Origin: Stenotrophomonas maltophilia
GTDB lineage: Bacteria; Pseudomonadota; Gammaproteobacteria; Xanthomonadales; Xanthomonadaceae
Length of the DNA: 64,000 nt
Direction of reading: 5' to 3'
Assembly (NCBI RefSeq): GCF_006970445.1
Contig: NZ_CP033877.1
Location: forward strand, 3,170,750 to 3,234,749
Position numbers and translations under genes: made by a program. Positions 1 to 64,000 of this stretch are shown piece by piece (within the stretch, counting starts at the first letter, position 1; every line of letters begins with the position of its first letter). The notes beneath the pieces were generated by a model. It did no database searches. It was not told the origin of the DNA and saw nothing but the letters and a program-made list of their open reading frames with translations.

Positions 1-360
1 AAATCCGGGCAGGTCACGAACGCGGTGCAGCACGCTGCAGCCGTTCGTTTCGTTGCTGTGCAAGACCCAGCCCTCATGGGCCAGGAAAAAGAAAACCCCG
101 GCGTGGCCGGGGTTGTGTTGTCCGCGTTCGATCATCAGTACCAGGTCGCCGTCCTGTGGAGGGCCCTCGCGAGGTACCGCCTGTGCACGCGACAATGCGC
201 CCAGCTCGGCCGAGCCGCGCCGCCCGCGCGGCCGGCGTCCGGGCAGTGCCACTTCACGGGCGAACAGCGCTCGCTGCACCTGCATCACCAGATCGGCGCA
301 GTCGTACGCCGCTTCGTCATAGGGGATGCCCACCCATCGCTCGACGTCGACCAGGCGCAT
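1..360 (-). CDS. NlpC/P60 tail-tip peptidase, lambda K-like (C-terminus outside window)
   Basis: Read on the minus strand from ATG at 360, 120 codons run to the window edge without a stop, so the C-terminus is missing. Near the N-terminus is YDCADLV with the predicted catalytic Cys21, and later GHAGVFF with His86, followed by His101. This is the Cys-His arrangement of NlpC/P60 hydrolases. In lambda-like phages the protein in this slot (gpK) is a tail-tip peptidase thought to cut peptidoglycan during DNA entry. The ATG overlaps the stop of the preceding tail gene as ATGA, so translation is probably coupled. The position after the tape measure and two small tail genes supports a tail role rather than a host cell-wall role. 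Confidence 0.85.
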   Translation of the reverse strand, partial: MRLVDVERWVGIPYDEAAYDCADLVMQVQRALFAREVALPGRRPRGRRGSAELGALSRAQAVPREGPPQDGDLVLMIERGQHNPGHAGVFFFLAHEGWVLHSNETNGCSVLHRVRDLPGF

Positions 361-821
361 CAGAAGATTCCCGGCAACGTGAACGGATTGGCATGCAGCA
401 GCACGGCCTGCTGGCGCATCAGGAAATCGACACCACACTGGGCACTGACCGTGCGCGTGTTGACCGACACCTGGGTCATCGGCAGGTCGTACTCGGCCTC
501 GATGGCATCCGGATCGGCGCGATCGGTCAGCATCAACCGTGCGGTCACCATCTCTCCGGGGGCCAGCCCTTCCAGGTCCTCGGTGAGTGCGCGGCCGATG
601 TTGTCGATCACCAGCTGCGCGCGCGGTGCCTGTCCACTGACATCGTCGGGAAGCTGGAAGCCGAACGGCGCGGCAATGAACTCCCTGCCGTTGCTGGTCC
701 AGTTGACGTTGTCGTTGACGATCCGCAGCACCTCCGGCATCGACGGTGCCGACACCTCCAGCAGCATCAGCGGTCCATGGGTGTCGGCCAGGCGCTGGCG
801 GCGCTCGTGGAAGGAACTCAT
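360..821 (-). CDS. Phage tail protein, DUF1833-like
   Basis: 153 residues starting [11 protein letters not shown] recognise it as similar to DUF1833 proteins, which lie in siphophage tail modules between the tape measure and the NlpC/P60 gene. It occupies roughly the place of lambda gpL but lacks the cysteines of that Fe-S protein. The ATG at 819-821 overlaps the upstream stop (ATGA), and its own stop overlaps the next start in the same way. A longer reading from upstream is possible in frame but would cover most of the preceding gene. Function beyond a structural or assembly part of the tail tip is not visible. Confidence 0.75.
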   Translation of the reverse strand: MSSFHERRQRLADTHGPLMLLEVSAPSMPEVLRIVNDNVNWTSNGREFIAAPFGFQLPDDVSGQAPRAQLVIDNIGRALTEDLEGLAPGEMVTARLMLTDRADPDAIEAEYDLPMTQVSVNTRTVSAQCGVDFLMRQQAVLLHANPFTLPGIF

Positions 822-1171
822 CGCATGTACTCCAGTACAAGATCGCGCTTGGAGAAGCGGAACCGGGTGTTCAGTGGCACCAGGCGGCCGATGCCCTGCG
901 GGAAGCGGGCGCTGATCGGCTGCCCGGTCCGCGGGTGCTCCATCGTGAACCAGCCGACGCGACCGACATCGTGCAGGTACCACTCTTCGAATGCCTCGGC
1001 ATCAGCCGCGGTGCGGAACTGCACCGAGGCGTACACGTTCTTCATCACCCGGCTGTTGAGCGCGCGCATCTTGCTGGGGCCGCGCTCCATCTCGGTCCGC
1101 TCTTCCGAGGCAACGATCTCCTCGCCGTAATCCGCAAAGCGGATTTCTGCATACTCTGGCCAACTGCTCAT
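818..1171 (-). CDS. Small phage tail protein, gpM-position
   Basis: 117 residues starting [10 protein letters not shown]. The start at 1171 is chosen because GGAGG lies about seven bases upstream and because the ATG overlaps the tape-measure stop as ATGA; an in-frame ATG six codons earlier is less likely. There is no signal peptide or membrane segment. By order (tape measure, this gene, DUF1833-like, NlpC/P60) it fills the place of lambda gpM, a tail-tip protein, but I cannot assign it to that family from sequence alone. Confidence 0.7.
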
Positions 1172-3483
1172 CCCACTGCCTCCGTCCATCCGTATCGGGC
1201 CCGTCCAATGGCGCCCAGCTCACCACCGTTGAGGCTGTCGCCCACGATGTCGATCACCAGTCGCCGCACTTCGCTGCCATCGGGCATGCGCTGCCGCTCT
1301 TCCCGGGTACTGACCCGGCTTTCGCCGTAGTTGTTGATTTCCACATTCATCCCACCCTCGCCGGCGTGGGCGATCGGCACCTGCACATAGCCCCCGCTGT
1401 CACCACCAGACAGGCCATTGCCGGTTCGCAGCGAAGCGCGCAGGGCAAAGAATGCCGATGGGCCGCCGAGCGCGGCCATGTCTTCCTGGCTGAGCACGCC
1501 CTCGCCTTTGTGGACGATGCCGGCCGGCTCGTACTTGCCCCCCGGGCCGGTGTAGCCGCCGATGGAAAAGCCGGTGATCTTCGGCCCGAACATCTGCCCG
1601 ATCGAACTGATCAGCCCACTGACCATCTGTTTGGCTGCCACGCGCGCCAGATCGGCGATGATCGAGTCGGCGAGGTCGGAGAAGGACAGCTTTCCGGTCT
1701 GGGCAAACTTGACCAGACTGTCTTCCAACCCGCCCAGTGCATTGCTGAAGACGCCGTGGCTCAAGTCGGCGGCATTGGCTGCGGCATCGGCATAGTCCTC
1801 GAACGCCCGCATCGCGCCGTTCTTCCAATCGGACTGGTATGCCTTCTTGTTTTCCTGGAACTCGGCCTCGCGTTGCAGTGACTGTTCATGGAATGCATCG
1901 AGCTCGGCCAGCTGGGCCCTGTAGCGCTCCGACTCGATGACCTTGCCGTCTTCACCACGTGACTCGTCGTCCAGCGCACGCTTTCGATTGTCCCGGTCCT
2001 CATCCAGTGCGGAACGGCGTTGCATGCGATCCACGCTCGCCGCGCCATGGCCGATGCCGAACAGTGCCTGGTCGTTGCCACGCTGCTGTGCATTCGCCGC
2101 CTGCTGGAGCTCCCGCTGCAGTTTCAGCAGATCCTGCTGCGCCTTCTTCGACGCTTCAGCGGCCGCCGCCTCCTTGGCCAGGGCCACCGCGGCGTCCAGC
2201 GAGGCCTTCACCCGCAGTTGTTTCTGCTCGCCGAGCTTCTTCTCGGCATGCTCCATCTCGTCAAGGAGGGTGACCTGCAGCTTTTCCGCCTCTGTCATCC
2301 CCTCCTTCAGCTTCTGGCGCACCCGGTCCTGGGCGATCTGCTTCTCGATGCGATCCATCAGCCCGGCGTACGCATCAGCCTGCTCGTTCACGCCCCTGAC
2401 CGACTGCTGGGCGGCCTGCTGCTGTTCGCGGAACTGGGCCTTGCGTTCGATGTCGGCCTTCTTGCGCGCGGCGTCCCTGTTGAACTCGGCGCGCTGGGCC
2501 GGGTCCATCTTGTCCGGGCCACCGTTGGCGTTGATCTCCGCACCGCGCTCAGCCATCCAGGCCGCATATTCGCCACGGGTCAGCCGGATCCACTCGACTT
2601 CGTCCCGCCACGCTTCTCCGCGCATGGCGCCCAGCATGCCGTTGAAGGCATCGGTTGCCTTCAATGCGTTCCATTCCGTCGCACCCAGAGACGCGATGAG
2701 CTGGTCAAGCGTCTGGTTGTCCACGTTCTGGATGGCCGTGGCAATCGCATTGAACAACTTCTCGTCAAGGGAGCCCCTGATCGTTTCTTTCAGGCCCCGG
2801 AACTTCTCCTGGACCGGCGCGACCTCCGCCTGGAACGCTTCCAGGTTCGCCCTGGCCTTCTCCAGCTCAGCGTAATCCGAGGCCGCACTCAGGCCCGCAC
2901 CTTCGCGTCCCGATCGCTGGCCATTACTCACTCGACCTTCCCAATGGACGACCGAGCCCTGCAACGCCTTCTCGCGCGCCTCCAGCTCGCGCAGCGCCTT
3001 GGCCTGCTCATGCAGCGTGGCGACCGCCTGCTGCAGGGGCAGCGTGCCCGCCCCCATGCCGAGGCCGGCCTGGTCCATCGAGAACGACATCTGCTGCAGC
3101 GACTGCATCTGCTCCTTGTACTCGGCGCGCGCACGTTCGGACGCCTTGACCATGTCCACGTACGCTTCGCCCAGCTTCTGCACAGACGCGATGGCGATAC
3201 CCCATGGGCCACCGGCGGCCGTCAGCAGGCCGCTGCCCAGCTCCTTCAAGCCGCTGCCGAGCACATCGCCGCCGACGTTGGCCTTTGCCTTTGTCCCGGC
3301 CTTGCCCGTTGCGCCCTCCGGTGCCGCATGCACGCGCGCAAGCGCGGCGGCCGTCCGCTCGGCCTCCGCGCGCAGTGTCTTGAGATTCTGCGTCGCCAGG
3401 CGACTGGCCTCCGCCATTGCGGTACGGAAGCCCGTCGTATTGACCCGCAGTACTACGTCTAGATTCTGGTTAGTGGACGCCAT
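1168..3483 (-). CDS. Phage tail length tape measure protein
   Basis: 771 residues, start [10 protein letters not shown] preceded by GGAGG. It is strongly alpha-helical with long heptad-like stretches (about residues 160-560) rich in Ala, Gln, Glu and Lys, as expected for a protein that spans the tail lumen and sets tail length. The C-terminal part contains the lambda-type tape-measure domain around [18 protein letters not shown] and [10 protein letters not shown], followed by a Gly-rich segment ([20 protein letters not shown]) common to these proteins. The length is near that of lambda gpH (about 850), predicting a tail of comparable size. The gene is intact, with no frameshift or stop, which argues against an old decaying prophage. 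Confidence 0.93.
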
Positions 3484-3577
3484 ACGCGTTCCTCCAAGAA
3501 TGATGAGGGGCCCCGCAGGGCCCCAGGTTCGATTGCATGCCACACATCGGAGAAGCACTGCCCTGCCCCGCCCGGAA

Positions 3578-4245
3578 TCACGCCGCAGCGTTGCGTCGCG
3601 ATGCGCTGCCGAACAGTTCCAGCAGCTGCTGCGAGCGCTCCTTTACCGCCTTCTCCGGCGAAGTGCGGGGACGCACCAGCAGGAAGTCTTCGGCAGTGGT
3701 CGTATTGCCATGCACCTGCGCCAGCACGCTGGTCAGCTGGGCGAGCATCCCCTGCAAGGGCTGGTCCAGCGGCTCCAGGCGTGCGAACGCATACATCTCC
3801 GAGAGCTGGCGGGAGGTGACTCCCGCCAGCAGGTGGTCCGGATGCGGGAGGCCCAGCCTCCACGCGATCCGGAACTGAAGCCGGCGCTCAGGCCGGCGGA
3901 TCAGTTTTTTTCCAGCTCTCCCACGGCCGCATCGCCGAGCGCATTGAGCGTCTGTGCGACACGGAACACGCGATCCAGCGCCGCGGCCGATTTGGTGCCC
4001 AGCTGGGCCACCTCATGGTCGGAGAACAGGCGCTCGCCCATTTCATCGACCAGGCACAGGCCGACGAATCGCGCACGGAAGTCATCCACCTTGGGCGTGT
4101 CACCGCCATAGGTGTCCTGCTCCCAGCGATCACGGTCGCGGGCCGACATCATCGCCACGCGCACGTTGCCGCCCCATTCGGGTACGGCGACGTCCTCGTG
4201 CCGGCGATCCTGTGCGTCCAGGATCTGCTGCTTGCCCAACAGCAT
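3578..4245 (-). CDS. Tail assembly chaperone G-T fusion (made by -1 frameshift)
   Basis: The downstream minus-strand frame from 3904 to 3578 is open but has no good start at its beginning. It continues the G gene (4245-3901) if ribosomes slip back one base at the A-AAA-AAC heptamer at 3910-3904. The product would be about 222 residues: 114 from G plus about 108 from the T frame. The T part has the conserved look of lambda-like T domains ([12 protein letters not shown], then [19 protein letters not shown]4035-like). In lambda, gpG and gpGT chaperone the tape measure during tail assembly. The gene sits between tail tube and tape measure exactly as in lambda. An internal ATG at 3796 could give a shorter T product but would remove the conserved part. 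Confidence 0.85.
3880..3910 (-). promoter_or_regulatory. Programmed -1 frameshift signal
   Basis: On the minus strand the G gene ends GAA AAA AAC TGA. The bases at 3910-3904 form the canonical X-XXY-YYZ heptamer A-AAA-AAC in the correct phase. Six bases downstream begins a perfect 6-bp hairpin (GCCGGC, 6-base loop, GCCGGC; 3897-3880) of the kind that stimulates slippage. The -1 frame after the slip is open for 108 codons and encodes the T domain. Confidence 0.88.
3901..4245 (-). CDS. Tail assembly chaperone G
   Basis: 114 residues from ATG at 4245 (a GTG one codon upstream is also possible). The start overlaps the tail-tube stop as TGATG. The protein is small, soluble and acidic toward the C-terminus (ends VGELEKN). 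It holds the place of lambda gpG: after the tail tube gene and before the tape measure, with a slippery site at its last codons. It is expected to coat the tape measure during tail assembly and not be part of the mature particle. The family is assigned by context and by the frameshift architecture; sequence similarity could not be tested. Confidence 0.82.
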   Translation of the reverse strand: MLLGKQQILDAQDRRHEDVAVPEWGGNVRVAMMSARDRDRWEQDTYGGDTPKVDDFRARFVGLCLVDEMGERLFSDHEVAQLGTKSAAALDRVFRVAQTLNALGDAAVGELEKN

Positions 4246-4703
4246 CACGGGGTGCCGCCAGCGGCCACGGTGACCAGCGCGAACTCACGCGGCAGCAGGT
4301 CCGCAGTGAAGGTCAGCACCTGGTTGGTACCCGGGGCCACGTTGAAGGCGGCGACCTTGGCGACGAAGGTGGCCGCATCGCCGGTGGGCAGCACCATCAG
4401 GAAATGCAGGTCGGCATCCGGATCGGCGTCGCGCAGGATCTCCTGGCCTGCCGAGCTGCCGACCGGCCAGCGGTGGCCGGACACCTGCACGGCCTGGCCG
4501 CCGGACAGACCCGCGATGTTCTCCATCTGCTTCGAACGCAGGTTGGTGGCATCAAGGGTGTTGGCCTGGCCGCGGCCGAACGGGAAGGCAGTCAGGCCGT
4601 CGATTTCGGTATAGCCGGCCGGATTGTTCGGCGCGGTCGGGGCGGTGCCGGCCTTCACGTACAGCGCGGAGTCCTGGGCGGAAATGGCTTGATTGATGGA
4701 CAT
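4245..4703 (-). CDS. Major tail tube protein
   Basis: 152 residues, ATG at 4703 with AGGAG upstream. The sequence is rich in small and beta-forming residues, has no signal or membrane segment, and includes IDGLTAFPFGRGQANTLDAT, a pattern I associate with siphophage tail tube subunits. It is the first gene of the tail module, as V is in lambda tail order. It lies directly behind a terminator hairpin (4726-4747). The first gene upstream of it (5069) is a host gene on the other strand, so the capsid and connector genes expected in an intact prophage are absent here. Confidence 0.85.
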   Translation of the reverse strand: MSINQAISAQDSALYVKAGTAPTAPNNPAGYTEIDGLTAFPFGRGQANTLDATNLRSKQMENIAGLSGGQAVQVSGHRWPVGSSAGQEILRDADPDADLHFLMVLPTGDAATFVAKVAAFNVAPGTNQVLTFTADLLPREFALVTVAAGGTP

Positions 4704-4725
4704 GGTGTTGAATCTCCTGGAAATG

Positions 4726-4747
4726 AAAAAGCCGCCTTGCGGCGGCT
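4726..4747 (-). terminator. Intrinsic terminator just upstream of tail tube gene
   Basis: Minus-strand hairpin AGCCGCC-GCAA-GGCGGCT followed by TTTTT, ending about 23 bases before the tail tube ATG. It would stop transcription coming from further upstream on the minus strand. Confidence 0.8.
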
Positions 4748-4849
4748 GGGGTTCGGGGTGATCAGGCTCGGGGCTGCCTGCAGTGGGTCATCGTGGCTGG
4801 CCCGTCACAGCCACCGGTTGCGCGTTGCGATCGGCAACACGCGGACAAC

Positions 4850-4877
4850 AAAAAAGCCCCCGGCTCGCGCCGGAGGC
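4850..4877 (-). terminator. Second minus-strand terminator before the tail cassette
   Basis: Hairpin GCCTCCGGC-GCGA-GCCGGGGGC (one G-U pair, GNRA loop) followed by TTTTTTG on the minus strand. With the hairpin at 4726-4747 it makes a tandem terminator between the candidate promoter and the tail genes. Confidence 0.8.
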
Positions 4878-4898
4878 TTGTATGTCATCGTGGCTGAA

Positions 4899-4927
4899 AG
4901 CTTAGGCTGCGGGTGTGCACCGGTCAA
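4899..4927 (-). promoter_or_regulatory. Candidate sigma-70 promoter facing the tail cassette
   Basis: Minus strand: TTGACC at 4927-4922, a 17-base spacer, then TAAGCT at 4904-4899. The -35 is a 5/6 match; the -10 is poor (3/6). It points at the tail genes but transcription would first meet the two terminators. Confidence 0.35.
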
Positions 4928-5068
4928 TGCAGAAACAGCCCTCTGCACCGCCTTGGGAACGCACTGCGGCACGCCCGCAGCCGCCCGATCCGGCACAGCC
5001 GCTGACGCCGCGCTAACCGGCGCAGCACCGACAATGCAGCTCTGTTCCCAGCAACGAGGAAGATGACG

Positions 5069-5740
5069 ATGGCCGAGTGGATCACCCTGGATACGCATCA
5101 CGGCCCGGTACGGGCCTGGCAGGCCCTGCCGGAAGGCACCGCGCGCGGCGGCCTGGTGGTGGTGCAGGAAATTTTCGGCGCCAATCCGCACATCCGCAGC
5201 GTGGCCGAGCGCTTCGCGGCTGAAGGCTATGCGGTGCTGGCGCCCTCGTTCTTCGACCTGCTCGACGGCCCCGACGCCGATCCGGACGCGTTGCCCTACG
5301 ACGCCGAAGGCGTGAAACAGGGCCTGGAACGGGTTGGCGCGCTCGGCATGGAACGGGCGCTGGAGGTGGTGCGGGCCGCGGCAACCCGGCTGGCACCGCA
5401 GGGCAAGGTCGGCACCGTCGGCTACTGCTGGGGCGGCACGGTGGCGATGCTGTCCGCGGTGCGCCTGGGGCTGCCGTCGGTCAGCTACTACGGTGCGCGC
5501 AACGTGCAGTTCCTCGACGAAACGCCCAAGGCCCCGGTGATCTTCCACTTCGGTGCCCAGGACCGCAGCATCCCGCCGGAAGCGGTCCAGGCCCACCGTG
5601 AGAAGCTGCCGCAGATGGCCACCTATGTCTATCCGGCCGATCACGCCTTCAACCGGGAGGTCGGACATGCGTATGATCCAGACAGCGCCGCCCTGGCGCT
5701 GCAACGCACCCTGGACTTCTTCTCGGAGCATCTTGGATGA
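5069..5740 (+). CDS. Dienelactone hydrolase family protein
   Basis: 223 residues from ATG at 5069, which has AGGA eight bases upstream; an ATG at 5063 is in frame but only two bases from that site. Alpha/beta hydrolase with the dienelactone hydrolase catalytic triad: Cys120 in GYCWGG, Asp165 in QDRSIP and His192 in ADHAFN. The Cys nucleophile places it in the DLH family (PF01738), cytoplasmic enzymes that open lactones such as dienelactone or cleave related esters. No aromatic catabolism genes surround it, so the natural substrate is unknown. Its stop overlaps the HIT gene by four bases (ATGA), indicating co-translation. Confidence 0.92.
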   Translation: MAEWITLDTHHGPVRAWQALPEGTARGGLVVVQEIFGANPHIRSVAERFAAEGYAVLAPSFFDLLDGPDADPDALPYDAEGVKQGLERVGALGMERALEVVRAAATRLAPQGKVGTVGYCWGGTVAMLSAVRLGLPSVSYYGARNVQFLDETPKAPVIFHFGAQDRSIPPEAVQAHREKLPQMATYVYPADHAFNREVGHAYDPDSAALALQRTLDFFSEHLG

Positions 5741-6159
5741 GCGAATTTGAACTCGATTCACGCCTGGCCACCGATAGCGTGCTGGTGGCGGAAGGACCGT
5801 TGTCGCAAGTGCGGCTGATGAACGACGAACGATTCCCCTGGCTGGTACTGGTACCGCGCCTGGCCGGGGTGACCGAGTGGATCGAGCTGGACGGCGAGCA
5901 GCAGGACAAGCTGCGCACCGAGCTCAACCGCGCCTGCAAGGCCCTGAAGGGCTCCGACGGGGTGGAAAAGATCAACATCGGGGCGCTGGGCAACATCGTG
6001 CGCCAGCTGCACTTCCATGTGATCGGCCGCCATGACGGTGATCCGGCCTGGCCGGGCCCGGTCTGGGGCAGCGGCCCGGCGCACCGTTACGAGCCGGCGG
6101 CGCTGGACCAGCATGTCGCCTACTGGAAGGAACGGCTAGGATATCCGGCCCAGTCCTGA
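5737..6159 (+). CDS. HIT domain protein (histidine triad hydrolase)
   Basis: 140 residues. The triad appears as QLHFHVIGRH (His92, His94, with Gln at the first position instead of His), so it is a Q-x-H-x-H variant. HIT proteins hydrolyse or transfer nucleotides from nucleoside phosphate conjugates, with the central His as nucleophile. The second half has the usual WPGPVWG-type loop. It overlaps the preceding hydrolase gene by ATGA and is followed after 15 bases by the small membrane gene, so the three likely form one transcript. Substrate cannot be inferred. Confidence 0.9.
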   Translation: MSEFELDSRLATDSVLVAEGPLSQVRLMNDERFPWLVLVPRLAGVTEWIELDGEQQDKLRTELNRACKALKGSDGVEKINIGALGNIVRQLHFHVIGRHDGDPAWPGPVWGSGPAHRYEPAALDQHVAYWKERLGYPAQS

Positions 6160-6174
6160 GCCTTCGCCGACCCG

Positions 6175-6342
6175 ATGCGATTCAACCTCGTTGCCGCCGT
6201 CCTGCTGATCCTGATCGGCCTGTTCATGCTCGCCAGCAATCTCGGCTGGACGCACCTGAACCTGTCCAAGCTGCTGCTGACCTGGTGGCCGGTGGCCCTG
6301 GTGGGTGTCGGCATCGCGATGCTGTTCGGTCGCGGCAAATAA
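6175..6342 (+). CDS. Small membrane protein, LiaI/LiaF-type transmembrane region
   Basis: A 55-codon ORF (MRFNLVAAVLLILIGLFMLA at the start, GRGK at the end). Two hydrophobic segments, about residues 5-22 and 36-51, are separated by SNLGW and a short polar loop. This two-helix pattern with the NLGW turn and a WW before helix two matches the LiaI-LiaF-like transmembrane domain (DUF5668-type). It follows the HIT gene by 15 bases and is followed at once by a terminator, so it is the last gene of that operon. No strong ribosome binding site is visible; expression may depend on coupling. Confidence 0.75.
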   Translation: MRFNLVAAVLLILIGLFMLASNLGWTHLNLSKLLLTWWPVALVGVGIAMLFGRGK

Positions 6343-6345
6343 GCA

Positions 6346-6367
6346 AAGGCGGCGCAAGCGCCGCCTT
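6346..6367 (+). terminator. Terminator hairpin after the small membrane gene
   Basis: Perfect 10-bp stem AAGGCGGCGC / GCGCCGCCTT with a 2-base loop four bases after the stop. The U-tract is weak on the plus strand. It may also serve the convergent dcd transcript. Confidence 0.65.
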
Positions 6368-6407
6368 CGCCCATGCAGAGCCGAGCCTTGCTCGGCTCCA
6401 GAACAAC

Positions 6408-6980
6408 TCAGGTCCGCGGCAGGGTCACGCCGGTCTGGCCCTGGTACTTGCCGCCACGATCGCGGTACGACGTCTCGCAGACGTCATCGGCAGCCGCCTG
6501 GAAGAACAGCATCTGCGCCACGCCTTCGTTGGCGTAGATGCGCGCCGGCAGCGGCGTGGTGTTGCTGAATTCCAGGGTGACGTGGCCTTCCCATTCCGGC
6601 TCCAGCGGCGTCACGTTGACGATGATGCCGCAGCGCGCGTAGGTGCTCTTGCCCAGGCACACCACCAGCGTATCGCGCGGAATGCGGAAGTACTCGACGG
6701 TACGCGCCAGCGCGAAACTGTTGGGCGGGATGATGCATTCATCGCCGACGATATCCACGAAGCTGCCCGGATCGAAGTGCTTGGGATCGACGATCGTCGA
6801 GTTGATGTTGGTGAACACCTTGAACTCACGCGAGCAGCGCACGTCATAGCCATAACTGGACGTGCCGTAGCTGACGATGCGCTGGCCGTTGGCCTGCTTG
6901 ACCTGCCCGGCCTCGAACGGCTCGATCATGCCGTGCTGCTCGGACATGCGGCGGATCCAACGGTCACTCTTGATGCTCAT
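6408..6980 (-). CDS. dcd: dCTP deaminase
   Basis: 190 residues, start [10 protein letters not shown] with AGGAC upstream; the in-frame extension to 7058 has no such site. It converts dCTP to dUTP for dTTP synthesis and is a homotrimeric cytosolic enzyme. Family features are visible: the [10 protein letters not shown] region, [14 protein letters not shown] with the catalytic Glu, and [11 protein letters not shown] followed by [15 protein letters not shown]. Length is standard (about 190). The gene lies 78 bases downstream of the mrp gene on the same strand, and this neighbourhood (mrp then dcd) is common in Xanthomonadaceae. Confidence 0.97.
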
Positions 6981-7058
6981 GCTTTGTCCTGGGGGTACGA
7001 GGGGGCGCGAGGATTCTAGCAGGGGGCCGGCCTGCGCCGGCGGCCCCTGCCCCGGCAC

Positions 7059-7922
7059 TTACAGCAGCGACGACAGGATCGGGATCGAGGCCCGCGGGCG
7101 CTTGCCGACTTCCTCGATCAGGCGCTGCGCGGCATGGCGGTAGGCCAGGGCCGGCGCCGAATCCGGCTGGGCCACGGTGATCGGGGTGCCTGCATCGCCC
7201 TGTTCGCGGATGCCGATCTGCAGCGGCAGCGACCCCAGCAGCGGCACGCCGTACTGCGCGGCCATGCGATCGCCGCCGCCCTCGCCGAACAGATGCTCGA
7301 TGTGCCCGCAGCTGCTGCAGGTGTGCACGGCCATGTTCTCGACGATGCCCAGCACCGGCACCTCGACCTTCTCGAACATCTTCAGCGCCTTCTTCGCATC
7401 CAGCGTGGCGATGTCCTGCGGCGTGGTGACGATCACCGCGCCGGCCAGCGGAATCTTCTGGGTCAGGGTCAGCTGGATGTCACCGGTGCCCGGCGGCAGG
7501 TCGATCAGCAGGAAATCCAGGTCGTCCCACAGGGTGTCGTTGAACAGCTGGGTCATCGCCGAGGTGGCCATCGGGCCACGCCAGATCATCGGCGTGTCCT
7601 CTTCGATCAGGTAGCCGATCGACATGGTGTCCACGCCGAACGCACGCAGCGGCTCGATGCTCTTGTTGTCCGGGCTTTCCGGGCGGCCGGACAGGCCCAG
7701 CATGGCCGGGACGCTGGGGCCGTAGATGTCGGCGTCGAGCACGCCCACCCGCGCACCGAGCTGCTGCAGCGCCACGGCCAGGTTCACCGACGTAGTGGAC
7801 TTGCCGACACCGCCCTTGCCCGAACCGACCGCGATGACATTGCGGATGCGGGCATGCGGCGTGAGTCCCTTCTGGACCTGGCTGACATGGGGACGGCGGG
7901 GAGAACTGTTCACAACGAGCAC
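7059..7922 (-). CDS. apbC: Mrp/ApbC family Fe-S cluster carrier ATPase
   Basis: 287 residues as read from a GTG at 7922; a second GTG at 7913 is equally possible and no strong ribosome site decides. Deviant Walker A motif GSGKGGVGKST (about residues 33-43), DADIYGPSVP and DLPPGTGDIQ typify the Mrp subgroup of ParA-like ATPases. The CxxC of HTCSSCGHIE can hold a bridging [4Fe-4S] cluster between two subunits. The N-terminal DUF59 domain of longer Mrp proteins is lacking, as in other members of this group. Expected to store and hand over Fe-S clusters in the cytosol. Confidence 0.93.
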   Translation of the reverse strand: MLVVNSSPRRPHVSQVQKGLTPHARIRNVIAVGSGKGGVGKSTTSVNLAVALQQLGARVGVLDADIYGPSVPAMLGLSGRPESPDNKSIEPLRAFGVDTMSIGYLIEEDTPMIWRGPMATSAMTQLFNDTLWDDLDFLLIDLPPGTGDIQLTLTQKIPLAGAVIVTTPQDIATLDAKKALKMFEKVEVPVLGIVENMAVHTCSSCGHIEHLFGEGGGDRMAAQYGVPLLGSLPLQIGIREQGDAGTPITVAQPDSAPALAYRHAAQRLIEEVGKRPRASIPILSSLL

Positions 7923-8127
7923 CGGCGGGGTCAGGGGGATAACCCGACATCATACAAGCTGGACGTAACCTGACTGAAATTCAGGATTGCGACAGATTCG
8001 TGCACAGATTGTTAAGTTCATGTTACGTTCGATAAGCACTGTTTTGGGCTGCGGAGATGGGTATTCCCGCCCGCACGATGGCGCATGCGCAGTGCCGTTT
8101 TTGTTTTTTGCTCTCCATTGGAACTAC

Positions 8128-10917
8128 ATGAAACACTTCAGCAATACCGCACGTCGCAACACGCTCACCGTCGCCCTGATTTCCGCTCTGATGGCTGCCG
8201 CTCCGGCAATGGCCCAGGACAAGGCGACCAACCTGGACAAGATCACCGTCACCGGTTCGCTGATCCCGCAGACCCAGGTTGAAACCCAGACCCCGGTGAT
8301 GTCCATCACCGCAGAAGACATCCAGACCCGCGGCTTCAGCAGTGTTGCTGAAGTGCTGCAGCAGTCGTCGCTGACCACCGGCGGCCTGCAGGGTGGCCAG
8401 ACCTCGGGTTCGTTCACCCAGGGCGCCGAAGCGGCCGGCATGTTCGGCCTGAACCCGGGCTACACCAAGTACCTGATCAACGGCCGCCCGATGCTCTCGT
8501 ATCCGGCGCTGTACAACGGCAGCGAGTCGTTCAACAACATCAGCGGCATCCCGATCGACATCGTCGAGCGCATCGAAGTCCTGCCGGGCGGCCAGTCGTC
8601 GCTGTACGGCTCGGACGCGATCGCCGGCGTGGTCAACATCATCCTGAAGGAACGCATGGACGGCGGCACGATGTCGATCCGTGGCGGCACCTACACCGAA
8701 GGTGGTGGCAGCAACATCCGCTTCAGCGCCGCCAAGGGCTTCAACGCGTTCGACGATCGCTTCCACGCGCTGGTCAACGTGCAGATCGAAAACGGCAGCC
8801 CGATCTGGGGCTACCAGCGTGACATCACCAAGCAGAACAACCCGGTCGGTTACACCGCGCAGCTGCCGTCGAACGACTTTGCCGTCATCGGCAACGCCGA
8901 CAACAAGCTGTACATGATGGACCCGACCCGCTGCGGCAACGTGGCAGGCCTGTACGACGGCACCACCACCGTCGGCAAGCGTCCCTCGGGCGAGTCCTGC
9001 GGCTCGGTGTACAGCGCCGGCTACAAGACCCTGAAGAACGGCAAGAACAGCGGCCAGTTCTACTCGTCGATGACCTTCGACGTGAACGACAACTTCCAGC
9101 TGTTCGCCGACGTGCTGTACAGCAAGGAAAAGACCGAGTTCACCTCCGGCTCCAGCGCCCTGTGGTGGGGCACCAAGTCGGTGATGGGCGGCTTCTACGA
9201 CCAGGGCCTGGGCAAGGTCGTGAACCTGCAGCGCGCCTTCGCGCCGGAAGAAATCGGTCCGGGCCACTACAACAACATCCTGAACTCCGATGAGAGCCGT
9301 TCCTACCAGGTCACCCTGGGCGGCAAGGGCATGGTCGGCGACTGGGACTACAGCGCCAGCTTCACCCGCGGCGAGTACCGCCTGGACCAGAACCGCTTCG
9401 CGCGCTGGAAGGACAAGATCGAAGGCTTCTTCGGCGACACCGTGCTGGGCCCGCGCCTGGGCACCACCGCTGATGGCTTCGGCATCTACAACCCGAACTA
9501 CACCGCCTTCTACTCGCCGATCACTCCGGACCAGTTCGCCAGCTTCACCGGCTATGGCACCCACCGCAGCAAGACCTGGCAGAACCTGGGTCGCGTGCAG
9601 GTGACCAACGGTTCGCTGTTCTCCCTGCCGGGCGGCGACGCCGGCCTGGCCGTCGTGCTGGAAGGCGGCAGCGAAGGTTGGGACTACTCGCCCGACCAGG
9701 CCTTCATCGATGGCAACGCCTGGGGCGCCAGCGCCGTGGCCGGTGCCGGCCACCGCAGCAACTACGCGGTGACCAGCGAACTGCGCATGCCGGTGTTCGA
9801 GTCGCTGACCATCAGCGCCTCGGGCCGCTATGACGCGTTCAAGATCGCCGACAAGACCGTCGACAAGGCCACCTACAGCATCGGCCTGGAATACCGTCCG
9901 GTTGAAAGCCTGCTGCTACGCGGCAAGTACGGCACCGCGTTCCGCGCGCCGACCCTGTCCGATGCCTTCCAGGGCATGAGCGGCTCGTTCGCCTCCGGCC
10001 AGAACGACTACTACCGCTGCAGCCAGATGGGTTACGCGCTGCGTGACGAAGCCTGCTCGTTCTACAAGACCACCTCGGTGTACAGCGAAAAGTCCGGCAA
10101 CCCGGACCTGAAGCCGATCACCGCCGACGTGTGGAGCGCAGGCGTAGTGTGGGCCCCGGTGAGCAACTTCTCGCTGTCGGTCGACTACTACAACTGGAAG
10201 ATCAAGAACGAGGTCAAGACCCTGAGCACCGACCAGCTGCTGCTGGCCGAGTACCAGTGCCACAACGGCCTGCCGAACAACACCTCGGCCAGCTGCCAGA
10301 ACGTGACCGACTGGGTGACCCGCGACGCCGGTGGCAACCTGACCCGCGTGTACACCCCGAAGCTCAACGTGGCCAGCCAGAACCTGGAAGCGGTGACCGT
10401 CGGTGCCAAGTACCAGCAGGATCTGGGCCGCTTCGGTTCGCTGATGTTCTCCGGCAACTACACCAACATGCTGAAGCGTGAAGTGGTGGCCCTGCCGGGT
10501 GCGCAGAAGCTGGACCTGCTGAGCGATCCGTACAACATGTGGTACTACGACAACTTCGCCAAGGTCCGCGGCGACGTGTCGGTGGGCTGGGCCATCTCCA
10601 AGTTCACCACCACCGTGTACGCCAACTACGTCGGCAGCACCCCGAACTACCTGGCCTACACCGGCCGCAGCTATGACTACGTCCACTCCTCCGGCGCCAA
10701 GGCCGGCAAGTGGGGCTCGTACACCACGTACAACATGAGCCTGAACTACCAGGCGCAGGACGATCTGACCCTGTCGCTGATGGTCAACAACGTGTTCAAC
10801 AAGCTGCCGGAAGGCCAGCGCTACAACTACCCGGGCAACGAATCGACCCCGTTCAACGATGGCTTCTACAGCGTCTACGGCCGTCAGATTTCGGCCCAGG
10901 TCAAGTACGACTTCTAA
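8128..10917 (+). CDS. TonB-dependent outer membrane receptor (paralogue 1)
   Basis: 929 residues. Start MKHFSNTARRNTLTVALISA gives a good Sec signal peptide with cleavage after AMAQ; a longer in-frame reading from 7987 would bury it. The plug follows with ITVTGSLIPQTQVET, EDIQTRGF and the YGSDAIAGVVNIILK motif, then a 22-strand barrel ending in a C-terminal Phe (QVKYDF), as outer membrane proteins require. It is closely similar to the next gene over nearly its full length, so the two arose by duplication. The ligand is unknown; the lack of a nearby siderophore system and the presence of peptidases suggests an organic nutrient rather than iron, but this is inference. Confidence 0.93.
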   Translation: MKHFSNTARRNTLTVALISALMAAAPAMAQDKATNLDKITVTGSLIPQTQVETQTPVMSITAEDIQTRGFSSVAEVLQQSSLTTGGLQGGQTSGSFTQGAEAAGMFGLNPGYTKYLINGRPMLSYPALYNGSESFNNISGIPIDIVERIEVLPGGQSSLYGSDAIAGVVNIILKERMDGGTMSIRGGTYTEGGGSNIRFSAAKGFNAFDDRFHALVNVQIENGSPIWGYQRDITKQNNPVGYTAQLPSNDFAVIGNADNKLYMMDPTRCGNVAGLYDGTTTVGKRPSGESCGSVYSAGYKTLKNGKNSGQFYSSMTFDVNDNFQLFADVLYSKEKTEFTSGSSALWWGTKSVMGGFYDQGLGKVVNLQRAFAPEEIGPGHYNNILNSDESRSYQVTLGGKGMVGDWDYSASFTRGEYRLDQNRFARWKDKIEGFFGDTVLGPRLGTTADGFGIYNPNYTAFYSPITPDQFASFTGYGTHRSKTWQNLGRVQVTNGSLFSLPGGDAGLAVVLEGGSEGWDYSPDQAFIDGNAWGASAVAGAGHRSNYAVTSELRMPVFESLTISASGRYDAFKIADKTVDKATYSIGLEYRPVESLLLRGKYGTAFRAPTLSDAFQGMSGSFASGQNDYYRCSQMGYALRDEACSFYKTTSVYSEKSGNPDLKPITADVWSAGVVWAPVSNFSLSVDYYNWKIKNEVKTLSTDQLLLAEYQCHNGLPNNTSASCQNVTDWVTRDAGGNLTRVYTPKLNVASQNLEAVTVGAKYQQDLGRFGSLMFSGNYTNMLKREVVALPGAQKLDLLSDPYNMWYYDNFAKVRGDVSVGWAISKFTTTVYANYVGSTPNYLAYTGRSYDYVHSSGAKAGKWGSYTTYNMSLNYQAQDDLTLSLMVNNVFNKLPEGQRYNYPGNESTPFNDGFYSVYGRQISAQVKYDF

Positions 10918-10950
10918 TCCCGTCGTATTCCGGACCACGTGTCTGGACCA

Positions 10951-10978
10951 GGCCCCGCTTCGGCGGGGCCTTTTTTTT
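10951..10978 (+). terminator. Strong intrinsic terminator
   Basis: GGCCCCGC-TTCG-GCGGGGCC followed by eight T residues, 33 bases after the receptor stop codon. Confidence 0.95.
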
Positions 10979-11327
10979 GGGGCGCTGAACACCCCGTTCG
11001 GCCTTCAGCAAAAAGCGTGATCGACAACGCACAAACACCGGCGTTCGTGAGAACGCTGGTGGATCACAACGCATTGATTCTGAAGGGACATTCGCAACGT
11101 CGACATGCTCCCTTGCACGTCGCCATCTTTTGAAACACGCCAAAACAAATCTCCTTATCCATTGATTCGGAAGCATTTTTTGGTCCTCCAGAAGCGCCTG
11201 GATGTGACAGTCCCGTGTTTGCTGCGTTAACGACGTGTTACGGTCGACCTGAATGGAATCACACTGAACGAATCGTTAATGCGCAAGGAGTGCGCCGCCA
11301 AGACATTGCTCACTACGGGGATCCACC
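10979..11327 (+). other. Intergenic region between tandem receptors
   Basis: About 350 bases without a gene. It must hold the promoter and leader of the second receptor. A small perfect hairpin GCGTTC-GTGA-GAACGC (GNRA loop) lies near 11041-11056, flanked by two similar GATC(G)ACAACGCA words. GGGGAT precedes the ATG at 11328. No clear -35/-10 pair is seen. Confidence 0.5.
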
Positions 11328-14135
11328 ATGTCTCGCCAACGTTCCACGCTCTCGCGCCACCCTCTGACCCTCGCCCTGCTCGGCACCCTCCTGGCCTCCG
11401 GCACCGCCCTGGCCCAGGACGGCAATGCGCCGACCCAGCTTGACCGTGTGACCGTCACCGGATCGCTGATTCCGCAGACCGAGATCGAGAACCACACGCC
11501 GGTCCTGACCGTCACCGCCGAGGATATCCAGACCCGCGGTTTCACCAGTGTCGCCGACGTCCTGCAGCAGTCCTCGCTGTCCACTGGCGGCCTGCAGGGC
11601 GGCCAGACCTCCGCATCCTTCACCCAGGGCGCCGAAGCGGCCGGCATGTTCGGCCTCAGCCCGGGCTACACCAAGTACCTGATCAACGGCCGCCCGATGC
11701 TCTCGTATCCGGCGCTGTACAACGGCGGCGATACCTTCAACAACATCAGCGGCATCCCGATCGACATCGTCGAGCGCATCGAGATCCTACCGGGCGGCCA
11801 GTCCTCGCTGTACGGTTCGGACGCGATCGCCGGCGTGGTCAACATCATCCTCAAGGAGCGCATGGATGGCGGCGTGCTGAACGTGCGTGGTGGCGCCTAC
11901 AGCGAAGGTGGCGGCAACAGCTTCCGCCTCAGCGGCGCACGCGGCTTCAACTCGAAGGACGACCGCTTCCATGCCCTGGTCAACGTGCAGTATGAGAAGA
12001 CCAGCCCGATCTGGGGTTACCAGCGCGACCTGACCAAGGTCAACAATCCCGACGGCTACAGCCCGCAGTACGTCTCCAATGATTTCCTGGTGCTGCTGCC
12101 GGCCGCCAACAACCGCTACGCGATGATGGACCCGAACCTGTGCGCCAACGTGGCGGGCCAGTTCGACGGCACCACCGTGCTCGGCACCCGGCCGACCGGC
12201 CAGGCCTGCGGTTCGGTCTACGGCACCGGTTACAAGACCATCAAGAACGGCAAGGAAAGCGGGCAGATCTACAGCTCGGCCACCTTCGACGTGAACGACA
12301 ACTTCCAGCTGTTCGGCGACGCGCTGTACAGCCTGGAGGAGGTCAAGTACGCAACCGGTTCCGGCTACACCTGGTGGGGCACCTCCTCCGGCTGGGGCCG
12401 CTTCTACGACCAGGCCAGCGGCCAGTACATGAACCTGCAGCGCGTGTTCGCGCCAGAGGACATCGGCGGCGGTGGCTACCGCGACATCATGAACACCGAC
12501 CGCAACAAGGCCTACCAGGTCACCCTCGGCGGCCGCGGCACCGCAGGCAACTGGGACTACAGCCTCAGCTTCACCCGCGGCGAGTACAAGCTGACCGAGC
12601 GCAACTTCGTGCGCTGGAACGACCCGATCAACGATTACTTCGAGCAGCGCGTGCTGGGCCCGGTACTGGGCACCACCAGCACCGGCTACGACATCTACAA
12701 CCCGAACTGGGAAGCGTTCTACGCGCCGCTGCCCGCCGGCGACTTCCAGAGCTTCACCGGCTACAGCTACAGCGAAAGCCGCACCTGGCAGAACCTGGCC
12801 CGTGCCCAGGTCACCAACAGCTCGCTGTTCAAGCTGCCCGGTGGCGATGCCGGCTTCGCCGTGGTTGTCGAAGGTGGCAGCGAAGGCTGGGATTACACGC
12901 CCGACCCGGGCCTGATGGACGGCAGCGTGTGGGGCACCACCGCCGTGTCCGGTGCAGGCCATCGCAGCAACTACGCGGTGACCACCGAACTGCGCATGCC
13001 GCTGCTGGAAACGCTGACCGTTACCGGTTCCGGCCGCTATGACGCCTTCAAGATCGGCAGCAACACCGTCGACAAGGCCACCTACAGCGTCGGCATCGAG
13101 TTCCGTCCGATCGAAAGCCTGTTGTTCCGCGGCAAGTACGGCACCGCCTTCCGCGCACCGACCCTCTCCGATGCCTTCCAGGGTCGCAGTGGTTACTACG
13201 CCAACGGCTCCACCGACTACTACCGCTGCGGCCAGCTGGGCTACGACCCGGCCAACACCACCGGCTGCCCGTACGACAGCGTCTCGGTGTTCGGCACCCG
13301 CTCGGGCAACCCCGACCTGGAGCCGATTACCGCCGATGTCTGGAATGCAGGCGTGGTGTGGGCACCGATCAACAACCTGTCGCTGTCAGTCGACTACTAC
13401 AACTGGAAGATCAAGAACGAGGTCGATACGCTCAGCTCCGACCAGCTGCTGCTGGCCGAGTACTACTGCCGCAACGGCCAGTCCAACAACACCTCGGCCA
13501 GCTGCCAGAACGTCAGTGACTGGATCACCCGTGATGCATCGGGCGTGCTCGACGAGATCTACACGCCGAAGATGAACGTCGCCCGCCAGAACCTGGAAGC
13601 GCTGACCGCCAGCTTCAAGTACGTGCAGGACATCGGCCGCTTCGGTTCGCTGCAGTTCTCGGCCAACTACACCGACATGCTCAAGCGCAAGCTGCAGCCG
13701 CAGCCGGGCGACGAGTTCCTGGACCTGCTGCACGACCCGTATGCGATGTGGGTGTACGACTCGTACGCCAAGGTGCGCGCGGACGGCTCGATCGGCTGGG
13801 CCAAGGACAACTGGACCACCACCCTGTATGCCAACTACATCGGCAAGACGCCGAACTACATGGCGTACGTGGGCAACGGCTATGACTACGTGCACAGCTC
13901 CGGCTACAAGGCTGGCAAGTGGGGTTCCTACACCACCTACAACCTGAGCGTGAACTACCGCGCGATGGAAAACCTGACCCTGTCGCTGATGGTCAACAAC
14001 GTGTTCAACAAGATGCCGGACAACCAGCGCTACAGCTTCGCCGGCACCAGCGGCCAGCCGTACAACAACTACCTGTACAACGCCTACGGGCGCGCGATCT
14101 ACGTGCAGGCCAAGTACGCGTTCGGCGTGAAGTAA
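11328..14135 (+). CDS. TonB-dependent outer membrane receptor (paralogue 2)
   Basis: 935 residues. Signal peptide MSRQRSTLSRHPLTLALLGT with cleavage after ALAQ; plug begins with VTVTGSLIPQTEIE and contains YGSDAIAGVVNIILKERMDG, identical to paralogue 1. Whole blocks are shared with the gene at 8128 (for example TKYLINGRPMLSYPALYNG), while loops differ (CGQLGYDPANTTGC against CSQMGYALRDEAC), as expected for receptors that keep the fold but may differ in ligand. Each has its own terminator and leader, so they can be regulated separately. The C-terminus (YAFGVK) extends a few residues past the usual terminal aromatic residue. Confidence 0.92.
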   Translation: MSRQRSTLSRHPLTLALLGTLLASGTALAQDGNAPTQLDRVTVTGSLIPQTEIENHTPVLTVTAEDIQTRGFTSVADVLQQSSLSTGGLQGGQTSASFTQGAEAAGMFGLSPGYTKYLINGRPMLSYPALYNGGDTFNNISGIPIDIVERIEILPGGQSSLYGSDAIAGVVNIILKERMDGGVLNVRGGAYSEGGGNSFRLSGARGFNSKDDRFHALVNVQYEKTSPIWGYQRDLTKVNNPDGYSPQYVSNDFLVLLPAANNRYAMMDPNLCANVAGQFDGTTVLGTRPTGQACGSVYGTGYKTIKNGKESGQIYSSATFDVNDNFQLFGDALYSLEEVKYATGSGYTWWGTSSGWGRFYDQASGQYMNLQRVFAPEDIGGGGYRDIMNTDRNKAYQVTLGGRGTAGNWDYSLSFTRGEYKLTERNFVRWNDPINDYFEQRVLGPVLGTTSTGYDIYNPNWEAFYAPLPAGDFQSFTGYSYSESRTWQNLARAQVTNSSLFKLPGGDAGFAVVVEGGSEGWDYTPDPGLMDGSVWGTTAVSGAGHRSNYAVTTELRMPLLETLTVTGSGRYDAFKIGSNTVDKATYSVGIEFRPIESLLFRGKYGTAFRAPTLSDAFQGRSGYYANGSTDYYRCGQLGYDPANTTGCPYDSVSVFGTRSGNPDLEPITADVWNAGVVWAPINNLSLSVDYYNWKIKNEVDTLSSDQLLLAEYYCRNGQSNNTSASCQNVSDWITRDASGVLDEIYTPKMNVARQNLEALTASFKYVQDIGRFGSLQFSANYTDMLKRKLQPQPGDEFLDLLHDPYAMWVYDSYAKVRADGSIGWAKDNWTTTLYANYIGKTPNYMAYVGNGYDYVHSSGYKAGKWGSYTTYNLSVNYRAMENLTLSLMVNNVFNKMPDNQRYSFAGTSGQPYNNYLYNAYGRAIYVQAKYAFGVK

Positions 14136-14153
14136 TCCAGCAACCGCAGCAAC

Positions 14154-14183
14154 GGAAAAGCCCCGCCATGGCGAGGCTTTTCC
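14154..14183 (+). terminator. Terminator between convergent receptor genes
   Basis: GGAAAAGCC and GGCTTTTCC arms around an inner CCGCC/GGCGA stem with one mismatch; the flanking A and T runs allow use in both directions. Confidence 0.7.
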
Positions 14184-14256
14184 TTGTCCGGCATGACCGT
14201 TTGGAAGAACAGGCCCGGGTAAAGCCGGGCCTGCCCTCTTCCTCCGGTCCTTCCGC

Positions 14257-17200
14257 TCAGCGGAAGCTGTAGCGCAGGCTGGCCATGTAGCGACGGCCCA
14301 GCGCGTCCAGCACGTACGGGAACGGACCAATGTCGTCGGACAGGTTCAACACCGACAGGTTCACGCGTGCGTTGTCGGTCAGGCGGTAGCTGACATTGGC
14401 ATCCCAGGTCGTCCAGCTGTCGCGCCTGAAGTACTGCCGGCTTTCCGGGGTAGCGGTCAGGCTGAACTGCGAGCCGCTGGTGTAGTTGGACGTCACGCCA
14501 TAGCTCCACTTGCCGATGGCATGCTGCGCCGTCCAGCGGAACTGGCGCTTGGGCTCGTCGAACGTACCCACGCGCTCCACGAACGGCACATCCGCGTTGG
14601 CGGCCTGGCCACGGTTCTTCGGCATGTAGCCGTAGAAGCCCAGTGCCACCTGGCCGAATCGGCCCATGTCCCAGTTGTAGTCCACTTCGGCCGTCCAGCC
14701 GCGGAACATCAGCACCGGGCCATTGCCGTACTCGGTGCGGATATCGGTGGCCGCACCACTCAGCGGATTGCGCGTCACCAGGCTGCAGAAGCGGTTGGCG
14801 TTGGGCACGTCGGAGGCATTGAAGTCCGGGTTGTCGAAGCAGCCGGTGATGATGTCGGTCGGGCTGAGGCTGGTGATCACATCGGTGATCTTGATGTCAT
14901 ACCAGTCGGCCGCAACCCGCAGGCCCTTCGCCCAGTCCGGTGCGAACACGATGCCCGCTGTCCAGGACTTTGCCTTCTCGTTCTTCAGGCCGGTATAGCC
15001 GTTGACCGAGCCGAGGGTGTTGGTCGGCGACGCCTGGAACGTTGCCGGGTCCGCACCCGGGTAGGCCTGGAAGAAGGCCTCGCAGTTGCGGCGGCGAATC
15101 GCGGGGTTGGTGCCGCCGTTGATGGCCGATACGGAGCAGACTTCCGGGATGTTGTAGTACGCCGGCTGCAACGAGGTATAGAGCTCGGCAATCGACGGGG
15201 CACGCAGCGACTGGGTCTTGCTGCCGCGCAGCTGGATTCCCGCGAACGGCTCGTACTGGATGCCATAGGTGTACGCATTGAAGCCACCGGCCACCGAGTT
15301 GACCACGCGGCGGCCCTTCAGGGTCACGTCCAGGCGATGCAGGCCAGGCAGGTCCCAGTCGGGGTTGAACAGCGGTGCCAGGAACTCGGCGAAGATTTCG
15401 TTGGTGTGATAATCGCCCTTGGCGCCCTGGATCGGCACCGAACGACCCTGCCCCAACCGCTGGTACTCGCTCGGAGTGAACGAACCTTCCTCGCGGCGAT
15501 GCTCCACACCCGCCGCGAAGGAGAACTCGCCACCCGGAAGGTCAAACAGCCCGCCGGTCACCGATGCGTTGAACACGGTCTGGCGCGTCCGTGCCTTGGC
15601 CAGGGTCGGCGTTGACACATAGGCCAGCGCTTCAGGCGATGCCTGGTTCTCGCCGAACAGATTCAGCGGACGGCAGTTCGGATCGGCAGTGGTGCCCGGG
15701 GCGGATGCATCACAGACGATGTTGCCGCTGGCATCGCGCTTCACGTTGAGCGCATTGATGAAGTTCTGCTGGATCAGGCCGGTTCCCTTGTAGTCGAAGT
15801 CGCCTCGACCGTGGGTCACGCTGGTTTCCCAGTTGAAGCGGCGCTCGCCGATATCGAAGAAGCCATCCAGGCCGAGCACGATGCGGCTCAGGCGCGTGTC
15901 GGTGCTGGCGTTGTTCATGCTCAGGTCGCGCGAGGAGCGCGACAGGCGGAACGAGGTGATGCCGTTCTCGGCCAGGATGCGGCGCGACTCGGCACTGAGG
16001 AACGGATTGTTCGCGCTGAACAGCATCGCGCCGCTCTGGTCACCACTGCCATCGGGATTTGCTGCACCGAAGCCGGCGGCATTGTAGACGTTCTGGTCCA
16101 ACGTCTCGCGCGCGGTCGCGCTGTAGTGCGACAGTTCGAAGAAGCCACGCACGTTGTCGTTGAAGTCGAAGCTGCCGGTCGAGTAGACCGAACGGCGTTC
16201 GAGGTCGGCGATCAGCGGCAGGGTTTCGTTGAGGTTGAGGCCATCGCCGCCGGACGCATTGCCACTGGGATAGGTAATGCCCGGATCGAAGGCAACCAGA
16301 TCGCCCTTGTTGTTGAAGTGCCAGAGCTTGTTGTTCGGGCCGAAGCCGTTCAACTCACCCGTGGCATTGCGCTGGTAGCTGCGCCGCACCTGGATGTCCG
16401 ACGGCATGATCAGGCCGCCGAAGGTCATGCTGGAGATGCGCCGGTTGCGGATCCAGACCTGGTCGGCGATGCCGTCAGCCGGCCCGGTGTTGAACGGGAT
16501 GCTGGGGTCGATGCGACCGTCGTTGCCCGGGGTACGCCACGGCTGGAAGCGCGCCACGTTTGCGGCCGTCGGATTGGTCTGCAGGCTGTAGCCGTTGCGG
16601 TAGAAGTCGCGCTGGAGCGCGTTCACGCCGTCGCTGTTGTCCAGTTCGGCAGCGATGGTGAAGTGGCCACGGCCATCAGCGAAGCCACTACCGAAAATGG
16701 CGGACCACGAGTAACGGTCATTGTCGTTCTTGGTGGTCCTGCCAAAGCCGATCTCGACCTCGGCGCCTTCGAACTTGTCTCGCAGGATGATGTTGTTCAC
16801 GCCGGAGATGGCGTCGGAACCATACGTGGGGGCACCACCGATGCTCAGGCTTTCCACACGCTCGACCATCACGGTCGGGATCGAGTTCATGTCGACCTGG
16901 ATGCCCGAGCCACCGCCCGCACCGAACACGGTTGGCGGTGCGGAGGTCACGAAGCGGCGACCGTTGACCAGGGTCAGCAGGCGGTTGCTGCCGAGACCGA
17001 AGCGACTGGCGAAGTTCACGCCTGCGCCGAAGCCGGCCTGATCACCACGCGAAGAGACGCCGGCAGAAACACCGGGAATCTTGGTCAGCGCATCGATCAG
17101 GTTGGTGTGCCCGTAGGCCTCGATATCCTGGCGAGACACCACGGCGGCCGGTTCCAGGGTGTCATAGCCGGCGCGGTAGATGTGCGAGCCCGTTACCGTG

Positions 17201-17373
17201 ATGCGGTCCAGCTGGGTGGCCGCGGCTTCATTGGAAGCCTTCTTCGCGCTCTCGGCAGTCTCCTTGGCAGCCTCTCCCTCCTGCGCGAAGGCAGGCAGGG
17301 CGACGGCAAGCAGGATGGCCGAGGTGAGCGCGAGACTCAACGGATTACGGGGTAGTGGGCGAGTCTTCTCCAT
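14257..17373 (-). CDS. TonB-dependent outer membrane receptor, larger type
   Basis: 1038 residues. Start MEKTRPLPRN preceded by a purine-rich GAGAGAGA site; the ORF could extend nine codons but without support. Signal peptide ends at PAFAQ, then an Ala/Glu/Lys-rich linker before the plug (ITVTGSHIYRAGYDTLEP, QDIEAYGHTNLIDALTKIPG, YGSDAISGVNNIILRD). The barrel ends LRYSFR, so the last residue is Arg after Phe. It is not a close paralogue of the two receptors it faces; the longer extracellular loops and sequence resemble the Oar/CirA-like Xanthomonadaceae class. The ligand is unknown. It is divergent from the M13 peptidase gene at 17935. Confidence 0.92.
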   Translation of the reverse strand: MEKTRPLPRNPLSLALTSAILLAVALPAFAQEGEAAKETAESAKKASNEAAATQLDRITVTGSHIYRAGYDTLEPAAVVSRQDIEAYGHTNLIDALTKIPGVSAGVSSRGDQAGFGAGVNFASRFGLGSNRLLTLVNGRRFVTSAPPTVFGAGGGSGIQVDMNSIPTVMVERVESLSIGGAPTYGSDAISGVNNIILRDKFEGAEVEIGFGRTTKNDNDRYSWSAIFGSGFADGRGHFTIAAELDNSDGVNALQRDFYRNGYSLQTNPTAANVARFQPWRTPGNDGRIDPSIPFNTGPADGIADQVWIRNRRISSMTFGGLIMPSDIQVRRSYQRNATGELNGFGPNNKLWHFNNKGDLVAFDPGITYPSGNASGGDGLNLNETLPLIADLERRSVYSTGSFDFNDNVRGFFELSHYSATARETLDQNVYNAAGFGAANPDGSGDQSGAMLFSANNPFLSAESRRILAENGITSFRLSRSSRDLSMNNASTDTRLSRIVLGLDGFFDIGERRFNWETSVTHGRGDFDYKGTGLIQQNFINALNVKRDASGNIVCDASAPGTTADPNCRPLNLFGENQASPEALAYVSTPTLAKARTRQTVFNASVTGGLFDLPGGEFSFAAGVEHRREEGSFTPSEYQRLGQGRSVPIQGAKGDYHTNEIFAEFLAPLFNPDWDLPGLHRLDVTLKGRRVVNSVAGGFNAYTYGIQYEPFAGIQLRGSKTQSLRAPSIAELYTSLQPAYYNIPEVCSVSAINGGTNPAIRRRNCEAFFQAYPGADPATFQASPTNTLGSVNGYTGLKNEKAKSWTAGIVFAPDWAKGLRVAADWYDIKITDVITSLSPTDIITGCFDNPDFNASDVPNANRFCSLVTRNPLSGAATDIRTEYGNGPVLMFRGWTAEVDYNWDMGRFGQVALGFYGYMPKNRGQAANADVPFVERVGTFDEPKRQFRWTAQHAIGKWSYGVTSNYTSGSQFSLTATPESRQYFRRDSWTTWDANVSYRLTDNARVNLSVLNLSDDIGPFPYVLDALGRRYMASLRYSFR

Positions 17374-17934
17374 GTCTCTCTCTCTGAAAAGTGAGGGCAC
17401 AAAAAGCTCTGCATCGGCAAGGCAGAGGAAATGTAGTCAGCAACTGTTCACGTGCCGATAACGGAATTCATACACAGATCGACACGAAACGGCAACATTC
17501 AGCAAAAGTTCAATTTCATATGACACACCGTGGAATCGAGCATGAGGGTGTGAGTTGACCCGAGGATTTTTCCAATAATCCTTTCCAATCAGCACCTTGA
17601 GCCGACACCGTCGGATCCCGCGGCAACCATCGCACGCCATGGACAGTGCTCTGGACACGTCCTGTCCCGGCAGCCATCCAGCGCCGGCATCCTCGGCAAT
17701 TGCGAACACGGGTTCATAATCAATTCACCCAATGCGCCTGGAGAGGACCGGCCTTCGTTCGGCGCTTCGGCGGAGCCTGGGGTGCCCTTCTGCGACGCCC
17801 TTCTGGCGTCTGTGCGCCCCTTGCGCAGGGGCATGACCTTCGACACCCTTGCAGGTCTGGCCGGCGGCGTATCGTTCGGCCCACGGTCGCACCTGCGGCC
17901 ACTCCCTGACTCACTCGGCCTGGAGGCCATTCAA
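17374..17934. other. Divergent intergenic region, receptor / M13 peptidase
   Basis: About 560 bases without a convincing gene. The left part is AT-richer than its surroundings and probably holds the receptor promoter. The right part has two small hairpins, GACGCC-CTTCT-GGCGTC-like near 17799 and GCCCCT-TGCGC-AGGGGC near 17817-17835. An open frame from 17782 joins the peptidase gene but lacks coding character before 17935. No clear promoter pair was found on either strand. Confidence 0.5.
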
Positions 17935-20037
17935 GTGACCCGTACTCCCAAGATCGTGCTGCTGACCCTGGCCGTTTCGGCCGCGCTGGTCGGCTGCGGC
18001 AAGACTGAAACCCCGGCCAAGGATGCCGCCGCCTCCGCCCCGGCCACCGCCGAAGCCACCCACTACACCCTGGACGACAGCAAGCTGCCGGCCTACAACG
18101 CCTTCCAGCCGAGCGACCTGGACACCACCAAGGACGCCTGCACCGCCTTCGGCGACTACGTCAACAGCAAGTGGCTGGCCGCCAACGAAATCCCGGGCGA
18201 CCGCACCAGCTGGGGCGCGTTCACCATCCTCGACGAGCGCTCGGTGGCCGTGCAGCACCAGCTGGCCGAACAGGTCGCGCAGGTCAAGAATCCGAACCAC
18301 ATCGAAAAGATCGTCGGCGACCTGTGGGCCACCGGCATGGACGAGGCAAAGATCAATGCCCAGGGCATCGAGCCGCTGAAGGCCGACCTGGCTGCGATCG
18401 ACGGCCTGCAGGACAAGGCGGCCATCGCCAACTACCTGCGCACCAGCGCCGCCAAGGGTGACAACATCCTGTTCGGCTTCGGCGCCGAAGCGGACTTCAA
18501 GAACTCCGCCATGAACATGGCCTACGCCAGCCAGGGCGGCCTGGGCCTGCCGGACACCACCTACTACACCGATGCCAAGAACGCCGACAAGCTGAAGGCC
18601 TACCAGGCGCACGTCGCCAAGGTGCTGGAGCTGTCCGGCGTGGCCGCGGCCGATGCGGCCAAGCAGGCCGAGGACGTGGTCAAGTTCGAAACCCGCCTGG
18701 CCAAGGCCTCCAAGTCGCGCGTCGAGCTGTCGCGCAACGTCGAGCTGTACTACAACCCGGTCACCCTGGCCGACGCCGACAAGCTGACCCCGAACTTCAG
18801 CTGGACCGAGTTCTTCAAGTCGCAGGGCGTGGCCGCGCCGGAGAAGTTCTCGCTGGCCATGCCGGCCTTCCATGAGGAAGTGAGCAAGTCGCTGGCCGAC
18901 ACCGATCCGTCGGTGTGGCGCGCCTACCTGCGCTTCCACACCGTGGACAGCGCCTCGCCGTACCTGGCCGATGCCTTCGTGCAGGAGAACTACGAGTTCT
19001 ACGGCAAGACCCTCAACGGCCAGAAGGAACAGAAGCCGCGTTGGAAGCGCGTGCTGGGCACCATCGAGAATGATGCCGGTGAAGCCTTCGGCCAGCTGTA
19101 CGTGAAGGTTGCCTTCTCGCCGGAAGCCAAGGCGAAGATGGAAGAACTGGTGAAGAACCTCGCCGCCTCGCTGAAGGACCGTATCCAGGGCCTGAGCTGG
19201 ATGAGCGAAGAAACCAAGGCCAAGGCCATCGCCAAGTGGGAGACCTTCACCCCGAAGATCGGTTACCCGGACAAGTGGCGTGACTGGGCGGGCCTGCAGA
19301 CCCAGCGCGACAGCTTCCTGGGCAACGTGCGCGCGGCCAACGAGTTCAACTACAAGTTCAACCTGTCCAAGATCGGCAAGCCGGTGGACAAGACCGAGTG
19401 GGGCATGACCCCGCAGACCGTCAACGCCTACTACAACCCGCTGCAGAACGAGATCGTGTTCCCGGCCGCCATCCTGCAGCCGCCGTTCTTCGACCCGAAG
19501 GCCGACGACGCGCTGAACTACGGCGGCATCGGTGCGGTGATCGGCCATGAAATGACCCACGGCTACGACGACCAGGGCGCGCGCTTCGGGCCGACCGGCA
19601 ACATGGAAGACTGGTGGACCCCGGCTGACAAGAAGAACTTCGAAGGCCTCACCGGCAAGCTGGTCAAGCAGTTCGACCAGTACAAGGTCGACGGCCAGGC
19701 GGTGAACGGTCACCTGACCCTGGGCGAGAACATCGCCGACCTGGGTGGCCTGGCCACCGCCTACGACGCCCTGCAGAAGGCCACCGCCGGCAAGGAAGAT
19801 GCAAAGGTCGACGGCTTCACCCGCGACCAGCGCTTCTTCTTCAACTGGGCCACCGTGTGGCGCACCAAGTACACCCCGGAAAACGCCAAGGTCCGCCTGG
19901 CAACCGACCCGCACGCCCCGGCGCAGTTCCGCGCCATGGGTGCGCCGTCGAACCTGCCGACCTTCGCCGCCGCGTTCCAGTGCAAGGCCGGTTCGCCGAT
20001 GGCCCGCACCGGCGAGCAGCAGGTGGTGATCTGGTAA
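17935..20037 (+). CDS. M13 family zinc metallopeptidase, lipoprotein (PepO/neprilysin type)
   Basis: 700 residues from GTG at 17935, supported by GGAGG eight bases upstream and by the signal that follows: hydrophobic segment then ALVGC with lipid-acceptor Cys21, giving a lipoprotein of the periplasm or outer membrane. The M13 active site is complete: NAYYNPLQNEIVFPAAILQ region for substrate backbone binding, HEMTHGYDDQG with His538, Glu539, His542, and third zinc ligand Glu598 in GENIADLGGL. The terminal motif CKAGSPM...VVIW matches the family's Cys-x-Trp ending. It should cut small peptides outside the cytoplasm. It is followed by a terminator and then a second M13 gene. Confidence 0.95.
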   Translation: MTRTPKIVLLTLAVSAALVGCGKTETPAKDAAASAPATAEATHYTLDDSKLPAYNAFQPSDLDTTKDACTAFGDYVNSKWLAANEIPGDRTSWGAFTILDERSVAVQHQLAEQVAQVKNPNHIEKIVGDLWATGMDEAKINAQGIEPLKADLAAIDGLQDKAAIANYLRTSAAKGDNILFGFGAEADFKNSAMNMAYASQGGLGLPDTTYYTDAKNADKLKAYQAHVAKVLELSGVAAADAAKQAEDVVKFETRLAKASKSRVELSRNVELYYNPVTLADADKLTPNFSWTEFFKSQGVAAPEKFSLAMPAFHEEVSKSLADTDPSVWRAYLRFHTVDSASPYLADAFVQENYEFYGKTLNGQKEQKPRWKRVLGTIENDAGEAFGQLYVKVAFSPEAKAKMEELVKNLAASLKDRIQGLSWMSEETKAKAIAKWETFTPKIGYPDKWRDWAGLQTQRDSFLGNVRAANEFNYKFNLSKIGKPVDKTEWGMTPQTVNAYYNPLQNEIVFPAAILQPPFFDPKADDALNYGGIGAVIGHEMTHGYDDQGARFGPTGNMEDWWTPADKKNFEGLTGKLVKQFDQYKVDGQAVNGHLTLGENIADLGGLATAYDALQKATAGKEDAKVDGFTRDQRFFFNWATVWRTKYTPENAKVRLATDPHAPAQFRAMGAPSNLPTFAAAFQCKAGSPMARTGEQQVVIW

Positions 20038-20066
20038 GCCACGGCTGACGCTGCGGCAGACCTGCA

Positions 20067-20097
20067 AGGGCCCGGGAATTCCCGGGCCTTTGTTTTT
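20067..20097 (+). terminator. Intrinsic terminator
   Basis: Perfect 20-base palindrome GGCCCGGGAATTCCCGGGCC followed by TTTGTTTTTT, 30 bases after the peptidase stop. Confidence 0.9.
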
Positions 20098-20111
20098 TGC
20101 GGCGCCCGTCA

Positions 20112-20182
20112 TCCACGCATGGCGTGGACCTGCTGCGCCCTGGCTGGCCCACGCCGTTGGTAGATGCCGACCTTGGTCGGCG
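20112..20182. repeat. Two SMAG-type palindromes
   Basis: First, a hairpin TCCACGC-ATG-GCGTGGA (20112-20128). Second, a GTAG-headed hairpin GCCGACC-TT-GGTCGGC (20160-20182). Both are of the short GTAG-palindrome class (SMAG/REP) spread through S. maltophilia intergenic DNA. Confidence 0.75.
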
Positions 20183-20190
20183 CACGGCAT

Positions 20191-20296
20191 GGCGGATGCG
20201 CCGCGACGCGTGCATGCCGCGCCCATGCCACACACCCGGTAGCGCCGGGCCATGCCCGGCGGATGCGCCGCGATGCGTGCATGCCGCGCCCATGCG
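20191..20296. repeat. Imperfect 67-bp tandem duplication containing a SMAG hairpin
   Basis: A 39-base segment at 20191-20229 recurs at 20258-20296 with two differences. Between them is a GTAG-headed hairpin GCCGGGC-CAT-GCCCGGC (20239-20260). The right copy ends just before the candidate -10 of the next gene. Confidence 0.75.
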
Positions 20297-20304
20297 CGGC
20301 TTGC

Positions 20305-20310
20305 TATAGT
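20305..20310 (+). promoter_or_regulatory. Candidate -10 element
   Basis: TATAGT, 36 bases before the ATG at 20346. A -35 at 17 bases would fall inside the duplicated repeat and is a poor match. Confidence 0.35.
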
Positions 20311-20345
20311 GCGCGCGCCCTCAATCCATCACGGATTCGTTCCAC

Positions 20346-22355
20346 ATGCCCAATTTCCGTCCGCTTGCCATCGCCCTGGGCATCAGCCTGGCGACCCTGG
20401 TCCCGACCCACGATGCGTTTGCCGCCGCCAAGAAGAAGGCCGCACGCGCCCCGGCCGTCAGCGCCCAGTGCAGCGACTTCTACGACGTCACCAATGCAGG
20501 CTGGCTGAAGGCCAATCCGGTGCCGCAGACCGGCGCCACCACCGCGCTGGGCCAGCTGGTCGATCGCAGCCGCCAGCAGCAGCGCGAGCTGCTCGACGCT
20601 GCCATGAAATCGCCGCAGGGCAACGTGCAGAAGCTGCTGGGTGACTTCTGGGCCAGTGGCCTGGACGAAGCGGCCGTGGAAGCGGACGGTTCCAACCCAA
20701 TTGCCCCGCTGCTGACCCGCATCAATGCCATCAAGAAGGCCAAGGATGTGCCGGCATCGATCGCCGCGCTGCACCAGGTGGGCATCCCGGTCGCCTTCAA
20801 CTTCGGCCCGGACGTCGACCTGAAGGCGCTGGACCGCCACATCGGCTATTTCATGCAGGGCGGCATGGGCCTGCCGGATCCGGCGTTCTATACCCGCACC
20901 GACGCCGATACCGTGGCGCTGATGGGCCGCTACCGCAACTACGTCAAGCAGATCCTGGCACTGACCGGCACCCCAGCGGCCAAGCTGGATGCCGAGTCGC
21001 AGTCGGTGATCGCGCTGGAGACCGAGCTGGCGCGCAATGCGCAGTCGCTGGCCGGCATCAACAACCCGTTCAACAACTACGCGCCGATCTCCACCAAGGA
21101 GCTCAACAGCCGCTACCGCAATCTGCAGCTGGACGCGTTCCTGAAGGCACAGGGCGTGGACGACGACCTGGTCTCGCTGGCCGACCCGGGCCTGTTCAAG
21201 CAGCTCGATGGCATGGTCACCAAGCTCAAGCCGGACCAGTGGAAGGCCTACCTGCGCTGGCGCGTGGGCGATTCGATGGCACCGTACCTGTCCAAGGCCT
21301 ACCGCGACGCAGAGTTTGAATTCCGCGGCCGCGTGCTTCGTGGCGAAACCCTGCCGCCGCAGCGCTGGGAAGACGTGCTGGACGCGATCAACGTGGCCGC
21401 CGGCCCGATGGTCGGCCGCGAATACGCCGCCCGTTACCTGTCGGCCGAAGACCGTCGCCAGGCCGCGTGGATCGTCGACAAGCTGCGCGAAGTGCAGATC
21501 GAGGCGGTCAAGAACAACAGCTGGATGAGCGCCGAAGCCAAGACCGAAGCGCAGGCCAAGCTGGCCGCGCTGAAGATCGAAATCGGCACCCCGCTGCGTG
21601 ACCTCGACTACAGCGTGCAGCCGATGGGCCGCGGCTCGTTCGGCGGCAACATGCTGATCGCCTCGACCTGGCGTCACCGCGAGGAAATGAAGCGCATCGG
21701 CAAGGGCAATGCCGACCGCCGCTGGGACGTGCTGCCGCAGCAGCCGTCGCTGGCCTACGACCTGGCGCAGAACCGCCTGATCGTCACCGCCGCGATCCTG
21801 CAGGGCCCGGTGTTCAACGCCAAGGCCGACGCCGCCGACAAGTTCGGCAGCTTCGGTGGCCTGGTCGGCCATGAGCTGACCCGTGCGATCGATGCCAAGG
21901 GTGCGCTGGTCGACGCCAAGGGCGAGCTGCGCAGCTGGTGGACCCCGGCCGACAAGACCGCCTGGACCCTGCTCGGCAACCGCGTGGCCGCGCAGTACGG
22001 CACTTACGACTTCCCGGGTGTGAAGGGTGCCAAGGTCAACGGCACGCTCACCCAGGAAGAGAACCTGGCCGACATCGCCGGCCTGGAACTGGCCTGGGCG
22101 GCTTATGTCGCACAGGAGCCGAAGGCCAAGCAGGCACAGCAGCAGGGCTTCTTCCGCGCCTGGTCGACGCTGTGGGCACAGCAGCTGTCGCCGAACGAGG
22201 CCGTGCGCCGCCTGACCGCCGACATCCGCGCGCCGGGCCTGTGGCGCAGCAATGGCACGCTGGCGAATCTGCCAGCGTTCGGTGCCACCTTCAGCTGCAA
22301 GGCCGGCCAGCCGATGCAGCGCAGCGAAGCCGACCAGATCAAGGTCTGGCGCTGA
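20346..22355 (+). CDS. M13 family protein with degenerate active site (probable pseudo-peptidase)
   Basis: 669 residues with a signal peptide (MPNFRPLAIALGISLATLV, cleavage near DAFA-A); exported but not a lipoprotein. It aligns with M13 peptidases throughout, including the terminal CKAGQPM and KVW. However, the zinc motif reads HELTR (His509, Glu510, Arg513): the second zinc-binding His is Arg, codon CGT. The substrate-binding NAYYNP motif of its neighbour reads LAYDLA here, losing the Asn. ENLAD keeps Glu572. Known M13 enzymes need both His residues, so it is likely inactive or altered. The frame is intact, so it is not a simple pseudogene. It could act as a partner, chaperone or binding protein. 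Confidence 0.88.
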   Translation: MPNFRPLAIALGISLATLVPTHDAFAAAKKKAARAPAVSAQCSDFYDVTNAGWLKANPVPQTGATTALGQLVDRSRQQQRELLDAAMKSPQGNVQKLLGDFWASGLDEAAVEADGSNPIAPLLTRINAIKKAKDVPASIAALHQVGIPVAFNFGPDVDLKALDRHIGYFMQGGMGLPDPAFYTRTDADTVALMGRYRNYVKQILALTGTPAAKLDAESQSVIALETELARNAQSLAGINNPFNNYAPISTKELNSRYRNLQLDAFLKAQGVDDDLVSLADPGLFKQLDGMVTKLKPDQWKAYLRWRVGDSMAPYLSKAYRDAEFEFRGRVLRGETLPPQRWEDVLDAINVAAGPMVGREYAARYLSAEDRRQAAWIVDKLREVQIEAVKNNSWMSAEAKTEAQAKLAALKIEIGTPLRDLDYSVQPMGRGSFGGNMLIASTWRHREEMKRIGKGNADRRWDVLPQQPSLAYDLAQNRLIVTAAILQGPVFNAKADAADKFGSFGGLVGHELTRAIDAKGALVDAKGELRSWWTPADKTAWTLLGNRVAAQYGTYDFPGVKGAKVNGTLTQEENLADIAGLELAWAAYVAQEPKAKQAQQQGFFRAWSTLWAQQLSPNEAVRRLTADIRAPGLWRSNGTLANLPAFGATFSCKAGQPMQRSEADQIKVWR

Positions 22356-22378
22356 GCCATAGGCTGCGGTGGTAATGC

Positions 22379-22407
22379 AAAGGGCGCCTTCGGGCGCCCT
22401 TTTTTTT
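22379..22407 (+). terminator. Strong intrinsic terminator
   Basis: GGGCGCC-TTCG-GGCGCCC followed by eight T residues, about 25 bases after the stop. Confidence 0.95.
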
Positions 22408-22480
22408 GCGGGTGCAGCACGATCCGGGGTTAACACCGGGCGTGCTATCGCTGCGGCTTCGTCCGACGTGGAGCCCCGAC

Positions 22481-22975
22481 ATGGCACACAAGAACACGAT
22501 CTGTATCTGGTACGACAACGGCGCGCTCGAGGCCGCCACCTTCTATGCCAGCCTCCTGCCCGACAGCGCAGTAGCTGCCGTACATCACGCACCGGGTGAC
22601 TACCCCGACGGCAAGGAAGGCAACGTCCTGACGGTCGAATTCACCGTCTGCGGCATCCCCTGCGTCGGCCTCAATGGCGGCACCGCGTTCAAGCACAGCG
22701 AAGCCTTCTCCTTCCAGATCCAGACCGAGGACCAGGCCGAGACCGATCGCCTGTGGGATGCGATCGTGGGCAATGGCGGACAGGAAAGCCAATGCGGCTG
22801 GTGCAAGGACCGCTGGGGCATCTCCTGGCAGATCAGCCCACGCATGCTGATCGAAGCGGTGACCAGCCAGGACAAGGCCCTGGCCAAGCGTGCCTTCAAC
22901 GCGATGATGCCGATGAAGAAGATCGACATCGCCACCATCGAAGCGGCAATCAAAAAAGGGGACGGAGGGGATTAA
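22481..22975 (+). CDS. VOC family protein (PhnB / 3-demethylubiquinone-methyltransferase-like fold)
   Basis: 164 residues from ATG at 22481 (MAHKNTICIWYDNGALEAAT). Features of the PF06983 group are visible: YDNGALEAATFYASLLPDS, GLNGGTAFKHSEAFSFQI and CGWCKDRWGISWQI. Despite the old family name these are vicinal-oxygen-chelate-fold proteins whose substrates are mostly unknown. The last seven codons (KKGDGGD) and the stop lie inside the left arm of a perfect inverted repeat (22952-23040), so the natural C-terminus was replaced or extended when the repeat arose. The gene is otherwise full length for the family. Confidence 0.87.
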   Translation: MAHKNTICIWYDNGALEAATFYASLLPDSAVAAVHHAPGDYPDGKEGNVLTVEFTVCGIPCVGLNGGTAFKHSEAFSFQIQTEDQAETDRLWDAIVGNGGQESQCGWCKDRWGISWQISPRMLIEAVTSQDKALAKRAFNAMMPMKKIDIATIEAAIKKGDGGD

Positions 22976-23040
22976 GTCGTTTCTCCCCACCCCTGCGCTC
23001 AGATGCGAATTGCGACTTAATCCCCTCCGTCCCCTTTTTT
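22952..23040. repeat. Perfect 28-bp inverted repeat (REP-like), between VOC gene and oxidoreductase
   Basis: Arms at 22952-22979 and 23013-23040 are exact reverse complements, with a 33-base loop. The left arm starts AAAAAAGGGGACGGAGGGG. On the plus strand the right arm ends in TTTTTT, so it can also act as a terminator. The left arm encodes the end of the VOC protein and the right arm ends ten bases before the next ATG. The pattern resembles repeats mobilised by REP-associated transposases, but none is in this window. Confidence 0.9.
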
Positions 23041-23050
23041 CGAGGTGCTG

Positions 23051-24634
23051 ATGTCCTGGGATGCGATCATCATCGGTGGCGGCCACAACGGCCTGGTCTG
23101 TGCGGCCTATCTGGCGCGCGCGGGCAAGCAGGTACTGGTACTGGAACGCCGCGGTGTCCTTGGCGGTGCTGCGGTCACCGAGGAGTTCCACCCGGGCTTC
23201 CGCAACTCTGTGGCGTCCTACACGGTGTCATTGCTGCAGCCGAAGGTGATCGACGACCTGCAACTGCATGCGCATGGGCTGCGCATCGTCAATCGCCCGG
23301 CCAACAATTTCCTGCCGCTGGAGGATGATCGTTACCTGCTGTCGGCACCGGGCCGCACCCAGGCCGAGGTGGCGAAGTTCTCCGAGCGGGATGCGCAGCG
23401 GCTACCCGAATACGAAGCGCGCCTGGAGATCTTCGCCGACGTACTGCGCGCATGGGCCCTGCGCGCGCCACCGGATGCCGGCGTTGCCGGTGGTTGGCGC
23501 GCGTTGCCTGCGCTGTGGCAGATGGGCCGTCTTGGTCGTGAACTGGCGACGCTGGATGCCTCGCTTCGGCAGGAACTGCTGGACCTGTTCACGCTGTCGG
23601 CCGCCGAGTACCTGGACCGCTGGTTCGAGAGCACGCCGATCAAGGCGCTGTTCGGTTTCGATGGCATCGTCGGCAACTACGCAAGCCCGTATACACCTGG
23701 CAGTGCCTACGTACTGCTGCACCACGTGTTTGGCCAGTGCAATGGCGTGAAAGGTGCGTGGGGCCACGCGATCGGTGGCATGGGCGCGATCAGCCAGGCC
23801 ATCGCCAGCGCGGCGCGCGAGGCCGGGGCCGAGCTGCGCGTGGATGCCGGCGTGCAGCGCCTGCTGATCGAACAGGGGCGCGCAGTGGGCGTGGCGCTGG
23901 CCAACGGCGAGATCCTGCGCGCACGCGCGGTGGTCGCCAACGTCAATCCGAAACTGCTGTACGAACAATTGCTGGAACCGGCGCAGGTACCCAACGCAAC
24001 ACGCGAACGCATGGCGAACTGGCGCTGCGGTTCCGGCACGTTCCGGATCAACCTGGCACTGTCGCGGCTGCCGGATTTCCGCGCCCTTCCCGGCCCCGGC
24101 GATCACCTTAGTGCCGGCATCATCATGGCGCCCAGCCTGGACTACATGGACCGCGCCTGGCTGGATGCACGCCGCGACGGCTGGTCGCGCGAGCCGATTG
24201 TGGAAATGTTGATTCCCAGCACACTGGACGATTCCCTGGCCCCGCCCGGGCAGCACGTGGCCAGCCTGTTCTGCCAGCACGTGGCGCCGGTGCTGCCTGA
24301 TGGGCGTCACTGGGATGACCACCGCGAGACCGTGGCCGACCTGATGATTGCCACCGTCGAGCGGCATGCGCCTGGCTTCGCCGCCAGCGTGCTCGGCCGG
24401 CAGGTGTTGTCACCGCTGGATCTGGAGCGCACCTTCGGCCTGGTCGGCGGTGACATCTTCCACGGCGCACTGAGTGCCAACCAGTTGTTCTCTGCGCGGC
24501 CGATGGTCGGCCAGGCCGGCTACCGCGGTGCCCTGCCCGGCCTGTACCTGTGCGGTTCGGGCACCCATCCCGGTGGCGGCGTCACCGGTGCGCCCGGGCA
24601 CAATGCCGCGCAGGTGGTGTTGCAGGATCTGTGA
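23051..24634 (+). CDS. FAD-dependent oxidoreductase, phytoene-desaturase-like (COG1233)
   Basis: 527 residues from ATG at 23051 with GAGGTG just upstream. N-terminal dinucleotide-binding fold IIGGGHNGLVCAAYLARAG, then LERRGVLGGAAVTEEFHPGF, and a C-terminal FAD-contact block GLYLCGSGTHPGGGVTGAPG. This is the layout of carotenoid-desaturase-like amine oxidases such as PYROXD2. No carotenoid genes are near, so the substrate is unknown. It is probably a cytoplasmic, FAD-containing enzyme. The promoter must lie in or left of the inverted repeat, unless it is read from the VOC gene. Confidence 0.88.
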   Translation: MSWDAIIIGGGHNGLVCAAYLARAGKQVLVLERRGVLGGAAVTEEFHPGFRNSVASYTVSLLQPKVIDDLQLHAHGLRIVNRPANNFLPLEDDRYLLSAPGRTQAEVAKFSERDAQRLPEYEARLEIFADVLRAWALRAPPDAGVAGGWRALPALWQMGRLGRELATLDASLRQELLDLFTLSAAEYLDRWFESTPIKALFGFDGIVGNYASPYTPGSAYVLLHHVFGQCNGVKGAWGHAIGGMGAISQAIASAAREAGAELRVDAGVQRLLIEQGRAVGVALANGEILRARAVVANVNPKLLYEQLLEPAQVPNATRERMANWRCGSGTFRINLALSRLPDFRALPGPGDHLSAGIIMAPSLDYMDRAWLDARRDGWSREPIVEMLIPSTLDDSLAPPGQHVASLFCQHVAPVLPDGRHWDDHRETVADLMIATVERHAPGFAASVLGRQVLSPLDLERTFGLVGGDIFHGALSANQLFSARPMVGQAGYRGALPGLYLCGSGTHPGGGVTGAPGHNAAQVVLQDL

Positions 24635-24638
24635 AGGC

Positions 24639-24708
24639 GTGCCGACCAACGGTCGGCACCTGCAGCGTCAAATGATCCCATTCAAAGCGTGCCAACCAAG
24701 GTTGGCAC
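24639..24708. repeat. Two covarying SMAG-like hairpins
   Basis: GTGCCGACC-AAC-GGTCGGCAC (24639-24659) and GTGCCAACC-AA-GGTTGGCAC (24689-24708). They differ at one stem position on both arms so that pairing is kept. They fill the space between two convergent genes. Confidence 0.8.
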
Positions 24709-24738
24709 CTACCCGCGTGAAGCGTTGCGCATAGCGCC

Positions 24739-25413
24739 TCACTTCACGCTGCGCAGATGGTTAGGGCGCTTCGGTGGGCCCGGCGGGCGGCGCTTGTTGA
24801 ACGGCGATTGCCCGCGCCAGTAACGGATCAGCAACCAGCCAAACAGCATGCCGCCGAGGTGTGCGAAGTGGGCCACGCCCGGCTGCCAACCGGTCATGCC
24901 CAGCACCAGCTCGCCCACACCGAACAGGATCACGAAGGTCCGCGCCTTCATCGGAATCGGCGGGAACAGCAGCATCACCCGCTGGTTGGGGAACAGCATG
25001 CCGTAGGCCAGCAGCAGGCCGAACACGCCGCCGGAGGCGCCCAGTACCGTCGCCGGGTTCTCCAGCAGGGTCCCTACCAGCAGCTGGCAGACGCCGGCAC
25101 CGGCCACGCAGACCAGGTAGTACAGCAGGAAGCGCTTCTCGCCCCAGGTCTGCTCCAGCGGTGCGCCGAACATGAAAACGGCCAGCATGTTGAAGAACAG
25201 ATGCCCGAAGCTGCCATGCAGGAAGCCATAGGTCAGCAGCTGCCACGGCTGGAAGTTGCCACCCGGCGAGAACGCATCGAAGCCCTGCTGCAACGGTTGC
25301 AGCATGAACGGCTCGAAGGTCTGCATGCCGAGCAGGAACGGCTGCTGCAGCAGGAACAGGATCGCGTTGGCGATCAGCAGGGCCTTGGTGACGGTTGGCA
25401 GTCGCGGGAACAT
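24739..25413 (-). CDS. Rhomboid family intramembrane serine protease
   Basis: 224 residues with about six hydrophobic segments. The rhomboid signature is complete: HGSFGHLFFN before the active site (His71...Asn75), catalytic Ser127 in LGASGGVFG, and catalytic His185 in HFAHLGGM. These proteases cut single-span membrane proteins within the bilayer of the inner membrane. The C-terminus is a basic, Pro-rich tail (KRRPPGPPKRP). The gene is convergent with the oxidoreductase gene and lies in the same direction as the alkyltransferase-like and DMT genes, about 90 bases downstream of them. The substrate is unknown. Confidence 0.94.
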   Translation of the reverse strand: MFPRLPTVTKALLIANAILFLLQQPFLLGMQTFEPFMLQPLQQGFDAFSPGGNFQPWQLLTYGFLHGSFGHLFFNMLAVFMFGAPLEQTWGEKRFLLYYLVCVAGAGVCQLLVGTLLENPATVLGASGGVFGLLLAYGMLFPNQRVMLLFPPIPMKARTFVILFGVGELVLGMTGWQPGVAHFAHLGGMLFGWLLIRYWRGQSPFNKRRPPGPPKRPNHLRSVK

Positions 25414-25506
25414 GGGAGCACCGGCATGGAACGGCCTCCATCATAGCCGCAGCACCGTGTCTTGTTGGCGCCCCCCGGGTCCGGCCTGTTCAGTCGCCAG
25501 CGGTGC

Positions 25507-25845
25507 TCAGCCCGGGCCCCACACGGCAGCATCCAGCGCCGCCGCCGGATCGGTCGCCGGCATCCGCACCCGGCCGTTCTCCACCCGCACGCCCTCGGCA
25601 CGCAGCCGCTGGGACTGCTCGCGCCACCCAGCCGAACCTTCTTCCATGGCGATGCGTCCATCCGAGCGCAGCACGCGGTGCCACGGCAGGTCCGGGTCGT
25701 CGTTCTGGCCAAGGATGCGCGCGGTCAGGCGCGCACGCCCGGGCAAGCCCGCGCGCATCGCCACCTGCCCATAGCCCATCACCTGCCCCGCCGGGATCGC
25801 GCGGATCACCGCCAGGATGCGCGCACGCGCCTGCTCCGGCGTCAG
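25507..25845 (-). CDS. Alkyltransferase-like protein (ATL/MGMT family)
   Basis: 112 residues if started at CTG 25845, giving the family's usual beginning (TPEQARARILAVIRAIPAGQ). The region holds GYGQVAMRAGLPGRARLTAR and LPWHRVLRSDGRI: Trp55 stands where true O6-alkylguanine transferases have the reactive Cys (PCHRV), so it is an ATL protein. ATLs bind O6-alkylguanine and hand the lesion to nucleotide excision repair. No ATG, GTG or TTG lies near the expected start. The CTG forms a CTGA overlap with the stop of the upstream DMT gene, suggesting coupled initiation at CTG. The alternative is an ATG at 25935 deep within the DMT gene. Confidence 0.85.
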   Translation of the reverse strand: MTPEQARARILAVIRAIPAGQVMGYGQVAMRAGLPGRARLTARILGQNDDPDLPWHRVLRSDGRIAMEEGSAGWREQSQRLRAEGVRVENGRVRMPATDPAAALDAAVWGPG

Positions 25846-26762
25846 CGCCGCAGGCGGGTCACCAGCAGAACGCCGATCAGTACCAGCACGGTGCCGGCGA
25901 TCTGCGCCGGCCCCATCGGTTCGTCGAGCAGCCATAGGCTCATCACGATGGTGGAAACAGGGCCCAGCATACCGACCTGCGCGGCCAGCGACGAACCCAC
26001 GCGCTGCACCGCCAGCATGATCGCCAGCACCGGCAGCACCGTGCACACGGTGGCATTGACCAGCGACAGCCACTGCACCGGCGCCGGCGCCTGCCATAGC
26101 AGTGGCAGCGGATGGGTCACCGCGAAATGCAGCAGCACCAGCACGCCCGCCACGCAGCTGGCATAGGCGGTCAGCCGCACTGCACCGATGCGCGCGACCA
26201 CCTGCCCACTGCCGAACAGGTACAGCGCGTAGCTGAGCGCACTGCCCAGCACCAGCAGGCTGCCGACGATGATCTGCCCGCCCTCGCGCTGCAGGTCATG
26301 CCCGAAGGCCAGCAGCACGCCCAGATAGCTCAGCACCAACGCGCCGATCTGCCAGCGTCCCGGCCGCTGGCGCGCCAGCAGCACATTGATCAGCAGCACC
26401 AGGGTCGGGTTCAAGTACAGGATCAGCCGTTCAAGGGTCACGCTGATGTACTGCAACCCCTGGAAATCGAGCAGGCTGGACAGGTAATAGCCGGTGAAGC
26501 CCAGCCAGAGCACGCGGGCGCGGTCGGCCCAGGACAGCGGCGTGGCCCGGCGCGCGGCCCACAAGGCCATCAACGCGAACAAGGGCAGCGCCATCAGCAT
26601 GCGCAGGGCGAGCAGCGTGGTGGCATCCACACCGTGGCGCAGGCCGAGCTTGACGATGATCGCCTTGCCGGAAGCAGCAATGGCGCCGATCGCAGCCAGG
26701 CCGATACCCCCCAGCGCAATGCGTGGGGAAGCGGTAGCGATACGGGAAGCGGGATTGGACAT
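25842..26762 (-). CDS. DMT superfamily transporter (EamA domains)
   Basis: 306 residues from ATG at 26762 (MSNPASRIATASP); an ATG at 26783 is also in frame. About ten hydrophobic segments arranged as two EamA repeats of roughly 140 residues each, the second containing LDEPMGPAQIAGTVLVLIGV, the typical signature near the end of EamA proteins. These inner-membrane permeases usually export amino acids or metabolites, but specificity cannot be read. Its stop overlaps the start of the ATL gene (CTGA), so the two are likely co-transcribed although functionally unrelated. Confidence 0.88.
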   Translation of the reverse strand: MSNPASRIATASPRIALGGIGLAAIGAIAASGKAIIVKLGLRHGVDATTLLALRMLMALPLFALMALWAARRATPLSWADRARVLWLGFTGYYLSSLLDFQGLQYISVTLERLILYLNPTLVLLINVLLARQRPGRWQIGALVLSYLGVLLAFGHDLQREGGQIIVGSLLVLGSALSYALYLFGSGQVVARIGAVRLTAYASCVAGVLVLLHFAVTHPLPLLWQAPAPVQWLSLVNATVCTVLPVLAIMLAVQRVGSSLAAQVGMLGPVSTIVMSLWLLDEPMGPAQIAGTVLVLIGVLLVTRLRR

Positions 26763-26876
26763 CAGGACGACGGCGGGCCGCATGGGGCGGCTGGAAGGAA
26801 TCAGATTGCTTCCAATTGTCTCACGGCTCTTCCGGACGGACGATCCAACTTCCGTTCACGCTCACCGCCACTTCGG

Positions 26877-26924
26877 ATCCACGCATGGCGTGGATCTACC
26901 GTATCGACCCAGGTCGACACCTAC
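26877..26924 (-). repeat. Two SMAG palindromes (GTAG on minus strand)
   Basis: ATCCACGC-ATG-GCGTGGAT followed by CTAC (26877-26899), then a TCGACC/GGTCGA hairpin also followed by CTAC (26902-26924). Read on the minus strand each begins GTAG. Confidence 0.8.
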
Positions 26925-26948
26925 CAACAGCTGTAGGAAGCCGTCGAA

Positions 26949-27192
26949 GGCGGGGCACTGTGGGATTGCGGGGTGTGAGCCGCATGGGCCCGAGGCATGC
27001 CTCGGGCGGGTTGGGCAGGACGCCCAACCCCGGTATTGCCGTGTGCGCAGGACTGCGCACACGAGCAAGCGGCGACCAAGCCCCCCAGGGACGGGTTCAC
27101 GGCGGCCCCGCAAGCCCACAGTGCCCCGCCATCCCGCGGAATGCCACTGTTGCTCTCGATGTTGCCTCTGCGGGTGCCGGGCGCAGCCCGGC
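26949..27192 (+). repeat. Large structured intergenic element, copy A
   Basis: Outer arms 26949-26973 and 27106-27130 pair over 24 of 25 positions. Inside are the core word GTGAGCCGCATGG, then three perfect hairpins: a 20-base palindrome at 26988-27007, a 9-bp stem with loop AGGAC at 27008-27030, and a 10-bp stem with loop GGAC at 27040-27063. These are followed by GCGGCGACCAAGC and ACGGGTTCACGGCG. A tail with GTTGC words ends in hairpin GCCGGGC-GCA-GCCCGGC (27176-27192), directly adjacent to the gor stop codon. Same family as 37162-37341 and 37495-37675. Confidence 0.8.
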
Positions 27193-28551
27193 TCAGCGCA
27201 TCAGCACCACTTCCTCGGCCGAGGTCGGATGGATCGCCACGGTGTCGTCGAACTGGGCCTTGGTCGCGCCCATCTTCACCGCCACCGCGAAGCCCTGCAG
27301 GATCTCGTCGGCCGCTTCGCCCAGCAGGTGGATACCGACTACCCGTTCTTCCGGGCCGGCACAGACCATCTTGAACAGGCTGCGCTGGGTACCGTTGGCC
27401 AGGGCCTGCAGCATCGGACGGAAACGGCTGTGGTAAACGCTGACCTGGTCGAAACGTGCACGTGCTTCTTCCTCGCTCATGCCCACCGCGCCCAGCGGCG
27501 GATGCGAGAACACCACGCTGGCCACGTTCTCGTAATCCATCTTCGATTGCGGGCGACCACCGAACAGGCGGTCCATCAGCCGCCGCGAAGCCGCCACCGC
27601 CACCGGAGTCAGGCCGACCTTGCCAGCGATGTCACCCACCGCGTGCACGCTCGGCACAGAGGTGGTCTGCCATTCGTCCACCTGCACCTGCTGGTGCTCG
27701 CCAATGCCGATGCCGAGCGCTTCCAGACCCAGGTCACGGCTGTTGCCGCGGCGGCCGGTGGCAAAGAACACTGCGTCGAACACATTGTCGAGCGGGCCGT
27801 CATGGCCGAACGCACGCACGCGCTCGCCATCGCGCTGCAGTTCGCGCAGGCGGTAGTCGAAATGGATGCGCACGCCCTGCTGCTTCAGGTTCTCGGCCAG
27901 CTGGTCGGTCAGCTCGTAGTCGAAGCGCTCCAGCAGACGCTTGCCGCGTACCAGCAGGCTCACCTTGCTGCCCAGCGCCTGCAGCAACCCGGCCAGTTCC
28001 ACCGCGATGTAACCACCACCAATGATCGCCACCTCGGCCGGTGCCGCACGCAGATCGAAGAAATCATCGGAGACCAGGCCCAGTTCGGCACCGGGAATGT
28101 CGGGCCGCAGCGGGTGCGCGCCGGTGGCGATCAGGATGTGCTCGGCGCTGTAGCGCACACCATCGCTGCAGGCCACGGTGTGCGCATCGAGCAGGTGGCC
28201 GCGAGCCGGAATGCGCACCACGCCGGTTTCATCCAGGCGCTTGTGGTAGCTGGTGTGGATGTTGCTGATGTAGGCCTGGCGATGGATCACCAGCTCCTTC
28301 CACGACAGCGCCGGACGGGCCTCGACGTCGAAGCCCATCGCATTGGCCAGGCCGATGCGCTCGTGCAGGTCGGCCGCCAGCCACATCGCCTTCTTCGGCA
28401 CGCAGCCGACATTGACACAGGTTCCGCCCAGCTCACCGGGCTCCAGCATTGCCACGCGCTTGCCGTGCTGCGCGGCGCGGATCGCGCCGGCCAGGCCGGC
28501 GGAGCCGCCACCAAGGACGATCAGGTCGTAATCATAGGATGCAGTGCTCAT
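27193..28551 (-). CDS. gor: Glutathione-disulfide reductase
   Basis: 452 residues starting MSTASYDYDL; the ORF extends far upstream in frame but that is the antisense-rich dadA region. FAD-binding LGGGSAGLAGAIRAA, redox-active disulfide Cys45-Cys50 in GGTCVNVGCVPKK, NADPH-binding IIGGGYIAVELAGL, and the C-terminal HPTSAEE with the catalytic His441-Glu446 pair. It reduces oxidised glutathione with NADPH in the cytosol. The start overlaps the dadA-like stop (ATGA), so it is the last gene of a three-gene operon DUF418-dadA-gor. The hairpin directly after the stop is part of element A and may end the transcript. Confidence 0.96.
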   Translation of the reverse strand: MSTASYDYDLIVLGGGSAGLAGAIRAAQHGKRVAMLEPGELGGTCVNVGCVPKKAMWLAADLHERIGLANAMGFDVEARPALSWKELVIHRQAYISNIHTSYHKRLDETGVVRIPARGHLLDAHTVACSDGVRYSAEHILIATGAHPLRPDIPGAELGLVSDDFFDLRAAPAEVAIIGGGYIAVELAGLLQALGSKVSLLVRGKRLLERFDYELTDQLAENLKQQGVRIHFDYRLRELQRDGERVRAFGHDGPLDNVFDAVFFATGRRGNSRDLGLEALGIGIGEHQQVQVDEWQTTSVPSVHAVGDIAGKVGLTPVAVAASRRLMDRLFGGRPQSKMDYENVASVVFSHPPLGAVGMSEEEARARFDQVSVYHSRFRPMLQALANGTQRSLFKMVCAGPEERVVGIHLLGEAADEILQGFAVAVKMGATKAQFDDTVAIHPTSAEEVVLMR

Positions 28552-29798
28552 CGGAATCGCTCGGGTCGGTAAGGGGCAGGATCGATCGCTGGCGTGCGGC
28601 CGCAGACGAGATCGGCGATCAGCTGGCCGGTGCCGGCGCTCATGCTGATGCCGAGCATGCCATGCCCCGCTGCAAGCCAGACGTGAGGATGCGCGGGCGC
28701 GCGGCCGATCAACGGCACGTCGTCCACGCTCATGGGGCGCCACCCGCACCACTGCTCCTGCAGCTGCGCACCGCGCGGTATGCGCAGGTAATGATCGGCG
28801 GCGTGCTGCAGGGCCTGCAGGCGGGTCGTGCGCAGCTGCGGGTCGGCACCGGCGAATTCCATGGTGCCGCCCAGTCGCAACGCCTCGCGCCAGGCAATCA
28901 CGAACACGGAATGGTCCTTCAGGACCACCGGGCGCTTTGGCACCTGCAACGGTCGCGACCAGGTCAGCGAATAGCCCTTGCCAGGCTGGATCGGCACGCG
29001 CAGGTCCAGTTGCCGTGCCCAGCGCGGCGACCACGGCCCGGTCGCCAGCACCAGCTCGCGTGCGTGCAGCGTGCGTTCGCCGACGTGCACGCGCACACCC
29101 TGCGCGTCGGCGCTGAAATCCTGCATGTCCGCCTGCTCCTCGATCACCACGCCCTGTGCACGCAGCACGCGCGCCAGTTCAGCGGTGTAGCGGTCCGGAC
29201 GCAGCTGGGCATCGCCGGAAAAGTGGATCGCACCGGCGAGTCGATCATGGAACGCCGGGTTGTCGCGCACATAGTCGGCGCCATCGATGCAGGCCGTGGC
29301 AATACCCTGCGCGTTCAGCGCTTCGCACTCGGCAGCATGGTGATCGAAATTGCGGGCATCGCCGAACACATAGTCCAGACCACGTGCATCGAATTCGCAG
29401 TCCAGCGCATGCGTCTGCACCCAGTGGGCCAGGCGCAGCCGTGAATCATTCAACAGTGCGCCGCGTGCCCGCGTGGCGTGCAGCCAGTCACGTGCGTTGC
29501 AGCGCGCGCCGAACTGCAGCAGCCAGCGCCACAATGCAGGGTCCAGGCGCGTACGTACGTACAACGGTGCACGCGGATCGAGCATCCAGCGCAGCGCGCG
29601 CAACGGTACTCCGGGGGCCGCCATCGGTGGCGCGTGGCTGGGAGTGATGGTGCCGCAGTTGCCATGCGATGTCGCGCCGCCGACACGGCCACGGTCGATC
29701 ACGCGAACCTGGCGGCCCTGTGCGCGCAGCGCCAGCGCAGCGGCCAGCCCAATGGCACCGGCGCCGACCACGATCACATCCTCGCGCGCGCCCTGCAT
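28548..29798 (-). CDS. FAD-dependent D-amino acid dehydrogenase-like oxidoreductase (DadA type)
   Basis: 416 residues. N-terminal VIVVGAGAIGLAAALALRAQ is the Rossmann FAD site, and ATSHGNCGTITPSHAPPMAAPG followed by PGVPLRALRWM closely fits the DadA small subunit family. C-terminal GWRPMSVDDVPLIGRAPAHP and AAGHGMLGISMSAGTGQLIA complete the DAO fold (PF01266). It would oxidise D-amino acids at the inner face of the membrane and pass electrons to the respiratory chain. No alanine racemase lies next to it, so dadA itself is not certain. It overlaps gor by four bases and follows DUF418 by three. Confidence 0.88.
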   Translation of the reverse strand: MQGAREDVIVVGAGAIGLAAALALRAQGRQVRVIDRGRVGGATSHGNCGTITPSHAPPMAAPGVPLRALRWMLDPRAPLYVRTRLDPALWRWLLQFGARCNARDWLHATRARGALLNDSRLRLAHWVQTHALDCEFDARGLDYVFGDARNFDHHAAECEALNAQGIATACIDGADYVRDNPAFHDRLAGAIHFSGDAQLRPDRYTAELARVLRAQGVVIEEQADMQDFSADAQGVRVHVGERTLHARELVLATGPWSPRWARQLDLRVPIQPGKGYSLTWSRPLQVPKRPVVLKDHSVFVIAWREALRLGGTMEFAGADPQLRTTRLQALQHAADHYLRIPRGAQLQEQWCGWRPMSVDDVPLIGRAPAHPHVWLAAGHGMLGISMSAGTGQLIADLVCGRTPAIDPAPYRPERFR

Positions 29799-29801
29799 CG
29801 A

Positions 29802-31046
29802 TCAGCCCTGCCCGGCCTCGCGCCGCATCGGCGGCCACTGCCGGTAGGTCATCGCACGCCACAGCCATTCCATCGGGCCAAAGCGGAAGCGACGCAACCA
29901 GACGTGCGAAAAGGCCACCTGCACGGCAAACAACAGCAGTGCGGACAGCAGCTGCACGCTGCGAGGCATCAGCTCGAAGCGGCCCAGGCCATAGTGATAG
30001 AACAGCCAGGTGCACAGCAGCGACTGACCCAGGTAGTGGGTCAACGCCATGCGCCCGACCGGTGCCAGCCAGGCCAACCGCGCACGCCAGTGCACGATCC
30101 ACGCGAGGTAACCCAGGCACATCGGCAGGCCACCGATCGTCACCAGCGCCATCGCCGCCGTCACCGGCAGGTTGTAGGCACCCGGTGCCAGGTAGGGCTT
30201 CCAGGCAACACCCAGCAGCGTGACCGCAAGGCCCAGCGGCAGTGCCACCCAGCGCAGCACCGCGTACAGCCGCGGGAAGTGCTCTGGCGCCGACAGCGCA
30301 CCACTGCCGGCAAACCAGCTGCCGATCAGGAACATGCCCAGCACTTCCGGGCCGGTGATCAGCATCGCGCTCATCGACGATCCGAACTCGTGCAGGCGCT
30401 GCGCATTGGCCTGCATCCAGCTGCCCTGCCCGTACACCAGGCGCTGCAGATCGATGCTCTGCTGCGCGTCGGTGAGCATCGTCTGAACGTCCTCCGCCGA
30501 AGCCATCGACACCATCGCGCCCACCAGCAGCATCATCGCCACGCCGCCAAGGTAGACCGTCGCGCCCATCCACGGCAGCCAGCTGCGCGGCGCCTCGCGG
30601 CAGGCCAGCAACGGCAACGAGACCAACGCATACATCACCAGGATGTCACCGGACCAGACCAGCAGCGCGTGGCACAGGCCGATCAGCAGCAGGCCAGCGC
30701 TGCGGCGCAGGTAGAACGGGGTGAAGTCACGCCCGGCCACCTCGGCGCGCTGTGCCATCACCGCGAAGCCGGCGCCGAACAGCAGCGAGAACAGGGTGAA
30801 GAACTTGCCCTGCACGAACACGTAGACAAAGGCATCGGCCCAGTAGTCGATGCCCTGCCAATGCACGTCGATGCCGGTGAAGGCCAGGTCCAGCGGGCCG
30901 CTGAAGGCCTCGATGTTCATCAGCAGGATGCCCAGCAGCGCAGCACCGCGCAGCACGTCCAGCACGGCGATGCGTTCGCCGGAAGCCACCGGCTGCAGGG
31001 AAGGAGAAGCGGCGTTCACGGGGCGTCCGTCAGGCAGGTCCGCCAT
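29802..31046 (-). CDS. DUF418 / YeiB family membrane protein
   Basis: 414 residues with about ten hydrophobic segments. The N-terminal heparan-alpha-glucosaminide-like block RIAVLDVLRGAALLGILLMN and the FSLLFGAGFAVM segment, then the C-terminal DUF418 half with VGRMALTHYLGQSLL and the Trp/Arg-rich end, are characteristic. The biochemical role of this inner-membrane family is not settled; acyl transfer at the membrane has been suggested for relatives. First gene of the DUF418-dadA-gor operon, only three bases from the next start. Confidence 0.9.
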   Translation of the reverse strand: MADLPDGRPVNAASPSLQPVASGERIAVLDVLRGAALLGILLMNIEAFSGPLDLAFTGIDVHWQGIDYWADAFVYVFVQGKFFTLFSLLFGAGFAVMAQRAEVAGRDFTPFYLRRSAGLLLIGLCHALLVWSGDILVMYALVSLPLLACREAPRSWLPWMGATVYLGGVAMMLLVGAMVSMASAEDVQTMLTDAQQSIDLQRLVYGQGSWMQANAQRLHEFGSSMSAMLITGPEVLGMFLIGSWFAGSGALSAPEHFPRLYAVLRWVALPLGLAVTLLGVAWKPYLAPGAYNLPVTAAMALVTIGGLPMCLGYLAWIVHWRARLAWLAPVGRMALTHYLGQSLLCTWLFYHYGLGRFELMPRSVQLLSALLLFAVQVAFSHVWLRRFRFGPMEWLWRAMTYRQWPPMRREAGQG

Positions 31047-31097
31047 TATGCCGCCGGCCCGTGCACCATGGATGGCCGCGCCGTGTTCCAGAAACGC

Positions 31098-31121
31098 AAC
31101 GGCCCGCCGAAGCGGGCCGTT
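31098..31121 (-). terminator. Terminator hairpin after slyD
   Basis: Minus strand AACGGCCCGC-TTCG-GCGGGCCGTT with a UUCG loop, 25 bases after the slyD stop; the following T content is weak. Confidence 0.7.
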
Positions 31122-31145
31122 GCTGCCATCACGATCGCGTTGCGA

Positions 31146-31628
31146 TCAGTGCTGGTGACCACCGTCGCCATGGACGTGGCCGTGGTCGAGTTCTTCCTGG
31201 CCGGCTTCGCGCACGTCGACGATTTCAACGTCGAAGTGCAGGTCCTTGCCGGCCATCGGGTGGTTCAGGTCGACGTCGACGACGCTCATGCCGACCTTCT
31301 GCACGGTCACAGCACGCGGGCCGAAATTGGTCTGCAGCACGACCTGCTGGCCCGGAGCCAGCTTGGTGTTGCCGAAGTGCTTCTTCGGCACGCGCTGGGA
31401 CAGGCCTTCACGACGCTCGCCGTAGGCATCGGCCGCCTTGACGTCGACGTTGAAGGTCGCGCCGGCTTCCTTGTCCATCATGGCGTTTTCCAGGCCCGGG
31501 ATGATGTTGCCGTGGCCGATCAGGATCGCCAGCGGCTCGCCGCGGTCCTTGGACGATTCGATCGGCTCCTGGCCGACTTCGGAAACGGTGTAGTGGAAGC
31601 GGACAACGCGGTCTTTTTCGATCTTCAT
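31146..31628 (-). CDS. slyD: FKBP-type peptidyl-prolyl isomerase, SlyD family
   Basis: 160 residues starting MKIEKDRVVRFHYTV. The FKBP fold is interrupted by the insert-in-flap chaperone domain (DAYGERREGLSQRVPKKHFG and following), as in SlyD. NHPMAGKDLHFDVEIVDVRE ends the isomerase domain. The C-terminus is a His-rich tail (DHGHVHGDGGHQH), shorter than in E. coli but able to bind nickel or other divalent metals. It is a cytosolic folding helper and metallochaperone. The ATG is taken at 31628; the upstream extension overlaps the NlpC/P60 gene on the other strand and is not supported. Confidence 0.95.
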   Translation of the reverse strand: MKIEKDRVVRFHYTVSEVGQEPIESSKDRGEPLAILIGHGNIIPGLENAMMDKEAGATFNVDVKAADAYGERREGLSQRVPKKHFGNTKLAPGQQVVLQTNFGPRAVTVQKVGMSVVDVDLNHPMAGKDLHFDVEIVDVREAGQEELDHGHVHGDGGHQH

Positions 31629-31739
31629 GCGCAACTCTGTCTGGATCTGCCGGAGGCAGGCGGGTTGGGGCGGGTTGTCGCCCGGCGGGGACGCCGCCAT
31701 CATGACGGCCAATCCAAGGTGGCGCATTATCCGGAGATC

Positions 31740-32279
31740 ATGCACATCACGCCAGTTTCGTCCGGCCTTCGCCGGCTCCTCGCCCCGGCCCTGCTGCTGG
31801 CCTTGCCCCTGTTGATCACTGCCTGTGGCGGCGGCAAGGCCACCCGCCCGGCGCCGCCCCCGCCGACGGCGAACTGGCCAAAGACCGTGCCGGACAACCC
31901 CGAGGCCGCCAACTCGGTGCTGATGCGTGCCATCAGCCTGGTCGGCACGCCCTACCGCTATGGCGGCAACACCCCGGATTCGGGCTTCGACTGCAGCGGC
32001 CTGGTCGCCTATGTCTATCGCGAGATGCTGGACCTGCGGCTGCCGCGCACCTCGCGCGACCTGGCGGCGGTACAGGGTCCGAAGATCGATCCGCAGCGCC
32101 TGGCCACCGGCGACCTGGTGTTCTTCGGCAGCCGCGGCAGCGTCACCCATGTCGGCATTTATGTAGGTGAAGGGCGTTTCGTGCACGCGCCGAGCACCGG
32201 CGGCACCGTGCGGCTGGACTCGCTCAGTGGTCCCTACTGGAAGGACCACTACACCGGTGCGAAACGTGTCCTTCGCTAA
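31740..32279 (+). CDS. NlpC/P60 lipoprotein endopeptidase (paralogue 1)
   Basis: 179 residues from ATG at 31740 with GGAG upstream. Signal peptide ends in the lipobox LITAC (Cys29), followed by a Pro-rich linker, then an NlpC/P60 domain: catalytic Cys85 in FDCSGLVAYVY, His137 in THVGIYVG and His149 in RFVHAPS. It is similar to E. coli Spr/MepS-type hydrolases that cut the peptide cross-links of peptidoglycan for wall growth. The domain is closely similar to that of the next gene. It is divergent from slyD. Confidence 0.92.
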   Translation: MHITPVSSGLRRLLAPALLLALPLLITACGGGKATRPAPPPPTANWPKTVPDNPEAANSVLMRAISLVGTPYRYGGNTPDSGFDCSGLVAYVYREMLDLRLPRTSRDLAAVQGPKIDPQRLATGDLVFFGSRGSVTHVGIYVGEGRFVHAPSTGGTVRLDSLSGPYWKDHYTGAKRVLR

Positions 32280-32410
32280 AATGAACAGGCGATATGTTCA
32301 AAAATGTGACGTACATCACCCTGAAACTAACGGTTTACTAACGGAATTTTTAACTTATTGCCGCTTTTACAGGGCATGATGCCCCATCGTTTTTTTCCTG
32401 TGACCGACGC

Positions 32411-33184
32411 GTGACGACTGACGACCTGAAAAGCGAAGGCCAGACTTCCGTATCTTCACGTAGTGCCCGCCCGCTGTTGCTTGGCCTGGCACTGTGTCTG
32501 ACCAGCCTTCCGGCCTGGTCGCAGACTGCTCCGAACCGTTCCGATGTGACCCCGGCCGCCGTGGCCGAGAGCACCGCCCGACCGGCTGCCAAGGCCGAGG
32601 CTGCCGCTCCGCAGCGCAGCCGCGTCGATGCCGCCGCCAGTGCCACGCTGGCCGCCCTGCTGCCGCACCTGGCCGCCAACGACACCATTCCGCTGATGGA
32701 CCGCTCGGCCGTGGTGGCCGGTGATCTCAGCCGCCTGCTCGCCAACTACGACACCAGCAGCGCCGCCAATGGCAGCGTTGTCGGTACTGCCGCCGACAAC
32801 GGCAAGGTGCAGTCGCTGCTGCGCCGCGCGATGACCCTGCTGGGCACCCCGTACCGTTGGGGTGGCAGCAACCCGGACAGCGGCTTCGACTGCAGCGGTC
32901 TGGTCGGCTACGTGTTCCGCTCGGCCCTGGGCATCGAGCTGCCGCGCGTCTCGCGCGAGATGGCCCACGATGACAATGCCGAACTGATCAACGACCGCAC
33001 CGCGCTGGCCGCAGGTGACCTGGTGTTCTTCGGCCGCAAGGGCCGCGTCGACCACGTCGGCATCTATGTCGGTGACGGCCGCTTCCTGCACGCGCCCAGC
33101 TCGGGCAAGGACGTGCGCGTGGACACCCTGCTCAGTGGCTACTGGGGCAACAAGTTCATGCAGGCCCGCCGGGTCGATCTCTGA
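32411..33184 (+). CDS. NlpC/P60 secreted endopeptidase (paralogue 2)
   Basis: 257 residues from GTG at 32411. The N-terminus has a basic/polar stretch and a hydrophobic core (PLLLGLALCLTSLPAWSQ) that fits a Sec signal cleaved after WSQ; no lipobox. A roughly 100-residue Ala-rich region precedes the catalytic domain: Cys161 in FDCSGLVGYVF, His215 in DHVGIYVG, His227 in RFLHAPS. It is probably a periplasmic peptidoglycan DL-endopeptidase. The domain pairs with the preceding gene as a tandem duplication with different anchoring: one lipoprotein, one soluble. It is followed by a strong terminator. Confidence 0.92.
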   Translation: MTTDDLKSEGQTSVSSRSARPLLLGLALCLTSLPAWSQTAPNRSDVTPAAVAESTARPAAKAEAAAPQRSRVDAAASATLAALLPHLAANDTIPLMDRSAVVAGDLSRLLANYDTSSAANGSVVGTAADNGKVQSLLRRAMTLLGTPYRWGGSNPDSGFDCSGLVGYVFRSALGIELPRVSREMAHDDNAELINDRTALAAGDLVFFGRKGRVDHVGIYVGDGRFLHAPSSGKDVRVDTLLSGYWGNKFMQARRVDL

Positions 33185-33223
33185 TCTGACCGGTTGGCGC
33201 TACGGCGCCGCCTGATACGAGAA

Positions 33224-33250
33224 AGCCGCTGCCCTGCAGCGGCTTTTTTT
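33224..33250 (+). terminator. Intrinsic terminator
   Basis: AGCCGCTG-CCCTG-CAGCGGCT followed by six further T residues, 40 bases after the stop. Confidence 0.93.
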
Positions 33251-33272
33251 GTTGGGCCCGTGCAATCGGTGG

Positions 33273-33326
33273 GTAGCTGCCGACCTTGGTCGGCACCGCC
33301 TTCATCCACGCATGGCGTGGATCTAC
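33273..33326. repeat. Pair of opposed SMAG palindromes
   Basis: Plus-strand GTAG at 33273 with hairpin GCCGACC-TT-GGTCGGC, then a minus-strand element ATCCACGC-ATG-GCGTGGAT-CTAC (33304-33326). The two GTAG ends point outward, as in paired REP units. Confidence 0.8.
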
Positions 33327-33368
33327 CAGGTGCCCGCCTCGGCTGGCACCGTGTCGGCCACCTCCCAA

Positions 33369-33399
33369 ACAAAAGGCCCGCCGGTCAGGGCGGGCCTTT
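33369..33399 (-). terminator. Terminator of the symporter gene
   Basis: Minus strand GGCCCGCC-CTGACC-GGCGGGCC followed by TTTTGTTT, about 20 bases after the stop at 33417. Confidence 0.9.
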
Positions 33400-33416
33400 C
33401 AATTCAGCACACCACC

Positions 33417-34751
33417 TCAGCGCGGTGGTGGTGTCGGGTCGGGATCATCCACACCCACATTGCTGGACGGGTTGTCATACACCGCCTGGTCGAGCAGCCC
33501 GGTTTCCTTGGCCACGATCACCGGCACCAGCATCTGGCCCGTCACATTCGTCATCGTGCGCATCATGTCCAGGATGCGGTCGATGGCATACAGGTAGCCG
33601 ATGGTCTCCAGCGGCAGATTGGCTGCGCTCAGCACCACCGTGGCCATGATCACCGCGGTACCCGGCACGCCGGCGGTACCGAAGCTGCCCAGCACCGACG
33701 CGATCAGCACTACCACGTACTGTTCCGGGGTCAGCGGCACACCGCTGTACTGCGCGATGAACACCGCGCACAGCGCCGGATAGATCGCACCGCAACCGTC
33801 CATCTTGATGCTGGCGCCCAGCGGCACCGCGAACGAACCGTAGTCCTTGTTCACGCCCAGGTTGTGGGTGATCGAACGCAGCGCCACCGGCATCGCGGCG
33901 AAGCTGGACGAGCTGACGAACGCAACCTGCATGCCCGGCGCCGCGCCGCGGAAGAACTTCAGCGGGTTCAGGCCGTGCGCCAGCAGCAGTGCGCTGTAGA
34001 CCACCACGATGTGCAGGGCGCAGGCCACGTACAGGGCCAGCACGAAATGACCCAGCGGCAGCAGCTTCTCGAAGCCATAGCTGCCGACCAGGCCGGCGAT
34101 CAGGCCGAAGGTGCCGATCGGGGTGACTTCCAGCACGAAGCGGGTCACCTGGATCATGATGTCGCTCATCTGGCCGACCAGCTTGCGCGCCTCGGTCACC
34201 TTCTCGCCCAGCTTGACGATGGCAAAGCCCACCAGGCCGGCGAAGAAGATCACCGGCAGGATCGAGCCGCGACCGGCAGCCAGCACGGTCTCACCGGCCG
34301 CGTTGACCTTGGTGCCGATGCCGGACAGCGCGTAGAAGACATTGGCCGGCACTACGTCCAGCAGCACCTGCACCACGCTGGGCACTTCGCGCGGCACGTA
34401 GTTGCTGGCCATCGACAGCTGCAGGCCACCGGCGCCGGGCTGCAGCACGGTGCCCACGCCCAGGCCGACGCACACCGCCAATGCAGCGGTGATCACGAAC
34501 CACAGGAAGGTGCGGCCACTGAGCGCGGCGACCGACTTCTGGCCATGCAGCGACGAGATCGCGTTGATCACCGCGAAGAACACCAGCGGCACGGCGATCA
34601 TCTTGATCAGGGTGACGTACAGCTCACCGAGCGGGCCGAACCACGTTTCCGCGGCCGGGCCGAGCGCCCAGCCGGCCAGCGCGCCGAGCACGAAGCCACC
34701 GACCACGCGCTGCCAGAATGGAATCCGCAGCCAGGCAGAGACCAGCTTCAT
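33417..34751 (-). CDS. Dicarboxylate/amino acid:cation symporter (DAACS family)
   Basis: 444 residues starting MKLVSAWLRI; the frame is open far upstream through antisense of the phosphatase gene, which is ignored. Eight or so membrane helices and two re-entrant loops. Family motifs are present: FVSSSSFAAMPV (the serine-rich hairpin 1), KMDGCGAIYPALCAVFIAQ (helix 7, in place of the common NMDGT) and the GTAGVPGTAVIM hairpin 2. Members take up glutamate, aspartate or C4-dicarboxylates with sodium or protons. The MDGCGA variant of the MDGTA motif leaves the substrate open. The C-terminus is a Pro-rich tail (DDPDPTPPPR). Confidence 0.92.
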   Translation of the reverse strand: MKLVSAWLRIPFWQRVVGGFVLGALAGWALGPAAETWFGPLGELYVTLIKMIAVPLVFFAVINAISSLHGQKSVAALSGRTFLWFVITAALAVCVGLGVGTVLQPGAGGLQLSMASNYVPREVPSVVQVLLDVVPANVFYALSGIGTKVNAAGETVLAAGRGSILPVIFFAGLVGFAIVKLGEKVTEARKLVGQMSDIMIQVTRFVLEVTPIGTFGLIAGLVGSYGFEKLLPLGHFVLALYVACALHIVVVYSALLLAHGLNPLKFFRGAAPGMQVAFVSSSSFAAMPVALRSITHNLGVNKDYGSFAVPLGASIKMDGCGAIYPALCAVFIAQYSGVPLTPEQYVVVLIASVLGSFGTAGVPGTAVIMATVVLSAANLPLETIGYLYAIDRILDMMRTMTNVTGQMLVPVIVAKETGLLDQAVYDNPSSNVGVDDPDPTPPPR

Positions 34752-34904
34752 AGGCAATCCAGGGGGAAGGAAGGGATGCTGGCACGATAGCCCAAGGCGG
34801 CCCGCAGAACGACCGCCCGGCCGGCAAATCAGTGTGTCATCGGCGTGCCTTGCGGGGCCGGGCATAATGAACGTCCCGTTACAGTTTGTGAGATCCCAGC
34901 GTCC

Positions 34905-36611
34905 ATGCGCCGTTCCGTCTCCCTGTTGGCCGCCTGCGCCACCACCCTGCTGCTGGGCGCCTGCGCCAGCACCCGCCCCGCGTCCGCCCCGGCCGGCCTG
35001 AAGGTCGCCGTCGATCCCGTCGCCCACCCGGCCGGCGAGACCCCGCAGTGGTGGTACCGCAGCGGCGCCGCCCAGGCCGCCGCCAACGGTGCGATGTCCG
35101 GTAAGGCCAAGAACGTCATCCTGTTCCTCGGCGACGGCATGAGCCTGACCACCGTGGCCGCCTCGCGCATCTACGAAGGCCAGCAGAAGGGTGGCTCGGG
35201 CGAAGAGAACCTGCTGTCCTGGGAGCGCTTCCCGGCCACGGCGTTCAGCAAGACCTACAACACCGATTCGCAGACCCCGGATTCGGCCGGCACCATGACC
35301 GCCATCACCACCGGCGTGAAGACCCACATGGGCGCAATCGGCGTCAGCGCCGGCAGCCGCACCGACTGCGCCGACAGCCTGTCCAAGGGCCTGCTGACCT
35401 GGCTGCAACTGGCCGACAGCGCCGGCCTGGCCACCGGCGTGGTCTCCACCGCGCGCCTGACCCATGCCACCCCGGCCGCCACCTATGCGCACTCGCCCGA
35501 GCGCAACTGGGAAAACGATACCGACCTGACTGAAGCCGCCAAGGCTGCAGGCTGCAAGGACATCGCCCAGCAGCTGCTGTCGACCTCGCGCTATGGGCGC
35601 GGCCCGCTGGTCGCCCTCGGCGGCGGTCGCGGTGAATTCACCACCGTGGAAGAGCGCGATCCGGAATACGACGACAAGGTCGGCCAGCGCCTGGATGGCC
35701 GCAGCCTGGTGCAGGAATGGCAGCAGGCGCACCCGCAGGGTGCCTACGTATGGAACAGCAAGCAGCTGGCCGCCGCCGCAAATGCGCCGGCCATCCTCGG
35801 CCTGTTCGAGCCGGACCACATGCGCTACGAGTACGAGCGCCCGCAGGATCCGGGCGGTGAGCCGAGCCTGGCCGAACTGACGGCCGCAGCGATCAAGAAT
35901 CTGTCGAAGCACCAGGAAGGCTACGTGCTGATGATCGAAGGCGCGCGCATCGACCACGCCAACCACAGCGGCAACGCCTACCGTGCACTGACCGAGACCG
36001 TGGCGCTGTCCGACGCGGTACGCGTGGCCAACGAACTGACCTCGGCCGACGACACCCTGATCATCGTCACCGCCGACCACTCGCACACGCTGAACTTCGT
36101 CGGCTACCCGGCACGTGGCAACCCGATCCTGGGCAAGGTGAAGGACAAGGGCGGCGAAGACGGCGCCGGCAAGCTGGATTACGCGCTGGATGGCACCGGC
36201 CAGCCGTACACCACGCTGAGCTACGCCAACGGCCCGGGCCATACCGGCAGCAGCAACCAGCAGCCGGCCGGCCCGAAGCGTTACCCGCACAACCCGAGCA
36301 GCTTCGAACCGGCCAACGGCCGCCCGAACCTGCGCGAAGTCGACACCGAGCATCCGGACTACATGCAGGAAGCACTGGTGCCGATGAAGGCCGAGTCGCA
36401 CGGCGGCGAAGACGTCGGTATCTGGGCACGCGGCCCGGGCAGCAAGGCGATCCGCGGCACGCTGGAACAGAACGCGATCTACCACATGATCGTGCAGGCC
36501 ACCCCGGCCCTGCGCGAGCGCCTGTGCCAGGCCGGCACCTGCGACGACAAGGGCGTGCCGGTGCAGCTGCCGGCACCGACGGCTTTCGAGCGCAAGGCCG
36601 AGGCCAAGTGA
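34905..36611 (+). CDS. Alkaline phosphatase, lipoprotein
   Basis: 568 residues from ATG at 34905. Lipobox LLLGAC (Cys20) marks it as a lipoprotein. The PF00245 fold is clear: metal ligand Asp77 in LFLGDGMSL, nucleophile Ser127 in TPDSAGTMTAITTGVKT, then the metal-binding region IEGARIDHANHSGN, and ADHSHTLNF. It hydrolyses phosphomonoesters in the periplasm or at the cell surface to supply phosphate. The architecture resembles the PhoA/animal alkaline phosphatase class rather than PhoX or PhoD. A CATAAT hexamer at 34864 could be its -10. The stop overlaps the next gene start (GTGA). Confidence 0.93.
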   Translation: MRRSVSLLAACATTLLLGACASTRPASAPAGLKVAVDPVAHPAGETPQWWYRSGAAQAAANGAMSGKAKNVILFLGDGMSLTTVAASRIYEGQQKGGSGEENLLSWERFPATAFSKTYNTDSQTPDSAGTMTAITTGVKTHMGAIGVSAGSRTDCADSLSKGLLTWLQLADSAGLATGVVSTARLTHATPAATYAHSPERNWENDTDLTEAAKAAGCKDIAQQLLSTSRYGRGPLVALGGGRGEFTTVEERDPEYDDKVGQRLDGRSLVQEWQQAHPQGAYVWNSKQLAAAANAPAILGLFEPDHMRYEYERPQDPGGEPSLAELTAAAIKNLSKHQEGYVLMIEGARIDHANHSGNAYRALTETVALSDAVRVANELTSADDTLIIVTADHSHTLNFVGYPARGNPILGKVKDKGGEDGAGKLDYALDGTGQPYTTLSYANGPGHTGSSNQQPAGPKRYPHNPSSFEPANGRPNLREVDTEHPDYMQEALVPMKAESHGGEDVGIWARGPGSKAIRGTLEQNAIYHMIVQATPALRERLCQAGTCDDKGVPVQLPAPTAFERKAEAK

Positions 36612-37153
36612 TCGTGAGGCAGGCCCGCGCTGCCCCTGCCAGCGGCCGCTTCGCGCGGTCGCTGGCCCTGCTCGGCGTGCTGGCCAGTTCCAGCGCGCTG
36701 GCGCAGGCACCGGCGTGCAAGCTGCTGACCGACGAACACGGGTTGTGGCCGCTGCCCAACTGCGAGGTGGTCGATCATCGGCCGAAGATCAGCGCCGACA
36801 CGCTGAAGGACCTGAACTACGACGACCACGGCCTGGCCGTGGTGTACGCCGACCAGGGCTTCCACTACGTCGACCGCAAGGGCCGGAGCCTGCCCGTGCT
36901 GACCTGGGACAACGGCCCGGAAACGCCACAGGAAGGTCTGCTGCGCGGCCGCGTCGGCAATCGCGTCGGCTACTTCGACCTGAAGTTCCGCCAGGTGGTG
37001 CCCGGCACCTTCGATTTCGGGTGGCCGTTCCAGGATGGCGTGGCCGAGGTCTGCAATGGTTGCCGTCGCGGTACGCCGGATGCCGATGGCCACACGCCGA
37101 TGGAAGGCGGAGAGCGGTTCCGGATCGACCGCTCGGGCCGTCGGGTGAAGTAG
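36608..37153 (+). CDS. WG-repeat-like exported protein
   Basis: 181 residues if begun at the GTG (36608) that overlaps the phosphatase stop; a GTG at 36614 is also possible. A signal peptide follows (FARSLALLGVLASSSALAQA). The mature part has repeats of the WG type (GLAVVYADQGFHYVDRKG; NRVGYFDLKFRQVVPGTFDF; GWPFQDGVAEV), about 35 residues each, which build a beta structure of unknown function. It also has the Cys pair CNGC. Tight overlap with the phosphatase suggests joint expression, perhaps an accessory protein. Structure element C begins nine bases after the stop. Confidence 0.78.
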   Translation: MIVRQARAAPASGRFARSLALLGVLASSSALAQAPACKLLTDEHGLWPLPNCEVVDHRPKISADTLKDLNYDDHGLAVVYADQGFHYVDRKGRSLPVLTWDNGPETPQEGLLRGRVGNRVGYFDLKFRQVVPGTFDFGWPFQDGVAEVCNGCRRGTPDADGHTPMEGGERFRIDRSGRRVK

Positions 37154-37161
37154 TTTTTTCG

Positions 37162-37341
37162 GCAGGGCTGCGCCCTGCACCTGCTACAAGCCAGAGCAAC
37201 AGCAACAGCCAAAGCGGCTCTGGATTTCCGTTGGTTGGGCGGGGCGGTGTGGGTGGGCAGGACACGCCGTAAACCCGTCCATGGGGGCTCGATGGCGCCA
37301 TCCATGGCGCCAACGGTCCTGCCCACCCACACCGCCCCACC
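37162..37341 (-). repeat. Large structured intergenic element, copy C (reverse orientation)
   Basis: On the plus strand: tail hairpin GCAGGGC-TGC-GCCCTGC (37162-37178) right after the preceding gene, a stretch with AGCAACAGCAACAGC, then perfect 23-bp arms at 37241-37263 and 37316-37338. The inner core, read on the minus strand, has GGCGCC-ATGGAT-GGCGCC and then GAGCCCCCATGGACGGGTTTACGGCG. The arm sequence differs from copies A and B, yet pairing is perfect. Confidence 0.8.
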
Positions 37342-37370
37342 ACCGACAGATTTCCGGTGACGGTTGGACC

Positions 37371-37389
37371 ATCCACGCTTTGCGTGGAT
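37371..37389. repeat. Degenerate SMAG hairpin
   Basis: ATCCACGC-TTT-GCGTGGAT; the flanking GTAG/CTAC is lost. Confidence 0.65.
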
Positions 37390-37417
37390 CACATCTGTCA
37401 GATATCGAATTGAATCC

Positions 37418-37458
37418 GGGGTCAGATCCGTTTTCCGCAGGAAAACGGATCTGACCCC
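37418..37458. repeat. Perfect 19-bp palindrome of the GGGGTCAGA class
   Basis: Arms 37418-37436 (starting GGGGTCAGATCC) and 37440-37458 with a 3-base loop. It resembles palindromes linked to REP-associated tyrosine transposases (RAYT); no such gene is in the window. Confidence 0.85.
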
Positions 37459-37494
37459 ATCAACATGCCCGACAGCTCGCAGGAAACTGTCGAA

Positions 37495-37675
37495 GGCGGG
37501 GTGGGTCCGGTTGCGGGGGCGTGAGCCGCATGGATGCGGCGACCGAGCTTACATGGATGTACTTGCAGCGCCCCCCGCAACCGGACCCACCCCGCCCCCC
37601 TCAGGAAACCCGCTTCTGCTGTTGCTTCGGCCGTTGCCGTTGCTGCGCGTCTGCGGGTGCAGGGCGCAGCCCTGC
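37495..37675 (+). repeat. Large structured intergenic element, copy B
   Basis: Perfect 25-bp arms at 37495-37519 and 37572-37596. Core: GTGAGCCGCATGGATGCGGC (7-bp hairpin), GACCGAGC, then TACATGGATGTA (second hairpin). A tail with GTTGC words ends in GCAGGGC-GCA-GCCCTGC (37659-37675), just left of tilS. Copies B and C face each other and with the repeats between them fill all of 37154-37697, which has no gene. Confidence 0.8.
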
Positions 37676-37697
37676 CGAGCAACCCTATACTTGCCCC

Positions 37698-38984
37698 GTG
37701 ACTGCCTTCCCTGCCCTCGTTCCGCTGGATGCGCCACTGCTGGTGGGCTACAGCGGCGGTGTCGACTCGACCGTGCTGCTACACTGGCTGTGGCGCTGCG
37801 CCCAGGCTTCCGGCACCGCGCTGCGTGCGGTGCACGTACACCATGGCCTGCAACCCGATGCGGACGGCTGGGTGCTGCATTGCCAGCAGCAATGCGCAGC
37901 ACTGGGCATCGAACTGGCCGAGCATCGCGTGCAGGTCGACAAGCGCGCGGGCCTCGGCCTTGAAGGCGCGGCGCGGCAGGCACGACGTGCAGCGTTCGCC
38001 GCCGAACTGCGCGACGGCGAAACATTGGCACTGGCGCAGCACCAGGACGATCAGGCCGAGACCTTCCTGCTGCGGGCCCTGCGCGGATCCGGCGTCGATG
38101 GCCTTGCCGCGATGTCCGTACACAGCCGCCTTGGCGAACAGCCTCTATGGCGGCCGCTGCTGGCGGTGCCACGCAGTGCACTGCTCGACTACGCGAACCA
38201 GCACGCGCTGCGCTGGATCGAAGACCCCAGCAATGGCGACGACCACGCCGATCGCAACTTCCTGCGCCTGCAGGTGCTGCCGTTGCTGCGCCAGCGCTGG
38301 CCGCATGCCGCTGCGGCGCTGGCGGGCAGCGCGATGCACTGCGGGCAGACCCGCGAACTGCTGGACGAGGAAGACGCCGAGCTGATCGCGCACCTGGAAG
38401 TGGCACCGCGCGTGCTGTCGCTGCAGCTGCTGCGCCAGGTGTCACCGGGGCGTGCCGCGCGCGTGCTGCGCGCCTGGGTGATCGGCCACGGTGCGGCGCC
38501 ACTGCCGGCCACGGTGCTGCAGCAGGGTCTGGACGAACTGCTGCCGGCCGGCAACGATCGCCAGGCGCGGGTGCGCTGGCACGATCACGCCATCCAGCAG
38601 TGGCGCGAGCATGCCTATCTGCTGCCCGCACAGCTGCCGGCGCTGCCCCGCGGATGGCAGGCCGACTGGGATGGGCATGCCCCCCTGCTGCTGCCCGATG
38701 GCGGCCAACTGCGCCTGCAGGGCACCGTGGCCTTCGAACGCCCACTCCAGGTCCGTGCACGCGTAGGCGGTGAGCGCATCCTGCTGCCCGGCCGCCAGCA
38801 TTCGCATGCGCTGAAGGACTGCCTGCAACGCGAACACCTTGCCCCCTGGCGGCGCGCCCAGCTGCCGCTGGTCTTCGATGGGCCACAGTTGCTCGCCGCC
38901 GCCGACGTGGTCATCGCGGCCCCTCTGCAAGCCTGGTTGCAGGCCCATGATGCCCAGCTGCAATGGCGTCCCGGCGGCTGGTGA
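37698..38984 (+). CDS. tilS: tRNA(Ile)-lysidine synthetase
   Basis: 428 residues from GTG at 37698. The ATP-pyrophosphatase P-loop SGGVDS (19-24) is close to the N-terminus as in the family; HVHHGLQPDADGW and the LAQHQDDQAETFLLRALRGSG block follow, with linker and C-terminal tRNA-binding domains (LPGRQHSHALKDCLQ). It changes C34 of tRNA-Ile2 to lysidine so that AUA codons are read correctly; the function is essential. A TATACT hexamer at 37686-37691 sits so close to the GTG that the transcript may be nearly leaderless. xseB and ispA follow on the same strand. Confidence 0.95.
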   Translation: MTAFPALVPLDAPLLVGYSGGVDSTVLLHWLWRCAQASGTALRAVHVHHGLQPDADGWVLHCQQQCAALGIELAEHRVQVDKRAGLGLEGAARQARRAAFAAELRDGETLALAQHQDDQAETFLLRALRGSGVDGLAAMSVHSRLGEQPLWRPLLAVPRSALLDYANQHALRWIEDPSNGDDHADRNFLRLQVLPLLRQRWPHAAAALAGSAMHCGQTRELLDEEDAELIAHLEVAPRVLSLQLLRQVSPGRAARVLRAWVIGHGAAPLPATVLQQGLDELLPAGNDRQARVRWHDHAIQQWREHAYLLPAQLPALPRGWQADWDGHAPLLLPDGGQLRLQGTVAFERPLQVRARVGGERILLPGRQHSHALKDCLQREHLAPWRRAQLPLVFDGPQLLAAADVVIAAPLQAWLQAHDAQLQWRPGGW

Positions 38985-39020
38985 ATTGACCCCCGCGCGC
39001 AGCCCGTCCACACTTGCCGC

Positions 39021-39281
39021 ATGGCCAAGAAGTCCCCCGAAAACGCCTCCCCGGTCGCCCAGTTCGAGCAGTCGCTCGAATCGCTGGAACAGCTGGTGGA
39101 GCAGATGGAAACCGGCGAGCTGAGCCTGGAAGCTTCGCTCAGTGCTTACGAACGCGGCGTCGGTCTGTACCGCCAGTGCCAGCAGGCGCTGGAACAGGCC
39201 GAACTGCGCGTGCGCCTGCTCAGCGATCCGGCGCAGCCGGAAGCATCCGAGCCTTTCGATCCGCCCAGCCATGACGGCTGA
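39021..39281 (+). CDS. xseB: Exodeoxyribonuclease VII small subunit
   Basis: 86 residues. The core [20 protein letters not shown] and [18 protein letters not shown] is the XseB signature, a short helical coiled coil of which several copies bind one XseA. The complex degrades single-stranded DNA into oligonucleotides in the cytosol. xseA is not in the window. The end overlaps the ispA start by 11 bases, the usual xseB-ispA arrangement. Confidence 0.96.
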
Positions 39282-40149
39282 GGTTCTGTTCGCGCGCTGG
39301 CGCGACCGTATCGAAAGCCAGCTCGACGCCGCCCTGCCCTCGCCTGCCGAAGCACCGCAGCGCCTGCACCAGGCCATGCGCTATTCGGTGCTGGGCGGTG
39401 GCAAACGCATGCGGCCACTGCTGGTGTACGCCAGTGGTCACCTGTTCGGCGCACAGCTGGAGCACCTGGACGCAGCGGCGATGGCCGTCGAGCTCATCCA
39501 CGCCTATTCGCTGGTGCATGACGACCTGCCGGCGATGGATGACGACGCGCTGCGCCGTGGCAAGCCGACCACCCACATCGCCTTCGACGAAGCCACCGCG
39601 ATCCTGGCCGGTGACGCTCTGCAGACCCGTGCCTTCGGCCTGCTGGCCGATGCGCCGCTGCCGGCCACGCTGCGCGTGGCCTGCCTGCAGACCCTGGCCC
39701 ACGCGTCCGGCGCCTCCGGCATGTGCGGCGGCCAGGCGCTGGACATCGATGCCACCGGCCAGCAGCAGACGCTGGCAGCATTGACCCGCATGCATGCGCT
39801 GAAGACCGGCGCCCTGATCCGCGCGGCGGTGCGCATGGGGGCTCTGTGCGGCCAGGCCCACGAGCCGCAGCTGGCCCAGCTCGACAGTTTCGCCGATGCA
39901 CTCGGCCTGGCCTTCCAGGTCCGCGATGACATCCTCGATGTCGAAGCCAGTTCCGAACAGCTGGGCAAGACCGCCGGCAAGGACCAGGCGCAGGACAAGA
40001 GCACCTTCCCCGCGCTGCTCGGCATGGACGGCGCGAAGGCCCAGCTGCACGAGCTCGCAGCGCGCATGCAGGCGATCCTGGCCGGATACGGCGAAGAGGC
40101 CGATGCACTGCGTGCGCTGGCGACGCTGGCGGTCGAACGCGATCATTGA
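39271..40149 (+). CDS. ispA: (2E,6E)-farnesyl diphosphate synthase
   Basis: 292 residues from ATG at 39271, inside the end of xse[11 protein letters not shown] binds the isopentenyl diphosphate; the first aspartate-rich motif is [10 protein letters not shown] (Asp84, 85, 90) and the second is FQVRDDILD. The length and insertions fit short-chain (C15) trans-prenyl synthases. It makes FPP for undecaprenyl phosphate and ubiquinone. In other bacteria dxs often follows; here a terminator follows and then an opposing DUF4870 gene. Confidence 0.95.
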
Positions 40150-40193
40150 TCGCCGCTCGCTCGCCGGGTACCGCCCGTCGCTCCCCGCACATG

Positions 40194-40220
40194 AAAACGC
40201 CCGGCAATGCCGGGCGTTTT
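40194..40220. terminator. Bidirectional terminator
   Basis: AAAACGCCCGGC-AAT-GCCGGGCGTTTT, a perfect 12-bp stem with A and T runs, between the convergent ispA and DUF4870 genes. Confidence 0.93.
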
Positions 40221-40241
40221 CAGTTCCGCATGCAGCCGGTC

Positions 40242-40613
40242 TTACTTGATCAGGCGCAGGGTGAACGGGTAGCGGTAGGCTTCGCCGTTGTTGGCCTTCA
40301 CTGCGGCAATGATGCAGAACACCAGGTTGATGACGCCGACGATCGGGGCCAGGATGCCACCGATGATCACGATCATCAGGATGATGCTGATGACCATCGC
40401 GATGGTCACGGTGATCTGGAAGTTCAGGGCTTCCTTGGCCTGGTCGGTCACGAAGGCCTTGCCAGCATCGTCCTTGTTGATCAGCCAGATGATCAGCGCG
40501 CCGATGAAGCCGGTGAAGATGCCCAGCAGGTGCGCAGCCAGCGCCATGGTGCGCTGGTCGGCCGGCACGTCGGTGGTGGCCGGCGGCGGCGGGACGTTAT
40601 CGAATTCACTCAC
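40242..40613 (-). CDS. DUF4870 (Tic20-like) membrane protein
   Basis: 123 residues from GTG at 40613, chosen because AAGGAG lies seven bases upstream; the in-frame ATG at 40658 has none. N-terminal Pro-rich stretch (VPPPPATTDVPADQ), then three to four hydrophobic helices: ALAAHLLGIFTGFIGALIIW, a QAKEALNFQ motif typical of DUF4870, and two further helices. Such proteins are small inner-membrane proteins of unknown function, some related to Tic20. It is monocistronic between a terminator and the pmbA gene end. Confidence 0.9.
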   Translation of the reverse strand: MSEFDNVPPPPATTDVPADQRTMALAAHLLGIFTGFIGALIIWLINKDDAGKAFVTDQAKEALNFQITVTIAMVISIILMIVIIGGILAPIVGVINLVFCIIAAVKANNGEAYRYPFTLRLIK

Positions 40614-40700
40614 GACAAAACTCCTTTTCATTGGGTGGTCTTGACCCACCAGCACCAAGCTGGTTGCGTCAGGCGGGCATAGCTTACGCCATCAATGCCA

Positions 40701-42068
40701 TCAATCATTACCGGCGATGGTCATCCGCCCCAGCAGGATCGAACCGGTCCGGACATGCGAGCGCGGATCGACGTCATTACCGACCGCCTCGATGCTGCTG
40801 AACATCTCGCGCAGGTTGCCGGCAATGGTGACGCCGTCCACCGGGTACTGGATCTCGCCGTTCTCGACACGGAAGCCGCCCGCGCCACGCGAGTAGTCGC
40901 CGGTCACCCCGTTCACGCCCTGCCCCATCAGCTCGGTCACCAGCAGGCCGTCGCCCATCTGCCGGGCGATCTCTTCCAGCGGGCCGGCATTGGCCGCCAG
41001 CTGCAGGTTGTGCACGCCGCCGGCATTGGCGGTGGTCTGCAGGCCCAGCTTGCGCGCCGAATAGCTGCCCAGCACGTAGCGCTGCAGCACGCCGTCACGG
41101 ACCAGCGCCGAAGCACGGGTGGCCACGCCGTCGCCGTCGAAGGCGGCCGAGCGCAGGCCGCGGCGCAGGTGCGGCAGTTCGTCGATCTGCATCCATTCCG
41201 GGAACAGGCGCTGGCCGACGCTGTCCAGCAGGAAGCTGGCCTGGCGGTACAAGGCACCGCCGGATACCGCCGACAGCAGGTGGCCGACCAGGCTGCGCGC
41301 CACTTCCGGGGCAAACAGCACCGGCATGCTGCCGGTGGCCAACGAACGCGGCTGCAGGCGGGCCACGGTGCGTTCGGCGGCGCGACGGCCGACCAGACCC
41401 ACGTCTTCCAGGTCCTCCCGGGCCAGCGCGCTGGTGTACCAGCCATCGCGCTGCATGCCATCGCCCTGCCCGGCGATCAGCGCGCAGCCGACCGAATGGT
41501 GGGTGCCGCGCTCACGGCCGAAGAAGCCGTGCGAATTGGCGTACACCGACAGGCTCTGCATGCTCGACACCGAAGCGCCATCGGAATTGCGGATCTGCGC
41601 ATCGGCCTCGCGGCCGGCGGCCTCGCAGGCCAGGGCCAGGTCCACCGCCTCATCGGCCTGCAGCGCCCATGGGTGCCAGCCGTCCAGGTCCGGGAAGTCG
41701 GTGGCCATCAGTGCGGCTTCGGCCAGGCCCGCAGCCGGGTCATCCTCGGTATGCCGGGCGATCGCACAGGCCTGCTCGACCGTGGCGGCGAGGCTGGCCT
41801 CGTTCAGGTCACCGGTGCTGGCACTGCCCTTGCGCTGGCCGAAGTAGACGGTCACGGCGATGCCGCGATCACGGGTGGACTGCACGGTCTCCACTTCACC
41901 GAGGCGGACATTGACCTCCAGGCCGCGGTCCTCGCTGCAGCTGACCTCGGCCTGGCTGGCGCCCAGCGCGCGGGCGCGGTCAAGCAGCTGCTGGGAGAGG
42001 TCGGCCAGCCGTTCCAGCCGGGCCGGGGTGTCGTCGCCGACGGCCACTTCAGGGGCGATCACGTTCAA
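40701..42068 (-). CDS. pmbA: Metalloprotease PmbA/TldE
   Basis: 455 residues from TTG at 42068, supported by AGGA seven bases upstream; a GTG two codons later is the alternative. PmbA partners TldD in a heterodimeric protease that processes modified peptides such as microcins and helps degrade CcdA antitoxin. PmbA itself lacks the HExxxH motif, which the TldD subunit supplies. Typical blocks: SSMQSLSVYANSHGFFGRERG, FLLDSVGQRLFPEWMQI, and the C-terminal GAGGFRVENGEIQYPVDGVT. It is divergent from darP, as in many proteobacteria, and close to tldD. Confidence 0.95.
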   Translation of the reverse strand: MNVIAPEVAVGDDTPARLERLADLSQQLLDRARALGASQAEVSCSEDRGLEVNVRLGEVETVQSTRDRGIAVTVYFGQRKGSASTGDLNEASLAATVEQACAIARHTEDDPAAGLAEAALMATDFPDLDGWHPWALQADEAVDLALACEAAGREADAQIRNSDGASVSSMQSLSVYANSHGFFGRERGTHHSVGCALIAGQGDGMQRDGWYTSALAREDLEDVGLVGRRAAERTVARLQPRSLATGSMPVLFAPEVARSLVGHLLSAVSGGALYRQASFLLDSVGQRLFPEWMQIDELPHLRRGLRSAAFDGDGVATRASALVRDGVLQRYVLGSYSARKLGLQTTANAGGVHNLQLAANAGPLEEIARQMGDGLLVTELMGQGVNGVTGDYSRGAGGFRVENGEIQYPVDGVTIAGNLREMFSSIEAVGNDVDPRSHVRTGSILLGRMTIAGND

Positions 42069-42136
42069 TGCTTTATCCTGTACGGGTTGGGCCCGGCATC
42101 ACGCCGAGCGACTTTTTTTGAGATCAGGTAGGAACG

Positions 42137-42724
42137 ATGCGCGGACGCGACGAAGAAACCGGTGAATTCCACGACAAGAGCCGCAGCCAGAACCGGCGCG
42201 ACGCGCTCGACGTCCTGGCCCTGGGCGAGAAGCTGGTGTCGCTGACCCCGGCCCAGCTGGCGCGCCTGCCGATTCCGGAAGACCTGCTGCCGCATATCGC
42301 CGAGTGCAAGCGCATTACTGCCCACATCGCCCACAAGCGCCAGCTGGCGTTCCTGGCCAAGCACATGCGTCGCGAAGAAGACGCCACGCTGGATGCGATC
42401 CGCGATGCGCTGGACGCCAACAGCGAAACCGGCCGCCGCGAAGTGGCGATGATGCACCGTGCCGAGGACTGGCGCGACCGCCTGCTGGCCGAGGGTGACA
42501 AGGCGCTGGCCGCCCTGCTCGATGACTACCCGCAGGCCGACCGCCAGCAGCTGCGCACCCTGGTGCGCAACGCGCAGGCCGAGAAGGCCAAGAACAAGCC
42601 GCCGCGCGCCTATCGCGAGATCTTCCAGGTGCTGCGTACCCTGATGCTGCCGGCCGCGCTGGGCCTGAAGGCCAGCGCCGAAGACACCGACCCGGTCGAG
42701 ACCGACGAGGCCGACGAGGACTGA
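42137..42724 (+). CDS. darP: Ribosome biogenesis factor DarP (YjgA, DUF615)
   Basis: 195 residues, ATG at 42137 with AGGTAGGAA upstream. The DUF615 hallmarks are [37 protein letters not shown] and [12 protein letters not shown]. It is a helical, highly charged protein that binds pre-50S particles and aids their maturation in E. coli. The C-terminal acidic tail ([14 protein letters not shown]) is longer than usual. Its divergent pairing with pmbA across a 68-base gap is conserved, and both promoters must lie in that gap. Confidence 0.95.
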
Positions 42725-42765
42725 GTCCCCGCCGAGCGGGGCGGTGGCACTGGCCATCGCCCGGC

Positions 42766-44211
42766 TCAGGCCTGGGTACCGCCGACGGTGATGCCCTCGA
42801 TCAACAGCGAGGGCTGGCCGACACCCACGGGCACGCTCTGCCCATCCTTGCCGCAGATGCCCACGCCCTCGTCCAGTGCCAGATCGTTGCCGACCATGCG
42901 CACCTTCTGCATGGTTTCCGGACCGTTGCCGATCAGGGTCGCGCCCTTCACCGGCGTGGTGATGCGGCCATCCTCGATCAGGTAGGCCTCGGTGGCCGAG
43001 AACACGTACTTGCCGCTGGTGATATCGACCTGGCCGCCGCCGAAGTTGACCGCGTACAGGCCCTTCTTCACCGAACGGATCATCTCCTGCGGGTCGTGCT
43101 GGCCGGCGCGCATGTAGGTATTGGTCATGCGCGGCATGGTCAGGTGCGCGAAGGATTCACGGCGCCCGTTGCCGGTCGGTGCCATGTCCATCAGACGCGC
43201 ATTGAGGCTGTCCTGCATGTAGCCGACCAGGATGCCGTCCTCGATCAGCGTGGTGCACTGGGTCGGGTGGCCTTCGTCGTCGATGTTCAACGAACCGCGG
43301 CGACCGTCGAGCGTGCCATCGTCAACGATGGTCACCCCCGGTGCCGCGACACGCTCACCGATGCGGCCGGCGTAGACACTGGTGCCCTTGCGGTTGAAGT
43401 CACCTTCCAGGCCGTGGCCGACCGCTTCGTGCAGCAGCACGCCCGGCCAACCCGGGCCGAGCACCACCGGCATCATGCCGGCCGGCGCCGGCACCGCGTC
43501 CAGGTTCACCAGCGCCTGGCGCAGTGCTTCCTGGGCGAGGGCTTCGGGGCGGCCGCTGGCAAACAGATCTTCGTAGCCATAGCGGCCACCGCCACCGGCA
43601 TAGCCGGATTCGCGGCGGCCGTTGTGTTCGACGATCACCTGCACGTTCAGGCGTACCAGTGGACGCACGTCGGCTGCCAGCACGCCGTCACTGCGGGCGA
43701 TCAGCACCGTATCGACGCCGCCGGACAGGCTCACCATCACCTGCTTCACGCGTGGATCGGCGGCACGCAGGTAGCCATCCAGGCGCTTGAGCACCTCGAC
43801 CTTGGCTTCGTTGCCGATGCCATCGATCGGGTCCAGCGCCGGGTACAGCGCGCGCGCATTGCCGCGCAGCAGCGAACGCCCGGTCTGTGCACCGCCCTCG
43901 CGCGAGATCGCGCGCGCCGACTGCGCCGCTGCCAGCAGCGCGTCGGCATGGATGTCATCGGAGTAGGCGAAGCCGGTCTTCTCGCCGGAAATCGCCCGCA
44001 CGCCCACGCCCTGCTCGATGGAATGGGCGCCGTCCTTGACGATGCCGTCTTCCACGCTCCAGCTCTCGCGGCGGGCGTGCTGGAAATAAAGGTCACCGAA
44101 GTCGACACCGGGGCCGAGCAGCTGGCCGAAGGTGCGCTCCAGGCCAGCGGTATCCAGGCCGCCGGGGCGCAGCAGGCGGTCTTGGGCAAGCGTCAGGGCG
44201 ATATCAGTCAT
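42766..44211 (-). CDS. tldD: Metalloprotease TldD
   Basis: 481 residues starting [14 protein letters not shown]. The zinc motif HEAVGH (His261, Glu262, His266) lies in [18 protein letters not shown], as required for the catalytic subunit of the TldD/TldE protease. [19 protein letters not shown] and [20 protein letters not shown] are further family blocks. It is the last gene of the conserved maf-rng-yhdP-tldD run, 58 bases after yhdP; pmbA is encoded nearby, so both subunits come from the same neighbourhood. Confidence 0.96.
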
Positions 44212-44269
44212 GGTCTCGATCTGGGGATGCGGGGGCGCTCAGGCAAGCCCCGTGAACAGGAAACCGCGC

Positions 44270-47200
44270 TCAGCGCGAGCGCGGCAGGTCGGTGACGGTC
44301 GGCGGAATGGCCGGCGCGGGGGACGGCGGGGTCTTGTCGCGGCTGCGCTCGATCACTTCCACCTTCGGCTCCTTCCATGGACCGGTCACCTTGTAGGTAC
44401 GGGCGCCAATCTCGCCCAGCGGCTTGGACAATACCGCATTGGTGGCCGCGCCCAGCGCGGCCCCCACCGGGCCACCGGCCACCGCACCGACCACGGTCAG
44501 CAGGTTGCCCGCGCGCGGGTTGACGTCGATGGTCTGGTCGAACTGCTGGTTGCGCAGGTCGGCCTGGCCACGGATGGTGATGTTGGCCGCCGGGCCTTCG
44601 ATCAGCACCTTGTCGGTGCGCGCCATGCCCTGGCCGAACTGCATGCTGCCATCGATCTGGTTGAACGCGAAACCCTTGGAGAAGAAGTCGCGGAAATCGA
44701 ACATCAGGCGCCGCGGCAGCTGCGCGACGCTGAGCAGGCCCAGCACGCGGCCGGCACCCGGATCCAGCTCCAGCAGCTGGCCATTGCGCGCGTGCAGGTC
44801 GAGGCTGCCCTGCAGGTTGCCCAGCTGGAAGTCCGACGGACCACCGCTCCACGAGGCCTGCAACTGCGCCTGGCCGGAACCACCGCGCAACTGGCCGCCG
44901 TAATCGAGGTTCTGCATCAACCCGCCCAGGTCCTCGCTGCGCACCTGTGCAGTCAACTCGGTACGCGCACCACCGGTACGGCCCAGCCAGCGACCGCTGA
45001 TGTCGATCTCCTGGTCCGGCGCACGGAAGCGCAGCTCGTCCACGTTCAGGCCATTGGCCAGCGGTCGCGTGCGCAGCACCGCCTGGCCCAGCACCACCTT
45101 ACCGAACTTCAGGTCGGCGATGTCCAGCGCGAACGGCGGCAGCTTGGCCGGATCCATGTCGTTGGCACCGGCCTGTACCCGCGCCGGTGCGGCCGGCGCA
45201 CCCGGTGCCGCCGGCAGTGACTGCCAGTGCACGCGGTCAAGCTGGCCACTGATCGTGCCGCCGTCCGCATTGGGGACGGTCAGGCGCCCGGCCAGCGAGG
45301 GGCCGTCCAGGCGCACATCCAGTGCCTGTGGGCCCGGGTGCAGCTGCAGCCGGGTCTGCTCGAACACGCCGCCGATCAGCTTCAGCTGGCCGACCTGCAC
45401 GTCCACCGCACGCAGCGGCATGGCATCGTCGTCACCACCGCCCCGCGCCAGGCTGATCCACTCCAGCGCATCCAGGGTCGGGCTGCGGCCATTGACCGTC
45501 AGCCCGCTCGGCGGCGGCTCACGATCGACATGATCACTGCCCAGCGTGACCTGCACGCCGGTCTGGTTGTTGTGGCTGCGTGCGGCCAGGGCCAGGCGCT
45601 GGCCGAAGGCCACATCGATGCGGCCGGCGCCCATCGGCAGCTGCGCCGCCACCGTGGTCGCCAGCGGTTCGGCGGCCGGCTTGTCCAGCGGCGCCGGCAG
45701 GTCCAGCCGGGTGCCGACCAGGTCCGAACTCAATCGCAGTTCGCTCGGCGGCGCAGGCGCGCCCGGGGCCACCCTGGGCAGGTTGACTGCGATGGTCCAC
45801 GCCGAAGTGCCGGTGATGTAGGGCTTGAGCCAGGCCATTTCCGGTGCGCGGTCGATCAGCACGCCGGCATCAAGGCGGGCCGACAGCTGCGACTCGAAGG
45901 CCCGCGTGCTGTCGTGCACGTAGCCGCCGGCACGCAGGCTCAGGCGGCCGTCCTGGCCGAGGTGGCGCACCGCCAGTTCCTCGGCGTCGAAGCCGCCATT
46001 GCTGTAGCGCGCCTGCCCATGCATGTTGTCGAAGGTCAGCTGGAAGCGCTTGTCGACCAGCTTCACGCCGGTCAGGTCGACCGTGCCCTGCAGGTGGCCC
46101 TCGCCTTCATCCAGGTGCAACGGCTGCAGCAGATCGAAGGTCACATGCGCCGGACCGCTGGCGACCAGGTTGTCCAGGGTGTCGCCGTAGTCCTTGTGCA
46201 ACGGGCTCTGGCGCAGCATCGCCAGCAGCTTGCCGGCCTCGCTCGGCGCGTCGGCGCGCACGTACAGCGGCTGGTGGCCGAAGTCCGGAATGCCGGCTTC
46301 GAACTTCTGCACCGCCACGCCCGCGAGGTCGCCACGTCCACGCATGTCGAAGCCAGGGCCGATGAAGGCGATATCGGCATCGACCTGGCTCATCAGCGGC
46401 CAGTCGTGCTGGAAACGGATGTCGCCGTTGGTGATGTGGCCGGTGGCCTCGAAGCGGCCATCGTTGTTGTCGAACGGCCAGTCGTCCAGGTCACCGGTGA
46501 CCAGGCCGACACCACCACGCACCTGGCCGCCGGCCAGTGCCATGTCCAGCCAGTCGGTGGCGCCCTTGCTCATCTTGGAGTGGATCCAGAAGCGCTTGGC
46601 CGCCGTCATCGGCACGTCGTCCAGCTTGGCGGCCAGCTGCAGCCACGGCCGCGTGCCGTCGCCCTGGAACCAGACGCCGCCACGCACGTCGGCCGCATAG
46701 TCGGTGCCTTCCACGCGCATGGCCGGCGTTCCGATCCGCCAACCACCGCCTTCGTCGCGCCAGCCCACGATCTGTCCGGCCAGGTGCAGGTCATGCCGCA
46801 CGCCAAAGCCGGTCGGCCAATCGAACTGCAGCTGCCGTTGCGGCTGCAGCTGCAGGCTGAAGCCATCGGCATCGCCTTCGAAATGCCCCCCCAGGCCGCG
46901 CAGACCCGGAGAGTCGCCAACGCTGGCAAAGCCCAGCGACTGTAGTTCGCCCTGTGCCCGCAACGGGCCATCGCGTTCGCCGGCCAGCTGCAGCTCGCGA
47001 ACGTCCAACTGCGGCTTGGACAGGAACAGCCAGTGCCGCAGCCCCGGCTCAAGGAGATTGCTCAGGGCCAGCCCGCGCAGCGCGGTACCGGCCTGCACCG
47101 CACCGGCGTCCACCCGCAGCTGCCTGCCGACCTGCAATTGCAGGCCATCGAGCTGCTGTTCGCCGTCTTCGGTCTTCAGGCGCAGGCGCGGCACCAGCAG

Positions 47201-48115
47201 TGCCCAGCCATCGGCCTGGCGTTGCCAGCGCAGGCGGGCCTGCAACCGTTGCAGCTGCAGCTGGGGTGCCGCCACGCCGGGCATCGGTGCACCGTCGACG
47301 CGCACGTCCCGCAGGTCCGAATCGGTGGTCAGCGCCACCGGCGCGAAATCACGCAGGGTCAGCCACAGGTTCAACTCGCCCTTGCCCTCGCGCAGGCGCA
47401 CACCGCCGGCCGCCAGTAAGGGCGACCAGGCATGGAAATCGACCGGGTCGGCGCCCAGCCAGGCCTGGCCGTTGCCGCGCAGGCGGTCTACGTCCAGTAC
47501 CGCAGTCAGCGGCAGCGCTTCGGCCTGGGCCCAGGCGCGTACGCCCACGCGCAGGCGATCGCCATTGACCCGCATGCGCAGGTCGATGCGCGGCAGCGTG
47601 GCGTCGATGCCCAGCGCCGGCGCGTGCACGCCCAGGCGGCCCCCGATCACCTGCAGCTCGCCCAGCCGGCGCAGCGCATCCAGCGGATCCCCCCCGTTGT
47701 CGGACTGCGGCAACCCGCGCACCGACCAACGGCCGTCTTCGCCCTGCTGCAGGTCCAGCGCCAGGCCACGCAGGCGCAGTTCGGTCAGCGAGCGCCCGGG
47801 CAGCAGCCCGCTGTACATCGATACCAGCACTTCGGCCTCGCCGATCGCCAGGCCCTGGCCGGCGCCGATGCGCAGGCCCTTCAGCTGCAGCAACGGGCCA
47901 CGACGGGTCCAGGCCGTCTGCAGCTGATCGAAACGCACCGGCTGGCCGGCACGCTCAGTCAGCCAGGCGGCAATCTTGTCGGGATGACGCTCGGCCAGCG
48001 GCAGCAGCTGGCTGAGCGTGCCCACCAGCAGCGCAAGCCCTACCAGGCCCACCGCGCAGGCGGCAATGAAATGACGGCGGATCCTTCGCAGTCGCAGGCG
48101 CGGCGGCGCGCTCAT
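44270..48115 (-). CDS. yhdP: YhdP family envelope protein (AsmA-like)
   Basis: 1281 residues. One N-terminal membrane anchor (HFIAACAVGLVGLALLVGTL) follows a basic stretch (RLRLRRIRRH), so the large remainder is periplasmic. The long chain of beta-rich repeats with DUF3971 in the middle and the C-terminal AsmA-like part (LLSVAQLPRRLMFDFRDFFS, then the channel-like NLLTVVGAVAGGPVGAALGA) match YhdP. In E. coli YhdP, TamB and YdbH are bridge-like proteins that move phospholipids to the outer membrane. The length agrees with the family (about 1270). It lies between rng and tldD in the usual order. Confidence 0.94.
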   Translation of the reverse strand: MSAPPRLRLRRIRRHFIAACAVGLVGLALLVGTLSQLLPLAERHPDKIAAWLTERAGQPVRFDQLQTAWTRRGPLLQLKGLRIGAGQGLAIGEAEVLVSMYSGLLPGRSLTELRLRGLALDLQQGEDGRWSVRGLPQSDNGGDPLDALRRLGELQVIGGRLGVHAPALGIDATLPRIDLRMRVNGDRLRVGVRAWAQAEALPLTAVLDVDRLRGNGQAWLGADPVDFHAWSPLLAAGGVRLREGKGELNLWLTLRDFAPVALTTDSDLRDVRVDGAPMPGVAAPQLQLQRLQARLRWQRQADGWALLVPRLRLKTEDGEQQLDGLQLQVGRQLRVDAGAVQAGTALRGLALSNLLEPGLRHWLFLSKPQLDVRELQLAGERDGPLRAQGELQSLGFASVGDSPGLRGLGGHFEGDADGFSLQLQPQRQLQFDWPTGFGVRHDLHLAGQIVGWRDEGGGWRIGTPAMRVEGTDYAADVRGGVWFQGDGTRPWLQLAAKLDDVPMTAAKRFWIHSKMSKGATDWLDMALAGGQVRGGVGLVTGDLDDWPFDNNDGRFEATGHITNGDIRFQHDWPLMSQVDADIAFIGPGFDMRGRGDLAGVAVQKFEAGIPDFGHQPLYVRADAPSEAGKLLAMLRQSPLHKDYGDTLDNLVASGPAHVTFDLLQPLHLDEGEGHLQGTVDLTGVKLVDKRFQLTFDNMHGQARYSNGGFDAEELAVRHLGQDGRLSLRAGGYVHDSTRAFESQLSARLDAGVLIDRAPEMAWLKPYITGTSAWTIAVNLPRVAPGAPAPPSELRLSSDLVGTRLDLPAPLDKPAAEPLATTVAAQLPMGAGRIDVAFGQRLALAARSHNNQTGVQVTLGSDHVDREPPPSGLTVNGRSPTLDALEWISLARGGGDDDAMPLRAVDVQVGQLKLIGGVFEQTRLQLHPGPQALDVRLDGPSLAGRLTVPNADGGTISGQLDRVHWQSLPAAPGAPAAPARVQAGANDMDPAKLPPFALDIADLKFGKVVLGQAVLRTRPLANGLNVDELRFRAPDQEIDISGRWLGRTGGARTELTAQVRSEDLGGLMQNLDYGGQLRGGSGQAQLQASWSGGPSDFQLGNLQGSLDLHARNGQLLELDPGAGRVLGLLSVAQLPRRLMFDFRDFFSKGFAFNQIDGSMQFGQGMARTDKVLIEGPAANITIRGQADLRNQQFDQTIDVNPRAGNLLTVVGAVAGGPVGAALGAATNAVLSKPLGEIGARTYKVTGPWKEPKVEVIERSRDKTPPSPAPAIPPTVTDLPRSR

Positions 48116-48145
48116 CGGCCACCGCCGGCCTGCAGCCGGCGAGGA

Positions 48146-49625
48146 TCAGAGCAGAACAACATCGAATTGCTCCTGCAGGTACTGCTCGTCCGCCTGGAAG
48201 CGGATGCTCTTGCCGAGGAACTCCTCCAGCTCGGCCACTGCCGACGATTCCTCATCGGTGATGCGCGCGACCACCTTGGTCGACGCGATCACCAGCAGCC
48301 GCGCCGCATCGAACTGGCGCACGGCACGGGTGATCTCGCGGAAGATCTCGTAGGTCACCGTCTCGGTGGTCTTGATGCTGCCACGGCCGCTGCACTGCGG
48401 GCAGGTTTCCGACAGCTGGCGCTCCAGGCTTTCCACCGTGCGCTTGCGGGTCATCTCCACCAGGCCCAGCGGCGAGAAATCATAGACCGTGGTCTTGGCA
48501 TGATCGCGGGCCAGCGCCTTTTCAAGCGTGCGCAGCACCTGGCGGCGGTGCTCTGCATCATCCATGTCGATGAAGTCGATGATGATGATGCCGCCCAGGT
48601 TGCGCAGCCGCAGCTGCCGCGCCACCGCCTGCGCCGCTTCCAGGTTGGTGCGGAACACCGTTTCTTCCAGGTTGCGCTGGCCGAGGAACGAGCCGGTGTT
48701 GACGTCGATGGTGGTCATCGCCTCGGTCTGGTCGATCACCAGGTAGCCACCGGATTTCAGCGGCACCTGCTTGTCCAACGCGCGGCCGATCTCATCCTCC
48801 ACGCCGAACATGTCGAAGATCGGGCGGTCGCCGGAATACAGCTCCAGCTTCTCGGCCAGCACCGGCATGTACTTGGCAACGAAGGCCTGCAACTGGCCGA
48901 AGGTCTCCTTCGAGTCCACCTTCACCTTGTCCACGTCCTTGCGGATCAGGTCGCGCACCGAACGCAGCGGCAGGCTCAGGTCTTCATAGATGATGCTGCA
49001 CGACGGCGCTTCGCGGCCGCGGCGCTCGACCACGTTCCACACGCGCGACAGGTAGGCGATGTCCTCGGCGATGGCCTCGGCCGGCTGGCCTTCGGCATTG
49101 GTGCGCACGATGTAGCCGTAGCCGCCGTGCTGGGCCGACAGCTCGGTCACCAGCGCCTTCAGGCGGGCGCGCTCGGTTTCGTCTTCGATGCGCGCCGACA
49201 CGCCCACCACCTTGGACTGCGGCAGCAGCACCATGTAGCGCGAGGGAATGCTGATCTGCGTGGTCAGGCGGGCGCCCTTGGTGCCGATCGGGTCCTTCAC
49301 CACCTGCACCACGATGTCCTGGCCGTCGCGCAGCAGCTCGACGATCGGCACGCTGGCCGGCGGCGGCAGGGTGGTGTTCTCGGTGTCGGCGCTGGCCACC
49401 GGCGCCGGCCGCACCACGTCGTTGGCGTGCAGGAACGCCGCGCGCTCCAGGCCGACTTCGACGAAGGCGGCCTGCATGCCGGGCATGACCCGCTGCACCT
49501 TGCCCTTGTAGATGTTGCCGACCACGCCACGGCGCCAACCGCGCTCGATGTGCAGTTCCTGCAGCATGCCATTTTCGATCACCGCGACCCGGGTCTCGCG
49601 CGGGGTCACATTGACCAGGATTTCC

Positions 49626-49633
<8 letters not shown>
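48146..49633 (-). CDS. rng: Ribonuclease G
   Basis: 495 residues from [10 protein letters not shown] at 49633. An N-terminal S1-type RNA-binding domain (residues about 35-130) precedes the RNase E/G catalytic domain with the DNase-I-like [14 protein letters not shown] block and [11 protein letters not shown], which hold the catalytic Asp residues. The Zn-link CPQC (Cys411, Cys414) lies in [10 protein letters not shown]. It is an endonuclease that matures the 16S rRNA 5' end and turns over some mRNAs. The start overlaps the maf end by eight bases, so the two are translationally linked. Confidence 0.96.
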
Positions 49634-50234
<601 letters not shown>

Positions 50235-50364
50235 CGGCACAGCATAACCTGAGGCCGCCACCTGAATCGTCGGCAACCCGTTACGGAACGCGTACAACCC
50301 CGAACAGGCTCACAGCGCGTTCATCGCTACGACACCACCCTCACCGCCACAACAAGGAGATCCC

Positions 50365-51102
50365 ATGCGCCTGACCGCCACCCCGCTGCTGCTTGCCCTG
50401 TCCCTCGCCCTTGGAACCTCGATGACCGCTCATGCCGCTCCGTCGTCGCCGTCGATCGCCGCCGCGGCCGAAGGCACCCTGCTGAACATCTCGGCCAATG
50501 CCGAGGCCACCCGCGTGCCGGACGTCGCCACCCTGTCGGCCGGCGTGGTCACCCAGGCCGCCGACGGCAACAGCGCCATGCGCCAGAACGCCCAGCAGAT
50601 GGACAAGGTGCTGGCCGCGATCAAGGCCGCCGGCATCGCCGAGCGCGACGTGCAGACCAGCGGCGTCAGCCTCAACCCGCAGTACCGCTATACCGACAAC
50701 GAAGCGCCGAAGATCACCGGCTACCAGGCCAGCAACACGGTCAGCCTGAAGGTCCGCGACATCGCCAAGCTCGGCAAGGTGCTCGACGCGCTGGCCGCGC
50801 AGGGCGCCAACCAGATCAACGGTCCGCAGTTTGAGATCGACCAGCCCGAACCGGTCTACGACGAAGCCCGCCTGGCCGCCCTGAAGAAGGCCCAGGCCCG
50901 CGCCCAGACCTATGCCAAGTCGCTGGGCCTGCAGGTGCGCCGCATCGTCAGCATTTCCGAGAACAGCAACGGCGGTTTCCGCCCGATGCCGATGATGCGC
51001 ACCATGGCCGCCGGTGCGGCGATGGACAAGGCCACCCCGGTCGCACCGGGTGAATCGACCGTCTCGGTCAACCTCGACGTGGTGTTCGAACTGGGCCGCT
51101 GA
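50365..51102 (+). CDS. SIMPL domain periplasmic protein (DUF541)
   Basis: 245 residues with AAGGAG ahead of the ATG. Signal peptide MRLTATPLLLALSLALGTSM, cleavage after AHA. The mature protein begins LNISANAEATRVPDVATLSAGV, the start of the SIMPL (YggE-like) domain, and ends TVSVNLDVVFEL. In E. coli YggE is linked to oxidative-stress tolerance; the mechanism is unknown. It is followed by a terminator and is a single-gene unit. Confidence 0.92.
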   Translation: MRLTATPLLLALSLALGTSMTAHAAPSSPSIAAAAEGTLLNISANAEATRVPDVATLSAGVVTQAADGNSAMRQNAQQMDKVLAAIKAAGIAERDVQTSGVSLNPQYRYTDNEAPKITGYQASNTVSLKVRDIAKLGKVLDALAAQGANQINGPQFEIDQPEPVYDEARLAALKKAQARAQTYAKSLGLQVRRIVSISENSNGGFRPMPMMRTMAAGAAMDKATPVAPGESTVSVNLDVVFELGR

Positions 51103-51125
51103 TCGCGTCCGCCACGGCCGACACA

Positions 51126-51156
51126 GGCGGGTCCCGCAGGGGGCCCGCCTTTTTTC
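51126..51156 (+). terminator. Intrinsic terminator
   Basis: AGGCGGG...CCCGCCT stem with further G-C pairs inside and TTTTTT after it, about 25 bases after the stop. Confidence 0.88.
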
Positions 51157-51319
51157 GTGCGTTCCGCAGGCGCTGGCTGAAGGCCAGCCCAACGCGCATG
51201 CCCCTGCCTCTAGGCAGTGGCGGCCATGCCGCGCTACTGATGGACTGCCAGCCGCGTGCGGCAACCCCGCCACGGGCCCTGGTGCGTTGAGGACTTCGTC
51301 ACTGGCATGGAGGTGGATC

Positions 51320-51970
51320 ATGGTTCGTACGTATCCCGTTGCATCCCCGCACTTCGACCCCGCCCGCGTAGCCGCCTGGAGCGCGGCCATCGCCCTGCAC
51401 CTGCTGGCCTTCCTGTTGTTGCTCATCCCTGCGACCTACCAGGCCGTGCAGGCCCCACGTGACAAGACCCCGATCCGGCTGATCGAGAAGATCCCGCCGC
51501 CGCCGACACCGCCGGTTCCGGTCCCGCCGAAAGAGATCGTCCAGGTGGTGCCGAAACCGCGGACGCAGCCAGTGGTACCGCCACTGCCCGCACCCACCGC
51601 GACCGTGGAAGAGACCCAGGGCATCGCGTTGCCGGCCGCCGAACCGGCTCCGCCGCAGCTGGCGCCCAGCATCGACACCTCAACCCCATTGGCTGGCGCC
51701 CAGCTGCAGTACCGCAGCGCCCCGCCGCCGACCTACCCGATCCAGTCCCTGCGCAACCACGAACAAGGCACGGTGCTGTTGCGGGTGGAAGTGGACATCC
51801 ACGGCCAACCGGTCGCCGTCAGCATCGAGCGCAGCAGCGGCTCGCGCAACCTGGATCAGGCCGCCCGCCAGCAGGTGCTCAAGCACTGGCGATTCGAGCC
51901 CGCCCAGCGTGACGGCGTAGCGGTTCCGGCCATCGGCATGGTGCCGGTGCAGTTCTCGCTGCCGGAATGA
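51320..51970 (+). CDS. Energy transducer TonB
   Basis: 216 residues from ATG at 51320 with GGAGG. One N-terminal membrane helix (AAIALHLLAFLLLLIPATY), a Pro-rich periplasmic spacer (IPPPPTPPVPVPPKE), and a C-terminal TonB domain from about residue 130 (PPPTYPIQSLRNHEQGTVLL; VLKHWRFEPAQRDG). It carries energy from ExbBD to outer-membrane receptors. No exbB or exbD adjoins it, so it probably uses complexes encoded elsewhere. The next gene is a TonB-dependent receptor 190 bases downstream on the same strand, which hints at a dedicated pair. Confidence 0.93.
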   Translation: MVRTYPVASPHFDPARVAAWSAAIALHLLAFLLLLIPATYQAVQAPRDKTPIRLIEKIPPPPTPPVPVPPKEIVQVVPKPRTQPVVPPLPAPTATVEETQGIALPAAEPAPPQLAPSIDTSTPLAGAQLQYRSAPPPTYPIQSLRNHEQGTVLLRVEVDIHGQPVAVSIERSSGSRNLDQAARQQVLKHWRFEPAQRDGVAVPAIGMVPVQFSLPE

Positions 51971-52159
51971 TGGAACCGCCGGCCCGGCCACACGCCGGGT
52001 CGGCCCCTGTCCGGGGACGACGGACAGATCAGGATCAAGCGTTACCGATTAAGCAAAATTTCACGACTTCGTCACCTGCTGGAAACCTAGATTGGCGCGT
52101 CCCGGTATCGATCCGGCGACAGCCCTCAACGCTACGGTTTTCCAGTTAGGAGAGAAGCT

Positions 52160-54967
52160 GTGAAACACCCGATCCAACGGCCCGCCAGCCGCCGCCGCAG
52201 CACCCTGGCATCGTCCATCACCCACATCCTCACCGGCGGCGCCCTGCTGCTGGCCGGCGCCGTCGCTTCCTCCTCCGCCTTCGCGCAGGAAAAGGCCACC
52301 AACCTCGACCGCATCACGGTCACCGGCTCCAACATTCCGCGCACCAACACCGAGACGCCGTCGCCGGTGCAGGTGGTGACCCGCCAGGAAATCGACCGTA
52401 CCGGCAAGACCTCGCTGGCCGAGTACCTGCAGACGATCACTGCCGATGGCGCCGGCTCGATTCCCAAGACCTTCGGCAACGGTTTCGCCGGCGGTGGCGC
52501 CGGCATCTCGCTGCGCGGCCTGGGCGCCGGCTCGACGCTGGTGCTGTTGAACGGCCGCCGCATGGCCACCTATGGCCTGGCCGATGACGGCCAGAAGGTG
52601 TTCACCGACCTCAGCACCATTCCGCTCGATGCCGTCGAGCGCGTGGAAGTGCTCAAGGACGGCGCCTCGGCGATCTACGGCTCCGACGCCATCGCCGGCG
52701 TGGTCAACATCATCCTGCGCAGCGACTTCCAGGGCGCCATCCTGCGTGGCTCCTACGGCCTGTCCGGTGACAGCGATGGCGACGCCAGGAAGGCGACCCT
52801 GACCGCCGGTACCGGCGACCTGGCCACCGATGGCTGGAACGCATTCTTCAGCCTGGACGTCGGCAAGACCGACGCGATCAAGCTGAGCGACCGCAAGAAC
52901 CGCAAGTGGATCGGTACCGGCGACACCCGCCAGTGGGGCTATGACAAGACCGCCCAGTTCCTTGGCGGTGCCTACACCCGTGGCGGCACCTCCGGCGGCT
53001 CCGGCCCCAACGGCTCCTACCTCGACGCCACCGGCCACCTGGTGCCGCTGCCGGGCTGTGCTGGCCTGACCACCATCGGTGGGCAGACCCCGGCCAGCAT
53101 CGCCGCCGACGGCTGCCTGTTCGATCCGGCGCAGCAGTACCGCGACCTGATTCCGGAAGAGAAGTACGTCAACGTGTTCGGCCGCGCCAGCTTCGCCTTC
53201 GGTGAAGGCGGCGAGATCTACACCGAGATCGGCTACTCGAAGAAGGAAACCATCTTCAGCAACACCCCGTCCGGCGTGTCGGGCGGCTGGGGCTACCCGG
53301 GCGGCCCGGTCAACGCAAACTCGGGCCCGGGTGCCACCGTGCTGGGTGCCAACCACCCGGACAACCCGTTCTACGGGCAGCCGGGCGCCACCCCGGTCCG
53401 CGTGCGCTATTCGTCCTGGGATGTCGGCCCGCGCGTGACCGACAACACCAATGAGTTCAACCGCTTCCTGGTGGGCATCAAGGGCAACTGGGGCGACTGG
53501 AGCTACGACACCGCCTACCTGCATTCGGGCACCGACCTGACCAACAAGCGCACCGGCTTCCTGCGCTACAGCGCCGTCCAGTGCGCACTGGGCAATGCCA
53601 ACTGCGCCGGTGGCGTGTGGCGCATCGGTGACGATGCCGGCAAGAACTCGCAGGCGCTGTACGACTACATCTCGCCGACGATCAGCGCCCGCGCCAAGTC
53701 CAGCCTGGACATGTTCGACTTCACCGTATCGCGCAGCCTGATGGACCTGAAGGGTGGTCCGCTGGGCCTGGCGATCGGTACCGAGTGGCGCAAGACCAGC
53801 AACAGCCTGACCCCGCAGACCTACACCGACCAGGGCGACATCATCGGCCTGGGCTACTCGGCCTATGACGGCACCCAGAACGTCTACGCCGGCTACGTCG
53901 AACTGTCGGCACCGGTGCTGGAACAGCTGGAACTGTCCGGCGCCCTGCGTTACGACAAGTACGAAAGCGGTGAAGGCAAGGCCACGCCGAAGCTGGGCGT
54001 GAAGTGGACCCCGGCCGACTGGATCGCCCTGCGCGCCAGCTACGCCGAAGGTTTCCGCGCGCCGAACCCCGCCGAGAACGGTGATGGTGGCCTGGCCGCC
54101 TTCTCCACCGCGGTCGACCCGGTGCGCTGCCAGATCAGCGGCGGCGCTTCCAGCGAATGTGGCGCCAATTCGGTGGCGATCATCACCAAGCCGAACAAGC
54201 TGCTGAAGCCGGAAGAGTCCAAGAGCTACTCGGTCGGCATCGTGCTGCAGCCGACGTCGACCACGTCGATGACCGTCGACGCCTGGCAGATCAAACGCAC
54301 CAACGAGATCGTGCAGGGCAGCACGGCGGCGGCGATCCTCGCCGGCAACGTGCTGCGCGACAGCAACAATCTCAATGGCGTGGCCAACAGCGGCACCATC
54401 CTGGCGGTCAACACCGGCTACGTGAATGCCAGCTCGTCGCGCGTGCGCGGTATCGATACCGATATCCGCCAGACCTTCGAGATCGGCCCGGGCCAGCTGG
54501 AGCTGGACCTGCAGTGGAGCCACATCCTGAAGTTCGAGCGCACCGAAGGCGGCGACACGGTTGATTACGTGGGTACCCACGGCAACTGCGACGTCACCAA
54601 CTGCATCGGCACGCCGAAGGACAAGGTCAACTTCGGCACCACCTGGAAGCAGGGCCCGTGGAGCGTCAGCGGCATCGTCAACTACATCAGCAAGATGGAC
54701 AACATCGACAGCCGTGGTGGCAGCTACCTGGCCTTCTACGCTGACGGTACGCCGGTGACGAAGATCTCCTCGTTCACCACGATGGACCTGTCCGGTCGCT
54801 GGAGCATCAACGACTCGTTCGAACTCAACGCCTCGGTGGCCAACGTGTTCGACCGCATCGCCCCGCTCGATCCGACCACCTACGGTGCGGTGAACTACAA
54901 TCCGATGCACTTCTCCGGTGCGCTGGGCCGTTACTACACCGTCGGCTTCAAGTACACGTTCAAGTAA
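52160..54967 (+). CDS. TonB-dependent outer membrane receptor next to tonB
   Basis: 935 residues from GTG at 52160 with TTAGGAG nine bases upstream. A long signal peptide ends after SSAFAQ. The plug starts ITVTGSNIPRTNTETPSPV and includes VLLNGRRMATYGLAD and YGSDAIAGVVNIILRSDF; the barrel ends with Phe-Lys (GFKYTFK). It differs from the pair at 8128 and 11328 in most of the barrel. The substrate is unknown. Its neighbour is a TonB protein, and the gene is followed by a terminator, then an amino acid antiporter. Confidence 0.93.
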   Translation: MKHPIQRPASRRRSTLASSITHILTGGALLLAGAVASSSAFAQEKATNLDRITVTGSNIPRTNTETPSPVQVVTRQEIDRTGKTSLAEYLQTITADGAGSIPKTFGNGFAGGGAGISLRGLGAGSTLVLLNGRRMATYGLADDGQKVFTDLSTIPLDAVERVEVLKDGASAIYGSDAIAGVVNIILRSDFQGAILRGSYGLSGDSDGDARKATLTAGTGDLATDGWNAFFSLDVGKTDAIKLSDRKNRKWIGTGDTRQWGYDKTAQFLGGAYTRGGTSGGSGPNGSYLDATGHLVPLPGCAGLTTIGGQTPASIAADGCLFDPAQQYRDLIPEEKYVNVFGRASFAFGEGGEIYTEIGYSKKETIFSNTPSGVSGGWGYPGGPVNANSGPGATVLGANHPDNPFYGQPGATPVRVRYSSWDVGPRVTDNTNEFNRFLVGIKGNWGDWSYDTAYLHSGTDLTNKRTGFLRYSAVQCALGNANCAGGVWRIGDDAGKNSQALYDYISPTISARAKSSLDMFDFTVSRSLMDLKGGPLGLAIGTEWRKTSNSLTPQTYTDQGDIIGLGYSAYDGTQNVYAGYVELSAPVLEQLELSGALRYDKYESGEGKATPKLGVKWTPADWIALRASYAEGFRAPNPAENGDGGLAAFSTAVDPVRCQISGGASSECGANSVAIITKPNKLLKPEESKSYSVGIVLQPTSTTSMTVDAWQIKRTNEIVQGSTAAAILAGNVLRDSNNLNGVANSGTILAVNTGYVNASSSRVRGIDTDIRQTFEIGPGQLELDLQWSHILKFERTEGGDTVDYVGTHGNCDVTNCIGTPKDKVNFGTTWKQGPWSVSGIVNYISKMDNIDSRGGSYLAFYADGTPVTKISSFTTMDLSGRWSINDSFELNASVANVFDRIAPLDPTTYGAVNYNPMHFSGALGRYYTVGFKYTFK

Positions 54968-54990
54968 GACCGGTTGCAGCGTCACCTTCG

Positions 54991-55016
54991 AAGGCCCGGG
55001 CTTCTGCCCGGGCCTT
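54991..55016 (+). terminator. Intrinsic terminator
   Basis: AAGGCCCGGGC-TTCT-GCCCGGGCCTT 23 bases after the receptor stop; the U-tract is interrupted. Confidence 0.82.
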
Positions 55017-55120
55017 CGTCGTTTCCGTGCATGCCGGCTCCTGTGGGCCGGTGCTTGCAGGCATGTTCACGAGCACATGGCTACCGTGTGCTCGCGGCAT
55101 CCACGCCGCAGGGGATTTCC

Positions 55121-56542
55121 ATGGCCGCGACATCGCAACGCCTGGGCCTGCCCGCGTTGACTGCACTGGTAGTCGGCTCGATGGTCGGCGCCGGCATCTT
55201 CTCACTGCCGCAGAACGTCGCCCGTAGTGCCGGCCCAGCCGCGGCGCTGATCGGCTGGGCCGTCAGTGGCGCCGGCATGCTGATGCTGGCCTTCGTGTTC
55301 CAGGCCCTGGCCAACCGCCGGCCCGACCTCGATACCGGCATCTACGCCTATGCGCGCGAAGGCTTCGGCAACTACATCGGCTTCTCCGCGGCGTGGGGCT
55401 ACTGGGTTGCCTCGGTGCTCGGCAACGCCAGCTTCTTCGTGCTGATCTTCAGTGGCCTCGGCCACTTCCTGCCGGTGTTCGGCGAAGGCAATACCCCGGC
55501 CGCCGTGGCCGCTTCGTCCGTGCTGTTGTGGACCGTGCACCTGCTGGTGCTGCGTGGCCTTCGGACGGCGGCCATCGTCAACGGCCTGGTGACCGTGGCC
55601 AAGCTGCTGCCGATCGCACTGTTCCTGATCCTGGCCGCAGGCGCGTTCCGCATGGACGTGTTCCGTACCGATTTCCTCGGCAGGCCCGCACTCGGTGACC
55701 TTGGCCAGCAGTTGCGCGGCATGATGCTGGTGACCGTGTGGGTGTTCATCGGCATCGAAGGCGCCAGCATCTATTCGCGGCGTGCCGCGCGCCGTGCCGA
55801 CGTCGGGCGTGCCACGGTGATCGGTTTCGTGGGCGTCTGGCTGTTGCTGGTACTGGTCAGCCTGTTGTCGATGGGCGTACTGTCGCAGGCCGAACTGGCC
55901 GGGCTCCCCAACCCGTCGATGGCATATGTGCTGCGCGCCATCGTCGGCGAATGGGGCGCAACGGTGATCATCATCGGTTCGATCATTTCAGTGCTCGGTG
56001 CGCTGCTGGCCTGGGTGCTGCTGTGCGCCGAAGTGTTGTATGCCGCCGCCGGCGACGGCACCATGCCGGCCTTCCTGGGCCGCGAGAATGCGCGCGGCGT
56101 GCCGGCCAATGCGCTCTGGCTGAGCAACGGCCTGATCCAGCTGTTCCTGCTGCTGGTGCTGGTCAATGCAGGCAGCTACACCGGGCTGGTACTGCTGGCC
56201 GCATCGATGAGCCTGGTGCCCTACTTCCTGTCCACGGCGTTCGGCGTGCAACTGGCCTGGCGCGGACAGGCCTACGCAGGTGAGCCAGGCGCGCGCTGGC
56301 GCGATTTCGGGGTCGCACTGCTGGCCAGTGCCTATGCACTCTGGCTGGTGTATGCCGGCGGCCTCGACAACCTGCTGCTGTCGGTGCTGCTGTATGTGCC
56401 GGGCGTGGTGCTGTTCGGATTGACCCGGCACCAGCGCGGCGAGCGGGTATTCACGCGCTGGGAGTGGGTGCTGTTCGGCGCGATCCTGGCGGTGGCGATC
56501 GCCACGCTGGTGGCGTTCTGCAAGGGGGACCTGAAACTGTAG
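55121..56542 (+). CDS. APA family amino acid antiporter (arginine/ornithine-type)
   Basis: 473 residues from ATG at 55121 preceded by GGGGAT. Twelve or so hydrophobic helices. LGLPALTALVVGSMVGAGIF is the first-helix substrate loop of the APC superfamily, and SLPQNVARSAGPAAALIGW plus VWVFIGIEGASIYSRRA match the basic amino acid/polyamine antiporter group (ArcD/YdgI, CadB, LysP side). The likely role is exchange of arginine, ornithine, lysine or histidine. No arginine deiminase genes are near, so arcD is not assigned. The stop TAG is part of a GTAG repeat element. Confidence 0.9.
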   Translation: MAATSQRLGLPALTALVVGSMVGAGIFSLPQNVARSAGPAAALIGWAVSGAGMLMLAFVFQALANRRPDLDTGIYAYAREGFGNYIGFSAAWGYWVASVLGNASFFVLIFSGLGHFLPVFGEGNTPAAVAASSVLLWTVHLLVLRGLRTAAIVNGLVTVAKLLPIALFLILAAGAFRMDVFRTDFLGRPALGDLGQQLRGMMLVTVWVFIGIEGASIYSRRAARRADVGRATVIGFVGVWLLLVLVSLLSMGVLSQAELAGLPNPSMAYVLRAIVGEWGATVIIIGSIISVLGALLAWVLLCAEVLYAAAGDGTMPAFLGRENARGVPANALWLSNGLIQLFLLLVLVNAGSYTGLVLLAASMSLVPYFLSTAFGVQLAWRGQAYAGEPGARWRDFGVALLASAYALWLVYAGGLDNLLLSVLLYVPGVVLFGLTRHQRGERVFTRWEWVLFGAILAVAIATLVAFCKGDLKL

Positions 56543-56561
56543 AGTCGAGCCGACGCTCGAC
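56539..56561 (+). repeat. SMAG palindrome overlapping a stop codon
   Basis: GTAGA then GTCGAGC-CGAC-GCTCGAC. The TAG of the GTAG head is the stop codon of the antiporter gene (56540-56542). Confidence 0.8.
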
Positions 56562-56597
56562 GCTACGCGACAGGGCAGCCGAACATGGGTTCGGCGC

Positions 56598-57566
56598 TCA
56601 CGGCTTCGCCAGCATGCCGATATCCTGCATCCAGCGCTCGGCCAGCCGCGGCCACGCCGCGACCGGTGCATCCTTCATGCGCAGCCCGAATGCATGGCCG
56701 CCGCGGGCAAACAGATGCATTTCCACCGGCACGCCCGCGTCGATCAGGGCACGGTAGTAGGCCAGTGATTCGCGCACGTCATCGGTGCGATCGTCGGTGG
56801 CCTGCGCGATGAACGTCGGCGGCACCTTGTCATCCACGGTGATGTCCTTGACCAGCGACAACCCCTTTCCGTGCCCCGCCCACAGGTGCCCGGAATACAT
56901 CACCATCGCGAAATCGGGGCGGCTCGGCTGCTCATCCGCCGCGTCGACCGGCGCGTAGCTGCGCGGCGCGTGCGTGCTCAGTCCCGCCACCACGTGACCA
57001 CCGGCGGAAAAGCCGATCACCCCGACCCGCTTCGGATTGATGGACCAGCGCTCGGCCTGCGCGCGCAGCAGGCCCATTGCACGCTGTGCATCCTGCAGGG
57101 CCATCGGCACCTTCGGAATGTCGCGGCAGTTGCACTCGGGATCCCAGTTCGGGCCGGATGCGGGCGCGCGGTACTTCAGCAGTGCACAGGTGACGCCCTG
57201 CGCGGTCAACCAGTCGCAGATCTCGCTGCCTTCCAGGTCCATCGCCAGCACCCGGTAGCCTCCGCCAGGCACCACCATTACCGCGGTGCCATTGGACGGC
57301 CCCTTCGGCGCAAACACGGTGAGAGTCGGCACGGCCACGTTCTGCAGCATCATCCAGTGTTCGCCACTGGCTTCGGAGGTCACGTCGCTGACCTGCTCGG
57401 GGCCTTTCAGTTTTGGCGGCACCATTACCCCGCCCTGCGGCCACAGCGCAAATTCGATGGCGCCCTGTGGCGGATGCCAGGTGGGCGGCGCGACCTCCGC
57501 AGCGGCGCACGACACGATCGCAAGCAGCAGACAACCCATGAACAGGCGTGCGCGCACAATCAACAT
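56598..57566 (-). CDS. Exported alpha/beta hydrolase (BD-FAE / xylan-esterase-like)
   Basis: 322 residues from ATG at 57566 (MLIVRARLFMGCLLLAIVSC), giving a signal peptide ending near CAAAEV. An ATG at 57587 is in frame upstream. VPGGGYR forms the oxyanion hole, GFSAGGH holds the nucleophilic Ser, QATDDRTDD the Asp, and GGHAFG the His. The set fits the alpha/beta hydrolase group that includes acetyl-xylan and feruloyl esterases. Cys residues in DPECNCRD may make a disulfide. Substrate unknown; probably periplasmic or secreted. Confidence 0.88.
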   Translation of the reverse strand: MLIVRARLFMGCLLLAIVSCAAAEVAPPTWHPPQGAIEFALWPQGGVMVPPKLKGPEQVSDVTSEASGEHWMMLQNVAVPTLTVFAPKGPSNGTAVMVVPGGGYRVLAMDLEGSEICDWLTAQGVTCALLKYRAPASGPNWDPECNCRDIPKVPMALQDAQRAMGLLRAQAERWSINPKRVGVIGFSAGGHVVAGLSTHAPRSYAPVDAADEQPSRPDFAMVMYSGHLWAGHGKGLSLVKDITVDDKVPPTFIAQATDDRTDDVRESLAYYRALIDAGVPVEMHLFARGGHAFGLRMKDAPVAAWPRLAERWMQDIGMLAKP

Positions 57567-57588
57567 CCCTGGTTGATGACACTGCATT

Positions 57589-57625
57589 GTAGAGTCGAGC
57601 CATGCCCGACTGACGCAGCTCGACG
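57589..57625 (+). repeat. SMAG-type element upstream of hydrolase
   Basis: GTAGAGTCGAGC at 57589, inner GCCATGCC..., and the complementary GCTCGAC about 20 bases later; stem GTCGAGC/GCTCGAC with a long imperfect loop. Confidence 0.6.
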
Positions 57626-57675
57626 CCACAAACGGCAAAAAAAAACCTGCATCTCGCAATGCAGGTTTCTCAAGG

Positions 57676-57752
57676 TGGCGCCCGAAGTTGGACTCGAACC
57701 AACGACCCCCTGATTAACAGTCAAGTGCTCTAACCGGCTGAGCTATTCGGGC
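57676..57752 (-). tRNA. tRNA-Asn (GTT)
   Basis: 77 bases on the minus strand with encoded CCA. Acceptor arms GCCCGAA/TTCGGGC pair perfectly; the anticodon loop is CTGTTAA with anticodon GTT, after a TTGA.../TCAG stem; the T arm has GGTTCGAGTCC. It lies between the hydrolase and rlmH genes, with a good -10 just upstream. Confidence 0.96.
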
Positions 57753-57760
57753 AGACGACT

Positions 57761-57766
57761 AGTATA
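57761..57766 (-). promoter_or_regulatory. -10 element of the tRNA-Asn promoter
   Basis: TATACT on the minus strand, nine bases before the tRNA 5' end. The matching -35 would lie in the end of rlmH and is weak. Confidence 0.5.
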
Positions 57767-57774
57767 ACCACTCT

Positions 57775-58245
57775 TCACGCGCGATGGTAGGGGTGATTGG
57801 CAATCATTGCGGCAGCGCGATACAGCTGCTCGGCCACCACCAGGCGCACCAGCATGTGCGGCAGCGTCAGCGGTCCGATCGACCACTTTTCATCGGCCAG
57901 CGCGGAGACCTCCGGCGAATGCCCTTCCGGGCCACCGATCAGGAACGCCAGGTCCCTTCCCTGCCCGCGCCAGTGCTCCAGGCGCTGTGCCAGCTGTTCC
58001 GAACTCAGCTGCCGTCCCGGCACATCCAGTGCCACCACATAAGCGTTCTTCGGCAGCGCAGCGATGACCCGCTTGCCTTCATCTTCGGTGGCGCGGCGCG
58101 GATCGCGCCCCTTGCCACGCAGGCCGGGCTCGATTTCCACCAGTTCGAACGGCAGCCAATGCGACAGCCGCTTCTGGTATTCGGCGAACCCCTGCGCGAC
58201 CCAGCTGGGCGCGCGTTCACCGGTGGCGATCAGGCGGGCTTTCAT
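57775..58245 (-). CDS. rlmH: 23S rRNA (pseudouridine-1915 N3) methyltransferase
   Basis: 156 residues from MKARLIATGERAP at 58245. SPOUT-fold signature FLIGGPEGHSPEV with the knot, and the C-terminal SIGPLTLPHMLVRLVVAEQL typical of RlmH. It methylates pseudouridine 1915 in helix 69 of the 50S subunit. It follows rsfS by 64 bases, as in most proteobacteria (nadD-rsfS-rlmH). The tRNA-Asn gene begins 22 bases after its stop. Confidence 0.96.
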   Translation of the reverse strand: MKARLIATGERAPSWVAQGFAEYQKRLSHWLPFELVEIEPGLRGKGRDPRRATEDEGKRVIAALPKNAYVVALDVPGRQLSSEQLAQRLEHWRGQGRDLAFLIGGPEGHSPEVSALADEKWSIGPLTLPHMLVRLVVAEQLYRAAAMIANHPYHRA

Positions 58246-58309
58246 CAACGGTCCTCCAAAACGTCGACGGCGCCATCGGCGCCGTCGAAGGGATGCGTCA
58301 ACGCGTGGC

Positions 58310-58720
58310 TCAGGCCACTTCGTCGTCGCTGGACGGCGGCTGGTCGCCGACGGTCCACAGGCGCTCGAGAGCGTAGAACTCACGCACGCGCGGCAGCATC
58401 ACATGGACGATCACGTCGCCCAGATCGACCAGCACCCACTCGGCTTCGCGCTCGCCTTCAACGCCCAGCGGCATCACGTCGATGTTCTTGGCGAAGCGCA
58501 CGACTTCATCGGCGATCGACTTGACGTGGCGGGTCGAGGTGCCCGAAACGACGATCATGTAGTCGGCAACGCTGGACCGGCCGCGCACGTCGATCTCGAC
58601 CAGGTCCTTGGCCTTCAGGTCTTCGGTGGCTTGGCGGACGCTGGCCAGCAGTTCCGGCACGGACGGCGGCGGGCTGGGCAGATCGACCTTGATGGTCTGG
58701 GGCTGGGTCTGGTTGCTCAA
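58310..58720 (-). CDS. rsfS: Ribosomal silencing factor RsfS
   Basis: 136 residues from TTG at 58720; the true start could be a later in-frame codon since no strong ribosome site is seen. The N-terminus is Pro-rich (DLPSPPPSVPELL). The conserved RsfS core is present: YMIVVSGTSTRHVKSIADEV, EGEREAEWVLVDLGDVIVHV and REFYALERLW. It binds L14 on the 50S subunit and blocks subunit joining when nutrients are scarce. It lies between nadD and rlmH. Confidence 0.94.
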   Translation of the reverse strand: MSNQTQPQTIKVDLPSPPPSVPELLASVRQATEDLKAKDLVEIDVRGRSSVADYMIVVSGTSTRHVKSIADEVVRFAKNIDVMPLGVEGEREAEWVLVDLGDVIVHVMLPRVREFYALERLWTVGDQPPSSDDEVA

Positions 58721-58778
58721 AGTGGATCGACTCGATAAACGTGGGGGCGATTATACGGGGATGGCGCGGCCGCGCCAT

Positions 58779-59444
58779 TCACGCTGTGGCCGGGCGGTAC
58801 AGCCCGTGTGCAGCGACGTAGTCGGCCACGGCCGGCGGCAGCAGGGCGCGCCAGGGGCCACCGGCGGCGATCTGCGAGCGCACGGCACTGGCCGACTCCT
58901 CGCGCAGCGGATGGTGCAGGCGCAGGATGCGCCCGGCCGGGCTGGCGAACAGGGCCTGTTCGTTGTCGGCCCAGCGCCCTTGCAGGGCACGCCCCAGCTC
59001 ACCGTCGATCGACGCCTGCAACGGACTGCCCGGCCGTTCGGCCACCACGAAGTGGGCCAGCCCGAACAGGGCCTCCCATTCGTGCCAGCCGGACAGGCCC
59101 AGCAGGCTGTCGGCGCCCACCAGCCAGGCCAGCGGCCGGCTCGGGCCCAGTTCGCCACGCAGTTCGCGCAGGGTGTCGACGGTGTAGGACGGACGGCCGG
59201 GATAGCGGGTGGCACGGTCCAGTTCGCGGCGGTCCAGCAGCAGGCCCGGCTCGTCGCCGATGGCCAGTGACAACATGGTGCAGCGCTGCTCGGCGGTGGC
59301 GCCGGGCACCGCACGGTGCGGCGGATCGCCTGCCGGCAACATGCGCACGGCCACCTGCAGTTCGTCCCGGGCGGCCCGCGCGATTGCCAGGTGCCCCAGG
59401 TGCACCGGATCGAAGGTGCCCCCGTAATAGATCCGCAGACTCAT
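58779..59444 (-). CDS. nadD: Nicotinate-nucleotide adenylyltransferase
   Basis: 221 residues. GGTFDPVHLGHL is the nucleotidyltransferase HxGH motif; RPSYTVDTLREL and the late HHPLREESASAVRSQI (in place of the ISSTxIR motif) follow. It adenylates nicotinate mononucleotide in NAD synthesis. The ESASAVR replaces the more usual ISSTQIR but keeps the Ser and Arg. Three bases separate it from holA. Confidence 0.95.
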   Translation of the reverse strand: MSLRIYYGGTFDPVHLGHLAIARAARDELQVAVRMLPAGDPPHRAVPGATAEQRCTMLSLAIGDEPGLLLDRRELDRATRYPGRPSYTVDTLRELRGELGPSRPLAWLVGADSLLGLSGWHEWEALFGLAHFVVAERPGSPLQASIDGELGRALQGRWADNEQALFASPAGRILRLHHPLREESASAVRSQIAAGGPWRALLPPAVADYVAAHGLYRPATA

Positions 59445-59447
59445 CGC

Positions 59448-60485
59448 TCAGGCCCGCGCCAGCAGGCGCACGGCACGCGGTTCGGCCACGGCCACCAGCA
59501 GGCGCTCCAGCGCCAGCCAGGCATCGCCGTCGGCCCGCCCCTTGGCGATGCGGTCGACCAGACCGGCTTCGGCCACGAAGCGTTCCCAGCGCTTGCCTTC
59601 CGGGTGCCGCTGCAGCGCGCGCTTGTAGGGCGCCTGCCGCGATTCCCAGATACCACGCGATTTCATTTCGGCGGCCAGGTTGCCGCCACGGGCCTGCACC
59701 CGGGCCAGGCCGGCACCGGCCAGCAGTTCACGGATCACGATCGGCATCAGTGCGGCCACCGCTTCGCCCTCGCCGCGCAGGCCAGCCAGCATGCGCAGCA
59801 CGGCCGGTGGCTGGCCGGAGAACGTCGCCTCCACCAGCCGGAACACGTCGTAGCGGGCAGCATCAGCCACCAGCGACTCCATCCGTTCCACATCCAGCGG
59901 TTGGCCATCGGCCAACAGCGCCAGCTTGTCGATTTCCTGGGCGGCGGCCAGCAGGTTGCCCTCCACCCGCTCGGCCAGGCGCTGCACGGCGGCCGGGTCG
60001 GCACGCAGGCCCTTGCCGCGCAGGCGACGCTCGATCCAGTCCGGCAGTTCGTGCGGCTTGATCGCCCAGGCCACCGACAGCACGCCGATGCGGCTGACCG
60101 CCTCGGCCCATTTGCCCTGATGGGCCTTGCTCCATTCATTGGCCGTGATCATCAGCACCACGTCCGGCGCCGGATTGGCGCAGAACTGGCTGATCACCTC
60201 GGCGCCATCCTTGCCTGGCTTGCCGCTGGGCAGGCGCACCTCGACCAGGCGGCGGGCGCTGAACAGGCTGGGCGCATTGAAGCTGGCGTCGAGCTGGTTC
60301 CAGTCGAAATCACGCCCGTCGGCGTCGAACACTTCGCGTTCGCCGATGCCCGAAGCGCGTGCACGCGCGCGGATGGCATCTGCCGCCTCCAGCACGCGCA
60401 GGGTTTCCGGGCCTGCGATCAGGTACACCGGCGCCAACGGGGTGTCAGCGCCCTGGCTGGCCAGCTGCTCCGGACGCAGTTCCAT
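59448..60485 (-). CDS. holA: DNA polymerase III delta subunit
   Basis: 345 residues starting MELRPEQLASQGAD. The HolA pattern is present: PVYLIAGPETLRVLEAADAI in place of the Walker-like strand, NAPSLFSARRLVEVRLP, and the C-terminal AEMKSRGIWESRQAPYKRAL. It opens the beta clamp in the clamp loader. It follows lptE by 12 bases and precedes nadD by 3, the standard gammaproteobacterial order. Confidence 0.95.
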   Translation of the reverse strand: MELRPEQLASQGADTPLAPVYLIAGPETLRVLEAADAIRARARASGIGEREVFDADGRDFDWNQLDASFNAPSLFSARRLVEVRLPSGKPGKDGAEVISQFCANPAPDVVLMITANEWSKAHQGKWAEAVSRIGVLSVAWAIKPHELPDWIERRLRGKGLRADPAAVQRLAERVEGNLLAAAQEIDKLALLADGQPLDVERMESLVADAARYDVFRLVEATFSGQPPAVLRMLAGLRGEGEAVAALMPIVIRELLAGAGLARVQARGGNLAAEMKSRGIWESRQAPYKRALQRHPEGKRWERFVAEAGLVDRIAKGRADGDAWLALERLLVAVAEPRAVRLLARA

Positions 60486-60497
60486 CGTCGCTGCCGC

Positions 60498-61082
60498 TCA
60501 GTGCTTGACGGCAGCGGCCGGCTCGGCCGGCACCGCACCCTCGATCGGCTTGGCCTTCGGCGCGGACAGGCTGCCACCCTTCTCGATCTCGGCGCGGACC
60601 ACGCTGTCGATACGACGGATGATCGAGGCGGACATTTCCCGGCGCAGCTCCGTGGCCAGGATTTCGCGTTCGGTGGTGGTACCGGTGGCGTCGGTCGGCG
60701 GCGACACGTAGTCGCGCGACAGTTCAATCACCTGCTGCGGCACCAGTTCGCTGCCATCCTCGCGGCGGAAGATGAAGATCACGGCGTAGCGCAGGCTGTA
60801 TTCCTGTGCGCGGCCCTGCGAGTCGATGGCGATCGGCAGGTCACCCCAGCGCTCGGACAACACCTGCAGCTGGGCACTGGGTCCCTTGCTGTCCTCATCG
60901 GCCAGCTTGGCACCGGAGGCCAGCAGGCTGCGATTGAGCAGCTTGACCAGTTCACTGTACGGGGCGGTGGACACCACCTTCACCGGGGCGGTGTCGGTCG
61001 GCAGCATCAGCTTGTTGCGCAGATGGAAGCCGCAGCCGGCGAGGCCGAGGACAAGAACGAGGGCAAGCAGGATTCGGGTCAT
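60498..61082 (-). CDS. lptE: LPS-assembly lipoprotein LptE
   Basis: 194 residues from MTRILLALVL at 61082. Lipobox LAGC with Cys17, then GFHLRNK, the typical LptE beginning. PYSELVKLLNRSLLASGAKL and RDYVSPPTDATGTTTEREI match the family core. It plugs the LptD barrel in the outer membrane and helps insert LPS. The C-terminus has an Ala/Pro/Lys-rich extension. The gene follows leuS by 137 bases, the conserved order. Confidence 0.94.
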   Translation of the reverse strand: MTRILLALVLVLGLAGCGFHLRNKLMLPTDTAPVKVVSTAPYSELVKLLNRSLLASGAKLADEDSKGPSAQLQVLSERWGDLPIAIDSQGRAQEYSLRYAVIFIFRREDGSELVPQQVIELSRDYVSPPTDATGTTTEREILATELRREMSASIIRRIDSVVRAEIEKGGSLSAPKAKPIEGAVPAEPAAAVKH

Positions 61083-61219
61083 GGAGACAGTCTGGCGGAG
61101 CCGGGCGATCACGGCAACACACAGCGTGCCCGAAGCCGCGTGAATGCAGGGCCATCAAGTACCCGGCCCTGCTTCTGGAAAGGCACCGGCCACCGCGCGG
61201 GTGACCGGTGCGGGGTACA

Positions 61220-63967
<2,748 letters not shown>

Positions 63968-64000
63968 TCAGCGCGGTCGCGACAGTGGCAGCGCCAAGGC
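63968..64000 (-). CDS. Possible 3' end of a gene entering from the right edge
   Basis: Minus-strand codons from the edge read ALALPLSRPR then TGA at 63970-63968. A GC-rich imperfect palindrome follows (around 63929-63957). Too short to identify; it may be the end of the gene that precedes leuS. Confidence 0.3.
   Translation of the reverse strand, partial: ALALPLSRPR

Follow-up and report, generated by a model that had tools for sequence, protein, structure and literature searches.

What keeps the long arms of two neighbouring palindromes paired when their sequences differ, and what would the paired structure do? This question is raised by a locus in Stenotrophomonas maltophilia (assembly GCF_006970445.1, contig NZ_CP033877.1) within the 64,000-nt stretch of DNA analysed here, hereafter the window. 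The original prediction had described three copies (A, B and C) with differing but perfectly pairing arms and had suggested a 3′ untranslated structure acting as an RNA regulator, an mRNA stabiliser or a mobile element that targets gene ends. We resolved copies C and B as two inverted units of ~205 nt each, with heads facing and tails outward, that share from head to tail a ~25-bp stem, two short hairpins at the stem tip and then a tail hairpin. Profile search placed the left unit (the earlier copy C) at 37161–37364 on the minus strand and the right unit (the earlier copy B) at 37472–37676 on the plus strand, with covariance-model matches at 37231–37343 minus (113.6 bits) and 37493–37603 plus (121.8 bits), respectively. 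The right-unit 5′ arm at 37495–37519 (25 nt, 100%) pairs 25/25 with the 3′ arm at 37572–37596 as had been claimed for copy B, and the 26-nt left-unit 3′ arm at 37238–37263 agrees at 96% with its 5′ arm at 37316–37341, the 23/23 pairs claimed for copy C being the inner pairs that precede one mismatch and two more pairs. Stem sequence thus differs between the units and pairing is near-perfect in both. Hairpin 1 is GGCGCC-AUGGAU-GGCGCC in the left unit (37294–37311 minus) and GCCGC-AUGGAU-GCGGC in the right unit (37525–37540 plus), each with a GGA unpaired probability of 1.0; hairpin 2 is CCC-AUGGAC-GGG (37274–37285 minus; 0.98–1.0) and UAC-AUGGAU-GUA (37550–37561 plus; 0.87–0.99), and the two GGAs are spaced 23 nt apart in left and right unit alike. 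The tail hairpin GCAGGGC/GCCCTGC occupies 37162–37178 (minus) and 37659–37675 (plus) and, as predicted, covaries with GCCGGGC/GCCCGGC at 27176–27192 (plus) in copy A. The predicted core pattern CCNAGC...ACGG survived in part, since the right copy has CAGCG at the expected ACGG and the left copy has TCGAGC in place of CCNAGC. Both units fold more stably than their shuffled sequences (right z = -6.3, left z = -7.7; 0/200 shuffles equally stable in each case).

The predicted plus-strand gene at 36608–37153 has its 3′ end 8 nt from the left unit, and the right tail hairpin is followed after ~22 nt by the predicted start of a further gene, which we take to be tilS. Between the two heads is a spacer of ~107 nt (37365–37471) that contains a hairpin at 37418–37458 (GGGGTCAGATCCGTTTTCC/GGAAAACGGATCTGACCCC), and similar sequence adjoins units at loci L043 and L152. 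We considered additional GGA sites (a third or fourth) in the unit flanks and dropped them: GGA counts there exceed those of shuffles, yet TCC is also common, and in the left unit most of the flanking GGAs are paired.

The element is abundant in its own genome. A blastn search with the window pair returned 130 matching pieces, and a covariance model built from 55 own-genome units (R1) found at least 134 places at E ≤ 0.001 among 150 scored candidates and, on the fetched places, at least 141 units after opposite-strand echoes of the palindrome had been set aside; overlapping opposite-strand matches were likewise removed from the profile search because a palindrome matches on both strands. These 141 units occupy 90 places as 51 pairs and 39 singles, the count of singles being a maximum (in L012 the sequence profile alone revealed a second, interrupted unit, and L104 has a weak partner), and all 51 pairs share one geometry, minus-then-plus, in which the heads face each other and the tails point outward. 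Among the 131 units without a long insert, the motif ANGGAN is present in loop 1 of 129, loop 2 of 127 (126 if the closing bases are also required) and both loops of 126, counts that leave out the 10 units with inserts. The loops are nearly always closed by C-G, and their second position varies beyond Y to include T, G and A. In a separate observation, a TTGCTG/TTGCCG run of variable number lies between the long stem and the tail hairpin in L009–L047 and is a possible length-variable typing marker.

Compensatory change, claimed from three copies, proved extensive in larger sets. RNAalifold analysis of 55 own units gave 38 pairs, of which 25 carry double-sided changes. A diverse alignment (A4) comprises 40 units from 21 gammaproteobacterial genomes, nine units being own and the remaining 31 coming from 20 further genomes; of its 1502 cells 98.4% pair, the stems change almost completely with double-sided changes in 34/38 pairs, and GGA is present in both loops of 40/40 units. 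Its covariation score of 0.902 compares with 0.189 for shuffled alignments and at most 0.12 for slid partners, and 0/500 shuffles reach 0.902; A4 and A5 were fitted to the model's structure, and their pair counts lean towards it. Alignments A1 and A6 were made by MAFFT, and RNAalifold derived their structures from those rows. A6 started from 83 distinct Pseudomonas-type units; a distance cut left 27, from which nine with broken or shifted arms were removed by eye. The 18 MAFFT-aligned units from Pseudomonas and kin pair at 94.3%, with covariation of 0.426 versus 0.184. The short hairpins show compensatory change as well. Related copies are not independent, and p-values throughout are a guide only.

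The same alignments indicate which strand folds. On the GGA strand, G-U outnumbers A-C by 35 to 5 in the 55 units (20 to 5 without the dominant column), 24 to 7 in the 40 units and 87 to 14 in the 127 units; a structure on the opposite strand would show A-C, and the GGA strand is therefore the one that folds. As far as sequence can speak to function, the proposal of an RNA regulator draws support from the conserved ANGGAN loops together with this strand bias for G-U pairs. The pattern of change also bears on whether the core encodes a conserved short peptide, which we consider highly improbable. By eye, an ATG and an open frame do run through several cores, but the sequence changes follow base pairing, copies lie on both strands between genes, and the GGA motifs, being 23 nt apart, fall in different codon phases; we therefore set the coding reading aside.

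A more substantial alternative places the palindrome at the level of DNA, as a mobile or amplifying repeat of MITE- or REP-like type whose hairpins serve a transposase or repair and whose long perfect arms persist because each arm templates correction of the other, and not through selection on RNA. We judge this account rather unlikely. It would fit the at least 141 copies in one genome, the outward tail hairpins at both ends of 51 pairs, and arms whose sequence changes entirely from genus to genus, which neutral correction would permit; against it, the near-invariant part of the unit is the two loops and not the ends, compensatory change extends to the short hairpins, and G-U exceeds A-C on one strand. 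Comparison with relatives cuts both ways. Among 20 relatives of the genus compared at the site of the window pair, 12 carry both units at the same place (L075–L080, L082–L084, L087–L089), which speaks against mobility; the contigs L081 and L085 end inside the element, L086 gave one weak match, and five (L090–L094) have no units at this site, L094 having units elsewhere. At the site of copy A, of 10 relatives in which both flanks could be located, nine are without the element and the tenth, L084, has an allelic one with two inserts, as a mobile repeat would predict, but no clean insertion target was found among these 10 relatives and the whole intergenic stretch is exchanged. Neither the window pair nor a Pseudomonas unit had a blastn match among 72,556 plasmid and 50,697 phage records, which also speaks against a mobile repeat.

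Beyond these sites the element recurs across the class. At least one match occurs in 28/37 genomes of a genus sample (own genome included) and none in nine; R1 matches 44/274 genomes of a class sample, in 39 of 221 genera; and a further model, R2, matches 19/299 genomes of a phylum sample whose share of genomes outside the class is not shown, all 19 belonging to the same class. Twelve chosen genomes carry from 9 to at least 150 R2 copies each. Arms of distant copies differ in sequence and still pair, and some copies, for example L147, have by eye outer arms beyond the core. A pattern built around the Pseudomonas form of loop 1 matched at least 80 loci, mostly titled Pseudomonas, and loop 2, which this pattern left free, reads C-ANGGA(T/C)-G in 85/86 Pseudomonas copies among the matches listed, the other containing an N. 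Copies can be dense: in Pseudomonas sp. Bc-h, four core copies lie within ~1.1 kb (L192 4838–5971), two of them 69 bases apart. A search of the open-licence literature for core sequence strings found no paper.

Known dispersed repeats of these bacteria resemble the units in placement and differ in form. The SMAG or GTAG-type REPs of S. maltophilia are also dispersed intergenic palindromes, but the available portion of their description gives GTAG-tagged palindromes of 20–40 bp (PMC3733652), whereas the window units are ~205 nt long with two constant loops and lack a GTAG end. Sequences ending in CTAC (GGTCGACACCTAC, GGCGTGGATCTAC) abut many unit heads at a near-constant place (window 26875–26925, L009–L047), and a second copy of this head-adjoining type (GCCGGCCAGCGGCCGGCACTAC) occurs in some unit tails. 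We presume that these CTAC-ending sequences at heads and tails are SMAG-like. The R0–R200 repeats of P. fluorescens are dispersed, in many cases hairpin-forming and biased to gene tails, and differ from the unit core in size and inverted-repeat length in the sections of the source available (PMC2718517); on the same partial text, R200 (320 bp) could contain the Pseudomonas version of the unit. Two other repeats in the window were recorded on their own account. A perfect inverted repeat of 28 nt (AAAAAAGGGGACGGAGGGGATTAAGTCG), its arms separated by 33 nt, lies at 22952–23040, where the gene predicted at 22481–22975 has its 3′ end, and resembles a further family of dispersed repeats; two copies of a 21-nt repeat, spaced 195 bases apart, occur at each of 8385–8600 and 11591–11806 in the neighbouring long predicted genes 8128–10917 and 11328–14135, which probably encode paralogous proteins.

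Copy A is a single unit at 26926–27192 on the plus strand (covariance-model match 26947–27137, 72.2 bits) and departs from the pair in a respect that qualifies the original prediction: the ATGGAT core loops described as common to the copies do not hold here, as hairpin 1 is broken by an insert of ~84 nt after CATGG (26985–27068, plus). The insert itself is predicted to form two hairpins with CAGGAC loops, the GGA of which has an unpaired probability of 1.0, so that in copy A the lost ANGGAN loop appears to be replaced. Inserts occur in 10 own-genome units at the identical point of one loop, after CANGG, in loop 1 in three units (copy A included) and loop 2 in seven, and the loop-1 insert of copy A occurs seven times genome-wide. 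A second insert of ~80 nt (GTGAGGGCGCTTTGCTTGCGAAGCAC...) lies in loop 2 after CANGG in L026, L014, L039, L136, L142 and L143, and in shorter form in L135. Nested elements seem to target the hairpin loops.

Many unit tails lie close to gene ends. With genes called by a codon model of our own making, for which the window served as training set and whose starts are rough, we measured the distance from recognised tail hairpins to the facing gene, leaving out 51/141 units without one. Where the tail faces a gene 3′ end, the stop is 1–17 nt away in 50/56 cases; where it faces a 5′ end, 0/34 lie within 1–17 nt. The claim that the tails of A and C adjoin a gene's 3′ end was borne out, with the copy A tail hairpin abutting the stop of the minus-strand gene predicted at 27193–28551 and the left unit 8 nt from its neighbour, and the broader idea of placement at gene ends applies to the 50/56 tails facing stops and not to the 34 measured tails that face gene starts. 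Convergent genes flank 18/51 pairs, compared with 7/48 adjacent window gene pairs (p = 0.02, small baseline), and own-genome units are found in every gene context, divergent genes included. These distances and the excess of convergent flanks would suit a transcript-end element, in which tail hairpin and long stem act as a barrier to 3′ exonucleases or to read-through, with the loops playing no part. We hold this to be improbable: it leaves the conservation of the loops unexplained, the gene whose stop faces the tail reads the nearest unit antisense, and a simple consensus scan of 37000–37800 found two terminator-like sites, neither at the unit ends nor at the tail hairpins. The 31 distant-genome units are also of mixed placement, between called genes that are convergent in 10, divergent in six and co-directional in 13, with two units lacking one called neighbour.

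The original prediction knew of no described family with this architecture, and here a described relative did emerge, although its Rfam model misses the window copies. TwoAYGGAY RNA (RF01731) has a long closing stem and two hairpins, each with a terminal loop of A-Y-GGA-Y type. At gathering thresholds Rfam found only a tRNA in the window, and RF01731 gave no match in 37100–37720 up to E 5. Permissive Rfam scans returned microRNA precursor and other hairpin families, all far below cut-off, and we put these matches down to the long stem. On the genome of the window RF01731 gave none in one run and in a second run a best score of 36.6 bits, at one place that is a unit, and the window copies thus fall below the gathering threshold of 43 bits. 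In 34 stretches from relatives, RF01731 passes gathering at 11 places (five in 20 stretches, six in 14), none of them in the 12 non-Pseudomonas stretches of the first 20. Among the 274 class genomes it matches 17, 13 over cut-off, and only three genomes are common to these 17 and the 44 matched by R1; in genomes G474, G394 and G390, assigned to Pseudomonas through their resemblance to named loci, the matches of RF01731 and R2 share coordinates. At L168 1530–1614, a C4 antisense RNA (RF01695, 74.1 bits) lies ~400 bases from a TwoAYGGAY unit.

We also used a third model, R3, of 18 units from Pseudomonas and kin (two from one genome and 16 from titled loci, one of these Stutzerimonas), of which 7/18 pass RF01731 gathering themselves. 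On 17 of the 90 own-genome places, which contain 31 R1 units, R3 gave 31 matches, and 28 of these overlay R1 units in register by coordinates; the right window unit was recovered with E 2.7e-10. The other three matches are the left window unit, aligned out of register with its hairpin 1 on the model's hairpin 2, part of the interrupted L014 unit, and L096 634–785, which is not a unit; copy A gave no match. On distant loci R3 found 22/28 at E ≤ 0.01. The window units thus share with TwoAYGGAY RNA two AYGGAY-type hairpin loops in both left and right units (with Y at position 2 relaxed genome-wide), the placement of both hairpins within one longer stem and, through R3, homology to accepted members. 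They differ in scoring below the Rfam cut-off, in a loop position 2 that extends beyond Y, in numbering over 140 copies, in the shorter hairpin 2 and the 3′ UUYAC stretch, and in the head-to-head pairs with outward tail hairpins. Because R3 recovers own-genome units that RF01731 misses, we treat the window element, by sequence and structure, as a divergent and amplified branch of TwoAYGGAY RNA that lies outside Rfam membership as set by the gathering score. Rfam files TwoAYGGAY as Cis-reg; Weinberg 2010, in the part of the paper available, considers it probably RNA and probably not cis-regulatory, from human gut, gamma-Proteobacteria and Clostridiales (PMC2864571), and the accessible text of Gardner and Eldai (2014) predicts it to bind CsrA (PMC4333381).

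This kinship frames the reading that we favour with moderate confidence, namely that the units encode a TwoAYGGAY-like structured RNA and that unit-bearing transcripts bind and titrate RsmA/CsrA. The reading starts from what is shown here (the fold and its compensatory conservation, the folding strand, the near-invariant loops, the copy number, the head-to-head pairs and the kinship with RF01731) and joins to it CsrA-type loops, the 23-nt GGA spacing, the dimeric nature of CsrA and a pull-down with Rsm proteins; transcription in the loop-bearing sense, binding and titration are inferred steps. As excerpted, published work gives the CsrA/RsmA consensus as RUACARGGAUGU, in hairpin loops (PMC7937890), uses ANGGA as the CsrA/RsmA motif (PMC9788540), and describes CsrA as a dimer with two sites (PMC4333381). 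Right-unit hairpin 2 with its preceding base agrees with this consensus at 10/12 positions, and the units present unpaired GGA hairpin loops in pairs; against the reading, the loops often have U where the consensus has R, the left hairpin 2 stem is off consensus, and the GG of copy A hairpin 2 is predicted to be mostly paired. Passages on P. putida report, among the RNAs recovered in pull-downs with all three of RsmA, RsmE and RsmI, intergenic sequences next to ISPpu8 copies and a 'long palindromic region' (PMC7937890), and this palindromic region may be a candidate copy of the window element. A csrA gene is present in the same genome (one PF02599 match, E 1.9e-25). Across genomes, csrA is found in 40/44 with the element and 195/230 others, with no significant link (p = 0.35); the element genomes without a csrA match are G068, G129 and G160, each below 90% complete, and G255, listed at 98%.

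Under the titration reading, the transcript of a neighbouring gene would run through the unit in the loop-bearing sense, one RsmA/CsrA dimer would clamp both loops of a unit, and the ~140 dispersed units would jointly serve as decoys and so buffer the level of free RsmA; a single unit may, in addition, decide what becomes of the transcript end on which it sits. Head-to-head pairing would mean that read-through, whichever side it comes from, meets exactly one unit in the binding sense. The antisense reading of the nearest unit by the gene whose stop faces the tail, in which the loops are not GGA, counts against this proposal, as do the occurrence of units in every gene context and the finding of no promoter-like sites in 37000–37800 by simple consensus scan at this one place. 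On that scan, the units at this place show no match to the own promoter and terminator of an RsmZ/CsrB-type small-RNA gene. RsmZ, RsmY and CsrB likewise carry GGA in hairpin loops with paired sites, and as the portions available describe them they are small-RNA genes with several GGA loops (PMC4333381, PMC7937890), whereas the window units have two loops each and are many and dispersed. Another parallel, in a related bacterium, is RsmU of Xanthomonas, an RsmA-sequestering RNA cut from a 3′-UTR; the available text describes one locus and mentions no palindromic repeat (PMC7694677), in contrast to the dispersed window units.

More tentatively, and with doubt outweighing belief, many gammaproteobacterial chromosomes may carry self-amplifying CsrA/RsmA decoys of dozens to more than 100 two-loop units that lie between genes and jointly determine the cell's level of free CsrA, with copy number as a heritable dial on the Csr regulon and, in genomes such as the present one, head-to-head pairs guaranteeing a binding-competent unit for read-through in both directions. 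The function of TwoAYGGAY RNA is a prediction in the literature as available to us, and starting from the window we reached a much broader and more numerous branch that escapes the Rfam model. Strand-specific covariation, near-invariant CsrA-type loops and the P. putida pull-down make this function directly testable. If the units do act as decoys, buffering of CsrA would be spread genome-wide and not set by one or a few small-RNA genes.
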